Of a DNA stretch of 64,000 nucleotides, positions 1 to 64,000 are shown one piece after another. How positions within the stretch are numbered: position 1 is the stretch's first letter; each line of letters begins with the position of its first letter. Below the pieces are notes generated by a model that searched no databases, had not been told where the DNA came from, and was given only the letters and a program-made list of their open reading frames with translations. Position numbers and translations under genes: made by a program. Source of the DNA: Leucobacter chromiisoli (GTDB lineage Bacteria; Actinomycetota; Actinomycetes; Actinomycetales; Microbacteriaceae); NCBI RefSeq assembly GCF_016522505.1, contig NZ_JAEHOH010000003.1, forward strand, positions 1-64,000, in the 5' to 3' direction.

Positions 1-1
1 G

Positions 2-229
2 ATGTATTTCTGTGATCCGCACTCGCCCTGGCAACGTGGATCGAACGAGAACCTCAACGGCCTGATCCGGGATTTCTATCCCAAGGGCACGAACTTCAAC
101 CAGGTGACTGGTGAAGAGATCGTACTGTTGCAAGACCTGCTGAACGATCGCCCGCGCAAGACTCTGGACTGGGCAACGCCGCGTGAGAAGCTAGGAGCTC
201 TACTCACCGGTGTTGCACTGACCCCCTGA
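2..229 (+). CDS. IS30-family transposase, C-terminal fragment cut by the window edge
   Basis: The last 75 residues of a DDE transposase of the IS30 type. The motif SPWQRGSNENLNGLIR carries the catalytic Glu (in NEN) of the DDE triad and is followed by the usual RPRKTLDWATPREK tail. IS30 transposases cut and rejoin element ends. The upstream part, including both catalytic Asp residues, lies outside the window, so I cannot tell whether the gene is intact. The right inverted repeat of such elements usually lies at or just past the stop, so the IS end is probably near 205-240, but the left end is not visible to compare. It sits directly behind the qcr operon terminator, in convergent orientation. 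Confidence 0.85.
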   Translation: MYFCDPHSPWQRGSNENLNGLIRDFYPKGTNFNQVTGEEIVLLQDLLNDRPRKTLDWATPREKLGALLTGVALTP

Positions 230-297
230 AACCGCCCCCCGATTCTGAGCAGGTACTGTCGAGCCTGGAGTAGACCCCCGGCGACCGCACACAGAAG

Positions 298-327
298 TGG
301 CCCCGGGAACCGAAGTTCCCGGGGCCA
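298..327 (-). terminator. Strong hairpin terminator of the ctaE-qcrCAB operon
   Basis: A perfect 13-bp stem (298-310 pairing with 315-327) closed by 4 nt. Read on the minus strand the loop is C(UUCG)G, the extra-stable tetraloop. It begins 18 nt after the qcrB stop and also faces the end of the IS30 fragment, so it may stop transcription from both sides. There is only a weak T-rich stretch after it. Confidence 0.8.
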
Positions 328-345
328 TCCTTGTCAGTGCGAACC

Positions 346-1950
346 CTAGTGGTGACCGCCCTGTTCGATCTCGCCCTGCGTGGGGGGCACGATCCGGTCC
401 TCGAAGAACCAGCGGCTGAAGCCGGCGCGCAGACGCTTCGAGAAGGGGATGCGACCGTCGTCGTTCGGACGCAGCATGAGCGGAGCGTAGTCGTGGTAGC
501 TCACGAGCTCCCAGCGCTCGTACTCGCTGAGCGGCTTGTGGACCTCGATGTACTCGCCGCCGGGCATCCGCACGATCCGACCGGACTCGTAACCGTGCAG
601 TGCGATCGTCCGATCCTTCTTCTGCAGAGCCAGGCAGATGCGCTTCGTGATGATGTAGGCGAAGATCGGCCCCAGGATCAGCAGCGCCTGCAGGGCGTGG
701 ATCACGCCCTCCATGGACAGCTGGAAGTGGGTGGCCATGAGGTCGGAGCTCGCGCCCGCCCACATCACCGCGTAGAACATGACGCCGGCGGCGCCGATCG
801 CGGTGCGCGTCGGGGCGTTGCGGGGACGGTCGAGGATGTGGTGCTCGCGCTTGTCGCCGGTCACCCAGGCCTCGATGAAGGGGTATGCCGCGACCAGCAC
901 CAGGAACACTCCGATGAGCGCCAGCGGGATCAGCATGTTCCACGACCAGGTGTAGCCGAACCACTCGGTCTCGAGCCCCGGCGGGATCAGACGGAGCATG
1001 CCGTCCGCGAAGCCGATGTACCAGTCGGGCTGCGTACCCGCCGACACGGGGGAGGGATCGTAGGGGCCGTAGTTCCAGATCGGGTTGATCCCCACGAAGG
1101 AGGCGATCAGCACGATGACGCCGAAGACGATGAAGAAGAAGCCGCCGGCCTTGGCCGCGTACACGGGCAGCACGGGGTATCCCACGACGTTCTGCTGGGT
1201 CTTGCCCGGGCCGGGGTACTGCGTGTGCTTGTGGATGACCACGAAGGCGAGGTGCAGCGCCACGAACAGGATCACGAGTGCGGGGAGCACCATGATGTGC
1301 AGCATGTAGAGGCGGCCGACGATGTCGGTGCCCGGGAACTCGCCGCCGAAGAAGAAGTACGACAGGTAGGTTCCGATGACCGGGATCGCCTTGATGATGC
1401 CGTCGATGATGCGGAGGCCGTTGCCCGAGAGCACGTCGTCGGGGAGCGAGTAACCGGTGAAGCCCTCGGCCATGGCCAGGACGAACAGCACGAAGCCGAT
1501 GACCCAGTTGAGCTCGCGGGGCTTGCGGAAGGCTCCGGTGAAGAAGATGCGCAGCATGTGCAGGCCGATGGAGGCGACGAAGAGCAGCGCCGCCCAGTGG
1601 TGCACGTGGCGCATGAGCAGGCCGCCGCGCACCGAGAACGAGATGTCGAGGGTCGACGACATCGCGACCGACATCTCGACGCCCTTCATGGGGACGTAGG
1701 GCCCGTTGTAGTGGACCTCGGCCATGGACGCCTGGAAGAACAGGGTCAGGAACGTGCCGGACAGCAGGATGACGACGAAGCTGTAGAGGGCGACCTCGCC
1801 GAGCAGGAACGACCAGTGGTCGGGGAAGACCTTGCGGCCGAACTCCTTGACGGCTGCGCCGATCTTGGTGCGCTCATCGATGTAGTTCGCTGCGGCCGCG
1901 GTGAAGCGGCTGGAACCGCTCTGCGCGGGGGTGGTGACGGTGCTGCTCAC
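346..1950 (-). CDS. qcrB: Cytochrome bc1 complex cytochrome b subunit
   Basis: Membrane cytochrome b (534 aa) of the menaquinol-cytochrome c reductase. The four heme ligands are visible as His117/His131 in one helix and His218/His233 in another, with the usual 14- and 15-residue spacing. The quinol-site motif is PDWY (308-311) instead of PEWY. About nine transmembrane segments are followed by a long cytosolic C-terminal part, as in actinobacterial QcrB. It starts with GTG and overlaps the qcrA stop by 4 bp (GTGA), so it is translationally coupled as the last gene of ctaE-qcrC-qcrA-qcrB. In this group the complex forms a supercomplex with the aa3 oxidase. Confidence 0.96.
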   Translation of the reverse strand: MSSTVTTPAQSGSSRFTAAAANYIDERTKIGAAVKEFGRKVFPDHWSFLLGEVALYSFVVILLSGTFLTLFFQASMAEVHYNGPYVPMKGVEMSVAMSSTLDISFSVRGGLLMRHVHHWAALLFVASIGLHMLRIFFTGAFRKPRELNWVIGFVLFVLAMAEGFTGYSLPDDVLSGNGLRIIDGIIKAIPVIGTYLSYFFFGGEFPGTDIVGRLYMLHIMVLPALVILFVALHLAFVVIHKHTQYPGPGKTQQNVVGYPVLPVYAAKAGGFFFIVFGVIVLIASFVGINPIWNYGPYDPSPVSAGTQPDWYIGFADGMLRLIPPGLETEWFGYTWSWNMLIPLALIGVFLVLVAAYPFIEAWVTGDKREHHILDRPRNAPTRTAIGAAGVMFYAVMWAGASSDLMATHFQLSMEGVIHALQALLILGPIFAYIITKRICLALQKKDRTIALHGYESGRIVRMPGGEYIEVHKPLSEYERWELVSYHDYAPLMLRPNDDGRIPFSKRLRAGFSRWFFEDRIVPPTQGEIEQGGHH

Positions 1951-3035
1951 TTGAGGCGCTCCCAGTAGCTCGGGCCGACAGGTTCATGGAAATCGCTCTG
2001 CGCGACGAGGTAGCCCTCGTCGTCCACCGTGATGGGCAGCTGCGGCAGCGGGCGCTTCGCGGGCCCGAAGATGACCTTCGCATGCTCCGACACGTCGAAC
2101 TGCGACTGGTGGCAGGGGCAGAGGAGGTGGTGGGTGTGCTGCTCGTACAGTGCCACGGGGCAGCCGACGTGCGTGCAGACCTTCGAGTACGCGACGATGC
2201 CGTCGTAGGACCAGTCCTTGCGCTCGGGCAGCTCCTTGAGCTCCGACTGGTCGAGACGCATGAGGAGCACGATCGCCTTGGCCTTCTCGTCGAGCACGTG
2301 ACCGGCCTCGCCGAGGTTCTCGGGGACCACGTGGAAGGCGGAGCCGATGGTGACCTCGCTGGCCTTGATGGCGGGACCGACGGCGCTGCCGCCGTGGTCC
2401 CGAGCGAGGCGCACGCCCTTGTCCCACATGGTGTGCCTCAGCAGCTCCACCGGATCCTGATCCTGGGGGGCCAGGCCGCGGAGGAGGGTGATGCCGGGGA
2501 TGGGGAAGGCGATGAGGGCGCCGATGAGGCTGTTGCGGACGAGCGAGCGGCGCGAGAAGCCCGACTCCTCGTCGGCGAGGCGGAAGACCTCGGCAGCCGA
2601 CTCGCGGGTCTCCGCATCGCTGGCGACGGGGTGGCGCACGTCGATGGACTCGTGGTCGGCCATGATGGCCTTGCCCCAGTGGACCGCGCCGATGCCGATC
2701 GCGAGCAGGGCCAGCGCCATGCCGAGGCCGACGAACATGGTGTGGAGGCGGATCTCCAGCAGTTCGCCGCTCTCCATCGGGAAGAACATGTAGGCGAGCA
2801 CCGCACCGAGGCTGCCTGCGATTGAGATGTAGAAGAGGGTGTAGACGGTGCGCTCGGCCCGCTTCTCCCGCTTCGGATCGATATCCGTGACACGCTTACG
2901 GTGCGGGGGAAGGCCCGGGTTCTGCACGGCGTCGGAGGAGATCACCGCGGTTCCCGCGGCCACCTCGCTCATGCCGTGGCCCTGGGCGGCGACAACGGCG
3001 CCATCGCTGCCGTTGCTCTTCGCTTCCTCTGCCAT
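1947..3035 (-). CDS. qcrA: Cytochrome bc1 complex Rieske iron-sulfur subunit
   Basis: Rieske 2Fe-2S protein (362 aa) that takes electrons from quinol at the cytochrome b subunit. The cluster ligands are in CTHVGC (287-292) and CPCH (306-309), near the C-terminus. A long N-terminal part with three hydrophobic segments replaces the single anchor of mitochondrial Rieske proteins, as is typical of actinobacteria. AAGGAG lies 4 nt before the ATG. Third gene of the ctaE-qcrCAB operon; its stop overlaps the qcrB start. Confidence 0.96.
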   Translation of the reverse strand: MAEEAKSNGSDGAVVAAQGHGMSEVAAGTAVISSDAVQNPGLPPHRKRVTDIDPKREKRAERTVYTLFYISIAGSLGAVLAYMFFPMESGELLEIRLHTMFVGLGMALALLAIGIGAVHWGKAIMADHESIDVRHPVASDAETRESAAEVFRLADEESGFSRRSLVRNSLIGALIAFPIPGITLLRGLAPQDQDPVELLRHTMWDKGVRLARDHGGSAVGPAIKASEVTIGSAFHVVPENLGEAGHVLDEKAKAIVLLMRLDQSELKELPERKDWSYDGIVAYSKVCTHVGCPVALYEQHTHHLLCPCHQSQFDVSEHAKVIFGPAKRPLPQLPITVDDEGYLVAQSDFHEPVGPSYWERLK

Positions 3036-3082
3036 GTTGCTCCTTGACTCCTGACTGATGAATTCTCTGCGCGCTGCCGACG

Positions 3083-3883
3083 CTAGTTCGACTTGGCGGT
3101 GACCCAGACGGTGAGGGCGACGATGATGCCCAGTCCGATGATCCAGATGAACAGGCCCTCGGCGACCGGGCCGATCGCCCCGAGCGTGATGCCGCCGACC
3201 GCCGGCTTCTCATCGATGTACTTGAGGTACGAGATGATGTCGGCCTTCTCCTGCGGGGTGATGTTGGCGTCGCTGAAGACGGGCATGTTCTGGGGGCCGG
3301 TGACCATGGCCTCGTAGACGTGGGTCGGGGCCACACCGGTCAGCTTCGGTGCGAACTTGCCCTCGGTCAGCGCGCCGCCCGCGGCGGCGACGTTGTGGCA
3401 CATCGCGCAGTTGATGCGGAAGAGCGTGGCGCCGTTGGCGACGTCGCCGTCCCCCTGGAGGTACTGGGTCTCGGGGAGCGCGGGCCCGGGGGCGAGCGAC
3501 GCCACGTAGGCGGCGAGCTGCAGGGTCTGCTCCTCGGTGAACTGCTGGGGCTTGACCATGCCCTGGGGGCCCTGGAAGGCCAGGGGCATGCGACCGGTGC
3601 CGACCTGGAAGTGGACGGAGGCCGCGCCCGCGCCGATCAGCGAGGGGCCGTCGTCGGTGCCCTGCGCCTCGGTGCCGTGGCAGGTGGCGCAGTTCGCGCC
3701 GAACAGCTTCTGCCCCTCGTCGATGGCGCTCTGCGAGCTGAGGTCGACCTCGGCGGTGGCGGAGGTCTGGCTGAATCCCGCGTACGCGGCGCCGGTCACG
3801 AGCAGGCCCACGGCGACCAGGGCGACGGTGGCGAGGGGGTGACGACGACCCGACTTCCGGACGTTCTTCTTGGCGCGAGCCAT
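3083..3883 (-). CDS. qcrC: Cytochrome bc1 complex diheme cytochrome c subunit
   Basis: Membrane-anchored diheme cytochrome c (266 aa). Two CxxCH heme sites are present, CATCH (65-69) and CAMCH (159-163). An N-terminal hydrophobic segment (about 17-36) exports the heme domains and a C-terminal helix (about 238-260) anchors the protein. Actinobacteria use this subunit in place of a soluble cytochrome c to pass electrons from the bc1 complex directly to the aa3 oxidase. I chose the ATG at 3883, in front of a basic signal-like N-terminus and with GGAGA upstream; a longer open frame continues upstream but overlaps ctaE. Confidence 0.95.
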   Translation of the reverse strand: MARAKKNVRKSGRRHPLATVALVAVGLLVTGAAYAGFSQTSATAEVDLSSQSAIDEGQKLFGANCATCHGTEAQGTDDGPSLIGAGAASVHFQVGTGRMPLAFQGPQGMVKPQQFTEEQTLQLAAYVASLAPGPALPETQYLQGDGDVANGATLFRINCAMCHNVAAAGGALTEGKFAPKLTGVAPTHVYEAMVTGPQNMPVFSDANITPQEKADIISYLKYIDEKPAVGGITLGAIGPVAEGLFIWIIGLGIIVALTVWVTAKSN

Positions 3884-3903
3884 GATGTCGATTTCTCCAG
3901 ACC

Positions 3904-4533
3904 CTACTTGACGACGTAGATGACGATGAACAGGATGATCCACACGATGTCGACGAAGTGCCAGTAGTAGGACACGACGACCGCGGTGGTCTCCTCCTTG
4001 TGGGTGAAGTTCTTCACCGCGTAGACGCGGCCGATCACGAGGAGGAACGCGACGAGGCCGAGCGCGACGTGGATGCCGTGGAAGCCGGTCGTCATGTAGA
4101 AGGCGGAGCCGTACGGATCGGAGGCCAGGGTGATGCCCTCGGAGACGAACGTCGCGTACTCCCACACCTGGCCCGCGACGAAGATCGCACCCATGAAGTA
4201 GGTGAGGAAGAACCACTCGACGGCTCCCCACTTGGCGGGGCTCGCGCCCGTGGCCCGGGGCTGCATCCGCTCCGCTGCGAAGACACCCGCCTGGCAGGTG
4301 AAGGAGGAGGCGACCAGGATCAGGGTGTTGACGAGCGCGAAGGGGAAGTTGTGGAGCTCGGTCTTCTCGGCCCACAGCTCGGGGTTCATGGCCCGCAGCG
4401 TGAAGTAGATCGCGAAGAGGCCGGCGAAGAACATGACCTCGCTGCCGAGCCACACGATCGTGCCCACTGCGACGTAGTTGGGTCGCTTCACCGCGGGCAC
4501 GGCTGACTTGGTATTCATAGTGGTCGTTGTCAC
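3904..4533 (-). CDS. ctaE: Cytochrome c oxidase subunit III (aa3 type)
   Basis: Heme-copper oxidase subunit 3 (209 aa, five transmembrane helices) with the family motifs [18 protein letters not shown] near the N-terminus and [10 protein letters not shown] plus [10 protein letters not shown] near the C-terminus. First gene of the minus-strand operon with qcrCAB, a layout conserved in actinobacteria, with trpD divergent. Subunits I and II are not in this window. I chose the GTG at 4533: a CATAAT box (4540-4545) ends 6 nt before it, fitting a leaderless transcript. The ATG at 4518 is the alternative start (204 aa). Confidence 0.93.
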
Positions 4534-4679
4534 CCCTCCATTATGGCTGAAAGTTTGGTGTGCATATTCCACCCGGACGCGGCGCGCCGAACTTTCTGTG
4601 AACTTCCCCGCAAGCCTATCGTCTGTCGGCCCGGGCGCGTGCACCGACGCCCGCTTCCCGCGTCGATAGGATTGTCCGC

Positions 4680-5750
4680 ATGATCGATGAACGCACCTGG
4701 CCGACCGTGCTCACCTCGCTCCTCGCGGGCGAAGATCTCAGCGTGTCGCAGGCCGAGTGGGCGATGTCGGAGTTCATGACCGGCTCGGCGAGCGGCGCCC
4801 AGATGGGCGGGTTCCTCGTGGCCCTCCGCGCCAAGGGCGTGACGGTCGACGAGATCGTCGGGTTCCGCGACGCGATTCTCGCCGAGGCTCGTCCGATCGA
4901 GCTGCCCGCGATGTCCCTCGACATCGTCGGCACCGGGGGCGACCGCTACGGCACGGTCAACGTCTCCACCATGGCGTCGGTCATCGCGGCGGCGGCGGGC
5001 GCGCCCATCGTGAAGCACGGCAACCGCGCGGCGAGCAGCAAGTCGGGATCGTCCGATGTGCTGTCGGCCCTCGGCGTCGACCTGGCGCTCGAGCCGGATC
5101 GGCTGGTCGAGGCCTTCGAGCGGACGGGCATCGCCTTCGTGCACGCCGCGAGGTTCCTGCCCGGCTTCCGCCACGTGGGGCCGGTGCGGGCGGATCTCGG
5201 CATCCCGACCGTGTTCAACTTCCTCGGCCCGCTCTGCAACCCCGTCCGGCCGGAGGCGTCTGCGGTCGGCGTGGCCGACGCCGACCGGGCTCCGCTCATC
5301 GCGGGCGTGTTCCGCATCAGGGGCGCGGCGGCCCTCGTGTTCCGCGGCGACGACGGCCTCGACGAGCTCACGACCACCGGGCACTCGCGCATCTGGGAGG
5401 TCAGCCGCGGGGCGCTGACCGAGCACGATCTGGATCCCCGGGACATCGGGATCCCCCGCGCGCGCATCGAGGATCTCATCGGCGGCACCCCGGAGGAGAA
5501 CGCCTCGGTCGTGCACCGCGTGTTCGCGGGGGAGACCGGCCCGGTGCGCGACATCGCCCTGCTGAACGCAGCGGCGGGCCTCGTCGCGTTCGACCTGGTG
5601 AAGAACCCGGAGTCGGCCGAGCAGCCGATCCTCGAGCGTCTGGCGGCCCGGCTCCGCTCCGCGGAGGAGGCCGTGGATTCGGGCCGCGCCGCGGCGAAGC
5701 TCGAGGAGTGGGCCCGGGCGACGACCGAGCTCGGCGCCGGCGGGAGCTGA
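4680..5750 (+). CDS. trpD: Anthranilate phosphoribosyltransferase
   Basis: Enzyme of tryptophan synthesis (356 aa) that joins anthranilate to PRPP to give phosphoribosyl-anthranilate. The glycine-rich PRPP loop GTGGD is at about residue 82, followed by NVSTMAS and the anthranilate-site segment [15 protein letters not shown]. The length is normal. No other trp gene is nearby; a lone trpD divergent from ctaE is a known actinobacterial arrangement. A TAGGAT box at 4667-4672 stands 7 nt before the ATG and there is no Shine-Dalgarno sequence, so the mRNA is probably leaderless. Confidence 0.95.
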
Positions 5751-5774
5751 GCCCGGAGGATCCCGAGCCCGGCG

Positions 5775-6656
5775 CTAGCGGGTGATCCGGTTGTACTTCT
5801 GCAGGAACGGCATCGGATCGACCGCCTCGCCGTCGATCTTGATGACGAGGTGCAGGTGCGCCCCGAAGGACATGCCGGTATTGCCCACGCGGCCGACCGT
5901 CTCGGCCACCTCGACGGCGTCCCCCTCCTGCAGCGTGTTCGAGGCGTCCTGCATGTGGCAGTAGCGGCTCTGGACGTCCATCCCGTCGATCTCGTGCTGC
6001 AGCTTCAGCCCGAAGCCGCAGCCGTCGCTGGAGTAGCCGGCTTCGAGGACCACGCCATCGGCGATGGCCTGGATGGGGGTGCCGGCGGCCGCAGCGAAGT
6101 CCTGGGCGTCGTGGAAGCCCTCGACGGGCGCGGTGCGGTACCCGAAGGGGTCGGTGAGCTGCACGGGCTGCGCGAAGGGATACTGCACCTCCGCGCCGGC
6201 GATGTTGCTGAAGGTGCCCGGAGTGACGCTGTCCGCGACCTCGACCGCGTTCAACGCCTCGAACGATGAGCCCTCGACGGCCTCGAGCGCGAGATTCTGC
6301 TGGTGCAGGGCGGCGGGCGCGCTCTCGAGCTCGAAGCCCGCCGTCACCGGGAGCGCGAGGGTCAGGACCAGGCCGCCCGCGCTCGCGAGCGCGGCCGAGG
6401 CGGTCGCAGCCCTCCGCGCCCTCCCGGCCCGACGGCGCGGCGCGGGCGCGGAGACGGCGGGCTCGGCGTCGGCGTCGTCCGCGTCGGGCGTGAAGGTGCG
6501 CAGAGGGAGGCGCAGGTAGGCGCCGGCATCCGCCGAGAGCTGGAACGGATCGGCCGTGCCCGGCTCGGCCGCCCGTGCGGCGTCGCGCGTCGTCCCCTCG
6601 CGGAGGCTCCTCCTCGAGGGGAGCCGAGGCGCCTCAGGCACAGAGCTATCCCGCAT
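5775..6656 (-). CDS. M23-family metallopeptidase (LytM-type) membrane protein
   Basis: A 293-aa protein with about 80 charged, Pro/Arg-rich N-terminal residues, one transmembrane segment, and an extracellular LytM-type domain. Zinc-site motifs HDAQD (first His and Asp) and HLHLVI (HxH) are both present, so the peptidoglycan-peptidase site looks complete. Family members cut stem-peptide crosslinks or activate other hydrolases; the substrate is not shown here. GGAAGGA precedes the ATG by 4-5 nt. It converges on trpD with only 24 bp between the stops, and I see no partner gene. Confidence 0.88.
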   Translation of the reverse strand: MRDSSVPEAPRLPSRRSLREGTTRDAARAAEPGTADPFQLSADAGAYLRLPLRTFTPDADDADAEPAVSAPAPRRRAGRARRAATASAALASAGGLVLTLALPVTAGFELESAPAALHQQNLALEAVEGSSFEALNAVEVADSVTPGTFSNIAGAEVQYPFAQPVQLTDPFGYRTAPVEGFHDAQDFAAAAGTPIQAIADGVVLEAGYSSDGCGFGLKLQHEIDGMDVQSRYCHMQDASNTLQEGDAVEVAETVGRVGNTGMSFGAHLHLVIKIDGEAVDPMPFLQKYNRITR

Positions 6657-6811
6657 GCGGTCCTTCCGGAGGTGAGTGCTATCGCCGCGGCGCGACGGCC
6701 TCGGGCAAGATAACGAACAGGTTACAGGTTGCGTCCGGAGCGCGCCACCCTCGCCCCGACCGCCCGGTCCCGCGCACCTCCCGTCCTCCCATCCGTACTA
6801 GCCTGGTCGCC

Positions 6812-7879
6812 ATGGGCGGACTACTCGAGAGCGACCTTCCCATCGTCGGAGCCCCGATGGCCGGCGGGCCCGGCACCGTGCGGCTGGCCGGCGCCGTCGC
6901 GGAGGCGGGCGGGTTCCCCTTCCTCGCCGCAGGCTACCGGGAGTCGGCGGGGCTCGCCGACGAGATCCGGGAACTGCGGAGCCGACTCGGAGAGGCCCGG
7001 CGCGGCGGGGCGTCCGGAGGCGAGTCGGACGGGCCGGGCTTCGGCGTCAACCTGTTCGTCCCGAGCGCTCGCGAGATCGAACCGGAGGTCTTCAGGCGAT
7101 ACGCGGACGAGCTGCGGGAGGAGGCCTCGGCTCTCGGGGTGGAGCTTCCCGACCGGCCCGTGCACGACGACGACCGCTGGGACGAGAAGCTGGAGCTGCT
7201 GATCGCAGATCCGGTTCCGGTCGTGTCTTTCACCTTCGGCATCCCGGCTCCGGGGGAGATCGCGGCGCTGCAGCGCGCCGGCACCCGCGTGCTCGTCACC
7301 GTGACGAGCCGCGCCGAGGCGCTGCGGGCGCAGGAGGCCGGCGCCGACGGGCTGGTGGCTCAGGGCTCGGGTGCGGGCGGGCACCGCGGCACTCACGATC
7401 CGGGCGCGGCTCCCTCCGACGCCCCGGCAGTGGAACTCGTGCGCCGGGTGGCGCCGATCACGCGCCTGCCGGTCATCGCCGCCGGGGGAGTGGACGGGCC
7501 GGAGGCCGTCGCCGAGCTGCTCGACGCCGGCGCCGAGGCCGTGGCCGTCGGCACGCTGCTGCTGCGCACGCCGGAGGCGGGCACGGGCCGGACGCACCGC
7601 GAGGCGCTCGCGGATCCCCGGTTCACGGACACCGTCGTCACGCGGGCCTTCACCGGCCGGTACGCCCGGGCTCTGCGGAACGGCTTCGTCGGGCGCCACC
7701 CCGCTGCACCGGAGGGCTACCCCGAGCTGCACCATCTCACCCGGCCGCTGCGGCGGGCGGCGGCGACGGCGCAGGATCCGGACCGTCTGCACCTCTGGGC
7801 GGGAACCGGGTTCCGCGCTGCCGAGGAGCGCCCCGCGTCCGAGGTGGTGCGGAGGCTCGCCGAGCGCCTCCCCGCCTAG
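6812..7879 (+). CDS. Nitronate monooxygenase-like FMN enzyme
   Basis: A TIM-barrel flavoprotein (355 aa) of the nitronate monooxygenase / 2-nitropropane dioxygenase family, which oxidises alkyl nitronates with FMN and oxygen. Recognisable parts are the N-terminal LPIVGAPMAGG, the FMN/phosphate region DGLVAQGSGAGGH, and PVIAAGGVDG followed by AVAVGTLLL. The true substrate is unknown. A TAGCCT box (6799-6804) lies 7 nt upstream of the ATG, so the gene is probably leaderless. Its stop overlaps the stop of the convergent EamA gene inside the palindrome CTAG (7876-7879). Confidence 0.86.
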   Translation: MGGLLESDLPIVGAPMAGGPGTVRLAGAVAEAGGFPFLAAGYRESAGLADEIRELRSRLGEARRGGASGGESDGPGFGVNLFVPSAREIEPEVFRRYADELREEASALGVELPDRPVHDDDRWDEKLELLIADPVPVVSFTFGIPAPGEIAALQRAGTRVLVTVTSRAEALRAQEAGADGLVAQGSGAGGHRGTHDPGAAPSDAPAVELVRRVAPITRLPVIAAGGVDGPEAVAELLDAGAEAVAVGTLLLRTPEAGTGRTHREALADPRFTDTVVTRAFTGRYARALRNGFVGRHPAAPEGYPELHHLTRPLRRAAATAQDPDRLHLWAGTGFRAAEERPASEVVRRLAERLPA

Positions 7880-8904
7880 TCCCCGCCTGCGCGGACGCGG
7901 CGCTCGCGACCGTGCCCTCCGCCGGCGCCCGGCCTCCGCTCCGACTCCGGCCCGTGCGGTGCGAGGGCGAGGATCGCGAGCGTCAGGGCGATCATCGCGA
8001 GGCCCGCCCAGGCCGCGGGGTTCAACCGCTCGCCGACGATCACCACCGCGAGCACCGCGGCGACCGCAGGCTCGCAGAGCGTGAGCGTCGTGGCGGCGCT
8101 GGGGGCGATCCTCGTGAGTCCGAAGCCGAAGAGGAGGTAGCCGAGGAACATCGGAACGAGCGCCATGTACGCGGCGACGGCGAAGTTGCCGGGCGACTCG
8201 AGGAGTGGAGCACCGGTGATGAGCAGCACCGGGATCAGGAGCGCGCCGCCGAGACCGAAGACCGACCCCATCGCGGCGGCACGGCCGACGCCTCCGAGGA
8301 TCAGCCGGTAGGCGCACCAGGAGTAGAGCGCGTAGGCGGCGCCGGCGACGAGGCCGAGGCCGATCCCGAGCACGGTCTCGCCCGGGGGAGCCGCCGGATC
8401 GTTCATCTTCGACACGCAGAGGATCGCGCTGCCTGCGATCCCGAGCGCGGCGGCGGAGGTCCACCAGGCTCCGAGCCGCCGGCCCTCGAGCAGGCGCTCC
8501 AGCAGACCCGACGCGATCGGTGCGGAGCCGAGCGAGACGACCGTGCCGATCGCGACGCCGGCCAGGTGCATGGAGCTGTAGAAGGCCAGCGGGTAGACGG
8601 CGACCGCGAGCGCACCGGCGAGGACGATGCCCGGACGTCGGCGCAGCGCGACCCGCTGGCGCCGCAGCGCGGGGAGCGCGACCGCTCCCTGCAGCAGGCC
8701 GCCGATGCCGAGCGCGGCCGCGCCGATCGCGAGCGGCCCCGCGCCCGGAGCGAAGGTGGCCGCCGTGCCGGTGGTGCCCCAGAGGATCGCGGCGACGAGG
8801 ACCGCTGCGATGCCGCCGATCCTGCCGGCGCTCGCCGCTCGCGGCGCTCCCGCTGCCGCGGGCCCGCCGTCCACTGCGCCTGCGGCTCCCGCGGCGGCCG
8901 TCAC
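7876..8904 (-). CDS. EamA/DMT-family transporter
   Basis: Ten-helix drug/metabolite transporter (342 aa) with the two repeated EamA halves (conserved ILWGTTGTAA near the start, PAVAAVLAVVIVGERL near the end). The substrate cannot be read from sequence; relatives export amino acids or small metabolites. The GTG start overlaps the stop of the upstream TetR gene by 4 bp (GTGA, 8901-8904), so regulator and transporter form a coupled pair and the regulator probably controls the transporter. The N-terminus is Ala/Gly-rich for about 30 residues before the first helix. Confidence 0.88.
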   Translation of the reverse strand: MTAAAGAAGAVDGGPAAAGAPRAASAGRIGGIAAVLVAAILWGTTGTAATFAPGAGPLAIGAAALGIGGLLQGAVALPALRRQRVALRRRPGIVLAGALAVAVYPLAFYSSMHLAGVAIGTVVSLGSAPIASGLLERLLEGRRLGAWWTSAAALGIAGSAILCVSKMNDPAAPPGETVLGIGLGLVAGAAYALYSWCAYRLILGGVGRAAAMGSVFGLGGALLIPVLLITGAPLLESPGNFAVAAYMALVPMFLGYLLFGFGLTRIAPSAATTLTLCEPAVAAVLAVVIVGERLNPAAWAGLAMIALTLAILALAPHGPESERRPGAGGGHGRERRVRAGGD

Positions 8905-9467
8905 AGGTGGTCCAGCATGTTCATCGCGATCTGCCTCGCGCGCAGCAGGCGGTCCGTCGTGCCCTCGAGTCCGGCGCGCACCATCGCCCCCTCGAGCAGG
9001 AAGCAGAACAGCTCGGCGAGCTCCTCGGCGCGTCGGTCGTCCGCGAGGCGGGCGAGGTGCTCGCGCAGGATCGCCTCGACCTCCTCCTTGTGAGTGCGGA
9101 CCGCGAGGCGGGCGGGATCCCCGGCGGGGAACTCCGCAGCGGCGTTCAACAGGCCGCAGCCGCGGAAACCGCCTGCGTACGGATCCGAGGCGTGATCGAT
9201 GTACGCCTCGAACACCGCGAGGGCGCGGTCCCGCGGACCCGCCGCGGCATCGGCGCGGGCGCGGTAGAGGTACAGCCATTCGCGATGCCGCTCCTCGAGG
9301 TAGGCGAGTACCAGCTCGGCCTTCGAGGAGAAGTTGTTGTAGAGGCTCATCTTGGCGACCCCGGCGTCGGCGATGATCCCGTCGATACCGGTCGCCGCGA
9401 CCCCGTCGGAGTAGAAGCGCTTGGCTGCGGCGTCGAGCAGTCGTTCGCGGGCGCTGGTGCGCGGCAT
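8901..9467 (-). CDS. TetR/AcrR-family transcriptional regulator
   Basis: A 188-aa one-component repressor. The N-terminal helix-turn-helix contains the typical YSDGVAATGIDGIIADAGVA and LYNNFSSKAELV segments (residues about 17-52), followed by a helical ligand-binding domain. It is first in a two-gene unit with the EamA transporter, overlapping it by 4 bp. A perfect inverted repeat (9535-9554) upstream of its ATG is the likely operator, so it probably represses itself and the transporter; the divergent flavin reductase gene begins 66 bp beyond the operator. Confidence 0.9.
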   Translation of the reverse strand: MPRTSARERLLDAAAKRFYSDGVAATGIDGIIADAGVAKMSLYNNFSSKAELVLAYLEERHREWLYLYRARADAAAGPRDRALAVFEAYIDHASDPYAGGFRGCGLLNAAAEFPAGDPARLAVRTHKEEVEAILREHLARLADDRRAEELAELFCFLLEGAMVRAGLEGTTDRLLRARQIAMNMLDHL

Positions 9468-9534
9468 ACGGGTTCTCCCGCCTCTCCCGACGCCCCACCG
9501 GTTCGCCGGTTCGGGAGCGCCGTTCCATTCATAC

Positions 9535-9554
9535 TAGGTAGATCAGTCTACCTA
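9535..9554. promoter_or_regulatory. Probable TetR operator
   Basis: A perfect 20-bp inverted repeat: TAGGTAGA, 4-bp spacer TCAG, TCTACCTA. Size and symmetry fit a TetR-family dimer site. It lies 68 bp upstream of the TetR start and overlaps a possible minus-strand -10 box (TAGTAT, 9531-9536), so binding would block transcription of the regulator-transporter pair. Confidence 0.75.
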
Positions 9555-9620
9555 TTATCGAGATCGGCGGAAGCCGCGTCGACTTGACCCCGGGAGGGTG
9601 CCGGGTTCTAAGGTCGAGGT

Positions 9621-10124
9621 ATGAGCGACGCACAGCACCTCCCGGAACGACATCTCGCCACGCAGGAGGCGTTCAAGGACGCGTTCCGGGAGCACCCGGC
9701 CGGCATCGCGCTCATCACGGCGGAGACGGCAGACGGGCCCGTGGGGCTGACGGCGTCGAGCGTCGCGTCGGTGGGGCTCGACCCGCTCGCCCTCGCGTTC
9801 TCGGTGACGCGGGCCACGGGCAGCGCCGGTGGCATCCTGAGCGCCCCCGGCTACGTCGTGCACCTGCTCTCGGCGAACAACATCGGGATCGCCGAGACCT
9901 TCGCGCGATCCGGCACCGAGCGCTTCACCGACGACCAGGGGTGGGAGCGCCTGCCGACGGGCGAGCCCTTCCTGCCGGCGGCGAGGGTGGCGCTGCGGTG
10001 CCGCACGATGCAGGCGATCCCCGTCGGCTCCTCATCGCTCGTGCTCGCCGAGGTGCTCGAAGTGATCCCGGGCGAGCCCGGCGCCGTGCTCGTGTACCAG
10101 GATCGCACCTTCCGCACGCTGTAG
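9621..10124 (+). CDS. Flavin reductase family protein (FMN-binding)
   Basis: A 167-aa split-barrel flavin-binding protein of the flavin reductase / HpaC type, which reduces FMN or FAD with NAD(P)H, usually for a partner monooxygenase. Family landmarks are the N-terminal HPAGIALITA, GLTASSVASVGLDPLALAF and a C-terminal VYQDRTFRTL. No partner oxygenase is adjacent, so its role is open. A TAAGGT box (9609-9614) stands 6 nt before the ATG, fitting a leaderless mRNA. It lies opposite the TetR gene across a 153-bp region holding the TetR operator. Confidence 0.88.
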   Translation: MSDAQHLPERHLATQEAFKDAFREHPAGIALITAETADGPVGLTASSVASVGLDPLALAFSVTRATGSAGGILSAPGYVVHLLSANNIGIAETFARSGTERFTDDQGWERLPTGEPFLPAARVALRCRTMQAIPVGSSSLVLAEVLEVIPGEPGAVLVYQDRTFRTL

Positions 10125-10238
10125 CGGGGAGCGGCGAGGGGAACGGAGAGCGGGGATCGCTGAGCGGCCCTCCGGTCGCGGTGCAGCAGCGCGCCGCCCT
10201 CCCGGCGAGCACTCATGCGCGCGATCTATGCTCGAGGC

Positions 10239-10847
10239 ATGTGGTTGCGACGCGCGTTCTACCGTTGGCTCTTCCCGGCCGCGATCGTGCTGCCGCTGTG
10301 GCTGCTGACGGGATGGGGCCTGTTCCGCGCCGGCGGGTGGGCCTTCCTGTGGGTGCTGTTCATCGCGATCCCGTCGGTGTTCGTCGGACAGCTCCTGCTC
10401 GCCCTCCTCGTCAGGGCCCGCCCGTCGGTGCGCGCGAGTGCCGCCGTGTCCTGGCTCGACGTCGCCGGTTTCTCGGTGTGGCACGTGCTCGTGGTGTTCG
10501 TCGGAATCTTCTCCGAGCGCTGGTTCCCGTTCGCGCTGAGCGGTGCGATCCTCGCCGCGCTCGGCCTCTTCTGGCTCTCGATCCGCCAGCTGCGGAGCGA
10601 GCTCCGCGACATGGGCGCCGCCGCGGGGTTCCCGAGGCCGTGGCAGGGTCCCGGCGCCGAGGCGGGGCCGACCCCCGGCGGCGGATCCGGGCGCATCAGG
10701 CCGGGCGAGGTGCTGATCGTCACCGACGTCGAACCGCGGGAACCGAGTGGTCGGGGCGAGTCGCCGAAGCCGGGCGCCGCGGGCGGCACGGGTGAGCCCG
10801 GCGAGCGGTCGCCGCACGATCCGGATCGGACGCGCGACGACCGCTGA
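10239..10847 (+). CDS. Hypothetical membrane protein
   Basis: I do not recognise this 202-aa protein. It has about four hydrophobic segments in its first 120 residues (starting AAIVLPLWLLTGWGLF) and a hydrophilic, Gly/Pro/Arg-rich tail of about 80 residues. I chose the ATG at 10239 because a TATGCT box (10227-10232) lies 6 nt upstream, fitting a leaderless transcript; an in-frame ATG at 10215 lies before that box. It stands alone between the flavin reductase and a phosphoribosyltransferase gene. Confidence 0.7.
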   Translation: MWLRRAFYRWLFPAAIVLPLWLLTGWGLFRAGGWAFLWVLFIAIPSVFVGQLLLALLVRARPSVRASAAVSWLDVAGFSVWHVLVVFVGIFSERWFPFALSGAILAALGLFWLSIRQLRSELRDMGAAAGFPRPWQGPGAEAGPTPGGGSGRIRPGEVLIVTDVEPREPSGRGESPKPGAAGGTGEPGERSPHDPDRTRDDR

Positions 10848-10981
10848 CGGCAGCGGGCGCGCCGGCCACCTCGCGGCCGCGGCGTTCACGTTCCGCGGCT
10901 GTGCGCTCTCCAAGGTACCCGCCGTACCATCCGAGGCACCTGTCGCGAACGCGGCCGGCGACAGCAGAGAGGAGCGGCACC

Positions 10982-11638
10982 GTGGAGAGATTTCGGGACC
11001 GGCGGGAGGCGGGTCGGATGCTCGGAGAGCGCCTCGCGCAGAATCCGCCCCCGAGCCCGGTCGTGCTGGGGTTGCCCCGCGGCGGCGTGCCCGTGGCCGA
11101 CGAGGTGGCGCGGACGCTGGGAGCGCCGCTCGATGTGCTCGTCGTACGCAAGCTCGGGGTGCCCGGGCGCGAGGAGGTCGCGATGGGGGCCGTGGGGGAG
11201 GAGGAAGCCACCGTGCTGAACCCCGACGTGATCGCCGTGATGGGCGTACCCGATGAGGAGCGCCGGCGCGTCGCGGAGCGGGAGCGCGCGGAGGTGAGGG
11301 AGCGCGTCGGCCGCTTCCGCGAGGGGCGCTCCGCGGTGCCCCTGACCGGGCGCGCGGCGATCGTCGTCGACGACGGCGTCGCGACCGGAGCGACCGCGCG
11401 AGCGGCCTGCCGGATCGCCCGCGCTCGGGGGGCCCGGCGCGTCGTGCTGGCCGTCCCGGTCGCGGCTCCCGATGCTCTGGCGGCGGTGCGGGAGGCGGGC
11501 GAGGCCGACGAGACGGTGTGCCTCGCGGCGCCGCGGAGCTTCATGTCCGTCGGCATGCACTACGCGGACTTCACCCAGACCGAGGACGCGGAGGCGATCG
11601 GGATCCTCCGGGCGCTCGGGGAGGGTCGCGGGGACTGA
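10982..11638 (+). CDS. Phosphoribosyltransferase domain protein
   Basis: A 218-aa protein with the type I phosphoribosyltransferase signature AIVVDDGVATGATARA (PRPP loop, about residues 123-138) and an N-terminal VVLGLPRGGVPVADEVA segment typical of the stand-alone PRTase family found in many actinobacteria and in fusions with hydrolases. The substrate is unknown; these are annotated only as PRT-domain proteins. The GTG start has AGAGGAG 7 nt upstream; a longer in-frame extension to 10901 is less likely because it has no ribosome site. The arsC-chrA pair follows after 148 bp. Confidence 0.85.
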   Translation: MERFRDRREAGRMLGERLAQNPPPSPVVLGLPRGGVPVADEVARTLGAPLDVLVVRKLGVPGREEVAMGAVGEEEATVLNPDVIAVMGVPDEERRRVAERERAEVRERVGRFREGRSAVPLTGRAAIVVDDGVATGATARAACRIARARGARRVVLAVPVAAPDALAAVREAGEADETVCLAAPRSFMSVGMHYADFTQTEDAEAIGILRALGEGRGD

Positions 11639-11736
11639 CGTGCGGTCGCCGACGCGGCGAGGGTGAACGACCGGTGAACGCCGTCCCTCCCGCTTGCACC
11701 GAGCGGCGACCATGCCCAGACTGGAAGCATGCCGAA

Positions 11737-11766
11737 TCGGTCGGCTGCGCCAGCGCTGCCGACCGA
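11737..11766. promoter_or_regulatory. Inverted repeat upstream of arsC
   Basis: A 9-bp perfect inverted repeat (TCGGTCGGC at 11737-11745, GCCGACCGA at 11758-11766); the 12 nt between can add a further 4 pairs after one mismatch. It ends 20 nt before the arsC ATG, so it could be an operator or an mRNA hairpin affecting arsC translation. No ArsR gene is adjacent to this pair. Confidence 0.45.
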
Positions 11767-11786
11767 CCGAGAGAAGCGAACGCACC

Positions 11787-12194
11787 ATGACCGAGCCGAA
11801 GCCCTCCGTGCTGTTCGTCTGCGTCCACAACGCCGGGCGCTCCCAGATGGCGGCGGGCTACCTCCGCCGTCTCGCGGGAGACCGCATCGAGGTGCGCTCC
11901 GCCGGGTCGCTCCCCGCAGACCGGATCAACCCCGTGGCGATCGAGGCGATGCGGGAGGAGGGCATCGACATCGCGGCCGAGCAGCCCCGGGTGCTCACCG
12001 ACGCGGCCGTCGAGGCCTCCGACGTCGTGGTCACGATGGGGTGCGGCGATGCCTGTCCGTTCTTCCCGGGCACGCGGTACGAGGACTGGGCGCTCGAGGA
12101 TCCGGCGGGGCTGGGCATCGCCGCCATACGGCCGATCCGGGACGAGATCCGGAAGCGCGTCGAGGCCCTCGTCGCCGAGCTGCTGCCCCGATGA
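11787..12194 (+). CDS. arsC: Arsenate reductase (low-molecular-weight phosphatase fold)
   Basis: A 135-aa member of the low-molecular-weight tyrosine phosphatase / arsenate reductase family. The P-loop CVHNAGRSQ places the nucleophile at Cys12, and GCGDACP gives two more cysteines (86, 90) matching the resolving region of arsenate reductases, with Asp in YEDW as general acid. Actinobacterial members of this type usually use mycothiol; that is inference here. The stop overlaps the chrA start by 4 bp (ATGA, 12191-12194), so the two oxyanion genes are coupled. GAGAAG lies upstream of the ATG. Confidence 0.85.
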   Translation: MTEPKPSVLFVCVHNAGRSQMAAGYLRRLAGDRIEVRSAGSLPADRINPVAIEAMREEGIDIAAEQPRVLTDAAVEASDVVVTMGCGDACPFFPGTRYEDWALEDPAGLGIAAIRPIRDEIRKRVEALVAELLPR

Positions 12195-13411
12195 GGCCGG
12201 CCTCGGCCCCGCCGCGCGGCAGCGCGCTCGAGGTCCTCCGCGTCTTCCTCGCACTGGGCGTCACGTCCTTCGGAGGGCCCGTCGCGCACCTCGGCTACTT
12301 CCGCGAGGAGCTCGTGGCGCGACGCCGATGGGTGAGCGAACCGCAGTACGCCGAGCTCGTGGCGCTCTGCCAGTTCCTTCCCGGTCCCGCCTCGAGCCAG
12401 GTGGGTTTCGCCCTCGGCCTCATCCGCGCCGGAGGCCTCGGCGCCCTCGCGGCGTGGGCCGCGTTCACGCTGCCGTCGGCGCTGCTGATGGTGCTGTTCG
12501 CGATCGGCGCGGTCTCCCTCGACGGCCCCGTCGGCCAGGGCGTGCTCGCGGGGCTCAAGTGCGTCGCGGTGGCGGTCGTCGCGCACGCGGTCTGGGGGAT
12601 GGCCCGCACACTGACTCCCGACCTCCGCCGCCTCGTCATCGCGGCGGTCGCCGCGGCGCTCGCACTGCTGCTGCCGGGCAACCTCGGGCAGATCGCGGCG
12701 ATCCTCCTGGGCCTCGCGGCCGGCGCCCTCCTGTGCCGGCGCGCCGTTCCCGAGGTCGCGGAACCGCTGGACGTGCGCGTCTCCCGCCGGGTCGCGCTCG
12801 CGGCGCTGGCCCTGTTCGGACTGCTGCTCGGGGCGCTGCCGATCCTCGCCCGTGCCGGGCACGAGATCTGGGCAGGTATCGCCGACGCCTTCTTCCGGGC
12901 CGGTGCACTCGTCTTCGGCGGCGGTCACGTCGTGCTCCCGCTGCTGCAGGCCGAGCCGATGATCGCCGACGCGGTGGGGCGCGAGCAGTTCCTCGCGGGA
13001 TACGGGGCGGCGCAGGCGGTCCCCGGGCCGCTGTTCACCTTCGCCGCCTACCTGGGCTTCGAGATGGGTCCCGGCGGGGCCGCGCCGATGACCGCCCTCC
13101 TGTCCCTCGTCGCGGTGTTCCTGCCCGGGATCCTGCTGCTGCTCGGGGCGCTGCCGTTCTGGAACCGCCTGCGCGCGAGCGCCGCCGTGCGGTCGGCGAT
13201 GGCCGGCGCGAACGCCGCGGTGGTCGGGATACTCGGGGCGGCGCTGTGGACGCCGGTCATCACCTCGGGGATCACCGGCCCGGCCTCCCTCCTCATCGCC
13301 TCGGGTTGCCTCGCGCTGCTCGTCGTGTGGCGGCTCCCCGCCTGGATCGCCGTCGCGGCCGGCGCCGCGTGCGGAGCGGCCGCCGGCCTGCTCGTCCCCG
13401 GATGGATCTGA
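12191..13411 (+). CDS. chrA: Chromate transporter (ChrA family)
   Basis: A long-chain chromate ion transporter (406 aa) with two homologous halves, each starting with the family motif: FLALGVTSFGGPVAHLGYF near residue 17 and FFRAGALVFGGGHVVLPLL near residue 236. Members export chromate, probably in exchange with protons. Ten to twelve hydrophobic segments are visible. Its ATG overlaps the arsC stop by 4 bp, suggesting a small metal-oxyanion resistance unit. It converges on nhaA with 30 bp between stops. Confidence 0.92.
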   Translation: MRPASAPPRGSALEVLRVFLALGVTSFGGPVAHLGYFREELVARRRWVSEPQYAELVALCQFLPGPASSQVGFALGLIRAGGLGALAAWAAFTLPSALLMVLFAIGAVSLDGPVGQGVLAGLKCVAVAVVAHAVWGMARTLTPDLRRLVIAAVAAALALLLPGNLGQIAAILLGLAAGALLCRRAVPEVAEPLDVRVSRRVALAALALFGLLLGALPILARAGHEIWAGIADAFFRAGALVFGGGHVVLPLLQAEPMIADAVGREQFLAGYGAAQAVPGPLFTFAAYLGFEMGPGGAAPMTALLSLVAVFLPGILLLLGALPFWNRLRASAAVRSAMAGANAAVVGILGAALWTPVITSGITGPASLLIASGCLALLVVWRLPAWIAVAAGAACGAAAGLLVPGWI

Positions 13412-13441
13412 CGCCGGCCGGCCGCTCCGCACGATCCGGCG

Positions 13442-14764
13442 CTAGCGGTCTCCCTGGAACACGTCGGGGATCCCGTCGCCGTCCGCATCGACGGCGTCGC
13501 GCTCGCGGATCCGCCGATACCGGCGATTGCGGGCGCCCAGCAGGAGGGCCGCGCCGAGCGCCGCGAGAACCGAGGCCGTGAGGACGGCGACCTTCGCGTA
13601 GGCGTGCTCCGGTGATCCCGCGGCGAAGCTCAGCTCGGCCACGAGCAGTGACACCGTGAAGCCGATGCCGGCGAGCAGGCCGACCCCGATCATGTCGACC
13701 CAGCGCAGCTCGGGGTCGAGGCGGCTGCGCGTGAGCTTCGTCATCAGCCAGGTGGTGAGGACGATGCCGATCGGCTTGCCGAGCACGAGCGCGGCCACGA
13801 TGGCGAAGGTGAGCGGGTGGGTGGCCGCCGTGCGGATCCCGTCCCAGCCGCCGACCGAGACGCCCGCCGCGAAGAAGGCGAAGACCGGCACCGCGAAACC
13901 CGCGGAGAGCGGCCGGAAGCGGTGCTCGAACTCCTCGGCGAGCCCCGGGCGATGCCGTGCCTCTTCGCGCACGGCCCGGCGGTGCAGCACCGGGACGGTG
14001 AAGCCGAGGAGCACGCCCGCGATCGTCGCGTGGATGCCGGAGGCGTGCATGAGCGCCCAGGCGACTCCGCCGATCGGCAGCAGAATCGCCCAGGCGGCGA
14101 AAGGGCGGAGCCCGAAGAAGTCCCGGTATCGCTGCGCGATGAGGCCGTAGAGCGCGATCGTCGCGAAGGAGAGCAGCAGCGGGACCACCGCGATGCTGTC
14201 GGTGTAGAAGAGCGCGATGATGCTGATCGCGAGCAGGTCGTCGACGACCGCCAGCGTGAGGAGGAAGATGCGCAGCGCGCTCGGCAGGTGCGAGCCGATG
14301 ATCGCGAGCACGGCGACGGCGAACGCGATGTCGGTGGCCGTCGGGATCGCCCACCCCTGGCGCAGCTCGGGCTGCTGCCAGGCGATGCCGGTGTAGATGA
14401 GCGCGGGCACGAGCACCCCGCCCGCCGCCGCGGCGATCGGCATGATCGCCGTGCTGAACTTCCTCAGGTCGCCCGCGACGAACTCGCGCTTGAGCTCCAG
14501 GCCGACGAGGAAGAAGAAGATCGCGAGCAGGCCGTCGGCGGCCCACGCCCCGAGGCTGAGCCGCAGATGCCAGGGCTCGTAGCCGACCTCGAAGTCGCGG
14601 AGCGCGAAGTAGGAGTCGGCGAGCGGCGAGTTCGCCCAGACGAGGGCGACCAGCGCGGCAGCGACGAGGAGGAGGCCGCCCACGGTCTCCTTGCGGAGGA
14701 TCTCTCCGATGCGTCGAGCCTCGGCGAAGGAGCCGTAGGCGGGGAAGGTGCGGGGTGAGTTCAC
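13442..14764 (-). CDS. nhaA: Na+/H+ antiporter NhaA with a calcium-loop-like tail
   Basis: Sodium/proton antiporter (440 aa, about 12 helices). Key residues are present: Asp145 in TATDIAF and the ion-binding pair Asp175-Asp176 in LAVVDDLLA. The start is taken as GTG at 14764, with GGAGG 10 nt upstream; an in-frame extension to 14869 lacks hydrophobic content. After the last helix comes a basic linker ([12 protein letters not shown]) and then DADGDGIPD (426-434), which resembles the Asp-rich calcium loop of dockerin or thrombospondin type 3 repeats and is not part of normal NhaA. Confidence 0.93.
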
Positions 14765-14911
14765 GGGGTCGGGGCCTCCAGGGTCGGGGATAGCGTCGTC
14801 GTCTCGCCGACCAGACTTCCCGGCACACCAGCCGCAGCTGCGGGCGGTTCCGCAGAGCGACCCCCTCATCCTATGCGTTCCGCCGGCCGCGGCGGTACGC
14901 GGCCGAGGCGC

Positions 14912-16264
14912 TCACCCCGAGATCGGAGGCTCGCCGGCCGCTCGGTCGAAGCGGGAGTAGGTGAGCCGGCGCAGCAGCGCTTCCGCGGGCCCGCGCGCGC
15001 CGCGCCGCTCGAGCATGACGGCGAGCGCCACGGAGAGGAGCCAGACGGCGAGGGCGATCGCGAAGGCGGCGGCCGTGCCGATCCGGGATCCGAGGCCGAA
15101 GCCCCAGGCGGCGAGCAGGGGTGCGAAGACGACCGACTGCAGCAGGTAGCAGCTCAGCGATCGCCTCCCGACGGCGGCGATCGCCCGCACGCCCGCGGGG
15201 GAGCGGCCGCGCAGGCGGACCCCGAGCGCCCCGAAGAGCGCGGCGTACCCCACCCCTCCGGCCACCCCGGCGAGCTGGTCGAGCGGCATGAGGCCCCACG
15301 CCACCGGTTCGAGGGCGGGCAGCACGCCGAGGTGGATCAGCGCCGGGGGAGCGGCGCCCAGCGTGCCGATGGCGAGACCCCATGCGGCGACGGCTCCGAG
15401 GCGGATGCGTGATCCCGGGACCTCGAGCCACCGGTGCCGAGCGGCGAGCCAGCCGAGCAGGATGCAGGCCGGTACGAGCAGGGCGAGGACCGTCGCGGGA
15501 GTCGCGACGAGCCACAGGCCGATGCGGACGAGCAGCGCCCAGCCGTACCCGGGGATGCCGTTGAGGAGATCGGCGTTGCTCAGGTCGCCGAAGCCGCCGG
15601 CCCCGTCGCCCGTGCCCGCGCCAGCGATCAGGGCCTGCGCCTCGGGCGGGAGGAGCAGGCCGACCGCCGCCGCTGCCGCGAGCGAGAGCAGCACCGCCAC
15701 CGAGAACAGGCCGAGCAGTATCCAGGCCGTGATCCTCACCGCCCGGTCGGATCGCCAGAACAGCGCCGCCGTCAGCACGAGGCCCGCGAGCCCGTACGCT
15801 CCGAGGATGTCGCCCGCGAACAGCAGGGCCGCGTGCGCGAAGCCGAAGGCGAGCAGCCACCAGTGACGGCGCCAGAGCATGCTCCGCACGGCCTCGGGCC
15901 GCACGCCCCGGACGTGCCGAGACATGGCGAACTGCACCATGCCGTAGCCGAAGAGGAAGGCGAACAGGGGATAGATGCGCGCGTCGACGAAGAGGATCCC
16001 GATCACGGAGAGCACCAGATCGATCCCATCGCCGTCGACGGGGTGGTTGGTGTACAGCGGGGTGTCGTGCCCCCAGAGGTACACGGAGACATTGGCCACG
16101 GCGATGAGCAGCAGCATGAGCCCGCGCGCGAGGTCGGGCGCGAGGGCCCGCGGGGCGGCAGCTCCCGGAGTGGTGGATGTCGGGGCGGAGGGTGTCGGGG
16201 CGGTGGACGCCGGAGTTGCGGATGTGGGAACGGGCGTCGGAGCGTCGGGTGTCGAGGCGGGCAT
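14912..16264 (-). CDS. DUF418-type membrane protein
   Basis: A 450-aa membrane protein with about ten hydrophobic segments. The pattern APDLARGLMLLLIAVANVS near the start, FLFGYGMVQF in the middle and GRRSLSCYLLQSVVF before the C-terminal helices matches DUF418/YeiB-like proteins, whose function is not established. The first 40 residues are a Pro/Thr/Ser/Ala-rich low-complexity stretch. I chose the ATG at 16264, with GAGGGAGA just upstream. It diverges from the ArsR gene across about 200 bp. Confidence 0.83.
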   Translation of the reverse strand: MPASTPDAPTPVPTSATPASTAPTPSAPTSTTPGAAAPRALAPDLARGLMLLLIAVANVSVYLWGHDTPLYTNHPVDGDGIDLVLSVIGILFVDARIYPLFAFLFGYGMVQFAMSRHVRGVRPEAVRSMLWRRHWWLLAFGFAHAALLFAGDILGAYGLAGLVLTAALFWRSDRAVRITAWILLGLFSVAVLLSLAAAAAVGLLLPPEAQALIAGAGTGDGAGGFGDLSNADLLNGIPGYGWALLVRIGLWLVATPATVLALLVPACILLGWLAARHRWLEVPGSRIRLGAVAAWGLAIGTLGAAPPALIHLGVLPALEPVAWGLMPLDQLAGVAGGVGYAALFGALGVRLRGRSPAGVRAIAAVGRRSLSCYLLQSVVFAPLLAAWGFGLGSRIGTAAAFAIALAVWLLSVALAVMLERRGARGPAEALLRRLTYSRFDRAAGEPPISG

Positions 16265-16431
16265 CGATCTCCCTCGGGTCGGTGCGCGGATGCGGTGCTG
16301 AAGACGGAGCGCTTCCACGCTAGCGAAGGTGTACCGGCTCCGCACTCTCGTCGATCCCACGCACCCGGGCACGGTCGCGCCTCGGGCGCACTCCGCTCAA
16401 GCCTCGGCCGTATACCGGCCACCCGCCGCCC

Positions 16432-16459
16432 TTGACATTTGCCCATATGGGCATATGAT
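16432..16459 (+). promoter_or_regulatory. Promoter with embedded operator for the ArsR-type gene
   Basis: A consensus sigma-70-type promoter: TTGACA (16432-16437), 16-bp spacer, TATGAT (16454-16459), 7 bp before the ATG of the regulator. The spacer between the boxes consists of t,t followed by TGCCCATATGGGCA (16440-16453), a perfect 14-bp palindrome. A repressor bound there would cover the promoter, so this is the likely autoregulatory site of the ArsR protein. The transcript would be leaderless or nearly so. Confidence 0.8.
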
Positions 16460-16466
16460 CGGTGTC

Positions 16467-16808
16467 ATGGCACGAGCAGCTACGACGTCGGATGCGTTCA
16501 ACGCGATCGCCGAGCCGCAACGGCGCGAGATCCTCGTCCGATTGCAGGGGGGCGAGCGGGCGGTGGGGGAGTTGGCCCTGGAGCTCGGGATGACCCAGCC
16601 CCAGGCGTCCAAACACCTCCGCGTTCTTCGCGAGGTCGGGCTGGTGCAGGTGCGTGGCGCGGGCAAGCAGCGCCTGTACGAGCTGGATGCCGGCGGGCTC
16701 CTGCCGGTGCGGGAGTGGCTTGGCGGCTTCGAACGGTTCTGGAACGAGAGCTTCGACCGCTTGAGCGAGTACGTCCAGGGCCTGGATCGACCTCGGCGGG
16801 GGGAGTAG
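16467..16808 (+). CDS. ArsR-family winged-helix regulator
   Basis: A 113-aa winged-helix repressor. The sequence FNAIAEPQRREILVRL, then LALELGMTQPQASKHLRVLREVGLVQVR (wing at about 58-70), is typical of the ArsR subgroup paired with AHSA1/SRPBCC genes. There is no cysteine metal site, so it is probably not a metal sensor. It looks intact, while the two genes that follow in the same direction are broken. A strong promoter containing a 14-bp palindrome lies directly upstream. Confidence 0.9.
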   Translation: MARAATTSDAFNAIAEPQRREILVRLQGGERAVGELALELGMTQPQASKHLRVLREVGLVQVRGAGKQRLYELDAGGLLPVREWLGGFERFWNESFDRLSEYVQGLDRPRRGE

Positions 16809-16811
16809 TCC

Positions 16812-17281
16812 ATGCATGGAACGGCCGACCGCGAGATCGTGGTCTCACGCGTCATCGATGCCCCGCGAGAGCTCGTCTTCGAGGCCTTCACCGACGTTCG
16901 GCACCTCTCGCGATGGTGGGGGCCCGAGGGGTTCACCACGACGACCCGATCATTCGAGTTCAGGGTCGGAGGGAGTGGAGCTTCATGATGCACGGCCCCG
17001 ACGGCACCCACTACCCGGAGTGGATCCTCTGGCGCGAGATCGTCCCGCCCGAGCGGATCGCGATGCTGCACGGGGAGTTCCGCGACGACCCGAACGCCTT
17101 CGACTCGTTCCTGAGCTTCCATCGGCTGGGAGAGGGGACCCGGATCGTGATGCGCACGGTGTTCCCCACGAAGGAGCTCCGGGACGAAGCGGTGGAGCGG
17201 TATCGGGCGATCGAGGGCGGCCGGCAGACGCTGAGCAGCCTCGCGGCCTACGTCGCCGAGATCTCGGATACCGGCCGGTAG
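16812..17281 (+). pseudogene. SRPBCC/AHSA1-domain protein, broken by a frameshift
   Basis: The first frame from the ATG at 16812 reads as a normal AHSA1 N-terminus (RVIDAPRELVFEAFTD, then RWWGPEGFTTTT, FEFRVGG) and stops at 16986-16988. The rest of the domain (WSFMMHGPDGTHYPEW to the TAG at 17279-17281) continues in another frame. Adding one base in the G-rich run near 16968-16976 would restore one reading frame of about 157 codons, so a single-base deletion broke the gene. It follows the ArsR gene by 3 bp and was surely its operon partner. Relatives bind hydrophobic ligands in a helix-grip fold. Confidence 0.88.
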
Positions 17282-17298
17282 CAGAGCAAGGAGTCATC

Positions 17299-17958
17299 AT
17301 CTCACTCGTCCGCGTTCACAATTTCTCCGTCTCGCTCGACGGCTTCGGCGTCGGCGAGGGGCAGCGCCTGGAGGAGCCGTTCGGCCATGCCGGAACCCGG
17401 CTGCTCGAGTGGGCCATTCCGACCCGCACGTTCACGGAGATGGGCTTCCATGGCGAGCAGGAGGGGACCGTCGGCATCGACGAGGCCTTCGCGAGTCGCT
17501 GGAACACCGGTATCGGTGCCGAGATCATGGGGCGCAACAAGTTCGCGCCCGAGTCGGGGCGGTGGCCGGATGAGGAGTGGAGGGGATGGTGGGGCGAGGA
17601 CCCGCCCTTTCGCACCCCGGTCGTCGTGCTCACCCATCACCCGCGACCGCCGCTCGAGCTCGACGGCGGGACCACCTTCTACTTCGTCGACGCCGATCCC
17701 GCCGAGGCGCTGACCCGAGCTCGCGAGCTCGCCGGGGAACTCGATGTCCGGATCGGCGGCGGCGCCACGATCATCCGCGAGTTCCTGCGCGCTGACCTGG
17801 TCGACGAGATGCACGTCGCCGTCGTGCCGATCGTCCTCGGTTGAGGCGAGCGGCTCTGGGACGGGCTGGAGGGCCTGGAACGGCGTTTCCGCATCGAGGC
17901 CGTCGTCTCGCCGAGCGGGGTCGTTCACATGATGTTCTCTCGCCGCCGCGATCGGTGA
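17299..17958 (+). pseudogene. RibD-C/dihydrofolate reductase-like protein, start lost and nonsense mutation
   Basis: Matches the RibD C-terminal (DHFR-like) family: SLVRVHNFSVSLDGFG, then GIGAEIMGRNKF, RTPVVVLTHHPRPP and DVRIGGGATIIREFL. Two lesions are visible. First, AAGGAG (17288-17293) is followed at the right distance by ATC (17299) and not ATG, with no nearby in-frame start. Second, TGA at 17842-17844 interrupts PIVLG-stop-GERLWDGLEGLE, where the family has Arg; CGA to TGA is one transition. Reading on gives the normal C-terminus to 17958. Third gene of the decayed ArsR cassette. Confidence 0.87.
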
Positions 17959-18085
17959 TCGAAGGGGGTTATTGGGGTGGTGAGGGAGACCGCCCTCGAG
18001 CTAATCTGACATAATATAGATTATCGACGAACAGACGAAAGCGGCAGCCGTACCGCGACGAATCGTTGTCGCCGTACCGCTTCGA

Positions 18086-18150
18086 AGCTCCGTCCCAGAG
18101 CTCCGTCCCAGAGCTCCGTCCCAGAGCTCCGTCCCGGAGCTCCGTCCCGA
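18086..18150. repeat. Tandem repeat, five 13-bp units
   Basis: Units begin at 18086, 18099, 18112, 18125 and 18138. The consensus is AGCTCCGTCCCAG; the first three are identical, the fourth ends GG and the fifth ends GA. There are no spacers, so it is not CRISPR. No gene crosses it. Confidence 0.95.
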
Positions 18151-18273
18151 CATCCGATCTCCGCCGTCGCATCGAAACCCGCGCAGTGTGAATACGTCGA
18201 CGGAGGGATGCGACGATCGATCGGGCTCCGCGAAGCGGCGCTCACCGCAGCTGACATAAGCACATGCGAGGGC

Positions 18274-18338
18274 GACGCCAAGCGCTCGACGCCAAGCGCT
18301 CGACGCCAAGCGCTCGACGCCAAGCGCTCGACGCCAAG
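18274..18338. repeat. Tandem repeat, four and a half 14-bp units
   Basis: A partial unit (18274-18282) is followed by four identical copies of CGCTCGACGCCAAG at 18283, 18297, 18311 and 18325. It ends 38 bp before the stop of the PAP2 gene. Its sequence is unrelated to the 13-bp array 120 bp away. Confidence 0.95.
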
Positions 18339-18376
18339 AACGTGACGCCGAGAGCGCCGCACCTGAGGGCTCGCAA

Positions 18377-19183
18377 TCAGGAGCTCAGCGACAGCGCGGC
18401 CCGGACGCTCAGCGCGGACGCCCCGACGGTTCCGAGCTCGCCCGCCAGGAGCAGCAGATCGCTTCTCCCGAGTCCGAGCGCGCCGCCGGGCTCGGAGACG
18501 AGGCTCAGGCCGGCTAGGCCGAGCGCGCCGGCGATGAGGAGCCCGCCGCCCAACGTGAGCGCGACTCGCGCGAACCCGCCGAGCGCCGGCCGCGCCGCTC
18601 TCGCTCCCGGCACGAAGATCCGGGCGATGGCGAACGCGAGCACGCTGAGCGCGAGCGCGCCGAGCACATCGCTCGGACGGTGCCAGCCGTACGCCAGCAG
18701 CTGCCAGGCGACGACGCCGAGCAGCGCGGCGCCGAGCAGCGCGAAGACGGCCCGCGAGCGATCCGGAACCGCCCAGATGAGGGCCATCGTCAGCACCGCG
18801 AACACCGTCATGTGGCCGCTTGGAAAGGTGTTCGGCGCGTCGAGCTCGAAGAGGCCGGGGCGCTGGAGGAACTGCTGCTTGAGCAGCTGCGACGCGACGA
18901 TCGCGAGCGCGGAGACTCCGGTCACGCCCAGCGCTCGGCGGAACCCGTGCACCGCGAGCGCGAACGAGCCGAGCAGCACGAGGGCCAGGATCACCGAGGG
19001 CACCGACACGAGGTTCAGCGGGGCCGGCGGCGTCGTGGTGAACGACGCCGCGTCGAGCACGCTGGCCTCGGCCTGCTGACCGAGGGCGCTCTGCACGCCG
19101 AGCACGTACGAGAGCGCCCCCACGGCCGCGGCGACGACCGCGAACGCGAGGGCCCTGATCCGGCCCCTGGCGCCTGCAAGCAT
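18377..19183 (-). CDS. PAP2-family lipid phosphatase, membrane protein
   Basis: A 268-aa membrane protein with the three PAP2 phosphatase motifs: KQQFLQRP (K-x6-RP) at about 105-112, FPSGH at about 124-128, and WHRPSD at about 167-172 in place of SRx5HxxxD. Six or more helices surround the site. Relatives dephosphorylate undecaprenyl diphosphate or other lipid phosphates at the outer face of the membrane; the exact substrate is unknown. GGGGAG lies 6 nt before the ATG. Confidence 0.88.
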   Translation of the reverse strand: MLAGARGRIRALAFAVVAAAVGALSYVLGVQSALGQQAEASVLDAASFTTTPPAPLNLVSVPSVILALVLLGSFALAVHGFRRALGVTGVSALAIVASQLLKQQFLQRPGLFELDAPNTFPSGHMTVFAVLTMALIWAVPDRSRAVFALLGAALLGVVAWQLLAYGWHRPSDVLGALALSVLAFAIARIFVPGARAARPALGGFARVALTLGGGLLIAGALGLAGLSLVSEPGGALGLGRSDLLLLAGELGTVGASALSVRAALSLSS

Positions 19184-19400
19184 GGTGGTGCTCCCCTGGT
19201 GTCCTGCGGAGATGACGGTACTGGTGGAAACGGTGGCTCTGCGCGCCGGTTCGGCCGGCCCGACGCGCGCGCTCCGCGCCCCGGGCGAGCCGCTCTCCGT
19301 GCAGGGAGCGCTCGAACGATAGGCCCAGAGTAACCGGGCGAGCTAGCGGTCTCCTGGATGCCGCCCGTCCGCCGGCTGTGCGCGGGGTGATGGTGAGTGG

Positions 19401-19509
19401 CGCTTCGCGTCCGCCGTGCGCACCGCTACCCCTCGCTGCGCTCCGTAGGCTGCCGCAGTGGCGGCACGGCGGTGCGCGACGAACGCTTCGCGTCCGCCGT
19501 GCGCACCGC
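19401..19509. repeat. 26-bp direct repeat at the 3' end of the SpoU methyltransferase gene
   Basis: An identical 26-bp sequence occurs at 19401-19426 and 19484-19509, 83 bp apart. The second copy lies inside the coding region and encodes AVRTADAKR; the first overlaps the stop codon and beyond, so the last 20 or so residues of the protein look like the result of a local duplication. Confidence 0.85.
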
Positions 19510-20298
19510 CCACAGCGCGAGCGCGGCAGCCGTCGAGACGTTCAGCGAATCGACCCCGTGATCCATGGGGACGACGACCGAGCGGGCCGACGAGGCGAGC
19601 GCCCGTCGCGTCAGACCCGCTCCCTCCGTGCCGAACATCAGGGCAACCCGTTCGGGAACGTGCTCGACGAAGTCGGCGAGGTCCTCGGCGTCGTCCTGCA
19701 GCGCGAACGCGGTCAGCTCGTATCCGGATTCCCGGAACATCGGTCCGGCTTCGCGCCAGTCTGGCAGACGCGCCCAGGGCACCTGGAGCGTCGCTCCCAT
19801 GCTCACGCGCACCGCGCGCCGGTAGAGCGGATCGGCGCAGGCGGGGCTCAGCAGGACCGCGTCGGCGCCGAGCGCGGCCGCCGAGCGGAAGATCGCGCCC
19901 ACGTTCGTGTGATCGGCGAGGTCCTCGAGCACGACGACGCGCCGGGAGGCCGCCAGCAGCTCGACCGGATCCCGCTCCGTCGGGCGGTGCATCGACGCGA
20001 GGGCGCCCCGGTGCATGTGGAAGCCCGTGAGCCGCGCGAGCTGGTCTGGCTCCCCCACGTACACGGGCACCTCGGGGTGGGCGGCGAGCAGCGGCTCCAC
20101 CTTCGGCAGCCACTCCTCCAGGATCAGCGCCGAGCGCGGTCGGTGTCCGGCCCGCAGCGCGCGCTCGATCACCTTGGGAGATTCTGCGAGGTACAGGCCC
20201 TCGGCCGGCTCCCGCACCCGCCGCAGCGCGACGTCGGTGAGCTGCGTGTAGTCGGCGAGCTCGGGCGCCTGGAGGTCTGCGATGCGATGGATCCTCAC
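19426..20298 (-). CDS. SpoU/TrmH-family RNA 2'-O-methyltransferase
   Basis: A 290-aa SPOUT methyltransferase that moves a methyl group from SAM to a ribose 2'-OH in tRNA or rRNA. The N-terminal substrate-binding part (LAESPKVIERAL) is followed by the SpoU motifs VVLEDLADHTNVGAIFRSAAALG, LMFGTEGAGLT and VVVPMDHGVDSLNVSTAAAL, which form the SAM knot. The target RNA site is unknown. The GTG start (GGGGGAG 8 nt upstream) overlaps the hydrolase stop by 4 bp. The extra C-terminus (SSRTAVPPLRQPTERSEG) lies in a duplicated segment. Confidence 0.9.
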   Translation of the reverse strand: MRIHRIADLQAPELADYTQLTDVALRRVREPAEGLYLAESPKVIERALRAGHRPRSALILEEWLPKVEPLLAAHPEVPVYVGEPDQLARLTGFHMHRGALASMHRPTERDPVELLAASRRVVVLEDLADHTNVGAIFRSAAALGADAVLLSPACADPLYRRAVRVSMGATLQVPWARLPDWREAGPMFRESGYELTAFALQDDAEDLADFVEHVPERVALMFGTEGAGLTRRALASSARSVVVPMDHGVDSLNVSTAAALALWAVRTADAKRSSRTAVPPLRQPTERSEG

Positions 20299-21224
20299 CG
20301 TCCGGACTCCCCCGCGTCGACGGCTGCGCCGCGCCGCGCGTCCGGCTCCGCGCGCTCCGCCGCGGTCTCGCGCAGGAAGCCGGCGACGAACACCGTCGCG
20401 TCCTCGACCGCCTCGTAGTGCACGAGATGGCCCACGCCGGGTACGATCCTCAGCCGGGATCCGCGGATGGCGCGCTGCAGCCGGAGCTGCTCGGGCAGCG
20501 GCGTGATGTCGTCCCGATCTCCGACGATCAGCAGCGTCGGGGCGGCGAACGCCGCAGCGAACTCTCCCACCGTGTGGGACACCGAGGCCCGGAAGGCCTG
20601 GAGCAGCGTCGCAGAGTCCGAGAAGTCGCTGAAGTGCTCGGCGTGCTGCCGGTGGATCCAGGAGCGCAGCTCGGGATCGCGCGTCTTCGCCATCACCTCG
20701 CTCATGACCCGCACGATGAGCGGGTCGCCCAGCAGCCGCCGGGCCCGCGACTCGGGCAGCACGGCGGCGGCCCGGTAATAGGCGATGGCGAGACGGGTCA
20801 TGGCGCCGTTCGGGCCCTCCAGCGCCGGCGAGGAGATCGGGTTGATCAGCATGATCCGGCTCGGGTCGAGCCCGTCCGCGATCGCCCTCGCGACGACCAG
20901 CGAGCCGAAGGAGTGCCCGAGGATGCCGAAGCCCCCTGGCGCGATCTCGGCGACGAAGGCCCGCAGCCACTCGCCGTACAGCCGAAGATCGTGCTCGCGA
21001 CCCGGGATCGCCGGCGTGCGCCCGAATCCGGGCAGATCCGGGACGACGACCCGCAGCTCGGGGGCCGTCTCGGCGAGCAGTCCGGCGAGGCCCTCGAGCC
21101 CGTGGTGGTCGCCGCGGAAGCCGTGGACCAGGATCAGCGGCTCGCCGGCCGGATCCCCGTACTGCCAGGCGCGGGTGCGGATCCCGAGCGTCGGGACGAG
21201 CAGGTCGGGCGATGCGTCACTCAC
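20295..21224 (-). CDS. Alpha/beta-fold hydrolase
   Basis: A 309-aa serine hydrolase. Visible features are the oxyanion-side LVHGFRGDHHG (about 33-43), the nucleophile elbow GHSFGS with Ser105, a late Asp in VGDRDDITPLP, and the catalytic His in GVGHLVHYE. The substrate is unknown. The GTG at 21224 is preferred because a TACACT box (21231-21236) lies 6 nt upstream, the leaderless pattern; an in-frame ATG at 21248 would lie before that box. It is coupled to the SpoU gene downstream by a GTGA overlap. Confidence 0.88.
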   Translation of the reverse strand: MSDASPDLLVPTLGIRTRAWQYGDPAGEPLILVHGFRGDHHGLEGLAGLLAETAPELRVVVPDLPGFGRTPAIPGREHDLRLYGEWLRAFVAEIAPGGFGILGHSFGSLVVARAIADGLDPSRIMLINPISSPALEGPNGAMTRLAIAYYRAAAVLPESRARRLLGDPLIVRVMSEVMAKTRDPELRSWIHRQHAEHFSDFSDSATLLQAFRASVSHTVGEFAAAFAAPTLLIVGDRDDITPLPEQLRLQRAIRGSRLRIVPGVGHLVHYEAVEDATVFVAGFLRETAAERAEPDARRGAAVDAGESGR

Positions 21225-21323
21225 GTAGCGAGTGTATCCGCGGACCATCCGCGTGCCCTGATAGGACCGGTGCGCCCGATGTCCGAGGTCGTCGATAGCA
21301 TCGAGGGTGACGAAGGGACAGAT

Positions 21324-22022
21324 GTGACCGACCGACTCCCCCTCTGGGCTGAGAACCTCGCCGTGTTCGACACCGAGACGACCGGCATCGACACCTCGGG
21401 CGCGCGTATCGTGAGCGCCGCGGTGGCGCTGCTCGGCGGAGGCGGCGAGGTGGTCGAGCGCTACGACTGGTTGCTCGATCCCGGGGTCGAGATCCCCGCC
21501 GCGGCGGTGCGCGTGCACGGCATCAGCACGGAGGTCGCGCGGTCGAGCGGTATGCGCGCAGAGGTCGGCATCGAGCAGATCGTCTCCATGCTCGCGTCGA
21601 TGATCGACCGGGGCTTCCCCATCGTCGCCTACAACGCGCCCTTCGATCTGACGCTGCTGCGCGCCGAGGCCGCGCGCCACTCGGTGGGCTGGCCGGAGCC
21701 CCTCTCCCCCGTGATCGATCCGCTGATCCTCGATAAGCAGTTCGACCGGTTCCGCAAGGGGAAGCGCACGCTCGAGCTCGTCGCGCAGCACTACGGGGTC
21801 GAGATCGGCAACGCTCACGACGCGGGCGACGACGCGATCGCCGCGGGCCGGGTGCTGCAGGCGCTGGCGCGCAAGTACGCCGAGGTGATCCCCGGCGAGC
21901 TCGACGACCTGCACCGGGCGCAGATCGAGTGGGCGGCGGCGCAGGCCGCGAGCTTCCAGGAGTACATGCGGCGCGTGCGCGACGCCTCCTTCATCGCAGA
22001 CGGCTCCTGGCCGCTGCGGTAG
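21324..22022 (+). CDS. DnaQ-like 3'-5' exonuclease
   Basis: A 232-aa DEDDh-type exonuclease. Exo I is FDTETTG (Asp16, Glu18), Exo II is YNAPFDLTLL, and Exo III is NAHDAGDDAIAAGRV. It resembles stand-alone DNA polymerase III epsilon-like proteins annotated widely in actinobacteria. It could proofread DNA or degrade RNA; the sequence does not decide. The start is GTG at 21324 with GAAGGGA upstream. It ends at a 22-bp hairpin shared with the convergent rpmE2 gene. Confidence 0.9.
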   Translation: MTDRLPLWAENLAVFDTETTGIDTSGARIVSAAVALLGGGGEVVERYDWLLDPGVEIPAAAVRVHGISTEVARSSGMRAEVGIEQIVSMLASMIDRGFPIVAYNAPFDLTLLRAEAARHSVGWPEPLSPVIDPLILDKQFDRFRKGKRTLELVAQHYGVEIGNAHDAGDDAIAAGRVLQALARKYAEVIPGELDDLHRAQIEWAAAQAASFQEYMRRVRDASFIADGSWPLR

Positions 22023-22027
22023 GTTCC

Positions 22028-22075
22028 GGAATACGGAAGAACCCCCGGATCTCTCCGGGGGTTCTTCCGTATTCC
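22028..22075. terminator. Bidirectional terminator, 22-bp perfect stem
   Basis: 22028-22049 pairs perfectly with 22054-22075 around a 4-nt loop. It starts 6 bp after the exonuclease stop and ends 11 bp before the rpmE2 stop. The stem carries its own A-rich and T-rich outer part, so it can act on both strands. Confidence 0.92.
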
Positions 22076-22085
22076 AGGGCTGCGA

Positions 22086-22334
22086 TCAGGCGCCGAAGCC
22101 CTTGAAGCGCTGGTTGAACTTCTCGACGCGGCCTGCCGAGTCCATGATGCGCTGCTTGCCCGTGTAGAACGGGTGCGAGGCGCTCGAGATCTCGACGTCG
22201 ATGACCGGGTAGGTCGCACCGTCGAGCTCGATGGTCTTGTCGCTCGTCAGCGTGGAACGGGTGAGGAAGGTCTCGCCCGACGCCAGGTCGCGGAACACGA
22301 TCGCGTTGTACTCGGGGTGGATTTCGGTCTTCAT
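22086..22334 (-). CDS. rpmE2: Ribosomal protein bL31, type B (zinc-free form)
   Basis: An 82-aa large-subunit protein. It has the type B features: start [20 protein letters not shown], the HPFYTGKQR segment, and no CxxC zinc site. Type B L31 often replaces zinc-binding L31 when zinc is scarce, though in several actinobacteria it is the only copy; this window does not tell which. The leader upstream (22335-22422) includes an 8-bp hairpin (22364-22385) and a minus-strand TAAAAT box at 22423-22428. Confidence 0.94.
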
Positions 22335-22363
22335 GAGTAGTCCTTAGGATTGTCGCCTTGCAT

Positions 22364-22428
22364 GGAGCGTGTAACAGCACGCTCCGAGGTCTTGGGATCG
22401 GCGGATGACCGCACAGCGTTCTATTTTA
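22364..22428 (-). promoter_or_regulatory. rpmE2 promoter box and leader hairpin
   Basis: A minus-strand -10-like TAAAAT (22423-22428) would start an mRNA with a leader of about 80 nt. The leader holds a stem GGAGCGTG (22364-22371) / CACGCTCC (22378-22385) with a 6-nt loop, about 30 nt before the ATG. It might be a site for control of bL31 synthesis, but I see no known motif. Confidence 0.5.
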
Positions 22429-22507
22429 GCAGAAACAGCCTCGCTCGTCCGGACATCGCCCGCGGCGGAGCCGGGGCGTGTCGGGGCCCTGGGTCGTGGA
22501 GCGTCGC

Positions 22508-23293
22508 CTACGGCCGCGCGACCGCCGAGTAGCGGCCCTCGGAGACGCTGAGATCGAAGGGCATGCCGAAGGTCGCCTCGAGGTTCTCGGCGCTCAGCGT
22601 CTGCGCGATCTCGCCGGATGCCTGCACGCGGCCGTCGCGGATCATGAGCACGTGCGTGAAGCCGGGAGGGATCTCCTCGACGTGGTGGGTGACCATCACC
22701 ATGGCGGGCGAGCCCGGCGACTGCGCGAAGCCCGAGAGCATCTGCAGCAGTCGCTCACGCGCGCCGAGGTCGAGGCTCGCGCTCGGCTCGTCGAGCAGCA
22801 GCAGCTCGGGATCCGTCATCACGGCCCTGGCGATCATCGCCCGCTTCCGCTCCCCGTCGCTGAGCGTGCCGAAGCGGTGGTCGGCGAACTCCGTCAGATC
22901 CCACTCGGCGAGGATGCGGTCGGCCTGCCGCAGGTCGATGTCGTCGTACTGCTCGTTCCACCGCCCCTCGACCGAGTACGCGGCGGTGAGCACGACGTCG
23001 CGCACCCGCTCCCCCGCCGGAATGCGTCGCGCACTCGCCGAGGAGGCGAAGCCGAGCCGATTGCGCAGCTCGAAGACGTCCACGCGGCCGAGGGTCGCGT
23101 CGAGGATCTGCACCTCGCCCGTGGTCGGGTAGTCGTTGGCGGTGGCGAGCTTCAACAGCGTGGTCTTCCCGGCACCGTTGGGGCCGAGGATCACCCAGCG
23201 CTCCGAGCTGTCCACCGCCCAGTTCACGCCGTCGAGGATCGGGCGGCGGTCTCGAACGTAGGACACATCGGTGAAGCGCAGCACATTGACCAT
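22508..23293 (-). CDS. ABC transporter ATP-binding protein
   Basis: A 261-aa single ATPase domain. Walker A is GPNGAGKT, the signature is LSDGERKRAMIARA, Walker B is LLLLDEPSASLD, and the switch His is in MVTHHVEE. No permease or binding protein is adjacent. The short VTHHVEEIPPGFTHVLMIRDG segment is typical of the YlmA/ModF-like soluble ABC subgroup, so the protein may act without a membrane partner. A TAGGCT box (23301-23306) lies 7 nt before the ATG, fitting a leaderless transcript divergent from serB. Confidence 0.88.
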   Translation of the reverse strand: MVNVLRFTDVSYVRDRRPILDGVNWAVDSSERWVILGPNGAGKTTLLKLATANDYPTTGEVQILDATLGRVDVFELRNRLGFASSASARRIPAGERVRDVVLTAAYSVEGRWNEQYDDIDLRQADRILAEWDLTEFADHRFGTLSDGERKRAMIARAVMTDPELLLLDEPSASLDLGARERLLQMLSGFAQSPGSPAMVMVTHHVEEIPPGFTHVLMIRDGRVQASGEIAQTLSAENLEATFGMPFDLSVSEGRYSAVARP

Positions 23294-23379
23294 GCGCTCA
23301 AGCCTAACCGCAGCGGGCCGACCCGCTCGCCCGCGCCACGCGGACGACCGCGGACGCGCCGGACAGTAGGCTGGTCGCT

Positions 23380-24030
23380 ATGACCGAGACCTCCCCCGCG
23401 CGTCCCCTCGTCGTGCTCGACTGCGACTCCACCACCATCCGGGACGAGGTGATCGAGCTCATCGCCGACGAGGCCGGCACCAGGGCGCTCGTCGCCGAGG
23501 TGACCGAGCGGGCCATGCGGGGCGAACTCGACTTCGCGGAGAGCCTGCGCGAGCGGGTGGCGACGCTCGCGGGCACGCCCGCATCGGTGTTCCGACGCGT
23601 CTACGAGCGGGTCCGGCCGACGCGCGGCATCCACGAGCTGGTGGCCGAGGTGCACGCGCGCGGCGGTGTGGTGGGCGTGGTCTCGGGCGGCTTCCACGAG
23701 GTGCTCGACCCGCTCGCCGAGGATCTGCGGCTCGACCGGTGGCGGGCCAACCGGCTCGAGGTCGAGGGCGGGGAACTCACGGGACGCGTGCTCGGCCCGA
23801 TCGTGGACGGGGCGGCCAAGGCCGCCGCGCTGCGCGAGTGGGCCGAGGAGGCCGGCATCCCGCTCTCCGCCGCGGTCGCCATCGGGGACGGGGCGAACGA
23901 CCTGGAGATGATGGGGATCGCGGCGATCGGCGTCGGTTTCAACGCGAAGCCGATCGTGCGCGAGCGCGCCGACGTCTCCATCGAGGACGACCTCGCCCTC
24001 GCGATCCCGCTGCTCGACCGGCTGGGGTGA
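23380..24030 (+). CDS. serB: Phosphoserine phosphatase
   Basis: A HAD-family phosphatase (216 aa) doing the last step of serine synthesis, phosphoserine to serine. Motif I is LDCDST with nucleophile Asp14 and acid Asp16; motif II is VSGGFHEV; motif III is the Lys in DGAAKAAAL; motif IV is GDGANDLEMM. The N-terminal regulatory ACT domains found in some SerB proteins are absent. A TAGGCT box (23367-23372) lies 7 nt before the ATG, so the mRNA is probably leaderless. Confidence 0.93.
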   Translation: MTETSPARPLVVLDCDSTTIRDEVIELIADEAGTRALVAEVTERAMRGELDFAESLRERVATLAGTPASVFRRVYERVRPTRGIHELVAEVHARGGVVGVVSGGFHEVLDPLAEDLRLDRWRANRLEVEGGELTGRVLGPIVDGAAKAAALREWAEEAGIPLSAAVAIGDGANDLEMMGIAAIGVGFNAKPIVRERADVSIEDDLALAIPLLDRLG

Positions 24031-24037
24031 CGCTACC

Positions 24038-25588
24038 CTAGAACCCCGGTTCCGAGGAGCCGACGAACCTCACCGTTCTCCGTGCACCGGCGAGTACTGC
24101 GCCCGGTGGACGATCGACGTACTCGCGTCCGGTCGGACTGCGCCATCGGAGCGCCCCGCCCGAATCCTGTGACACTCGCCACTGGGTGTGGTGCTTCAGC
24201 ACGTGATGCCCACGGCAGAGGTGGGCAAGATTATCGGTGGCAGTCGGCCCGCCGAGTGCGGCGTCGACCGTATGATCGAGATCGCAGCGCGATACAGGAA
24301 CCCGGCACCCCGGGAAGCGGCAGTGCCGATCGCGGGCACCGAGCATGCGGCGCATCTGCTCGCTCGGGCGGTACCGATCCACTGACAGCACCCGTCCGGT
24401 CGCCGATTCGAGAACGACGGTGCTCCACCGTCCGGTCTCGGACGCGATGCGGCCGGCGGTCGCCCCGTCGATCGGGCCGAACCCCACGAGCTCGGCATCG
24501 CGTGCGAGGTCGATGTCGCCGCCGAAGTCAGTGCTGTCGGCATGTTCAGCGTTTCCGGTACCTTCAGCGCTATCGGTGCCTTCGCCGTCGGCACGGGGAG
24601 CCTCGCCCTCAGGCCTCTGCCCCGCCTGCCCCGGCCGCCCTGCCTGCCCCGGCCCCCCTGACACGATCACCTGCACGCTCGCGCGCACGGACTCCCCCGT
24701 GCTGCCCGCGAACAGTGAGAACTCGTCGGACGAGAGCAGGAGATCGGCGAGGGCGTCAGCGCGCAGCTGATCACGCGTGCGAGCGGCAGGGGCTTCGGCC
24801 GAGGTCTCCTGCTTCAGTGCAGCGCGGACCTCGTCCTCGGGGGTCTCGCCCCGCGCGGGAACCCTCCGTTCGCCGTGCTCGGCGGCACGCGCGATCCGAG
24901 TGAGGCGGTCGTAGATGGCGTGTGCCTCGAGCGCCGGCAGCCGCGCGAACAGCTCGGCCATCCCGTCTTCGCCGTCGATGATGCACACCCGGCGTTCGGC
25001 GACCGCCTCGCGGTGTCGTTCATCGAGCGTGCGCTCGGCCCATCGCTCGGCGAGCCGTCGTGCGATCGGGCGCAGCCGACCGGGGGTCTCCCGGACTGCG
25101 ATCTCCAGCACCTCCTGTTCGTAGCCGGCGCGCCTGCGGCGCAACTCCGGCGTGTCCGCCGCACCGATCACCATGCCGGCAGACGCTACTATGCGGGCGT
25201 GCGCGTACGAGATCTCCGCGCGGTCGAGGGCGCTCAGCGTCTCGACGTACTGATGCGAGAGGCGGTGGGCGAGATCCATCTGCCGCTCCGCCTCGTACTC
25301 GCTGATGCGGAACGCGGTGGCGAGCTCGGCGCGCAGCGAGCGGTACGCGAGTTCCGTGGCGGGGCCCGGCCCCGAGGCTCGAGCAGCGGCGCCCGAGGGA
25401 TCGCCGACCGTCTGATCCATCGCCGCCGCGATGAGGGCGACCCGCGCGGCATCGGAGGCCCGCCGCTGCGCCTCCGCTCGTTCGAGCCACCCGATCACCT
25501 CTTCGAGCGGATGCGCATCCGAGCCGGCGCCGTCGCCGCCCGCTCCGGGAGCCGCGGAGCGGGTATCGGTGTTGCGGCTGCTGGTCAT
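24038..25588 (-). CDS. DUF222 and HNH endonuclease domain protein
   Basis: A 516-aa protein of the actinobacterial DUF222-HNH (13E12-like) family. The N-terminal two-thirds is the helical DUF222 domain (AYRSLRAELATAFRISEYEA onward); an Ala/Gly/Asp-rich linker follows; the C-terminal HNH site is CRFPGC, then CDLDHTVDAALGG, N and CRGHHVLKH. The family is very common, multicopy and variable in Microbacteriaceae, and its role is not known. I chose the ATG at 25588; it is only 6 bp from the start of the divergent HTH gene. Confidence 0.9.
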   Translation of the reverse strand: MTSSRNTDTRSAAPGAGGDGAGSDAHPLEEVIGWLERAEAQRRASDAARVALIAAAMDQTVGDPSGAAARASGPGPATELAYRSLRAELATAFRISEYEAERQMDLAHRLSHQYVETLSALDRAEISYAHARIVASAGMVIGAADTPELRRRRAGYEQEVLEIAVRETPGRLRPIARRLAERWAERTLDERHREAVAERRVCIIDGEDGMAELFARLPALEAHAIYDRLTRIARAAEHGERRVPARGETPEDEVRAALKQETSAEAPAARTRDQLRADALADLLLSSDEFSLFAGSTGESVRASVQVIVSGGPGQAGRPGQAGQRPEGEAPRADGEGTDSAEGTGNAEHADSTDFGGDIDLARDAELVGFGPIDGATAGRIASETGRWSTVVLESATGRVLSVDRYRPSEQMRRMLGARDRHCRFPGCRVPVSRCDLDHTVDAALGGPTATDNLAHLCRGHHVLKHHTQWRVSQDSGGALRWRSPTGREYVDRPPGAVLAGARRTVRFVGSSEPGF

Positions 25589-25594
25589 GAATCC

Positions 25595-25942
25595 ATGCAA
25601 CCACGGACCACTGACATTGGCGGATCGACGGACGGGACGGGCAGAACGGAACGGGCAGAACAGGTGGAACGGACGGAACGGGCAGAACGGACGAAACAGG
25701 TGGTGCGGGGCGCGGAGCCGGATCCCGACGGCGGAGCGCGGCCCGCGCTGAACGATACGGAGCGGGCGGTGGCGGCGCTCGTCGCGCAGGGGTGCAGCAA
25801 CCGGATGATCGCCGAGCGCCTGCACCTCGCCCACGGCACGGTGAAGAACACCGTGTCGGCGCTGCTGCGCAAGTTCGGAGTGCACGACCGCACCGCGCTC
25901 GCGCTCCGGCTCGCCGGGCCGGGCTCGACCCGGGCGCGCTGA
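25595..25942 (+). CDS. LuxR-type helix-turn-helix protein
   Basis: A 115-aa protein whose C-terminal 60 residues are a LuxR-type DNA-binding domain (LNDTERAVAALVAQGCSNRM, then HLAHGTVKNTVSALLRKFGV). There is no receiver or sensor domain. The N-terminal 50 residues are a repetitive Thr/Glu/Arg stretch encoded by an imperfect DNA repeat (about 25630-25700), so the real start may be one of two in-frame GTG codons at 25700 or 25703, giving about 80 residues. The ATG at 25595 is 6 bp from the start of the divergent DUF222 gene. Confidence 0.75.
   Translation: MQPRTTDIGGSTDGTGRTERAEQVERTERAERTKQVVRGAEPDPDGGARPALNDTERAVAALVAQGCSNRMIAERLHLAHGTVKNTVSALLRKFGVHDRTALALRLAGPGSTRAR
25630..25700. repeat. 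Imperfect purine-rich repeat at the start of the LuxR-type gene
   Basis: At least three copies of a unit like AACGGGCAGAAC, spaced irregularly by AGGTGGAACGG-type segments. If translated it gives a TERAE/VERTERAERT repeat. It sits 40 bp from two divergent start codons, in what should be the promoter region of the DUF222 gene. Confidence 0.75.
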
Positions 25943-25951
25943 CGCTCCGGC

Positions 25952-26662
25952 CTAGTGCCCCATCCCCAGGCCGCCGTCGACCGGGATGACCGCGCCCGAG
26001 ACGTATCCCGCGTCGTCCCCCGCGAGCCAGGAGGCGACGCCGGCGATCTCCTCGACCTGGCCGAAGCGGCCGGCGGGGATCGAGTCGAGGTACTTCTTCT
26101 GCTGCTCCTCGGGCAGCGCGGCCGTCATGTCGGTCTCGATGAACCCGGGGGCGATGACGTTCGCGGTGATCCCGCGCCCGCCCAGCTCGCGGGTCAGGGA
26201 GCGGGCGAAGCCGACGAGCGCCGCCTTCGACGAGGAGTAGTTGATCTGCCCCGGCGAGCCGTAGAGGGCGACGACGCTCGAGAGCAGGATCACTCGGCCG
26301 AAGCGCCCCTTGAGCAGGCCCTTCGCGGCGCGCTTGACGACCCGGAAGGTGCCGGTGAGGTTGGTGTCGACGACCTCGCTGAACTCCTGCTCGCTCATGC
26401 GCAGCAGCAGGGTGTCGCGGGTGATCCCGGCGTTCGCGACGACCACCTCGACGGGGCCGAGCTGCGCCTCGATCTCGGTGAAGGCCGCGTTGATCGACGC
26501 GGCGTCGGTCATCTCGGCGCGCACCGTGAGCGATCCCTCGGGGCCCTCCCCGGATCGGGCGGTCACGGCGACGCGGTGCCCGTCGGCCATCATGCGCTGT
26601 GCGATGGCGTATCCGATGCCGCGGTTGCCGCCGGTCACGAGTACGGTGCGGGGGGTGCTCAT
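25952..26662 (-). CDS. fabG: 3-oxoacyl-ACP reductase (short-chain dehydrogenase)
   Basis: A short-chain dehydrogenase (236 aa) reducing 3-oxoacyl-ACP with NADPH in fatty acid elongation. The cofactor motif is TGGNRGIG (10-17), followed by NAG (77-79) and the catalytic set Ser129, Tyr142, Lys146 in the YSSSK motif. The length and the C-terminal PVDGGLGMGH match mycobacterial FabG1. A role in another reduction cannot be excluded. GGAAGGA precedes the ATG by about 6 nt. It is divergent from the DUF3099 gene. Confidence 0.9.
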   Translation of the reverse strand: MSTPRTVLVTGGNRGIGYAIAQRMMADGHRVAVTARSGEGPEGSLTVRAEMTDAASINAAFTEIEAQLGPVEVVVANAGITRDTLLLRMSEQEFSEVVDTNLTGTFRVVKRAAKGLLKGRFGRVILLSSVVALYGSPGQINYSSSKAALVGFARSLTRELGGRGITANVIAPGFIETDMTAALPEEQQKKYLDSIPAGRFGQVEEIAGVASWLAGDDAGYVSGAVIPVDGGLGMGH

Positions 26663-26781
26663 GGAGGATCCTTCCGTTGGGGCTGCCTCAAGACTAGGGG
26701 AATCGGACGTGGCGACCGCTCCATCTTGCGGCGTGTATCCAGCGGCGGAGCGTAGGCTGGGAGGGATCGAAGAAGGAGCGC

Positions 26782-27228
26782 ATGGCGAAGAGTTACAGCG
26801 TGACCTCGGCCGGGGTGAATCCGGCCGAGGATCGGGCGCACCGTATGCGCGTGTACTTCATCACGATGAGCCTGCGCGTCGTGTGCGTCGCCTCCCTGTT
26901 CTTCGTGCGCGGGTGGTGGGTGCTCCTCGCGGGCGCCGGGGCCGTGCTGCTCCCCTACTTCGCGGTGATGATCGCGAACGCCGTCGCGCACACGGGGGGT
27001 GAGCACCCCGAGGCTCCCGAACCGCTGCAGCTCACCGGCGCCGGCGCCGAGCCGGAGGAGACCGGACGCGAGGGCTCCCTCATCGTCGTCGATGCTCCCG
27101 CCGACCGCCGGGCCTCGCCCCCGGACGCGGCGGAGCCGGAGCCCGCAGCCGAATCCCGGGACGGCGCCTCCCCCGGCGAAGCCCGAGCCGAGCCTGCGTC
27201 GGCCGATCCCGGGGAGGAGCCGGCATGA
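26782..27228 (+). CDS. DUF3099-family membrane protein
   Basis: A 148-aa protein with two helices in its first 75 residues (RMRVYFITMSLRVVCVASLF, then WWVLLAGAGAVLLPYFAVMI) followed by an acidic Pro/Ala-rich tail. This matches DUF3099, an actinobacterial family of unknown role. GAAGGAG is 4 nt upstream of the ATG. It is the first of a three-gene unit with overlapping ATGA junctions leading to the SURF1 gene, which hints at a link to oxidase assembly. Confidence 0.88.
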   Translation: MAKSYSVTSAGVNPAEDRAHRMRVYFITMSLRVVCVASLFFVRGWWVLLAGAGAVLLPYFAVMIANAVAHTGGEHPEAPEPLQLTGAGAEPEETGREGSLIVVDAPADRRASPPDAAEPEPAAESRDGASPGEARAEPASADPGEEPA

Positions 27229-27479
27229 GCGGCGTGCTCTCGGCCTCGCTCGGAGGCTCTCCCGCTCAGCGGTTCGAGTGCTCCCGCGCCGGGTGCAGAG
27301 AGGCCGCGGACTCGGCCATCCTGTGGCGCAACCCGAAGATCCACGACCCCGAGCGGCGGAAGACCTGGCTGGCGTGCGGTGAGCACCTCGAGACGCTGCG
27401 GGAGTTCCTCGCGGCGCGGGACTTCCCGCTCGAGGTGCGGCCGGTGTCGGATCTCGAGACGAAGGCCGACGAGGCATGA
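27225..27479 (+). CDS. Small conserved actinobacterial protein
   Basis: An 84-aa soluble protein. FECSRAGCREAADSAILWRNPKIH followed by WLACGEHLE gives three cysteines and a His in a zinc-ribbon-like spacing (C-x4-C...C-x2-H). I know similar short proteins next to DUF3099 and SURF1 genes in related genomes but no proven function. Both ends overlap neighbours by 4 bp, so it is translated as part of the DUF3099-SURF1 unit. Confidence 0.8.
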   Translation: MSGVLSASLGGSPAQRFECSRAGCREAADSAILWRNPKIHDPERRKTWLACGEHLETLREFLAARDFPLEVRPVSDLETKADEA

Positions 27480-28402
27480 CGGAGACGATGGCTCCCGCCC
27501 GAGCCGATGCGGGCGATCTGCCGCAGCCGGTCGAGCAGCCGGGCTGGAGCTTCCTGCGGAGCAAGCGATGGTTCGGCTACTTCACGCTGTTCGTGATCTT
27601 CTCCATCGCCTGCGTGTTCCTCGGCAACTGGCAGTTCGACCGGCGGGCCGAGGCGCGCGCCGAGATCGAGCGGATCGACGCGAACTACGAGGCCGCGCCC
27701 GCGCCCCTCCCCGAGGAGCTCCCCGACCTCGGCGGCTTCGACGAGGACGCGCAGAAGTGGCGCCCGGTGGTGGCGACCGGCGAGTACGTCGGCGATCCCT
27801 TCCTCGCGCGGAACCGCCCGGGCCCCGGAGGCGTGGGCGCCGACATGATCCAGGCGCTGCGCACCGCCGAGGGCAGCATCTTCTTCGTGGATCGGGGCTG
27901 GGTGCCGGTCGAGAGCTCGGCGCTGGAGCACCCGGACGAGGTGTTCGCCGGGCTGCCGCCCGCCCCCATGGGCGAGGTGACGGTGGAGGCCCGGCTGCGC
28001 GCGGGCGAACCCGAGATCAGCGGGCGCTCGACCTCGGGCAGCACGGTGGCGAGCATCGACCTGCCGGAGCTCGCGAGACTCGCCGGCGACCCCTCGTCCA
28101 CCTACACCGGGGCGTACGGGATGCTCATCTCGGAGACCCCCGCGGCCGAGCAGGCCTTCGAGCACGGGCAGCTCCCGTCGAAGCCGGAGCGGGACGAGGG
28201 GCCGCACCTCTCGTACGCGCTGCAGTGGTACGTCTTCATCCTGATCGCGGGCATCGGGGTCGCCTACGCCGCGCGGCAGGAGTACCGCAGCCTGAACGCC
28301 GGCAACGACACCGTGCGCCGGCAGGATCGTCGCAGCGCCGAGCGCAGGCGGCGACGCGGGCCGTCGGACGCCGACGAGGAGGACGCGCTCCTCGACGGCT
28401 GA
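27476..28402 (+). CDS. SURF1-family cytochrome oxidase assembly protein
   Basis: A 308-aa protein with the SURF1 layout: N-terminal helix with FLGNWQFDRRAEA (about 45-57), a periplasmic domain (KWRPVVATGEYV, FVDRGWVPV), and a C-terminal helix after HLSYALQWYVF. SURF1 proteins help insert heme A into subunit I of aa3 oxidases. A basic then acidic tail (about 45 residues) follows the last helix. It complements ctaE, ctaA and ctaB elsewhere in the window. The start overlaps the preceding stop (ATGA). Confidence 0.9.
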   Translation: MTETMAPARADAGDLPQPVEQPGWSFLRSKRWFGYFTLFVIFSIACVFLGNWQFDRRAEARAEIERIDANYEAAPAPLPEELPDLGGFDEDAQKWRPVVATGEYVGDPFLARNRPGPGGVGADMIQALRTAEGSIFFVDRGWVPVESSALEHPDEVFAGLPPAPMGEVTVEARLRAGEPEISGRSTSGSTVASIDLPELARLAGDPSSTYTGAYGMLISETPAAEQAFEHGQLPSKPERDEGPHLSYALQWYVFILIAGIGVAYAARQEYRSLNAGNDTVRRQDRRSAERRRRRGPSDADEEDALLDG

Positions 28403-28449
28403 GACAGGGGGTTCGGCGGTGTCCGGCTGCGGCCCGGATCCCGAACCAG

Positions 28450-29472
28450 TTATGCGCTGCGCGGGTCGAGCCGGAGGCCGCTCTCGAACGCCCGCTCCTC
28501 CCCCGTCAGCGGGTCCGCGAAGGCGAGACGCTCCGCGAGCAGCTGCAGGGTGCTCGAGAAGTCGTAGGGGTCGGGGGCGAGGTCGACCGGGTACACGGGG
28601 TCGCCGAGCAGCGGCATGCCGAGCGCGTTCATGTGCACGCGCAGCTGGTGGGTCTTGCCGGTGTGCGGGCGCAGCAGGAACTCGCCGGCCCAGCGCCCGG
28701 CGTGACGCAGCACGCGCAGCAGCTCGATCGAGGTGCGGGCGTTCGGCTCGCCGAGGGTCTCGAGCACGGCGCGGGTGCCGCCCTCCTTCTCGAGACGGCT
28801 GATCCTGTACCGCGCACCGGCTCCGGGCGCCAGTCCCAGCGGCAGGGGATCCCCCGGTCGCCACGCGGGCGGCAGCCAGGCGAGCGCGCGGTAGGTCTTG
28901 CGCACCTCGCGCCGCTGGAACATCGACTGGTAGGCGCCGCGCGTCGCCCCGCGGCGGGAGAGGATCAGCAGGCCGCTCGTCACCCGGTCGAGGCGGTGGA
29001 TCGCCACGAGCGAGTCCTCGCCCCTGGCAGCGCGCAGTCGGGTGACGACGCACTCGCGCACGAACTTCCCGTTCGGGGTGCTCGCGAGGAAGGCGGGCTT
29101 GTCGACGACGAGCAGGTCCTCGTCCTCGTACACGATCGCGACCTCGAAGGGGATGCGGGGCTCGTGCGGGACGGGCTTGTGGAACGAGTAGATGCCGCCG
29201 GGCTCGACGGGATCGGCGAGGGCCGCCCGCTCCCCGCCCTCGGTCGTGAGCGCTCCGTCGGTGACGAAGTACTCGGGGGTCAGCCTCATCGCGCCGAAGG
29301 CCTGCTCGCGGCCGAGGGTGCTCGGAATCACCGTCTCGGCGAGCCAGGCGCCGACGGTGGCGGGCACGGGCAGGTGCGCGCCGGCGTGCGTGCGGCGTCC
29401 TCCGGGCGCCCGCAGCCGCGCGGCGGAGATGCCGTCGCGCGGGGGAAGGAATCGCTGTTCGAAGGCCGCCAC
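28450..29472 (-). CDS. RluA-family pseudouridine synthase
   Basis: A 340-aa RNA pseudouridine synthase. The catalytic motif HRLDRVTSGLL with the reactive Asp is at about residue 150, and RPHTGKTHQLRVHM follows near 270. An N-terminal extension of 90 residues precedes the catalytic fold; there is no clear S4 domain. The target uridine in rRNA or tRNA is not known. It starts with GTG; a minus-strand TAGACT box (29483-29488) lies 10 nt upstream, close to the leaderless pattern. Confidence 0.9.
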   Translation of the reverse strand: MAAFEQRFLPPRDGISAARLRAPGGRRTHAGAHLPVPATVGAWLAETVIPSTLGREQAFGAMRLTPEYFVTDGALTTEGGERAALADPVEPGGIYSFHKPVPHEPRIPFEVAIVYEDEDLLVVDKPAFLASTPNGKFVRECVVTRLRAARGEDSLVAIHRLDRVTSGLLILSRRGATRGAYQSMFQRREVRKTYRALAWLPPAWRPGDPLPLGLAPGAGARYRISRLEKEGGTRAVLETLGEPNARTSIELLRVLRHAGRWAGEFLLRPHTGKTHQLRVHMNALGMPLLGDPVYPVDLAPDPYDFSSTLQLLAERLAFADPLTGEERAFESGLRLDPRSA

Positions 29473-29488
29473 AAGTCAAGCAGTCTAC

Positions 29489-29536
29489 CTACGCCGGCTC
29501 GATGAGCTCCAGCTACGCCAGCTCGATGAGCTCCAG
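29489..29536. repeat. 24-bp tandem duplication at the ABC-F stop codon
   Basis: 29489-29512 and 29513-29536 are 24-bp direct tandem copies with one difference (G/A). The second copy contains the last seven codons and the stop of the ABC-F gene (ELIELA-stop); the first repeats them just past the stop, so the protein is unaffected. Confidence 0.95.
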
Positions 29537-31111
29537 GTACTCCTTCGACCAGTGATCCTCGGTCGCCTCGGGCATGATCAGCACGCGCTCGGGGTTCAGC
29601 GCCTCGACCGCCCCCTGATCGTGCGAGACGAGCACGACGGCGCCCGTGAAGTGGGCGAGGGCGTCGAGGATCTCCTCGCGGCTCGCGGGGTCGAGGTTGT
29701 TCGTCGGCTCGTCGAGCAGCAGCACGTTCGCGCTCGATACGACGAGCATCGCCAGGGCGAGGCGCGTCTTCTCCCCGCCCGAGAGCACGCCGGCGGGCTT
29801 GTGCACGTCGTCTCCCGTGAACAGGAACGAGCCGAGCACCTTGCGCGCCTCGGTCTCCGTGAGATGCTGCGACACGGAGACCATGTTCTGCAGCACGCTC
29901 GCGGCGACGTCGAGCGTCTCGTGCTCCTGCGCGTAGTACCCGACCTTGAGCCCGTGGCCCTCGATGATCTCGCCCGTGTCGGGCTCGTCGACCTCGGCGA
30001 GCAGGCGCAGCAGCGTGGTCTTGCCCGCGCCGTTCAGCCCCAGCACCACGACGCGCGATCCCTTGTCGATCGCGAGGTCCACCCCGGCGAAGATCTCGAG
30101 CGAGCCGTAGGACTTCGAGAGCCCCTGCGCCATGAGCGGGGTCTTGCCGCAGGGGGCCGGGTCGGGGAAGCGGAGCTTCGCCACGCGGTCGACCTGGCGC
30201 ACCTCCTCGAGGCCCGAGAGCATCTTCTCCGCGCGCGCGACCATCTGGTGCGCGGCCGCGGCCTTCGACGCCTTCGCGCCGAAGCGGGCGGCCTGATCCT
30301 TGAGCACCGAGGCCTTCTTCTCGACGTTGGCGCGCTCCTTGCGGCGGCGCTCCTCGTCGGCGGCCCGCTGGCGCTGGTACAGCTTCCACCCCATGTTGTA
30401 GACGTCGATGACCTGGCGGTTGGCGTCGAGGTAGAAGACCCGGTTCACGGTCTCGCCGACGAGGTCGATGTCGTGGGAGATGACGATGACGCCGCCCTTG
30501 TACCCCTTCAGGAACTCGCGCAGCCACACGATGGAGTCGGCGTCGAGGTGGTTGGTCGGCTCGTCGAGGATCATCGTGTCGGCATCGCTGAAGAGGATGC
30601 GGGCGAGCTCGATGCGGCGGCGCTGACCGCCCGAAAGGGTCTTCAGCGGCTGATCCAGGATGCGGTCGGGCAGCCCGAGATTGTGCGAGATCGAGGCCGC
30701 CTCGGCCTCGGCGGCGTATCCGCCGAGCGCCTGGAACCGGTCGGTGAGGTTGCCGAAGCGCTTCATCGCCTTCTCCGCGACGGCGGGATCGTCGGAGGCC
30801 ATGTCCTCCGAGGCCCTCGCCAAGTTCTTCGTCAGCGTTCCGAGGCCGCGGGCGTCGAGGATGCGGTGCCTCGCCAGCTGCTCGGGATCGCCGGAGCGGG
30901 GATCCTGCGGGAGGAAGCCGAGCTCCCCCGACACGGTGACCTTGCCCTCGGCCGGCTGCAGCTCCCCCGAGAGGGTGCGCGTCAGCGTCGTCTTGCCGGC
31001 GCCGTTGCGGCCGACGAGACCGATCTTGTCGCCCGGGTTGACCCGGAAGGCGACCTCCGACATCAGCCGGCGGGCGCCGACGTCGATCGCGAGGTCCTCG
31101 ACGATGATCAT
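29513..31111 (-). CDS. ABC-F family ATPase
   Basis: A 532-aa soluble protein with two ABC ATPase domains and no membrane part. Walker A motifs are GRNGAGKT (about 35-42) and GLNGAGKT (about 353-360); signatures are LSGGQRRRIELAR and LSGGEKTRLALA; both Walker B motifs end DEPTN(H/N)LD. The charged helical linker between domains (ADEERRRKERANVEKKAS) reaches into the ribosome in this family. Members act on translation or protect ribosomes from drugs; this one looks like the housekeeping type of Actinobacteria. AGGA is 7 nt before the ATG. Its upstream region is unusually structured. Confidence 0.92.
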   Translation of the reverse strand: MIIVEDLAIDVGARRLMSEVAFRVNPGDKIGLVGRNGAGKTTLTRTLSGELQPAEGKVTVSGELGFLPQDPRSGDPEQLARHRILDARGLGTLTKNLARASEDMASDDPAVAEKAMKRFGNLTDRFQALGGYAAEAEAASISHNLGLPDRILDQPLKTLSGGQRRRIELARILFSDADTMILDEPTNHLDADSIVWLREFLKGYKGGVIVISHDIDLVGETVNRVFYLDANRQVIDVYNMGWKLYQRQRAADEERRRKERANVEKKASVLKDQAARFGAKASKAAAAHQMVARAEKMLSGLEEVRQVDRVAKLRFPDPAPCGKTPLMAQGLSKSYGSLEIFAGVDLAIDKGSRVVVLGLNGAGKTTLLRLLAEVDEPDTGEIIEGHGLKVGYYAQEHETLDVAASVLQNMVSVSQHLTETEARKVLGSFLFTGDDVHKPAGVLSGGEKTRLALAMLVVSSANVLLLDEPTNNLDPASREEILDALAHFTGAVVLVSHDQGAVEALNPERVLIMPEATEDHWSKEYLELIELA

Positions 31112-31157
31112 GGCGGTGTCCTCACAACTCTCAGCGCCGGGCGAAAGCCCAGCACCT

Positions 31158-31169
31158 CATACATGTATG
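31158..31169. promoter_or_regulatory. 12-bp palindrome upstream of the ABC-F gene
   Basis: CATACATGTATG, a perfect palindrome 46 bp before the ABC-F start. It overlaps possible minus-strand -10 sequences and might be an operator. A GGGC/GCCC mini-hairpin with a 4-nt loop (31139-31150) lies between it and the start. Confidence 0.4.
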
Positions 31170-31200
31170 CACCGAGGGCTTCACCACCGGCACTCGAAAT

Positions 31201-31300
31201 GCTCGGAGGATGATTCTCCGGAGAAGGCGCGCTTGGTTGGGTTTGGCGAGCGCGCTCAGCGCGCTGGAAGAGCGCGCCGGCGGAGAATCATCCTCCGAGC
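31201..31300. repeat. 100-bp inverted-repeat element between the suf operon and the ABC-F gene
   Basis: The ends are perfect 20-bp inverted repeats (GCTCGGAGGATGATTCTCCG at 31201-31220 and its complement at 31281-31300). A second inverted pair lies inside, GGCGCGCT (31226-31233) and AGCGCGCC (31271-31278). Each arm can also fold on itself (CGGAG/CTCCG). It begins 11 bp past the MIP18-type gene, so it may end suf transcription, but the long middle (60 nt between arms) is not like an ordinary terminator. Confidence 0.85.
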
Positions 31301-31311
31301 CGTGGGAAGCA

Positions 31312-31668
31312 CTAAATGGCGAAGCCCAGAGCCCGCATCATGTCCCGTCCATCGTCGGTGATCCGCTCGGGCGTCCACGGCGGCATCCACACCCAGTTGA
31401 TGCGGAAGGCCGTGACGAGCCCGTCCAGCGCCTCGGCGATGTCGTTCTCGATGACGTCGGTGAGCGGGCAGCCCGCGCTCGTGAGCGTCATGCTCACGAC
31501 GAGGGCGTCGTGCTCCTCGTCGAAGGCGAGGTCGTAGATCAGCCCGAGGTCGACGATGTTGACGCCGAGCTCGGGGTCCGAGACGTCCTTCAGGGCCTCG
31601 AGGGCCTGCTCTCGGAAATCGGGGTCGATCGACGCGGGGGGCGTCGGGGTGCCGGCGGAATCGCTCAT
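31312..31668 (-). CDS. MIP18/DUF59-family Fe-S assembly protein
   Basis: A 118-aa DUF59 protein (SufT-like/MIP18) with LKDVSDPELGVNIVDLGLIYDL and the conserved TSAGCPLTDVIENDI segment containing the reactive Cys. It helps mature Fe-S proteins and regularly ends actinobacterial suf operons. It lies 9 bp after sufC. A TAGGCT box (31675-31680) 6 nt before the ATG overlaps the sufC stop codon, so it may also be made from its own leaderless transcript. Confidence 0.9.
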   Translation of the reverse strand: MSDSAGTPTPPASIDPDFREQALEALKDVSDPELGVNIVDLGLIYDLAFDEEHDALVVSMTLTSAGCPLTDVIENDIAEALDGLVTAFRINWVWMPPWTPERITDDGRDMMRALGFAI

Positions 31669-31677
31669 GCGATCAGC

Positions 31678-32442
<765 letters not shown>

Positions 32443-32445
32443 GGT

Positions 32446-32772
32446 TCATATCTCTTTCGTAACGTTGGGGTCGATGTACACGTCGCCGTCTTCGATCTCG
32501 ACGACGTAGACGGGGACCGGCTCGTAGGCCGGAAGATTCTGCGGGATGCCGGTGCACAGCGAGAAGGCCGAGCCGTGGGCCCAGCACTCGAGCGTGTCGC
32601 CCTCGACGAATCCCTCCGAGAGGCTGATCTGCCCGTGGCTGCAGGTGTCGCCGATGGCGTGCACCTGGCCCGAGCTGTCGAGCACCACGGCGATCGGCAC
32701 GTCGTCGAGGACGACCCGCGTCGCCTGATCCTGCACCAGATCGCTGAGTGCGAGGGCTTTGTGGCGGGTCAC
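32446..32772 (-). CDS. Rieske-type ferredoxin (non-heme iron oxygenase ferredoxin subunit)
   Basis: A 108-aa soluble Rieske 2Fe-2S protein. The ligands are in CSHGQ (Cys-x-His) and CWAHGS (Cys-x2-His). It is found inside suf operons of many actinobacteria, where it probably works in electron delivery for cluster assembly; that role is inference. The GTG start overlaps the sufD stop by 4 bp (GTGA, 32769-32772). Confidence 0.92.
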   Translation of the reverse strand: MTRHKALALSDLVQDQATRVVLDDVPIAVVLDSSGQVHAIGDTCSHGQISLSEGFVEGDTLECWAHGSAFSLCTGIPQNLPAYEPVPVYVVEIEDGDVYIDPNVTKEI

Positions 32773-33980
32773 TTGGCCACGACGCTCTCAGACAGCTCGG
32801 CCTCGACGGCGGCCTGCAGGCGCTCCTCGGTCTCGGCGTCGCCGATCTGCTGGATGACCTCGAGCAGGAAGCCGCGCACGACGAGCTTGCGCGCCTCCTC
32901 TTCGGAGATGCCGCGGGACTGCAGGTAGAACAGGTGCTCGTCGTCGAAGCGGCCGGTGGCCGAGGCGTGGCCCGCGCCCTCGATGTCGCCGGTCTCGATC
33001 TCGAGGTTCGGGATCGAGTCTGCGCGAGTGCCCTCGGTGAGCACGAGGTTGCGGTTCTGCTCGTAGCTGTCGGTGCCGGTGGCGCTGTTCCGGATCAGCA
33101 CGTCGCCGATCCACACGGTGTGCGCGCCCTCGCCCTGCAGCGCGCCCTTGTAGGTGACGCGGCTACGGGTGTGGGGGGCGTCGTGATCCATGTAGACCTG
33201 GTGCTCGAGGTGCTGGCCGGCGTCGGCGAAGTACGCTCCGAGCGCCTCGCCGTTCGCGCCCTCGTGGTCGAGGTGGATGGCGGGGTTCAGGCGCACGATG
33301 CCGCCGCCGAGCGAGACGACGATGTGGGTGAGCGACGCGTCGCGCCCCACGGTGGCGTAGTGGCTCGCGAGGTGGACGGCCGCGTCGTCCCACTGCTGCA
33401 CCGAGACCACGGTCAGCTTCGCGCCGTCGCCGACGACGATCTCGACGTTCTCGGTGATCCGGGCGTCGCCCGAGTTCTCGAGGATCACGAGGCCGTGGGC
33501 GTGGGGCGCCGCCTCGATGACGGTGTGCGCCGCGCGGGGGTTCGAGCCGAGGGCGTCGCGGGTGACGACGGCGGTGACCCGCTCGTCGCCCGACACGGTG
33601 ACGAGGTGGGCCTCGCCGAAGGCGGTCCAGGCCGCCGCAGCCGCGCGATCCTCGGGGAGGCCTGCGCGGCCGATGCGGGCGTCGTCGCGGGCGATCCACT
33701 CGGAGCCGATGCCCGTCGCCTCGGTCACGGCGACCGGGAGACGCGAGCCGTCGAGCTCGCCGTTCAGCAGGTCGTCGAGCTTCGCGACGGGCGTGAACTT
33801 CCACACGGCCTCGCGTCCCGTGACCTCTGGGAAGTCGGCGACGTCGGCCGACTTGGGCCGCTCCGACCGGGTCTGCACCGGGATCTTCGAGTCCCAACCC
33901 CCGTCGGAGTGCGCCTGCAGGCCGTGCTGAGCGCCGTTCTGCGGTGCGGGTGCCGTCTGAGTTGCAACAGCTTCGGTCAT
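32769..33980 (-). CDS. sufD: Fe-S cluster assembly protein SufD
   Basis: A 403-aa SufBD-family beta-helix protein, partner of SufB and SufC. The core runs from VEIVVGDGAKLTVVSVQQW to the C-terminal FLLEVIQQIGDAETEERL; near the end, QSRGISEEEARKLVVRGF is a family hallmark. The first 50 residues are a variable Gln/Ala-rich leader. The ATG shares its A with the sufB stop (TAATG), so translation is coupled. The start at 33980 follows the sufB reading frame directly. Confidence 0.95.
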   Translation of the reverse strand: MTEAVATQTAPAPQNGAQHGLQAHSDGGWDSKIPVQTRSERPKSADVADFPEVTGREAVWKFTPVAKLDDLLNGELDGSRLPVAVTEATGIGSEWIARDDARIGRAGLPEDRAAAAAWTAFGEAHLVTVSGDERVTAVVTRDALGSNPRAAHTVIEAAPHAHGLVILENSGDARITENVEIVVGDGAKLTVVSVQQWDDAAVHLASHYATVGRDASLTHIVVSLGGGIVRLNPAIHLDHEGANGEALGAYFADAGQHLEHQVYMDHDAPHTRSRVTYKGALQGEGAHTVWIGDVLIRNSATGTDSYEQNRNLVLTEGTRADSIPNLEIETGDIEGAGHASATGRFDDEHLFYLQSRGISEEEARKLVVRGFLLEVIQQIGDAETEERLQAAVEAELSESVVAK

Positions 33981-35398
33981 TATCCGACGGATCCTTCCAT
34001 GCCCATCTCGATGAGCTTGTTCAGTTCGAGGGCGTACTCCATGGGCAGCTCGCGGGCGATGGGCTCGATGAAGCCGCGCACGATCATGGCCATCGCCTCC
34101 TCCTCGGCGAGCCCGCGGCTCATGAGGTAGAAGAGCTGGTCCTCGCTGACGCGCGAGACCGTGGCCTCGTGGCCGAGCTCGGCGTCGTCGGTGCGGATGT
34201 CGATCGCCGGGTACGTGTCGCTGCGCGAGATCGTGTCGACCAGCAGCGCGTCGCAGACCACCGAGTTGGCGGCGTGGTGGGCGTTCGCCTCCACGCGCAC
34301 CTCGCCCCGGTAGCCGGTGCGGCCGCCGCCGCGCGCGATCGACTTCGAGAGGATCGACGACTTGGTGTGCGGCGCGAGGTGGATCATCTTCGCGCCCGCG
34401 TCCTGGTGCTGACCGGGGCCCGCGAACGCGACGGAGAGGGTCTCGCCCTTGGCGTGCTCGCCGGTCAGGTAGATCGACGGGTACTTCATGGTCACCTTGG
34501 AGCCGATGTTGCCGTCGACCCACTCCATGGTCGCGCCCTCCTCGGCGACCGCGCGCTTGGTCACCAGGTTGTAGACGTTGTTCGACCAGTTCTGGATCGT
34601 CGTGTAGCGCACGCGGGCGTTCTTCTTCACGATGATCTCGACGACGGCCGAGTGCAGGGAGTCAGACTTGTAGATCGGCGCCGTGCAGCCCTCGATGTAG
34701 TGGACGTAGCTGTCCTCGTCGGCGATGATGAGCGTGCGCTCGAACTGGCCCATGTTCTCCGTGTTGATGCGGAAGTAGGCCTGCAGCGGGATCTCGACGT
34801 GCACGCCCTTCGGGACGTACACGAAGGAGCCGCCCGACCACACGGCCGTGTTGAGCGCCGCGAACTTGTTGTCGCCCGAGGGGATGACCGTGCCGAAGTA
34901 CTGCTCGAAGATCTCGGGGTGCTCGCGCAGCGCCGTGTCGGTGTCGAGGAAGAGCACGCCCTGGGCCTCGAGGTCCTCGCGGATCTGGTGGTAGACGACC
35001 TCGGACTCGTACTGCGCGGCGACGCCCGCGACGAGGCGCTGGCGCTCGGCCTCGGGGATGCCGAGCCGCTCGTAGGTCTCCTTGATCTCCTCGGGAAGGT
35101 CGTCCCAGGAGGTCGCCTGCTTCTCCGTCGAGCGCACGAAGTACTTGATGTTGTCGAAGTCGATCTCGGAGAGATCCGCGCCCCACGACGGCATCGGCTT
35201 GCGGCCGAAGATCTGCAGGGCCTTCAGGCGGCGCTGCAGCATCCACTCGGGTTCGTTCTTGAGCTCGGAGATCTCGCGCACGACCTGCTCGTTGAGGCCG
35301 CGCTTGGCTGTCGCGCCCGCCTCGTCGGCGTCGTGCCAGCCGAACTCGTACTGGCCCAAACCCTCGAGCTCGGGCCGATCAATCAGCACCTCTGGCAT
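33980..35398 (-). CDS. sufB: Fe-S cluster assembly protein SufB
   Basis: The scaffold subunit on which the cluster forms (472 aa, normal length; no intein, although mycobacterial sufB genes often carry one). Conserved stretches include [39 protein letters not shown] and the C-terminal [19 protein letters not shown]. It is the first gene of sufB-sufD-ferredoxin-sufC-MIP18. GAGGGA lies 8 nt before the ATG. A SufR-type repressor, often found upstream in actinobacteria, is absent; ctaA is divergent. Confidence 0.96.
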
Positions 35399-35668
35399 CG
35401 TTCACATCCCTCGTTCGTCTCCGCCGCCGGAACCAGAGCGAAGCCGGAGGGATCCGGATCCGGGGCGCCTCCGAGGCACCCAACTGGCTCCCTGCAGCGG
35501 TGCAGTATTCTGGCCTTCGGACCATCCGGGCGATTCGATGCTGATGCACCGCGCGCCCGGGTCGTCGTACGCAACCACAGCTTCCCATTCTACAGGTGTC
35601 CCGCTCAAAACGGGAGAGCCCACGCAAATCATCTGACGATGCGGAGCTGGCCGTCGAGAGGAGCCTCG

Positions 35669-36793
35669 TTGTCACCCGCGAGCACGTCATCAGCCGCACC
35701 AGCTCCTCCCTCCCCCGCCGGCGGCGCAGAGCTCGGCGGACGGTCCCTCCCCCGGCTCCTCCCCCTCGCTGCCTGGGCCTCGTTCGTGCTCAACGTCGTC
35801 ATCATCGCCACGGGCGGTGCGGTGCGCCTGACGGGATCGGGCCTCGGCTGCAGCGAGTGGCCGCTCTGCACGCCCGAGTCCCTCACCCCCACTCCCGAGA
35901 TGGGCATCCACGGCATCATCGAGTTCGGCAACCGTACGATCACCGGCGTGCTGCTGGCGGTCGCCCTCGCCGTGCTGCTCATCCTGCTGCACGGCGCCGG
36001 CGGACGGCGCTCGCTCGGCAGCGCACTGCGGTTCGCGGCAGGCGGAATCGTCGCCGGCGTCGTCGCGGGGGTGATCGCCTATGCCGTCGGACTGCCGACG
36101 TTCGTGTGCTTCTCGGCCGTGCTGCTGCTCGTCGTCGTCCTCGCCGCCGCGCGATCGCTGAACATCACGTCCCATCGGCGCGACCTCGTCACCCTCGCGT
36201 GGCTCGTGCTCGTCGGGGTCGTCGCCCAGGCGTTCGTCGGGGGCATCACGGTGCTCACCGAGCTCAACGCCTTCATCGTGGGATTCCACTACGTCGCATC
36301 GCTGGTGCTCGTCTGCGTGACCGCGGCGTTCCTCGTGCGTATGTACGAACCGGAGGGGCCGCGCGGGCTGGCGGTGCCCCGCGGCTTCGCGATCCTGACC
36401 CACGTCACGACCCTCGGCATAGCGATCATCGTCCTCATGGGCGTGCTGACCACCGCCTCGGGGCCGCACTCGGGCGATGAGGATGTCGTCCGCGACGGTT
36501 TCGACGCGACGTTGCTCAGCCATCTCCACGCCTGGCCCGGCTACGCGACGCTCGTGCTCGTGATCGCGCTGCTCGGCTGGGCGGCCGCGCGTCGCCTCCG
36601 CCCGCTGCGCTGGACCATCGCCCTGCTCGCGCTGCTGCTCGTGCAGATCGGGGTCGGTATCTACCAGGCGCGCAGCGGTCTGCCGCCGCTCGCTGTCGGC
36701 GTGCACATGGTGCTCGCCTCGCTCACCGCGGCGAGCATGACGGTCACGGTGCTGCGGCTGAAGCGGCCGGTGGCCGGGAGCGGCGCCGAGTAG
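35669..36793 (+). CDS. ctaA: Heme A synthase
   Basis: COX15/CtaA heme A synthase (374 aa, eight helices), oxidising heme O to heme A for the aa3 oxidase. Family landmarks are GGAVRLTGSGLGCSEWPLC near the N-terminus with the conserved Cys pair, NRTITG, the His motifs in GFHYVASL and LSHLHAWPGY, and VGVHMVLASL. The TTG at 35669 has AGAGGAG 5 nt upstream; an ATG at 35639 is the alternative. It diverges from sufB. ctaB, usually next door, lies 4.6 kb away. Confidence 0.93.
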   Translation: MSPASTSSAAPAPPSPAGGAELGGRSLPRLLPLAAWASFVLNVVIIATGGAVRLTGSGLGCSEWPLCTPESLTPTPEMGIHGIIEFGNRTITGVLLAVALAVLLILLHGAGGRRSLGSALRFAAGGIVAGVVAGVIAYAVGLPTFVCFSAVLLLVVVLAAARSLNITSHRRDLVTLAWLVLVGVVAQAFVGGITVLTELNAFIVGFHYVASLVLVCVTAAFLVRMYEPEGPRGLAVPRGFAILTHVTTLGIAIIVLMGVLTTASGPHSGDEDVVRDGFDATLLSHLHAWPGYATLVLVIALLGWAAARRLRPLRWTIALLALLLVQIGVGIYQARSGLPPLAVGVHMVLASLTAASMTVTVLRLKRPVAGSGAE

Positions 36794-36804
36794 GGGTCGC
36801 CGCC

Positions 36805-37302
36805 GTGCGGTTCCTCGGAGCCTCGCTCGGACTGGCACTGGTATGCGTCTACGCGGTGCTCGGAGCGTTCACGATCAACGACTGGGCTGTGGTCGCCGCG
36901 AGCGGCGTCCCCCTCGAAAGAGCTCGCGCGGCGATGACCGCGGAGGGCCAGCCCTACAGCGCGGCGCCGGGCGTCGCGTTCGCGGTCGCGGGGGTTCTCC
37001 TGGGCGCCGCGTGGGCGGCGGTCACCGGGGCAGTCCGTGCGATCCCGGGGTGGGGCTGTTCCGCGGGGTGGTGCGCGCTCCTGATGCTCGGCTCGCCGGC
37101 GTTCTTCGCGGCCGGCTTCTCGAACATGATGTCGGTCGGCGACACCTTCGTCGACTGGCGTCCCGACTCGGCCCGGGCCATCGAGCGGCTTTTCCATCTC
37201 TCGAGCGCGATCGCGGGGATCCTGCTGCTCGGGATCCTGGCCGCAACGGCGGGGCGCGCGCTCCTCAGGGCCCGGCGGCGGGCGCCCGGCGCGCCGTCGT
37301 AG
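36805..37302 (+). CDS. Hypothetical four-helix membrane protein
   Basis: I do not recognise this 165-aa protein. Four hydrophobic segments (residues about 3-22, 53-73, 85-105, 131-153) with a conserved-looking loop GDTFVDWRPDSARAIERLF before the last helix. It starts with GTG 12 bp after the ctaA stop, so it is probably co-transcribed with ctaA. It opens the block that separates ctaA from ctaB. Confidence 0.75.
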   Translation: MRFLGASLGLALVCVYAVLGAFTINDWAVVAASGVPLERARAAMTAEGQPYSAAPGVAFAVAGVLLGAAWAAVTGAVRAIPGWGCSAGWCALLMLGSPAFFAAGFSNMMSVGDTFVDWRPDSARAIERLFHLSSAIAGILLLGILAATAGRALLRARRRAPGAPS

Positions 37303-37361
37303 TCGCCGGAGCCGAGCCCCGGGCTGAATCCTCGCAGCTCCGAACCCGGGCTGAACGCCGT

Positions 37362-37417
37362 CGAGAGGCGGATTATCGCCGCAGATCCTCTCGTTCGCAT
37401 CGAAGATCCGCCTCTCG
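37362..37417. repeat. Palindromic element A beside the DUF559-type gene
   Basis: Arms CGAGAGGCGGAT (37362-37373) and ATCCGCCTCTCG (37406-37417) around a loop of exactly 32 nt; two more outer pairs form past a T-G mismatch. The arms are almost the same as those of element B (38650-38715), which also has a 32-nt loop. It lies between the convergent ends of two genes but, with so long a loop and no T-run, is not a typical terminator. Confidence 0.85.
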
Positions 37418-37450
37418 GCGCTGTCGCTTTCGCCGCGGGTATGAACGGAC

Positions 37451-38491
37451 TCACCGAGGCGGTGAGAACGGGGCTGCGCGAGACGGAAGCGGCAGAGCGG
37501 ACTCGGTGTCGTCGCCTGAGACCTCGTCGAGCAGGCGGGCGAGCGCGGGTCGGATCCGCCCCTGCGTGCGTCCGCTGAACTCGAGCATTCTGCGTCCCGA
37601 GGGCGGCAGCCGACCCACCAGCTCCTCGGGGAAGAAGACCAGCAGCCGCCATCCCGCGTCACGGGCAGCCTGGTGCTTGCACGCATCCCGTCTTCTCTGC
37701 CGTGGTGAGGAGAAGTGCTGCTCGCCGTCGTACTCGAAGAGGCTTCGGGTCGCGACGTCGGCCGCGTCGAAGCGGCCGATCCAAGTGCCGTTCTCGTCGA
37801 AGACCTCGAACTGCACCTGCAGTTCGGGCATCCCGACGCGCACCCCGGCGAGCCGCATCAGCGTCTCCATGCGCGACTCTGCGCCGACGCGGGCGAGGGC
37901 GGCCGCCTCCCGGAAGCGGACGACACCACGCCCCATCGCCGAGCCTGCGAACCGTCCGAGTTCTTCCGGGAGCACATGGACCTGCTGATCGTAGCGAGCG
38001 GGGTCCCGGCGCAGCAGGTGGTCGAGCGCGACCACGAGCTCACGGAACGGGAGAGCCGCGGCGGACTGCAGCACCGCGATGAGCGGTGGCGAGACCGGGA
38101 TCCAGTAGTCGTGCTCAGGGATCGCGCATGAGAACTCCGGGGCGTCGGACCGGTGCCGGTGCCCCGTCGCACCCCTGCACGTGACGCGTCCCATGCGCTC
38201 GGGCGAGGAGATGTCGACCGGTGCCTGCTTCGGCACGCGGATCGGACAGCCGAGCAGGGCGAGCGCGGTCAGGTGGCTGAAACGCTCGCCGGGGCGGAGA
38301 CGCGGGAGGTACTGCAGGGCCCGCCCGTACAGGGTTTCGGCTACGGGGGACTTCGAACGGACGCCGTGGAAGGGTCGGTGCCAGCGCGGGTGGACGAAGG
38401 TTCCCGGACCGTAGCCGAATCCCACCGCCTCCCGGACCAGGAACGGCCGGTCGGCGAAGTCGTCGTCCGTCGTTCGGGACCGCGTGCTCAT
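37451..38491 (-). CDS. DUF559/VSR-like restriction-fold protein
   Basis: A 346-aa protein. The C-terminal third has a very-short-patch-repair/DUF559-like nuclease fold: LEVQF-type strand (MPELQVQFEVF), then GRFDAADVATRSLFEYDG with candidate Asp/Glu ligands, EQHF and a closing GWRLLVFFPEEL. The N-terminal half, with a segment like AbiEi-type antitoxins (FSHLTALALLG), is less clear. Such genes are common singletons in Microbacteriaceae with unknown function. The chosen ATG (38491) has only a weak ribosome site. It is bracketed by two related palindromes at 37362-37417 and 38650-38715. Confidence 0.82.
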   Translation of the reverse strand: MSTRSRTTDDDFADRPFLVREAVGFGYGPGTFVHPRWHRPFHGVRSKSPVAETLYGRALQYLPRLRPGERFSHLTALALLGCPIRVPKQAPVDISSPERMGRVTCRGATGHRHRSDAPEFSCAIPEHDYWIPVSPPLIAVLQSAAALPFRELVVALDHLLRRDPARYDQQVHVLPEELGRFAGSAMGRGVVRFREAAALARVGAESRMETLMRLAGVRVGMPELQVQFEVFDENGTWIGRFDAADVATRSLFEYDGEQHFSSPRQRRRDACKHQAARDAGWRLLVFFPEELVGRLPPSGRRMLEFSGRTQGRIRPALARLLDEVSGDDTESALPLPSRAAPFSPPR

Positions 38492-38649
38492 CCTGCAAGG
38501 GTGCCTCATGAGGGGCACCGGCCCGGGGCATCCACAGGGATGTGGGCGAAACCGGCAGGATCGCGCGCTGTGAGCGAAGGACATTCGGTCGCGAGCAGCA
38601 GCTCGACCGGCCCGCTCCCTGGCGCATGCTCGCGAATCATGCTCAGGAG

Positions 38650-38715
38650 TCCGGCGAGAGGCGGAAAACGCCGGGGAACTCGGGATCTCAGAGCGAGATT
38701 CCGCCTCTCGCCGGA
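38650..38715. repeat. Palindromic element B beside the DUF559-type gene
   Basis: Arms TCCGGCGAGAGGCGGAA (38650-38666) and its perfect complement (38699-38715) around a loop of exactly 32 nt. The arm shares 14 of 16 positions with element A (37358-37373). It ends 19 bp before the stop of the trans-sulfuration gene and lies upstream of the DUF559-type gene. Confidence 0.9.
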
Positions 38716-38734
38716 GCGGTCACCGGGGCGGTCC

Positions 38735-39910
38735 TCACTCGACGGCGTGTCCCGTCCCGGGGCGGATCTCCGAGACGGCCGCGAGGGCGCGTTCGAGGTC
38801 GGCCCAGAGATCCTCGACGTGCTCGATGCCGATGCTCAGCCGCACGAGCGACTCGGGCACCTCGACGGGCTCGGCCGAGTGTCGGCGACGGCGTTCCACG
38901 AGCGACTCCACGCCGCCCAGGCTCGTCGCGGGCGTGAACAGGCGCAGTGCTCCCACGAAGGCGTCGGCGGCTTCGGCCCCGCCCCCGAGCTCCACCGAGA
39001 CGACGGCGCCGAAGCCGTCGAGCTGAGCGCGCGCTCGATCGTGGCCGGGATCCGACGGGAGCCCGGGATAGCGCACCCGCGAGATCGCCGGGTGCTCGGC
39101 GAGTCGCCTCGCGAGCTCGCCCGTCGTCTCCTCCGCGCGGTCGAGCCGCAGCGCCATGGTGCGCAGGCCGCGCAGCGCGAGCCAGGCCTCGAAGGGGCCC
39201 GGGATCCCGCCCTGCAGGGTGCGGCGCTTCGCGAGCCGTGCGCGGAGATCCTGATCCCTCGTCACCGCCAGCCCCAGCAGCACGTCCGAGTGGCCCGCGA
39301 TGAACTTGGTGGCGGAGTGCACCACCACGTCGGCGCCCGCCCCGAGGGGCCGCTGCCTGAGCGGCGTGCTGAAGGTGTTGTCGACGACGACCGTCGCGCC
39401 GCGCTCGCGTGCGAGGGCGGTCAGCGCGGGCAGGTCGACCACGTCGAGCATCGGATTGGTCGGCGACTCGAGCCAGATCAGGTCGGCGCCGTCGAGTGCC
39501 CGCGCCGTGGCGTCGACGTCGAGCGGATCGACCTCGCGCAGCTCGAGCGCCCCCTCGGCGGCCAGCTCGCGGGCCAGTCCGATCGTGCCGTTGTAGGACG
39601 CGCTCGGAACGACCGCGACGCCGCCGATCGGCGTCAGCGACAGCGCCGCCGAGACGGCCGCCATCCCCGAGGCGAAGGCGAGCCCCGGCACCTCGGTGCC
39701 CTCGAGCGCCGCGATCGCGCTCTCGAGCGGCTCCCACGTCGGGTTCGCGTAGCGCGCGTAGACCCGCTCCCCCGGTTCCGGCGCGCCGGAACCGCGGAAC
39801 GTCGAGCTCAGCACGATGGGCGGATTGAGGGCGCCGTCGGGCTCGGGATCGGGCCGCCCGAGGGCGACGACCGCGGTGCTGGGATGGAACTCGTCTGCGT
39901 GGCCGGTCAT
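38735..39910 (-). CDS. PLP-dependent trans-sulfuration enzyme, probable cystathionine gamma-synthase
   Basis: A Cys/Met-metabolism PLP enzyme (391 aa). The PLP-binding Lys is in HSATKFIAGHSD at about residue 199; YARYANPTW, SGMAAVSAAL and ESPTNPMLDVVD are the other family marks. It could be the synthase (making cystathionine from an activated homoserine) or the lyase; sequence alone does not settle it. No other methionine gene is near. A TACGCT box (39917-39922) lies 6 nt before the ATG, the leaderless pattern. Confidence 0.88.
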   Translation of the reverse strand: MTGHADEFHPSTAVVALGRPDPEPDGALNPPIVLSSTFRGSGAPEPGERVYARYANPTWEPLESAIAALEGTEVPGLAFASGMAAVSAALSLTPIGGVAVVPSASYNGTIGLARELAAEGALELREVDPLDVDATARALDGADLIWLESPTNPMLDVVDLPALTALARERGATVVVDNTFSTPLRQRPLGAGADVVVHSATKFIAGHSDVLLGLAVTRDQDLRARLAKRRTLQGGIPGPFEAWLALRGLRTMALRLDRAEETTGELARRLAEHPAISRVRYPGLPSDPGHDRARAQLDGFGAVVSVELGGGAEAADAFVGALRLFTPATSLGGVESLVERRRRHSAEPVEVPESLVRLSIGIEHVEDLWADLERALAAVSEIRPGTGHAVE

Positions 39911-39914
39911 GCCC

Positions 39915-40496
39915 TCAGCGTACCGCCGCGGCCCGGCGTCCCAGGATCACGCAGATGAGCGTGGTGCAGAGCACGAGGATGTACGCCGAGAAGCCCCAGA
40001 CCTCGGGGCGCCAGGAGGCGACCGTGCACAGCGTGACGATGGATCCGGCCCCGATCAGCGCGTAGAACGAGGCGTTCTCCGAGCGCGGATCGCGCCACGC
40101 CTTGATGAGCGTCGGGATCGCGGCGATCGCGTCGGCGGCGATCGCGAAGAGCACCGCGAGCGGCGCGTTCCCGAGGGCGAGCCAGACGACGATCGCGACC
40201 AGGGCGACGCCGCCGCAGGAGAGGTCGAACGCCGACAGGCGCACCCTGCCGTGCCGCGACACGAGACCGGACACGAGCACGAGCAGGGGTGCGAGGCCCG
40301 ACGCGAGCGTCTGCAGTGCCGGCATCCCGACCCCGGCGTCGAGCTGGGCGAGGAAGCCGATCAGCGGGGCCGCGGCCCACAGCGACCAGGAGACGAGGTT
40401 GGGGCGCACGCGGCCGCGCAGCGTCAGGTACGCGTACCTCAGTGCGCCGATCAGGCTGAACACCATGCTCAGGAAGACCCAGCGCGGATCGATCAT
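39915..40496 (-). CDS. Hypothetical membrane protein with PQ-loop-like repeats
   Basis: A 193-aa protein with six or seven helices. Two similar segments, RPNLVSWSLWAAAPLIGF near residue 30 and IPTLIKAWRDPRSENASFYA near residue 132, resemble the Pro-containing repeat of SemiSWEET/PQ-loop transporters. I cannot name a substrate. The stop is 4 bp before the trans-sulfuration ATG, on top of that gene's -10 box, so both may be co-transcribed. Confidence 0.7.
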   Translation of the reverse strand: MIDPRWVFLSMVFSLIGALRYAYLTLRGRVRPNLVSWSLWAAAPLIGFLAQLDAGVGMPALQTLASGLAPLLVLVSGLVSRHGRVRLSAFDLSCGGVALVAIVVWLALGNAPLAVLFAIAADAIAAIPTLIKAWRDPRSENASFYALIGAGSIVTLCTVASWRPEVWGFSAYILVLCTTLICVILGRRAAAVR

Positions 40497-40523
40497 CGCA
40501 CTCCTCCGTCGACGGCCGCCGTC

Positions 40524-41327
40524 CTACTCCGCGGTCGCGAGGACCTCCGCGTGCGGCATGAGCAGCCAGCCGTCCGGATCCTCGGCCCAGCGCTGCCAGC
40601 CGGCCGAGATGCGCTCCAGCTTCGCCCGGTCGGCGAGGCCGAGCCGGATCGCGTTGTCGGCGAACGCCGAGGCGACGGCGCGCTCGGCCCACATGCCGCC
40701 CCACCAGGCGCGGTCCTCGTCGGCCTCGAACAGCCAGAGCGAGGCCGAGCAGGCCACCTCGCCGAAGCCCGCCCGCCGCGCCCACGCCTTGAGATGCCGC
40801 CCCGCCGCCGGCTCCCCGCTGACGCCGCGGTGCACCCGGAGGTAGAGGTCGAGCCACTCGGAGAGCTCCGGGGAACCGGGCGACCAGATGACGCCCTCGT
40901 AGTCGACGTCGCGGGCGGCGACCACGCCGCCCGCGGCCGTCACCCGGCGCATCTCGCGCAGCATCGCGACCGGGTCGCCGACGTGCTGCAGCACCTGGTG
41001 GGCGTGCACGACGTCGAAGGAGGCGTCGGCGAACTCGAGCGCGTAGGCGTCGCCGGTCGTGAACTCGAGGTTCGCGAGGTCCCGCTCCACCCCGTCCCGA
41101 CGTGCGGTGCCGACGACCTCCTCGGACGCGTCGACCCCCACGACCCGGCCCGGGGCGACGAGCTCGGCGAGATCGGCCGTGATGGTGCCGGGGCCGGACC
41201 CCACGTCGAGCACGCGCATCCCGGGGCGGAGCCGCGGGATGAGGTAGGCCGCGGAGTTCTCGGCCGTTCGCCAGGTGTGCGAGCGCAGCACGCTCGCGTG
41301 GTGTCCGTGGGTGTACGCGTCTGCCAT
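40524..41327 (-). CDS. Class I SAM-dependent methyltransferase
   Basis: A 267-aa Rossmann-fold methyltransferase of the UbiE/Methyltransf_11 type. SAM motif I is VLDVGSGPGTIT (about 39-50), followed by the acidic VGVDASEE, GDAYALEF and DVVHAHQVLQHV. The substrate is not evident. A TAGGCT box (41334-41339) lies 6 nt upstream of the ATG, so the mRNA is probably leaderless. It ends the extra block between ctaA and ctaB. Confidence 0.87.
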   Translation of the reverse strand: MADAYTHGHHASVLRSHTWRTAENSAAYLIPRLRPGMRVLDVGSGPGTITADLAELVAPGRVVGVDASEEVVGTARRDGVERDLANLEFTTGDAYALEFADASFDVVHAHQVLQHVGDPVAMLREMRRVTAAGGVVAARDVDYEGVIWSPGSPELSEWLDLYLRVHRGVSGEPAAGRHLKAWARRAGFGEVACSASLWLFEADEDRAWWGGMWAERAVASAFADNAIRLGLADRAKLERISAGWQRWAEDPDGWLLMPHAEVLATAE

Positions 41328-41401
41328 GGGTGCAGCCTAGCGCGCCGCCGAGAGCGCGGACGCGCGCCGCGGCCGCGCCGGAGGCGCCGATCCGGAGCCG
41401 G

Positions 41402-42343
41402 CTAGAAGGGCAGCAGCGGGTCGACGGCGATCGCGAGCGACAGGATCGAGAGGTAGCTGATGGAGCCGTGGAAGACCTGCATCGGCTTGCCCTCGCGACC
41501 GCGGATCGCGCTGCCGTAGAGCCGGTGCGCCTGCACGATGAAGTAGCCGCCCGAGAGCAGCGCCACCGAGGTGTACAGCCACCCGATGCCGGGGGCGGGC
41601 AGGAGCAGCAGGCTCGACGCGACCGTCGCCCACGCGTAGAGGATGATCTGCAGGCCGACCGTCGCGCGCCCGCGCACCACGCCGAGCATCGGCACGCCGG
41701 CGGCGGCGTAATCGTCGCGGTACCGCATCGAGAGCGGCCAGTAGTGGGCCGGGGTCCAGAGGAAGATGACGAGGAAGAACACCCAGGCGGGCCAGCCGAG
41801 GTCGCCCGTGACCGCCGCCCAGCCGATGAGCACGGGGAAGCAGCCCGCGATGCCGCCCCAGATGATGTTCTGCTCGCTGTGGCGCTTCAGCACGAGCGTG
41901 TAGACCACGACGTAGAAGAAGATCGCCGCGGCGGAGAGCGCGGCGGCCAGCCAGTTGGTCGTGGCCCACAGCCAGACGACGGAGAGCACGCCGAGCACCC
42001 ACGAGAAGACGAGCGCGCTGCGGTCGGAGAGCTCTCCCGTGACGAGCGGGCGGTTCTTCGTGCGCTTCATCTTGCGATCCATGTCGCGGTCGATGTAGCA
42101 GTTGAACGCCCCGGCCGAGCCGGCGCTCATCGCTCCGCCGAGCAGCGTGGCGAGCACGAGCCAGAGGTTCGGCAAACCCTGCTGCGCGAGGATCATGGCG
42201 GGGACCGTGACGACGAGCAGCAGCTCCATGACACGAGGCTTCGTGAGGGCGACGTACGCCTTCACCGTGCGCCCGAGGCTCTTCGCCTTCGGTGCGGCCG
42301 GGAGCGAGGAGGGCGCTGCTGGGGTCTGGATCTCGGAGGACAT
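41402..42343 (-). CDS. ctaB: Protoheme IX farnesyltransferase (heme O synthase)
   Basis: UbiA-type prenyltransferase (313 aa, nine helices) adding a farnesyl group to heme B, the step before CtaA. The first Asp-rich motif is [15 protein letters not shown] with the nearby NRPL; the second is the [13 protein letters not shown] loop. AGGTGG lies directly before the ATG at 42343; GTG codons at 42346 and 42349 are alternatives, and a TACGAT box (42352-42357) ends just above them. It is divergent from tkt, the usual actinobacterial arrangement. Confidence 0.95.
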
Positions 42344-42428
42344 CACCACCTATCGTACCCCGAGCGCCTGTAGGCTTGACAGCAGTGTGCGCAGAGTAGA
42401 GGCGCTCCCATTCAGAGAGGCTGGGCAA

Positions 42429-44522
42429 TTGGGAAACGAACTGCAGTGGGATGAACTCGACGATCGTGCCGTCGACACCGCGAGGGTGCTCGCGGCCGAC
42501 GCCGTCGAGAAGGTCGGGAACGGGCACCCCGGAACGGCGATCAGCCTGGCCCCAGTGTCCTACCTGCTCCACCAGAAGGTGATGCGGCACGATCCCTCGG
42601 ATCACGAGTGGATCGGCCGCGACCGCTTCATCCTCTCCGTCGGCCACTCCTCGCTGACGCAGTACGTGCAGCTCTACCTGGGGGGCTACGGCCTCGAGCT
42701 CGAGGACATCGAGTCGCTCCGCACCTGGGGTTCGAAGACCCCCGGGCACCCCGAGTACGGGCACACCCCCGGCGTCGAGATCACCACCGGCCCGCTGGGG
42801 CAGGGCCTCGCGTCCGCCGTCGGCTTCGCCTTCGCCGCGCGCTACGAGCGCGGCCTCTTCGACCCCGAGGCGGCGCCGGGCACGAGCCCCTTCGACCACT
42901 TCATCTACGTCGTCGCGGGCGACGGCGACCTGCAGGAGGGCGTGACGAGCGAGGCCTCCTCGCTCGCGGGGCACCAGGAGCTCGGCAACCTCATCGCGAT
43001 CTACGACTCCAACCAGATCTCGATCGAGGACGACACCGACATCTCCTTCTCGGAGGACGTAGCGAAGCGGTACGAGTCGTACGGCTGGCAGGTCATCGAG
43101 GTCGACTGGAAGAAGACCGGCGAGTACGTCGAGGACGTCGCCGAGCTGAACCGGGCGATCGAGGCGGCGCAGGCCGAGACGAGCAAGCCCTCGATGATCA
43201 TCCTGAAGACGATCATCGGCTGGCCCTCCCCCGGCAAGCAGAACACGGGCGGGATCCACGGCTCCAAGCTCGGCGCCGAAGAGCTGGCGGGCCTCAAGCG
43301 GGCGCTCGGCTTCGACCCCGAGCAGCACTTCGTCGTCGCCGACGACGTGCTCGCCCGCACCCGCGAGGCCGTGGAGCGCGGCAAGGCGAAGCGCGCGGAG
43401 TGGCAGCGGGGCTTCGACGCCTGGGCCGCCGCGAACCCCGAGCGCAAGGCGCTGCTCGACCGTCTCGAGGCGCAGGCGCTGCCCGACGAGGCGCGCGCCG
43501 CGCTGCCCGAGTTCGAGGCCGGCACGAGCGTCGCGACCCGCGCGGCGAGCGGCAAGGTGCTCGCCGCGCTCGGGCCCGTCATGCCCGAACTGTGGGGCGG
43601 CTCCGCCGACCTCGCGGGCTCCAACAACACGACGATCCCCGGCGTGCCGTCCTTCGTGCCCGCGCGCCGTTCGACGAAGAGCTGGCAGGGCGATCCCTAC
43701 GGCCGCGTGCTGCACTTCGGCATCCGCGAGCACGCGATGGGCGCGATCCTCAACGGGATCCAGCTGCACGGGAAGACCCGCAGCTACGGCGGCACCTTCC
43801 TCATCTTCAGCGACTACATGCGCCCGGCGGTGCGCCTGGCGGCGCTGATGAACGTGCCGAGCATCTTCGTGTGGACCCACGACTCGATCGCCCTCGGCGA
43901 GGACGGCCCCACGCACCAGCCGATCGAGCAGCTCGCCTCGCTGCGCGCGATCCCGAATCTCGCGGTCGTGCGGCCCGCCGACGCGAACGAGGTGTCGGTC
44001 GCCTGGCACGAGATCCTGACGCGCCACGCGGGCCCCACGGGCCTGGCGCTGACCCGCCAGAACGTGCCCGTCTTCGCCCGCGGCGAGGGCGAGGCCACGG
44101 GCGACGCCTTCGCGAGCGCCGAGGGCCTGCGCCGCGGCGCCTACGTGCTGGCCGAGTCGCCCACCGAGTCGACCGACGTGATCCTCATCGCCACGGGCTC
44201 CGAGGTGCAGCTCGCCGTCGAGGCCCGCGAGCGCCTCGCCGAGGAGGGCGTCGGCGCACGGGTCGTCTCCGCTCCCTGCCTCGAGTGGTTCGCCGAGCAG
44301 ACGCCCGAGTACCGCGAGAGCGTGCTGCCCGCGGCGGTCACGGCGCGCGTCAGCGTCGAGGCCGGTCTGGCGCTCGGCTGGGAGCGCTACGTCGGCGACC
44401 GCGGCCGCTCGGTCTCGATCGAGCACTTCGGCGCCTCCGCGGACTACGAGACCCTGTTCCGCGAGTTCGGGATCACGACCGACGCCGTGGTCTCCGCGGC
44501 GAAGGCCACCCTGGCCGCCTAG
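42429..44522 (+). CDS. tkt: Transketolase
   Basis: Thiamine-diphosphate enzyme (697 aa) moving two-carbon units between sugar phosphates. Visible are GNGHPGTA near the N-terminus, the TPP/Mg motif GDGDLQEG (about 163-170) leading to N in YDSN, the substrate residues in GHTPG, and FGIREHAMG with the catalytic Glu in the pyrimidine domain. The start is TTG at 42429, with AGAGAGG 8 nt upstream; a TAGGCT box about 55 nt before it could be the -10. First gene of tkt-tal-pgi-zwf-opcA-pgl. Confidence 0.95.
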
Positions 44523-44562
44523 ACTCCTCACCGACCACCGCTTCCTGAAAGGAAGGAACGCC

Positions 44563-45672
44563 ATGTCACACTCCCCCACCTCCGACCTCAGCGAGGTCGG
44601 CGTCAGCATCTGGCTCGACGATCTCTCGCGCGGCCGCATCGAGAGCGGCAACCTCGCGGAGCTCATCGAGACCCGCAACGTCGTGGGCGTCACCACCAAT
44701 CCCACGATCTTCGCGAACGCGCTCTCCAAGGGCGAGGGCTACGCCGATCGCATCTCCGCGTGCGCCGGTCGCGGTCTGAACGCGACCGAGGCGATCTTCG
44801 AGCTCACGACGAGCGACGTCGCCGACGCCTGCGACATCCTCTCGGGCGTCTTCGAGGCGACCGGCGGCCGCGACGGCCGCGTGTCGATCGAGGTCGAGCC
44901 CAGCGCGGCCCGCGACGCCGACCGCACCCTCGCCGAGGCGAAGCAGCTCTGGGAGCGCGTCGGCAAGAAGAACGCGATGATCAAGATCCCCGCCACCCGG
45001 GAGGGGCTGGTCGCCATCTCCGACACGATCGCCGAGGGCATCAGCGTGAACGTCACGCTGATCTTCAGCCTGCAGCGCTACCGCGAGGTCATCAACGCCT
45101 ACCTCGACGGTCTGGAGCGGGCCCGCGAGGCCGGCATCGACCTGTCGACGATCCACTCGGTCGCCTCGTTCTTCGTCTCCCGCGTGGACAGCGAGATCGA
45201 CAAGCGCCTCGACGCCCTCGGCACGGACGAGGCCCGCGAGCTCAAGGGCAAGGCGGGCATCGCGAACGCCCGCCTCGCCTACGAGGTGTTCGAGCAGTCC
45301 TTCGCCTCCGAGCGCGCGAAGCTGCTGCTCGAGGCCGGGGCGAACGCGCAGCGCCCGCTCTGGGCGTCGACCGGCGTGAAGGATCCGGCGCTCCCCGACA
45401 CGCTCTACGTGACGGAGCTCGCGGCGCCGGGCACGGTGAACACGATGCCCGAGGCCACTCTCGAGGCGCTCGCCGACCACGGGGTGGTCACGGGCGACGA
45501 GGTCTCCGGCACCTACCGCGAGGCCGACCAGGTGCTGAACGCGATCGACGCGCTGGGCATCGACTACGTCGAGGTGACGGAGCTGCTGGAGGCCGAGGGC
45601 CTGCAGAAGTTCGACGCCTCCTGGGGCGAACTCGTCGAGTCGGTCGAGCAGGCGCTGCAGGCGGCTCGATGA
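44563..45672 (+). CDS. tal: Transaldolase
   Basis: Class I aldolase (369 aa) exchanging three-carbon units in the pentose phosphate pathway. The Schiff-base Lys is in MIKIPAT at about residue 140. The longer actinobacterial type is seen here ([18 protein letters not shown] start). GGAAGG stands 6 nt before the ATG. Its stop overlaps the pgi start by 4 bp (ATGA). Confidence 0.95.
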
Positions 45673-47336
45673 GCGTCGAGGTGAGGCTGGGCCAGAGCCC
45701 CACCGAGGTCAGCTCCATCGTCTCCGCTCTCGTCGCCGACCGGGTGGCGAGCCGACTCTTCGCGCAGGACGCGACGCTCTGGGGCCCCGATGCCGAGGCC
45801 GAGGCGTCGATCCGCCTCGGCTGGACCGAGGTCTGGGGCCGCGCAGCCGAGCTGATCCCCGCGATCGACGATCTGCGGGCGAAGCTCCGCGGCGACGGCG
45901 TCGACCGCGTGGTGCTGTGCGGCATGGGCGGTTCGAGTCTCGCCCCCGAGGTGATCGCCTCGTGGGCGAGCGTGCCGCTCGTCGTACTCGACTCGACCCA
46001 TCCCGAGCAGGTGCGCCGCGCCCTCGAGGGCGATCTCTCGCGCACCGTCGTGGTCGTGAGCTCGAAGTCGGGGTCGACGATCGAGACGCGCAGTCACCGC
46101 GCCGCCTTCGAGGCGGCCTTCCGGAGCGCCGGCATCGACCCGGCGTCCCGCGTCGTGATCGTCACCGATCCGGGATCGCCGCTCGAAGAGTCGGCGACGG
46201 CGGCCGGTCAGCGGGTCTTCCGCGCCGACCCGAACGTGGGGGGCCGGTACTCGGCGCTCACCGCGTTCGGACTGGTGCCGGCGGGCCTCGCGGGAGCCGA
46301 CCTGCGCACCCTGGTCTCGGAGGCCGAATCGGTGCGGGAGCTGCTCTCCGCCGACGACGAGGGCAACCCGGCACTGCAGCTGGCGGCGACCCTCGCCGCC
46401 GGCCTGCCCCGCCGCTACGCACTCGCCATCGCGTCCTCCCCCGACGCCCGATGGGGTCTCGGCGACTGGATCGAGCAGCTCGTCGCCGAGTCGACCGGCA
46501 AGGATGGCCGCGGGGTGCTGCCGGTGGTGCTGCCCTCGAGCGCGCCGGAGCTGAGCGGCGCGCTCCCCGACTCCGCGCTGCTGATGACCGTGGCGGCGGA
46601 CGCCGATCCGCACGAGCCGGTCTCGGAGGCCGCGACGTTCGACTCCGAGGGCGCGGGCGGCATCGGCGTCGTGGGCCCCCTCGGCGCGCAGCTGCTGCTG
46701 TGGGAGGCCGCGACGGCCGTCCTCGGACGGCTCATGGGCATCGATCCCTTCGACCAGCCCGACGTCGAGTCGGCGAAGGTCGCGGCCCGCGAGGTGCTGA
46801 GCTCGGGCGCGACCCGCCCCGAGGCGCTCGGCGTGCTCGAGGACCCGGCGGGAGCCGAGGTGCTCGCCGCGCCGGAGGGCCGGCCGGCGGAGTCCGCCGC
46901 CGACCTGGTATCGCGGCTGCGCGACTCGGTGTCTCCCGACGGCTACGTCGCGATCCAGGCCTATCTGGACCGCGAGGGGGCCGCGGTGCGCCCGCTCCGC
47001 GCACTGCGCGACGGGCTCGCCGCACTGCTCGGCGTGCCCGTCACGCTCGGCTGGGGGCCCCGCTTCCTCCATTCGACGGGCCAGCTGCACAAGGGGGGCC
47101 CCGCGACGGGGGTGTTCGTCCAGCTGATCGACGATGCCGAGCCCGATGTCGGCATCCCCGATTCCGACAGCGGCTTCGGCACGCTCATCTCGGCGCAGGC
47201 CGAGGGCGACCGCGGAGTGCTCGCGGAGCACGGACGACCGGTGCTCGCGCTGCGCAGCGCCGATGCCGCCGCGCTCGCGGACGCGCTGGCCGGCGCCGTG
47301 TCGGCCGAGAACCAGACGGGAGCCTCCGAGGCATGA
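45669..47336 (+). CDS. pgi: Glucose-6-phosphate isomerase
   Basis: Isomerises glucose-6-phosphate and fructose-6-phosphate (555 aa). Sugar-isomerase domain marks: [26 protein letters not shown], and the C-terminal [19 protein letters not shown]. The type matches the isomerase half of tal-pgi fusion proteins, and tal is directly upstream with a 4-bp overlap, so the pair is the unfused form. The stop overlaps the zwf start. Confidence 0.93.
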
Positions 47337-48862
47337 CCGAATCGCAGTCCCACCGCCCGAACCCGCTCCGCTCGGCGGGCGATGTCAGGCTGAACAGAGT
47401 CGCGGGGCCCTGCGCGGTCGTGCTCTTCGGCGTCACGGGCGATCTGGCCAGGAAGAAGCTGCTGCCCGCCATGTACGACCTCGCGAACCGCGGCCTCCTG
47501 CCCCCCGGCTTCGCGCTCGTGGGCTTCGGCCGTCGCGAGTGGAGCGACGAAGAGTTCGTCGAGGTCGTGCGCGGCTCGGTCGAGCAGCACGCCCGCACGC
47601 CGTTCGACGCCGACGTCTGGGAGCAGTTCAGCACGGGGATCCGCTTCGTCTCGGGCGCCTTCGACGACACCGAGGCGTACACGCGGCTCCGCGATGTGCT
47701 GGGCGAGCTCGAGCAGGATCGCGGAACGGGCGGCAACGCGGCGTTCTATCTCTCGATCCCGCCGCGCGCGTTCCAGACGGTGAGCACGCAGCTGCGCGAC
47801 GCCGGTCTGGCGAGCACCGACGGCGAGTCCTGGCGTCGGGTCGTGATCGAGAAGCCGTTCGGGCACGACCTCGAGAGCTCGCAGGAGCTGGGTCGCGCGA
47901 TCGACGCGGTCTTCCCGCCCGAGCACGTCTTCCGCATCGACCACTACCTCGGCAAGGAGACGGTGCAGAACCTGCTCGCGCTGCGCTTCTCCAACGTGCT
48001 CTACGAACCGATCTGGAACGCCGAGTACGTGGACCACGTGCAGATCACGATGGCGGAGGACATCGGCGTCGAGGGCCGGGCCGGGTACTACGACGGCATC
48101 GGCGCGGCGCGCGACGTGATCCAGAACCACCTGCTGCAGCTGCTCGCGCTCACGGCGATGGACCGCCCGGACTCGCTCTCCGCCGACGATCTCCGATCGG
48201 CCAAGGAGCGCGTGCTCGAGGCCGTCACCCTGCCCGACGACCTCCTCGGCACTACGGCCCGCGGCCAATACCTCGGCGGCTGGCAGGGCGGCGAGCACGT
48301 GCGCGGCTTCCTCGACGAGGACGGCATGGCCGAGGATTCGACGACCGAGACGTTCGCGGCGATCACGCTCGGGATCGACAGCGACCGCTGGCGCGGCGTC
48401 CCCTTCTATCTGCGCACGGGCAAGCGCCTCGCGCGCCGCGTCACGGAGATCGCGGTGGTCTTCAAGCGGCCGCCGCAGACGATCACCCCCGGCCAGGAGG
48501 TCGGCCAGAACGCGCTCGTGATCCGCGTGCAGCCCGACGAGGGCGTCACGACGCGCTTCAACTCGAAGGTGCCCGGCCCGGGCGAGCAGCTGCGCGAGGT
48601 CACCATGGACTTCGGCTACAGCCACGCCTTCACCGAGGCGAGCCCCGAGGCCTACGAGCGGCTGATCCTCGACGTGCTGCTCGGAGAGCCGCCCCTCTTC
48701 CCCGGCCAGCGCGAGGTCGAGCTGTCCTGGCGCATCCTCGATCCGATCGAGGAGGCCTGGCGCGCCGAGGGCGCCCCCGAGTCGTATCCACCGGGGCGCT
48801 GGGGCCCGCCCAGTTCCGAGACCATGCTCAGCCGCAGCGGACGCACCTGGAGGCAGCCGTGA
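47333..48862 (+). CDS. zwf: Glucose-6-phosphate 1-dehydrogenase
   Basis: First enzyme of the oxidative pentose phosphate pathway (509 aa). The cofactor motif is FGVTGDLARKK at about 32-42, and the substrate motif is RIDHYLGKE at about 201-209 with the catalytic His. Its actinobacterial partner protein OpcA follows with a 4-bp overlap (GTGA). The length is standard. Confidence 0.96.
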   Translation: MTESQSHRPNPLRSAGDVRLNRVAGPCAVVLFGVTGDLARKKLLPAMYDLANRGLLPPGFALVGFGRREWSDEEFVEVVRGSVEQHARTPFDADVWEQFSTGIRFVSGAFDDTEAYTRLRDVLGELEQDRGTGGNAAFYLSIPPRAFQTVSTQLRDAGLASTDGESWRRVVIEKPFGHDLESSQELGRAIDAVFPPEHVFRIDHYLGKETVQNLLALRFSNVLYEPIWNAEYVDHVQITMAEDIGVEGRAGYYDGIGAARDVIQNHLLQLLALTAMDRPDSLSADDLRSAKERVLEAVTLPDDLLGTTARGQYLGGWQGGEHVRGFLDEDGMAEDSTTETFAAITLGIDSDRWRGVPFYLRTGKRLARRVTEIAVVFKRPPQTITPGQEVGQNALVIRVQPDEGVTTRFNSKVPGPGEQLREVTMDFGYSHAFTEASPEAYERLILDVLLGEPPLFPGQREVELSWRILDPIEEAWRAEGAPESYPPGRWGPPSSETMLSRSGRTWRQP

Positions 48863-49839
48863 TCGAACAGCTCCCCGACACGACGGTGCAGGGCATCAGC
48901 AAGCGCATGGTGAGCCTGCGCGCCGAGGGCGGAGCGACCACGCTCGGCCGGGTGCTCACGCTGATCGTCGTCACCACGACCGCCGGCGCGGAGGAGGCCA
49001 TCTCGGCCGCCAACTTCGCCTCGCGCGAGCACCCGATGCGCATCATCGTGCTCGCGATGCCCGACGAAGCGGTGCAGCGGGTCTACGCTGCCGAGGAGAC
49101 CTCCGTGGCGGACGGCCTCGACGCCGAGATCCGCGTGGGCCGCGACGCCGGAGCCGGAGAGGTCATCGTGCTGCGCCCCCGCGGAGGAGTCGCCGCCGAG
49201 CCGGACCGCCTCGTCAGCGGCCTGCTGCTCGCGGACGCCCCCGTCGTGGCCTGGTGGTCGGGGCTCTGGCCCCGCCGGGCGGACGGCTCCCCCATCGGGC
49301 GGCTCGCGCAGCGGCGCATCACCGACAGCGGCGGCTTCGACGATCCGGCGGGTCACCTCGGCGACCTCTCGGCCGCGTACACGCCCGGCGACACCGACCT
49401 CGCCTGGTCGAGGCTCACACTCTGGCGTGCCCAGCTGGCGGCCGCGCTCGACAATGCGAGCGGCCGCGAGATCACCGGCGTCACCGTGAACGGCACACCG
49501 GACTCCTCGTCGACGATGCTGCTGGCCGCCTGGCTGCGCCTGCAGCTCGGCGTGCCCGTGACGCAGATCGACCTCCCGCGCGACACCAGCGTGGCGTGGG
49601 GGATCCACTCGGTGGCCCTGCACTCGGCCGAGGGGGACACGGCGATCGAGCGCTCCCACGGGGCGTTCGCGGCGATCACGCAGCCCGGGCATCCGCGCCT
49701 CGAGGTGCCGCTCCCCCGTCGGTCGCTTCCCGACTGCCTGGTCGAGGATCTGCGGCTGCTGAACCCGGACGAGCTCTACGGCAGGGTGATCACCGAGGGC
49801 GTGCCGCTGCTGCTCGCGGAGCGGGAGGCGCAGCGATGA
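48859..49839 (+). CDS. opcA: Glucose-6-phosphate dehydrogenase assembly protein OpcA
   Basis: OpcA (326 aa) binds G6PDH and is needed for its activity or redox control in actinobacteria and cyanobacteria. Family segments include VVTTTAGAEEAISAANFASREHP, PVVAWWSGLWP and the C-terminal LPDCLVEDLRLLNPDELYG. GTG start overlapping the zwf stop; stop overlapping the pgl start. Confidence 0.93.
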   Translation: MIEQLPDTTVQGISKRMVSLRAEGGATTLGRVLTLIVVTTTAGAEEAISAANFASREHPMRIIVLAMPDEAVQRVYAAEETSVADGLDAEIRVGRDAGAGEVIVLRPRGGVAAEPDRLVSGLLLADAPVVAWWSGLWPRRADGSPIGRLAQRRITDSGGFDDPAGHLGDLSAAYTPGDTDLAWSRLTLWRAQLAAALDNASGREITGVTVNGTPDSSSTMLLAAWLRLQLGVPVTQIDLPRDTSVAWGIHSVALHSAEGDTAIERSHGAFAAITQPGHPRLEVPLPRRSLPDCLVEDLRLLNPDELYGRVITEGVPLLLAEREAQR

Positions 49840-50594
49840 GCGCCGCGTCCGACGCGCCGGGGGGCGCCGCCCTCCGCCTGGAGCGCGCGGCCACGGTCGA
49901 CGCCCTCGCCGAGCGGGTCGCGGCGCGCGTCATCGCGGTCTGCCGCGCCCGCCAGGAGGCCGGAGCGGTCCCCTGCGTGGTGCTCACGGGGGGCAGCATG
50001 GGCCGGGCCTCGCTGCTCGGGATCGCCGCCCACGCCGAGCGCGACTCGGTGGACTGGAGTCGGGTGCGCGTGCTGTGGGGCGACGAGCGCTGGGTGCCCG
50101 CGGGCCATGAGGAGCGCAACGACCGGCTCGCCGACGAGCTGCTCTTCCCCCACGTCGAGGTCGATCCCGCGTTCATCCACCGCGTGCCGGGCTCGGATTC
50201 CGGCCTGACCCTCGACGAGGCGGCGGCGCAGTACGCCGTCGCCGTCGACCGGGCCGGTCGGATCGACGTCGCCCTCAACGGCGTGGGCCCCGACGGCCAC
50301 CTGTGCTCGCTGTTCCCCGGCCGAGCGGACCTGCTCGTCGACGGTCCCGACGCTCCCGCGGCGATGGTCGTGCGGGACTCGCCCAAGCCCCCGCCCGAGC
50401 GCGTGACGCTGACGCTCCCGGCCGTGCGCCGGGCCGATCGGGTGTGGCTGCTCGCGGCCGGAGCCGAGAAGGCCGAGGCCGTCGCGCGCATCGTGCGTCC
50501 GGACGCCGACGATCCGCTGCCCGCCGCGCGCGTTCACGGGCGCGACGAGACGGTGCTCTGGGTCGACGCCGCCGCCGGGCTCGCCCCGGCCTGA
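49836..50594 (+). CDS. pgl: 6-phosphogluconolactonase
   Basis: DevB-type lactonase (252 aa) hydrolysing 6-phosphogluconolactone after Zwf. Family marks are VVLTGGSMG, WGDERWVP (catalytic/binding region) and NGVGPDGHLCSLFPG. Last gene of the operon, overlapping opcA by 4 bp and ending before a 21-bp hairpin. The next enzyme, 6-phosphogluconate dehydrogenase, is not in the window. Confidence 0.94.
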   Translation: MSAASDAPGGAALRLERAATVDALAERVAARVIAVCRARQEAGAVPCVVLTGGSMGRASLLGIAAHAERDSVDWSRVRVLWGDERWVPAGHEERNDRLADELLFPHVEVDPAFIHRVPGSDSGLTLDEAAAQYAVAVDRAGRIDVALNGVGPDGHLCSLFPGRADLLVDGPDAPAAMVVRDSPKPPPERVTLTLPAVRRADRVWLLAAGAEKAEAVARIVRPDADDPLPAARVHGRDETVLWVDAAAGLAPA

Positions 50595-50607
50595 TCCCGC
50601 GGCTGCC

Positions 50608-50654
50608 GAAACGCAGAACGCCCCCGACGCGATGTCGGGGGCGTTCTGCGTTTC
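50608..50654. terminator. Bidirectional terminator, 21-bp perfect stem
   Basis: 50608-50628 pairs perfectly with 50634-50654 around a 5-nt loop. It lies between the convergent ends of pgl (50594) and rbpA (50667), with A-rich and T-rich outer stem ends, so it serves both genes. Confidence 0.92.
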
Positions 50655-50666
50655 CGCCGGCGGAGG

Positions 50667-51032
50667 CTACGAGGCCTTGCGCGCCGTACCGCGGCGCTGG
50701 CGCAGCTTCTGCAGGGCCTGCTCGAGCAGCTCTTCGGCCTCCTCGGGGGTGCGGCGCTCCTTCACATAGGCGAGGTGCGTCTTGTAGGGCTCGTTCTTCG
50801 CGAGCACGGGAGGGTTGCTGCGGTCGCGTCCGGCGGGGAGCCCGCTCGTCGGCGAGTCGATCTGCTCGGGGATCTCCTCCTCCGGAACATCGGCCGCGAA
50901 GTAGCGGACGGTCTCGTTGCCCAGTTCGTCCCAGTAGGACACCCGGGTGCGCTCGGCGCGTGCACCGTGATCCATCTCCCCCATGGGGCCGGATCCGACG
51001 CGGGCACCGCGAATGGCGTTGCTGCCAGCCAA
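50667..51032 (-). CDS. rbpA: RNA polymerase-binding protein RbpA
   Basis: RbpA (121 aa) binds RNA polymerase and principal sigma factors in actinobacteria and stabilises the open promoter complex. The N-terminal AIRGARVGSGPMGE, the core RVSYWDELGNETVRYFAADV and IDSPTSGLPAGRD are typical. The core has no zinc-binding cysteines. The start is TTG at 51032, with GAAAGG 6 nt upstream. The convergent pgl gene shares the terminator. Confidence 0.95.
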   Translation of the reverse strand: MAGSNAIRGARVGSGPMGEMDHGARAERTRVSYWDELGNETVRYFAADVPEEEIPEQIDSPTSGLPAGRDRSNPPVLAKNEPYKTHLAYVKERRTPEEAEELLEQALQKLRQRRGTARKAS

Positions 51033-51058
51033 GGTTTACCTTTCTGTAGAGGTGAAGC

Positions 51059-51307
51059 TCAGACGACCGAGAACCGCGCCACGAGGCCCAGCCCGACGAT
51101 CGAGGCGAACCAGATCAGCGACACGATCACGGTCAGCCGGTTCAGGTTGCGCTCAGCGACGCCCGACGAGCCGAGGCTCGAGGTCACGCCGCCGCCGAAC
51201 ATGTCGGAGAGGCCGCCGCCGCGACCCTTGTGGAGCAGGATGAACAGCGTGAGCAGCAGGCTCGTCAGGACGAGGAGCGAGATCAGGGCGATCCGAAGAA
51301 CAAGCAC
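51059..51307 (-). CDS. secG: Preprotein translocase subunit SecG
   Basis: Small two-helix subunit of the SecYEG channel (82 aa). The loop HKGRGGGLSDMFGGG between the helices is diagnostic. I chose GTG at 51307, with GAAAGG 8 nt upstream; a GTG three codons earlier (51316) is too close to that site. A minus-strand TATACT box (51350-51355) is a possible promoter between tpiA and secG. Confidence 0.93.
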   Translation of the reverse strand: MLVLRIALISLLVLTSLLLTLFILLHKGRGGGLSDMFGGGVTSSLGSSGVAERNLNRLTVIVSLIWFASIVGLGLVARFSVV

Positions 51308-51401
51308 GCAGGTCACCTTTCGGGGTTGGGACGCGGTACACCAGCTTTCAGTATACCGTGCCCCTCATGGGAGCCGCCTGCGCCGCACCGGCGGCGAGGG
51401 G

Positions 51402-52198
51402 CTATGCGCCCGTGACGTGCTTCTTGAACTGCACGATGCGGGTGAACTCGTCCACCTTCAGGCTCGCTCCGCCGACCAGGGCGCCGTCCACATCGGGCTG
51501 GCGGAGGAAGGATGCGATGTTCTGGCTGGTGACGGAGCCGCCGTAGAGGATGCGCGTCGCGGCCGCCTCGGTCTCCCCGCGCTGCTCGCGCAGCTGCTCG
51601 CGCAGCGCACGGCAGACCTCCTCGGCCTGCTCGGCGGTCGCGGCCTGGCCGCTGCCGATCGCCCAGACCGGCTCGTACGCGACGACGTACTCGGCGTCCG
51701 CCGGCAGCTCGGCCACCGCGCGCTCGAGCTGGGCGACCGGGATCGCCGCCGCGCCGTGCTCCTCGAGATCCTCGGCGGTCTCCCCGACGCAGATGACGGG
51801 GACGAGCCCCGCCGCCTGCGCGGCCCGGGCCTTGGCACCGACCGTCTCGTCGCTCTCCCCGTGGCCGCCGCGCCGCTCGGAGTGGCCGACGATGACGTAC
51901 TCGACGTCGAGCTTCGCGAGGAACTGCGCCGAGATGTCGCCCGTGTAGGCGCCCGATTCGTGCGGAGACACGTCCTGCGCCCCGAGTTTCAGCGAGAGCT
52001 TGTCGGCGGAGAGCAGGGTCTGCACCGAGCGGAGATCGGTGAACGGCGGGAAGACCGCGATCTCGACGTCGTCGTAGTCGTGGCCGACGTCCTTCAGCCC
52101 CCACGAGAGCTTCTGCACGAAGGCGATGGCCTGGAGGTGATCCAGGTTCATCTTCCAGTTGCCGGCGATGAGCGGCCTGCGGCCCTCGGTTGCCTCGG

Positions 52199-52202
<4 letters not shown>
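51402..52202 (-). CDS. tpiA: Triosephosphate isomerase
   Basis: TIM-barrel glycolytic enzyme (266 aa). GNWKMN holds the substrate Lys, GHSERR the catalytic His, and [10 protein letters not shown] the catalytic Glu. The ATG overlaps the pgk stop by 4 bp. Third of the glycolytic set gap-pgk-tpiA, which is read before secG and rbpA on the same strand. Confidence 0.96.
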
Positions 52203-53401
<1,199 letters not shown>

Positions 53402-53457
53402 TGCCGTGAGAGCTCCTTTACTCGGATGGGCCGCGGGGGCGGAGGTGACGTCGCAGC

Positions 53458-54459
<1,002 letters not shown>

Positions 54460-54554
54460 TCACGTGCCTTCCAACTGTTGAGATGACCGGTGCGGATGTT
54501 CCCGCACCGCTGCACGGCGTCGCCGTGCGATCCGGCGGATGAGCCGGACGACGA

Positions 54555-54586
54555 CGGGCGGGCCGGCCGTGAGGCCGACCCGCCCG
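54555..54586 (-). terminator. GC-rich hairpin after sodA
   Basis: CGGGCGGG (54555-54562) pairs with CCCGCCCG (54579-54586), with five more pairs inside (54564-54568 with 54573-54577) and a 4-nt loop. It lies 5 bp beyond the sodA stop, before gap. No T-run is present, so termination efficiency is uncertain. Confidence 0.65.
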
Positions 54587-54591
54587 CACGA

Positions 54592-55221
54592 TTACGCGCC
54601 GAGCTGGATCAGGCCGGCCGACTGCGTGCGAGCCGCCTCGAAGCGCTTCGCGACGTCCTGCCAGTTGGCGATGTTCCAGAACGCCTTGACGTAGTCGGCG
54701 CGGACGTTGAGGTAGTCGAGGTAGTACGCGTGCTCCCAGACGTCGAGCATCAGCAGCGGGATCGTGCCGGCGGGGAGGTTGCCCTGCTGGTCGAAGAGCT
54801 GCACGATGTTCGGGCGCTGTCCCAGCGCGTCCCACGCGAGCACGGCCCAACCGGAGCCCTGCACGCCGAGCGCCGTCGCGGTGAAGTGCGCCTGGAACTT
54901 CTCGAAGGAGCCGAAGAACTCGTCGATCGCCGACGCCAGCTCGCCCTCGGGACGCTCGCCGCCCTCGGGCGACAGGTTGTTCCAGAAGATCGTGTGGTTG
55001 ACGTGACCGCCCAGGTTGAAGGCGAGATCCTTCTCAAGCTTGTTCACGGCGGCGAGGTTCTCGGAGTCGCGCGCCTCGGCCAGCTGCTCCAGCGCGGTGT
55101 TCGCGCCGGTGACGTAGGCCTGGTGGTGCTTGTCGTGGTGCAGCTGCATGATCTTGCCGCTGATGTGCGGCTCGAGTGCGGCGTAGTCGTAAGGAAGCTC
55201 GGGAAGTGTGTACGCAGCCAT
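54592..55221 (-). CDS. sodA: Superoxide dismutase (Fe/Mn type)
   Basis: Detoxifies superoxide (209 aa). [19 protein letters not shown] is the normal N-terminus, with metal ligands in [20 protein letters not shown] and [13 protein letters not shown]. Which metal it uses cannot be read with certainty. AAGGAG lies 6 nt before the ATG at 55221; a frame extension to 55257 starts before that site. It sits between gap and whiA, where actinobacterial clusters usually have no such gene. Confidence 0.95.
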
Positions 55222-55326
55222 GTGGTGCTCCTTCTTCTGTATCTTCTTCGGGTTCACACCCAGTCTATGCCTCGCGGATCGGGAGGGAGAGGGCGGCGGC
55301 CGTTCTTCGCGGGATTCGCGCAGGCG

Positions 55327-56307
55327 TCACAGCGCGTCGAGCTCCTCGGGCAGGCTCGCCTCGGTGCCCGGGATGCCGCGCGACTCGGCCTCCTTGTCGG
55401 CCATCGCGAGCAGCCGGCGGATGCGGCCGGCGATCGCGTCCTTCGTGAGCGGCGGCTCCGCGCGTGCGCCGAGGTCGTCGAGGCTCGCCTCGCGGTGGGT
55501 GAGCCGCAGCTGCCCCGCATAGCGGAGGTGCTCCGGGACCTCCTCGCCGAGGATCTCGAGCGCCCGCTCGACGCGCGCGCACGCCGCGACGGAGGCCTGC
55601 GCCGAGCGGCGGAGGTTCGCGTCGTCGAAGTTGACGAGCCGGTTCGCCGTCGCTCGCGTCTCGCGCGCGCGACGCAGCTCGTCCCAGGCGTTGCGCGCCT
55701 GTTCGGCGCCCATGGCCCCCAGCATCTCGCCGATCGCCTCGCTGTCGCGGATGATCACCTTGTGCTGGCCCCTGATCTCGCGGCTCTTCGTCTGCACCCC
55801 GAACCTGCTGGCGGCGCCGACGAGCGCCATGGCGACCTCGCTGGTGGGGCACACGATCTCGAGGCTCGCCGAGCGGCCGGGCGGGGTGATCGAACCGCGC
55901 GCCAGGAAGGCGCCGCGCCAGATGGCGGTGAGCTCGCCGGGGGCGCCGGTCGTGAGCCGGTTCGGAAGCCCGCGGATCTGCCTGCGGCGCGGGTCGAGCA
56001 GGCCGAGCTGACGGGCGAGGGTCTCGCCGTCGAGCACGCGCACGAGGAACTGCGGCGCTCCCGGCCGGGTGCTGGTGGGGGGAAGCTGCTTCGCCTCGGA
56101 GCGCACGCCGTAGAGCTCCGCGAGGTCCTTCCGCACCCGCTGCACGATCTGGGGGGTGTGCAGCTCGGCCTCGAGGGCGATGCGGCCCGAGATGGTGTGC
56201 AGACCGCCCGACAGCCTGAGAATCGTCGCGACTTCCGCGACTCGCTCGCCGGTCCGCTGCGCCGGTACTCGAACGAGTTCGCTCTTGACGTCGGGGGTCG
56301 AAGGCAC
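55327..56307 (-). CDS. whiA: DNA-binding protein WhiA
   Basis: WhiA (326 aa) fuses a LAGLIDADG-like domain to a helix-turn-helix. It controls sporulation or cell division genes in actinobacteria with WhiB-family partners. Family segments: RGAFLARGSITPPG, LEIVCPTSEVAMAL, NFDDANLRRSAQASV and the terminal LTKDAIAGRIRRLL. I chose GTG at 56307, with AGAGGA 6 nt upstream. It follows rapZ on the same strand. Confidence 0.94.
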   Translation of the reverse strand: MPSTPDVKSELVRVPAQRTGERVAEVATILRLSGGLHTISGRIALEAELHTPQIVQRVRKDLAELYGVRSEAKQLPPTSTRPGAPQFLVRVLDGETLARQLGLLDPRRRQIRGLPNRLTTGAPGELTAIWRGAFLARGSITPPGRSASLEIVCPTSEVAMALVGAASRFGVQTKSREIRGQHKVIIRDSEAIGEMLGAMGAEQARNAWDELRRARETRATANRLVNFDDANLRRSAQASVAACARVERALEILGEEVPEHLRYAGQLRLTHREASLDDLGARAEPPLTKDAIAGRIRRLLAMADKEAESRGIPGTEASLPEELDAL

Positions 56308-56362
56308 GGGTGATCCTCTCACTAGATGAAGACTGGGGTGGCGCGGGCGGCCCCGCGCGGCG

Positions 56363-57238
56363 CTACTCGCGACCGAGGTCGCGGTGGCGCAGGCTGACGC
56401 TCACGCCCGGGAGACCGGCGAGCCGATCGGCCAGCTCGCGGGCCATGGCCACCGAGCGGTGCTTGCCGCCGGTGCAGCCTACCGCAAGGGAGGCGTGCCG
56501 CTTGTTCTCGCGCTGGAACCCCGCCAGCACGGGGGCCAGCGCGGCGACGTAGCTGTCGAGGAACTCCGCCGCGCCCTCGCGGCTCATCACATAGTCCTTC
56601 ACTTCGGCGTCGACGCCGGTGAGGGGTCGGAGTTCGGGCTCCCAGAAGGGGTTCGGGAGGAACCGCATGTCGGCCATCAGATCGACATCGGTCGGGGAGC
56701 CGTACTTGAAGCCGAAGCTCTGCACCGAGAGCTGCAGCCCGGGGGTGTCGTCGTCCGAGAAGAGCTCCCGGGTGGCCGTCGAGAGGTCGTGCACGTTGTA
56801 TCGCGAGGTGTCGATGACGACGTCGCTGGAGGCGCGCAGCTCCTGGAGGCGCTCCCGCTCCAGCCGGATCCCCTCGAGCAGGCTGCCCTCGCCCTGCAGT
56901 GGATGCGGGCGGCGCACCGACTCGTAGCGGCGCACGAGGATCTCATCGGTGGCGTCGAGGAAGATGACGCGCACCGTGGCCGAGCCGCGCAGATCCCGGA
57001 CCGTCTCCTGGATGTCGGCGAAGAGGTCGCGGCCGCGGACGTCGACCACCGCCGCGATGCGGGGCAGCGCGCCGCCGGATCGGTCGGCCATGTCCGCGAG
57101 CGTCTTCAGCATGGGCAGCGGCAGGTTGTCGACCACGTACCAGCCCAGATCCTCGAGCACGTTCGCCACGGTGCTGCGGCCCGCTCCCGACATGCCGGTG
57201 ACGATGAGGATCTCTTGCTCGGATGCGTTCTCGTTCAC
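56363..57238 (-). CDS. rapZ: RapZ/YvcJ nucleotide-binding protein
   Basis: A P-loop protein (291 aa) related to the RNase adapter RapZ. The loop GMSGAGRST (15-23) has Arg instead of Lys, which is usual in actinobacteria. YVVDNLP, DVRGR and the C-terminal GCTGGKHRSVAMAREL are hallmarks. In actinobacteria its RNA role is not established. GTG start overlapping the uvrC stop (57235-57238). The yvcK gene that normally separates rapZ and whiA is absent. Confidence 0.93.
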   Translation of the reverse strand: MNENASEQEILIVTGMSGAGRSTVANVLEDLGWYVVDNLPLPMLKTLADMADRSGGALPRIAAVVDVRGRDLFADIQETVRDLRGSATVRVIFLDATDEILVRRYESVRRPHPLQGEGSLLEGIRLERERLQELRASSDVVIDTSRYNVHDLSTATRELFSDDDTPGLQLSVQSFGFKYGSPTDVDLMADMRFLPNPFWEPELRPLTGVDAEVKDYVMSREGAAEFLDSYVAALAPVLAGFQRENKRHASLAVGCTGGKHRSVAMARELADRLAGLPGVSVSLRHRDLGRE

Positions 57239-59178
57239 TCCCCGCCTCCTCCTGCGTCGTCCACTGCCGCGTCTTCGTTCCGAACTTCAATCTTAGCGCT
57301 TCCGGCGGGCTCCCGAGCCGCACCGGACCGGGCCAGGTGCTGCAGGATCTGCTCCGCGAGGCGGGGGCCCACGCCGGGGGCCGAGGCGATCTCCTCGGCC
57401 GTGGCCGCGCGCAGGCGGGTCACCGAGCCGAAGTGCTTGAGCAGGCCCTGCACGCGCTTCGGCCCGAGGCCCGGGACGTCGGCGAGCTGGCTCGCGATCG
57501 CCGTGCTGCGGCGCTGCCTCTGGAAGGTGATGGCGAAGCGGTGCGCCTCGTCGCGGATGCGCTGGACGAGGAAGAGCGCGTCGCTCGTGCGGGGCAGGAT
57601 CACGGGGAACGGATCGGCCGGCAGCCAGATCTCCTCGAGGCGCTTGGCCACGCCGCAGAGCGCGATGTCGTCGATGCCGGCCTCCGCCAGCGCGCGGGCC
57701 GCGGCCTTCACCTGCGGCTCGCCGCCGTCCACGATGATCAGCTGCGGCCGGTCCCGGTACACGCCGCTCGGCTGCTCGCCCGCCCTCCGGGCGTGGTCGA
57801 GCTGCGCGGCGCGGCGGGAGACGACCTGGTGGATGGAGTCGGTGTCGTCGCGCGTCTGCTCGATCCGGTACTTGCGGTACGCCCCCTTCGCGGGCAGCCC
57901 GTCCTCGAACACGACGAGGGAGGCGACGACGCCCGTGCCCTGCAGGTGCGAGACGTCGATGCACTCGATCCGCAGCGGCGGCTCGTCCATGCCGAGCGCG
58001 TTCTGCAGCTCCGCGAGCGCGTCGGTCCGAGCCGTGAGATCCGCCGCGCGCTTGAGCTTGTGCCGGATCAGGTGCTCCCCCGCGTTGAGCACCGCCCGCT
58101 CCATGAGCCGCGCCTTGTCCCCGCGCTCCGGCACGCGCACGCGTACGCGCCCCCGGCGCGGCCGCTTGCGCCCGAGCGCCTCCTCGAGCGCCTCCGCGTC
58201 GCCCGGCAGCTCGGGAACGAGCACCTGGGGCGGCGGCTCGCTCTGCTCGTAGGCCGACTGGATGACCTGCTCGAGCAGCGTCTCCGGGGAATCGTCGAGC
58301 TCGACGTCGACGACCCAGCTGCGCTCGCCCCGGATCCTGCCGCCGCGCACGATGAACTGGTGCGCCGCGGCCGAGAGCTCGTCGGCCCGCAGGCCGAACA
58401 CGTCGAGGTTGACGTCGAGGCCGAGCACGATCGCGTTCTTCTCCATCACGTGCTCGACGGCCTGTATCTGGTCGCGCAGCCGCGCGGCGTCCTCGTAGCG
58501 CTGCTGCTCGGCCGCCTCGCGCATGCTCCGCTGCAGGGCCCGCAGGTGCGAGGTGTCGTTGCCGCCGAGGAAGGACACGAGCTGGTTCACCCGCTCGCGG
58601 TGCTCATCGATCGTGATCAGCTGCGAGCAGGGGCCGTGGCAGCGCCCGATCTGCCCCGCGAGGCAGGGGCGACCCGACTCCATCGCGCGCCGGTAGTCGC
58701 CGTCGTTGCAGGTGCGGATCGGGAACGCCTGCTGGAGCAGGCCCGCCGTCTCGCGCAGCGCCCACACCTTCGGGTACGGGCCGAAGTACTTGGCGCCGCG
58801 GATCCGCTCGTTGCGGGTGATGATGAGGCGCGGGGCCTCCTCCCTCAGCGTCACCGCCAGGTAGGGATAGGTCTTGTCGTCCTTGAACTGGACGTTGAAG
58901 GGCGGCTTGTACTCCGTGATCCAGGTGTGCTCGAGGATCAGCGATTCGGTGTCGGTCGCGACCACGGTCCAGTCGAGCTTCGCCGCGAGCGAGAGCATGT
59001 GCCGGGTGCGCGGCATGAGCGAGTGCATCGGCTGGAAGTAGTTGGCGAGGCGCGCGCGCAGGTTCTTCGCCTTGCCGATGTACAGCACCCGGCCGTACTT
59101 GTCCGAGAACCGGTAGACGCCCGGGCTGGTCGGGATCTCCCCCGCGGCCGGGCGGAACGAGGATCGGTGGTCGGTCAC
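57235..59178 (-). CDS. uvrC: Excinuclease ABC subunit C
   Basis: Nuclease subunit of nucleotide excision repair (647 aa). The N-terminal GIY-YIG domain is [20 protein letters not shown]; the UVR motif ([15 protein letters not shown]) binds UvrB; the RNase H-like C-terminal nuclease ([13 protein letters not shown]) precedes helix-hairpin-helix motifs. GTG start overlapping the uvrA stop by 4 bp, so both repair genes are coupled. Confidence 0.95.
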
Positions 59179-62100
59179 GCCGAGACCTTCACCGCCCGCT
59201 CGGTCCGCTCGTCGCCCTGCTCGTTCCGGAGTTCGCGCCCGCCACGACCGGCCCCGTCGGCCCCGCCGGATTCCTTCCCGTCGGCCCGGCTGGATCCCTT
59301 CCGGTCGGCCCGGCCGGACTTCTCGGCGGCCGCGCGCGCCGACTTGGCGGCCCACCCGCTCAGCACCTCGGCGAGGAAGCGGCCCGTGTGGCTCTCGGGG
59401 TGCTTCGCCACCTGCTCGGGGGTGCCCTCCGCGACGATGGTGCCTCCGCCGGATCCGCCCTCGGGGCCGAGATCGATCACCCAGTCGGCGCTGCGGATCA
59501 CGTCGAGATTGTGCTCGATCGTGATGACGGTGTTGCCCTTGTCGACGAGGCCGTTCAGCACGAGGAGGAGCTTGCGCACATCCTCGAAGTGCAGGCCCGT
59601 GGTGGGCTCGTCGAGCACGTAGATGCTGCGCCCGTTGGAGCGCTTCTGCAGCTCGGTGGCGAGCTTCACGCGCTGGGCCTCGCCGCCCGAGAGCGTCGTG
59701 GCGCTCTGGCCCAGGCGCACGTAGCCGAGGCCCACGTCGACGAGCGTCTTCATGTAGCGGTGGATGCTCGTGATCGGCCGGAAGAACTCCTCGGCCTCCG
59801 CGATGGGCATCTCGAGCACCTCGGAGATGTTCTTGCCCTTGTACCGCACCTGCAGCGTCTCGCGGTTGTAGCGCTTGCCGTGGCAGGCCTCGCACGCGAC
59901 GTAGACGTCGGGGAGGAAGTTCATCTCGATCTTCAGGGTGCCGTCGCCCGAGCAGGCCTCGCAGCGGCCGCCCTTCACGTTGAAGCTGAAACGGCCGGCG
60001 AGGTAGCCGCGGGTCTTCGCCTCGGGAGTGTCCGCGAAGAGGGTGCGGATCTTGTCGAACACGCCCGTGTAGGTGGCCGGGTTCGAGCGCGGCGTCCGGC
60101 CGATGGGCGCCTGATCGACGTGCACGACCTTGTCGAGATGCTCGAGCCCCGTGACGCGGGTGTGCTTGCCCGGTACCTGACGCGCGCCGTTCAGCTGGTT
60201 GGCGAGCACCTTGTACAGGATGTCGTTGACCAGCGTGGACTTGCCGGATCCGGAGACCCCGGTGACCGCCGTCATGACGCCGAGCGGGAACACGGCGTCG
60301 ACGTTCTTGAGGTTGTTCGAGCGCGCCCCGATCACCTTCAGCTGACGGTTCTTGTCGCGCTTGCGGCGGCGCTTGGGGGTCTCGATGCTGCGCCGCCCGG
60401 CGAGGTATTCGCCGGTGATCGACGCGCGGTTGCCGAGCAGGTCGGCGTAGTCGCCCGAGTGCACGACCGTGCCGCCCTCTACGCCCGCGCCGGGGCCGAT
60501 GTCGACGATCCAGTCGGCGGCCTCGATCGTCTCCTCGTCGTGCTCGACGACGATGAGGGTGTTGCCGAGATCCCGCAGCTTGAGCAGCGTCTCGATGAGG
60601 CGGCGGTTGTCGCGCTGATGCAGGCCGATGCTGGGCTCGTCGAGCACGTAGAGCACGCCCGTCAGCCCCGAGCCGATCTGCGTCGCGAGCCTGATGCGCT
60701 GCGCCTCCCCGCCGGAGAGCGTGCCTGCCGCTCGCGCGAGCGTGAGGTAGCCGAGGCCGACCTCGATGAGGAAGTCGAACCGGAGGCGGATCTCGCGCAG
60801 CACCTGGGCGGCGATCCTCGCCTCGCGCTCGGTCAGGGTGACCTCCGCGAAGAATCGCTGGGCGTCGGTGAGGCTGAACTCGGTGACGCCGGCGATGGAC
60901 TCGCCGTTCACGGTGACCGCGAGCACCTCGGGCTTGAGCCGCTGGCCGTGGCAGGCGTGGCAGGGCACCTCGCGCAGGAACTCGGCCCAGCGATCCCGCT
61001 TGTTGTCGGACTCGGCCTCGGCGTACTGGCGCTCGATGAACGGGATGACCCCCTCGAACCCGGAGGTGTACTTGACCTCACGGCCGAATCGGTTCTTCCA
61101 GCGCACGTTGACCTTGAAGTCGTTGCCGTAGAGCACGGCCTCCTTGACCGCGTCGTCGAGATCGGCCCACGGCGTGTCGAGCGAGAAGTCGAGATCCCGG
61201 GCCAGGCCGAAGAGCAGCTTCTCGTAGTACTGGTAGAGGCTCTTGCCCTGGCTGGTCCACGGGATGATGACGCCCTCGGCGATGGACAGCTCGGGATCTC
61301 CGAGCACCAGGTCCTCGTCGACCGACATGCTGGTGCCGAGGCCCGAGCAGGTCGGGCAGGCGCCGAAGGGGGCGTTGAAGGAGAAGGTGCGCGGCTCGAT
61401 CTCCGTCAGCTGCACGGGGTGCTGGTTGGGGCACGAGAGGTGCTCGGAGAACACCTGCGTGCGATCCCCCGCCTTCGCATCGCGATCGACGAAATCGATG
61501 ACCACGAGCCCGCCGGCGAGCTTGAGCGCCGTCTCGAGCGAATCGGTGAGTCGGCCGAGGCCCTCGGGGTCGGCGACCAGCCGGTCGACGACGACGGAGA
61601 TGTCGTGCTTGACCTGCTTCTTCAGCTTCGGCGGATCCGAGAGCTGGATCATCTCGCCGTCGACCACGGCGCGGGAGTAGCCGCTCGCCGCGAGATCCTG
61701 GAGGAGATCGACGAACTCCCCCTTCTTCTTGCTGACGACGGGGGCGAGCACCTGGTACCGGGTGCGCTCGGGCAGTTCCATCAGCTGATCCGCGATCTGC
61801 TGCACGGTCTGGGACGCGATCCGCTCGCCGCAGACCGGGCAGTGGGGCACGCCGACGCGCGCCCAGAGCAGACGCATGTAGTCGTAGATCTCGGTGATGG
61901 TGCCGACCGTGGAGCGCGGATTGCGGTTCGTCGACTTCTGATCGATGCTCACCGCCGGACTCAGGCCCTCGATGAAGTCGACGTCGGGGCGGTCCACCTG
62001 GCCGAGGAACTGGCGCGCGTAGGCGCTGAGGCTCTCGACGTATCGACGCTGGCCCTCGGCGAAGATCGTGTCGAACGCCAGGCTCGACTTGCCGCTTCCG

Positions 62101-62243
62101 GAGAGCCCGGTGAACACCACCATGGAGTCCCGCGGGATCGCCAGGTCGACGTCCTGCAGATTGTGTACTCGGGCTCCCTGCACGCTGATCCGGGCGTGAG
62201 CGGCCGAGGAGCGGATGGGGGAAGGGGTGCTCTGCGAAGTCAC
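59175..62243 (-). CDS. uvrA: Excinuclease ABC subunit A
   Basis: Damage-sensing ABC ATPase of nucleotide excision repair (1022 aa). Walker A motifs are GLSGSGKSS and GVSGSGKST; zinc-finger cysteines lie in CEACSGDG...CEACHGKR and in CPVCGE. After [10 protein letters not shown] the protein carries 61 extra residues, rich in SGRADGK-like repeats. A TAGGAT box (62250-62255) lies 6 nt before the GTG start, fitting a leaderless mRNA, and a LexA-like box overlaps the -35 region. Confidence 0.95.
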
Positions 62244-62249
62244 TCCCCC

Positions 62250-62290
62250 ATCCTACGGCTTCGCGTCTGAGAATTCGAACATATGTGCGA
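62250..62290 (-). promoter_or_regulatory. uvrA promoter with LexA-type SOS box
   Basis: Minus-strand -10 TAGGAT at 62250-62255. At 62275-62290, in the -35 region, TCGAACATATGTGCGA matches the actinobacterial LexA box CGAACRNRYGTTYG with one mismatch. LexA binding would block uvrA. The same 127-bp region also serves the divergent toxin-antitoxin genes. Confidence 0.72.
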
Positions 62291-62370
62291 GACCGTGCGG
62301 AAGCGCCGCGGGTGGCCGTCGACCCGATTTGCGGGTATTATCGATGCAAGGGAACGAAAGGATAGGGCGA

Positions 62371-63009
62371 ATGTCCATAGCGCAGCTCCCCCGGCCCGCG
62401 GGTCGGGATCGACGGGTCGGTGCACGTCGCTCCGAGCGGGATCGGTTGGTCGCGCTGGTCACCCAGATCGAGGACGACCGGCTGGACGTCGCCGCCGACC
62501 TGCTCGCGGAGATCGTGGCGCAGCAGCGCAGGGGCACCCGGAGCCTCACGACCTCCGATCTCTCGGCGCTCCGACGCCTCGGGGTCCACGAGGCCGATCT
62601 GAGCGAGTCGACGGCGCTTCCCGCCACGGTGCGCAGCCGTCTCTGGGAGCGGCAGTTCGCCGAGGACAGCATCACGGTCTCCGAGGCCTCCGAGCGGCTC
62701 GGAGTCACGCCGGCGCGCGTGCGCCAGCGCTGCGCCGAGGGCACGCTCCTCGCGCAGCGGCGCTCCGACGGCTGGCACCTGCCGCTGTTCCAGTTCCCCG
62801 AGGGGCGCGAGGTGCGGGGCTGGGCGAGCGTCGCGCGCTCGATCCCCCAGGGCACTCCCCTGCTGCTCGTCGAGCGCGTCCTCACCTCCCCGTCGCCGCG
62901 ACTGGCGACGGATGAGGAGGAACTGGCGCCGCTCGAGTGGCTCGCCCAGGGCGGCGACCCCTCGCTCGCGGCGGCCGCCGTCGACGACGCCCTGAACCGC
63001 CTGCCGTGA
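62371..63009 (+). CDS. Xre/MbcA/ParS-type antitoxin, RES-toxin partner
   Basis: A 212-aa protein. Residues about 110-140 (ITVSEASERLGVTPARVRQR) form a helix-turn-helix-like unit, and the C-terminal PLEWLAQGGDPSLAAAAVDDAL resembles the toxin-binding (DUF2384) end of antitoxins paired with RES toxins. The identification rests mainly on the RES gene that follows with a 4-bp GTGA overlap. AAAGGA lies 8 nt before the ATG and a TATTAT box (62336-62341) about 30 nt before it. It probably represses its own promoter. Confidence 0.75.
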   Translation: MSIAQLPRPAGRDRRVGARRSERDRLVALVTQIEDDRLDVAADLLAEIVAQQRRGTRSLTTSDLSALRRLGVHEADLSESTALPATVRSRLWERQFAEDSITVSEASERLGVTPARVRQRCAEGTLLAQRRSDGWHLPLFQFPEGREVRGWASVARSIPQGTPLLLVERVLTSPSPRLATDEEELAPLEWLAQGGDPSLAAAAVDDALNRLP

Positions 63010-63692
63010 GCGAGTTCCTCCCGGCCCCCGATCCGGGGAGGTTCCCGCCACTCGACCGCGATCCCAGCTGGGTGCGGGAGGTGCCCGCGGGCACCGCGCT
63101 CGCCCGCATCTTCCGCGCGGGAGGCGAGCACCCCGCGGAGTGGTTCGAGTTCCGCGAGTTCGGCCCGCTCGACGCGCGATTCGATCCGCACCCCGAACCG
63201 ATCGGCGAGCACCCCGGCTGCGGGGTCATGTACGCGGTGCTGGAGGGCGAGGCCGATCCCTCCGGGGGCGCCGAGGTGCCGCACGATTCCGCCTTCGCCG
63301 CGTGCGTGCTCGAGGTGTTCCAGCAGTTCCGGATCGTGCGCCGCAGCGCGGGGGCGCCGACGCTGGTGACCTTAGAACTCGCCCGACCGATCCGGCTGCT
63401 CGATCTGAGCGACAGCGACTGGATCGCCGTCGCGGGCGGCAACGCCGCCATCGCGTCGGGCGAGCGCTCCCGTTCCCGGGAGTGGGCCCGGGCGATCGCC
63501 CGCGCCCACCCCGAGCTGGACGGGGTGCTCGCCGCGTCCTCACTGGTGCCGACCGCCCGGGTCGCCGCGCTCTGGAACGGGGCCGTCGACGCGCTGCCCG
63601 AGCACCCGCTCTCCCTGCTCCGACTCGACCGGGAGGAGCTCACCCCGGTCATCGACGCCGTGGCCGAGCGGTACCGGTACACGCTGCTGTGA
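63006..63692 (+). CDS. RES-domain toxin (NAD-degrading type)
   Basis: A 228-aa RES-domain protein. RES toxins such as mycobacterial MbcT use the NAD phosphate or water to destroy NAD+. Marks are ARIFRAG with the conserved Arg, FGPLDARFDPH, the Tyr in VMYAVLEGE and the Glu in CVLEVFQQF, in the family order, so the site looks intact. GTG start, coupled to the antitoxin stop. Length fits the larger RES proteins with an N-terminal extension. Confidence 0.83.
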   Translation: MSEFLPAPDPGRFPPLDRDPSWVREVPAGTALARIFRAGGEHPAEWFEFREFGPLDARFDPHPEPIGEHPGCGVMYAVLEGEADPSGGAEVPHDSAFAACVLEVFQQFRIVRRSAGAPTLVTLELARPIRLLDLSDSDWIAVAGGNAAIASGERSRSREWARAIARAHPELDGVLAASSLVPTARVAALWNGAVDALPEHPLSLLRLDREELTPVIDAVAERYRYTLL

Positions 63693-63777
63693 CGCGGGGC
63701 CGCGAGCCGCACCGCGTTCGTCGACGATGTCCGTTTCGTTCAATCGGGAGCGCCGATCGCGGCGTACGCTGACGTCC

Positions 63778-64000
63778 ATGACTCTCGCATTCGACTTCAT
63801 CGGCATCGTCACCGGCGACCTTCCCGCCTCGCTGGCCTTCTACCGCTCCCTCGGAGTGGACGTCCCCGACGGCCAGGAGGGGGCGCCGCACGTGGAGGCG
63901 CGACTCCCCGGCGGCATGACGCTGGCCTGGGATCCCGTCGAGACCGTCCGGGGGTTCATCCCCGGGTACGAGCTGCCGGCGGGTGAGAATCGCATCGGCT
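63778..64000 (+). CDS. VOC/glyoxalase-fold protein, 5' part
   Basis: First 74 codons of a vicinal-oxygen-chelate family protein (FDFIGIVTGDLPASLAFYRSLG, typical N-terminal beta-alpha-beta unit), running off the window end. Substrate unknown. A TACGCT box (63765-63770) lies 7 nt before the ATG, the leaderless pattern. Confidence 0.82.
   Translation, partial: MTLAFDFIGIVTGDLPASLAFYRSLGVDVPDGQEGAPHVEARLPGGMTLAWDPVETVRGFIPGYELPAGENRIG

Follow-up and report, generated by a model that had tools for sequence, protein, structure and literature searches.

In the 64,000-nucleotide stretch of Leucobacter chromiisoli DNA analyzed here (the window), a gene encoding a DUF559/Vsr-like nuclease is bracketed by two palindromes with matching arms; many related genes are bracketed by palindromes of their own, and cognate copies of such palindromes are dispersed elsewhere in the genome. 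We favor, with a probability of roughly 0.6, the reading that the gene and its two palindromes function and evolve together, as a counterpart of the REP/RAYT system built on an unrelated enzyme. The observations suggest a gene-and-repeat partnership that is undescribed in the literature searched, open-licence PMC papers in which we found no account of a DUF559-palindrome association. The locus comprises the following features.

37359..37420, no strand: palindrome A, downstream of the nuclease gene, a 56-bp core at 37362-37417 (CGAGAGGCGGA..TCCGCCTCTCG) with three outer positions on each side.
37451..38491, minus strand: DUF559/Vsr-like nuclease gene, 346 aa, with bounds from alignment with relatives (the longest mechanical ORF starts at 38584).
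37565..37882, minus strand: Vsr/I-Bth0305I-like nuclease domain, residues about 204-309, with invariant E209, D242 and E253.
37889..38479, minus strand: AbiEi-antitoxin-like N-terminal half, residues about 5-201, with an AbiEi-like fold in the predicted structure.
38650..38715, no strand: palindrome B, upstream of the nuclease gene, with 17-bp perfect arms, a 32-nt loop and a 56-bp core at 38655-38710.

The pattern CGAGAGGCGGA-N{30,40}-TCCGCCTCTCG matches the window exactly twice, at 37362-37417 and 38655-38710, each time with N34, and two or more matches occur in none of 100 dinucleotide shuffles of the window, which confirms the original prediction that two same-armed palindromes bracket the nuclease gene. 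Both elements run 56 bp from CGA to TCG, and their loops are unlike, as had been described, as had the unrelated genes on either side: a 165-aa membrane-protein-like ORF with no Pfam match (36805-37302, plus strand) and a Cys/Met PLP enzyme, PF01053 (38735-39910, minus strand). The further claim that both palindromes have a 32-nt loop is correct for 12-bp arms in A and 17-bp arms in B, and the total length of 56 bp is the better descriptor; the perfect 17-bp pair of B (38650-38666/38699-38715) includes the outer pairs, and the 20-nt arms of A (37359-37378/37401-37420) are 85% paired. A 32-nt loop as a functional unit was rejected, the constant quantity being total length and the inner positions mostly lacking a pairing excess. 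An Rfam search of 36800-39000 returned three matches at E up to 10, all far below the gathering scores.

The predicted structure of the window protein (pLDDT 94.8) joins an AbiEi-like half to a homing-endonuclease/Vsr-like (PD-(D/E)XK-like) half. The Vsr-like fold is that of mismatch-nicking and homing endonucleases, and in the window protein it is predicted together with acidic residues that are conserved in the alignment. The window protein alone does not reach the Pfam cut-off for DUF559, a family still labelled 'unknown function', but at E 0.01 PF04480 is matched by 34 of the 60 relatives aligned. With a profile built from three homologs, relatives were detected in 46 of 54 genus genomes and in 279 of 398 family genomes. 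Three DUF559-like matches lie at separate places in the window genome, which is compatible with the earlier view of these genes as scattered singletons. The two further matches (L325 1677-2136 and L320; C25:138846, C41:34463) include a broken one, which lies between ATCGGGGACGC palindromes of 56 and 62 bp.

Bracketing was surveyed at DUF559-like loci taken from among the matches listed, best first (at most 30 per search). After removal of four loci present in both input sets as duplicates, 80 loci were given, nine of which were left out (two truncated, seven without a profile hit) and 71 used. A strict, strand-aware test, which called for palindromes with 11/12 arm pairs on both sides and a shared word of at least 10, found same-armed palindromes on both sides of 28/71 loci versus 10/1065 cross-locus left/right pairs (43 loci failing), and a relaxed test with 10/12 arm pairs found them at 41/71 loci versus 88/1065 pairs (30 failing). 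Among the loci listed, flanking palindromes have the same arms within a locus and different arms between genomes. Similarly, in 20-kb stretches a shared word of 11 was found across 12 of 18 DUF559-like genes versus one of 908 other genes, that one adjoining a DUF559-like gene, and a shared word of at least 10 across 12 of 18 versus 5 of 908; five of the 20 family stretches gave no called DUF559-like gene and contribute nothing to the 18. The founding cases L091 and L096 score 0 in this second test because their arms have mismatches. Fisher p values (2e-28 for the strict 71-locus test, 3e-22 for the 20-kb stretches) treat the loci as independent and overstate that independence, since loci within a genus are related and the pairs reuse loci. 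Chance as the origin of the association between palindrome and nuclease is ruled out by the window shuffles and both bracketing tests.

The association extends to copies that lie away from the gene. In 20 evenly spaced 20-kb samples per genome (400 kb each), the arm TTTGCGCAGAAGCAC, read beside the nuclease gene of G478, has four copies in the samples of that genome, all of 48 bp, and none in those of G047, G025, G029 and G017. The arm CGAGATCCCGATT, read beside the nuclease gene of G047, gives five raw hits in its own samples, two of them convincing palindromes, both of 57 bp; only these two are counted because the same search gives raw hits, not inspected, in other genomes (four in G025, three in G029, one in G017 and none in G478). 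Moreover, across 54 Leucobacter genomes a protein hit of 500 bits or more occurs in six, among them all five that carry at least 11 palindromes (p 2e-6, kinship not corrected), a correlation that, like the covariation described below, is confounded by relatedness. Together, the bracketing surveys and the dispersed cognate copies strongly support the expectation that palindrome and nuclease belong together and that the palindromes are REP-like, and the possibility that the palindromes are common and random relative to DUF559 genes does not agree with them: the palindromes are multi-copy, yet the bracketing is far above chance. Coincidence, or a hot spot in which both gene and palindromes favor the same permissive intergenic regions, fits the occurrence of both in variable intergenic DNA; we regard it as extremely improbable, since it leaves unexplained the match of arms within a locus, their difference between loci and the successful prediction of dispersed copies.

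The window genome (G000) holds three exact copies of the 56-bp repeat, 10 with at most three mismatches and 11 by the degenerate pattern, which finds more than 10 copies in five of the 54 genus genomes (G025 32, G029 32, G017 27, G046 15, G000 11). The remaining genomes have 0-5 copies versus 0-4 in a reversed control, so the counts include a few chance matches. A scan of the GTDB collection returned 26 stretches, of which 19 are from Leucobacter chironomi, five from L. soli and two from MAGs of other groups. Length is fixed in the families tested: with 26-44 nt allowed, 11/11 places have 34 nt between 11-nt arms, and with another arm word and gaps of 10-40 allowed, 12/12 places (a set that overlaps the first) give a total of 56 bp. 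The middle 20 bp are unlike among copies despite the constant length. Among 89 pooled copies, arm positions 11-18 pair well beyond within-column shuffles and covary within each of G025, G029, G000 and G017 (p 0.003 or less), whereas position 24 is the only one of 19-28 whose pairing in the pooled set exceeds that of the shuffles (p under 0.05), and the whole inner block shows a weak pairing excess in one of the four genomes (G017). The arm covariation therefore points to the 56-bp palindrome as a folded or symmetric element that would be recognized as such, a reading drawn from sequence with the kinship of copies not fully controlled. In the flanks of 63 Leucobacter copies, the three bases outside the core favor CGC or CGT on both sides, and the core C follows a T in 24 left and 22 right flanks, of 63 on each side, giving CGT-C feet that are alike on both sides. 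One copy (L043 4211-4266) lies on the viral-held contig IMGVR_UViG_2547132188_000002 and may be host DNA around a predicted prophage, because it is identical to a copy in G025.

The context of the copies bears on two other explanations. Among 41 copies placed with a home-made ORF caller, including one on a viral contig and two in other groups, eight lie inside a called ORF and 31 sit between two called genes and outside any called ORF, in convergent (14), tandem (16) or divergent (one) arrangement. The palindromes could be ordinary bidirectional terminators or mRNA 3'-end hairpins, with the nuclease gene merely lying between two of them, as this distribution, the stable RNA folding of both window elements (z of -4.8 and -3.5 for A and -4.7 and -4.9 for B, plus and minus strands, respectively) and the location of the downstream palindrome of the 28 passing loci at the end of the gene, at a median of -12 relative to the model end, would allow. 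However, terminators have no need to share arm sequence, exact length and a gene partner, the copies have no conserved T-run in the 12 bases on either side, and the upstream palindrome matches the downstream one at the nuclease gene but hardly ever does so at other genes (the single case in 908 at word 11), so that we consider this explanation quite unlikely. Alternatively, the palindromes may be operators of the AbiEi-like half, the protein regulating its own gene and others with the dispersed copies as its regulon. The predicted AbiEi-like fold, the PADLOC AbiEi match of 23 of 60 relatives and the distance of 38-251 bp (median 84.5) that separates the end of the upstream palindrome from the model start at the 28 passing loci are in keeping with this; a second copy sits downstream of the gene, however, the dispersed copies avoid divergent promoters (1/31), the arms covary within a copy, as a simple two-half-site operator would not need, and the nuclease residues are conserved. 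Regulation of this kind is, in our judgment, unlikely.

Bracketed genes occupy separate places, including the CtaA-PLP locus in the window genome, a site beside resB in G029 and G025, and further Leucobacter genes with other arms; we take the genes to be CtaA, SufB, ResB and CHAP from by-eye readings of their translations. In G029 (L096) a homolog of ~65% identity lies with the same palindromes on both sides between a CHAP-like gene and resB, and in G025 (L091) a homolog of ~65% identity with the same palindromes lies at the matching place; the gene at this locus is truncated in G029 and frameshifted in G025. The CtaA-PLP slot of G025 (L055 3523-5217) holds an intact homolog of window 37451-38491 in the opposite orientation, accompanied on one side only by three copies of a second 56-bp family, CGAGTGGTC..GACCACTCG. 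When 150 family genomes were searched for the CGAGTGGTC arm with a permitted gap of 20-56, five (G215, G142, G103, G200 and G220) proved to have palindromes of 55-58 bp, and DUF559 loci were viewed in the first four: the arms of these palindromes, which had been located independently of the gene, recur at a DUF559 gene in G215 and G142, and they are absent at the DUF559 loci viewed in G103 (three) and G200 (one).

Nine Leucobacter stretches were viewed by eye, six of which re-fetch earlier loci (the new ones being L317, L322 and L325). Clear palindromes stand on both sides in five of the nine (L317, L321, L323, L324 and L325), as two 56-bp copies of a third family in L317 and two 56-bp copies in L321, while L322 is weak, L319 lacks a cognate copy on one of its sides and L320 is clear on just one. 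In L318 (1145-4131, G017) the cognate gene appears to be split by an insertion: its N-terminal piece lies about 1.4 kb upstream with the palindromes outside both pieces, as if an insertion had landed in a bracketed gene. Palindromes also appear on one side in G046, at E. coli ycjD and in the second of two Arthrobacter records (L300), the first of which is bracketed (L299).

The original prediction had also raised the possibility that the palindromes are the ends of a small mobile cassette, which is unproven, since no clean empty site was found and several copies are at the same place in two species. Among 11 CtaA-PLP loci, one has another full gene (inverted), two have remnants (one a weak trace, E 0.014) and eight have none detected, one of these eight ending at a contig end. 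None of the 11 carries the two palindromes, so that orthologous loci that lack the gene and still keep both palindromes were not encountered, and the only pattern match at these loci, in G047, has five mismatches and poorly paired arms. Clean empty sites were absent at CtaA-PLP in the 11 genomes, at element-level polymorphisms and at E. coli ycjD. The differences at polymorphic sites are long stretches of intergenic DNA, without a clean 56-bp insertion or clean junctions, and in the E. coli search both partial matches fetched have efflux genes inserted beside fabI. Many copies are orthologous, that is, at the same place, between G025 and G029, and dispersal is therefore slow. Polymorphic intergenic regions differ by purine-rich or low-complexity tracts as well, and such tracts lie beside several palindromes (L106 9259-9400, L068 8900-9050, L055 3220-3400).

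The long, Leucobacter-type protein matches none of 50,697 phage records and two of 72,556 plasmid records, and because it is absent from the phages searched and nearly absent from the plasmids, horizontal spread looks low; 43 records of the plasmid collection match the short YcjD type. Low mobility would also match the expected look of a chromosomal, slow RAYT-like gene. The scarcity of the long type in phage and plasmid records argues against a defense or selfish system in which the nuclease attacks DNA that lacks or carries the palindromes while chromosomal copies label self or feed repair, as does the fact that no partner gene was noticed at the loci viewed, a viewing that was not systematic. 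Such a system would suit the predicted Vsr/PD-(D/E)XK-like nuclease fold and the place of AbiEi models in a phage-defense library, and we hold it to be very unlikely.

For the favored reading, in which gene and palindromes are one unit, we infer binding, cutting, copying, mobility and the direction of cause by analogy with RAYT and REP: the enzyme would recognize the palindromes, which the original prediction had named as a possible target of the nuclease-like protein, and cut them when folded, and repair would copy or homogenize them. The AbiEi-like half probably recognizes the inverted-repeat arms, and nicking or cutting is probably the task of the Vsr-like half, at times when the element protrudes as a hairpin or cruciform, as during replication. 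Further intergenic places downstream of genes could then receive a palindrome through repair of the break, which could also hold the two copies beside the gene to one sequence. With repeats and nuclease diverging together, each lineage would have its own arm sequence and length.

To consider how far the pairing extends beyond the family, DUF559-domain loci were drawn from 396 genomes of the phylum. Eleven of 27 usable loci among the best 30 listed share a flank word of at least 15 versus 22 of 905 control genes, and 16 of the 27 have no shared word of 15 across the gene; this test is weaker because base composition differs. In another family of the phylum (f42), TGTTTCACGTGAAACA is shared across short DUF559 genes in all four loci viewed (L241, L242, L243, L244), and we take it to be a candidate ParB site, parS. 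Nine loci of the short YcjD type, eight from records picked for diversity from the 43 and one from E. coli, were compared with pseudo-genes on four replicons, and words of 22-52 bp are shared across the gene in six of the nine versus three of 976. The six are from A. lipoferum, S. meliloti, two Deinococcus, Picosynechococcus, where the longest shared word is a direct repeat, and Pseudanabaena. No shared words were found across the gene in Sphingomonas, Photobacterium and E. coli; in Sphingomonas and Photobacterium paired repeats lie downstream of the gene, and in E. coli a repeat on the 3' side of ycjD is present many times over, the median being 18 places in each genome with a match. Sequence from the S. 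meliloti locus matches at least 441 places in 139 records, and among the 60 matches listed most are to parts of the repeat, with four records spanning most of the locus.

At the E. coli locus, the two partial-match genomes (L314, L315) have a TetR-family regulator and RND efflux genes directly after fabI, and other strains carry ycjD and its repeat at that post-fabI position. The 3' end of ycjD is partly duplicated next to the repeat (L301 4321-4465, L316), and in one strain ycjD is annotated without its C-terminus.

A broader reading would make Vsr/DUF559 nucleases the missing partners of a large, bacteria-wide class of palindromic repeats, each nuclease recognizing and cutting its own fixed-length palindrome and spreading or maintaining it. 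Such a second, independently evolved REP-type system would include the Microbacteriaceae elements of 48-57 bp and take in the CCCTCTCCC..GGGAGAGGG-like repeats of Proteobacteria and Deinococcus and the CCCCCA..TGGGGG repeats of cyanobacteria. We offer it tentatively, as somewhat short of an even chance. If the pairing is causal, it would give a testable function to a very common protein family, with relatives in most of the family genomes searched, and a testable origin to a class of bacterial repeats.

Several known systems share parts of this arrangement. Vsr and homing endonucleases of the I-Bth0305I type differ in that no intron or intein host gene or homing allele was seen here and an AbiEi-like half is attached, and AbiEi antitoxins of type IV toxin-antitoxin/Abi systems differ in that a nuclease domain is fused and the window gene has no AbiEii-like neighbor. 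Part of an earlier paper names a Vsr-type domain from Microbacterium (PMC3710099). VsrA of Caulobacter resembles the window protein as a DUF559 Vsr-like nuclease; as described in sections of the paper on it, its gene is unlinked to a methyltransferase gene, and the DNA-damage response in cells without the methyltransferase ScmA depends on VsrA (PMC12907096), while neither 'palindrom' nor 'inverted repeat' appears in the main text of that paper.

The closest counterpart is REP/RAYT, in which, according to passages of one study, extragenic palindromes lie mainly downstream of genes, dispersed and also flanking the gene of a DNA-processing enzyme, and species with several REP families have repeat-specific REPtrons (PMC3733652). 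Passages of the same study report CGTC-tagged REPs, with stems of 8-9 bp and the CGTC tag, for which no dedicated transposase was found (PMC3733652); some of the taxa they are reported from have palindrome-bracketed DUF559 genes here (A. lipoferum, S. meliloti), although the repeats beside DUF559 genes in those two are CCCTCTCCC..GGGAGAGGG and similar types. A classical REPtron was rejected for the present system, as no RAYT/Y1 transposase (Y1 HUH tyrosine transposase, Y1_Tnp, PF01797) was detected in eight genomes (5 of 14 control genomes were positive). The repeats described here have a fixed length within 48-57 bp, whereas REPs are 20-40 bp, and the 63 Leucobacter flanks have no consensus for the GTAG tag of REPs. 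Like REP/RAYT, the system combines palindromes dispersed in intergenic DNA with palindromes flanking an enzyme gene, but where RAYT is a Y1 HUH tyrosine transposase, the enzyme here joins a Vsr/DUF559 nuclease to an AbiEi-like half. A causal pairing would mean that an unrelated nuclease had arrived at the REP/RAYT relationship by convergence, and the rules of repeat-enzyme co-evolution could therefore be compared between the two.
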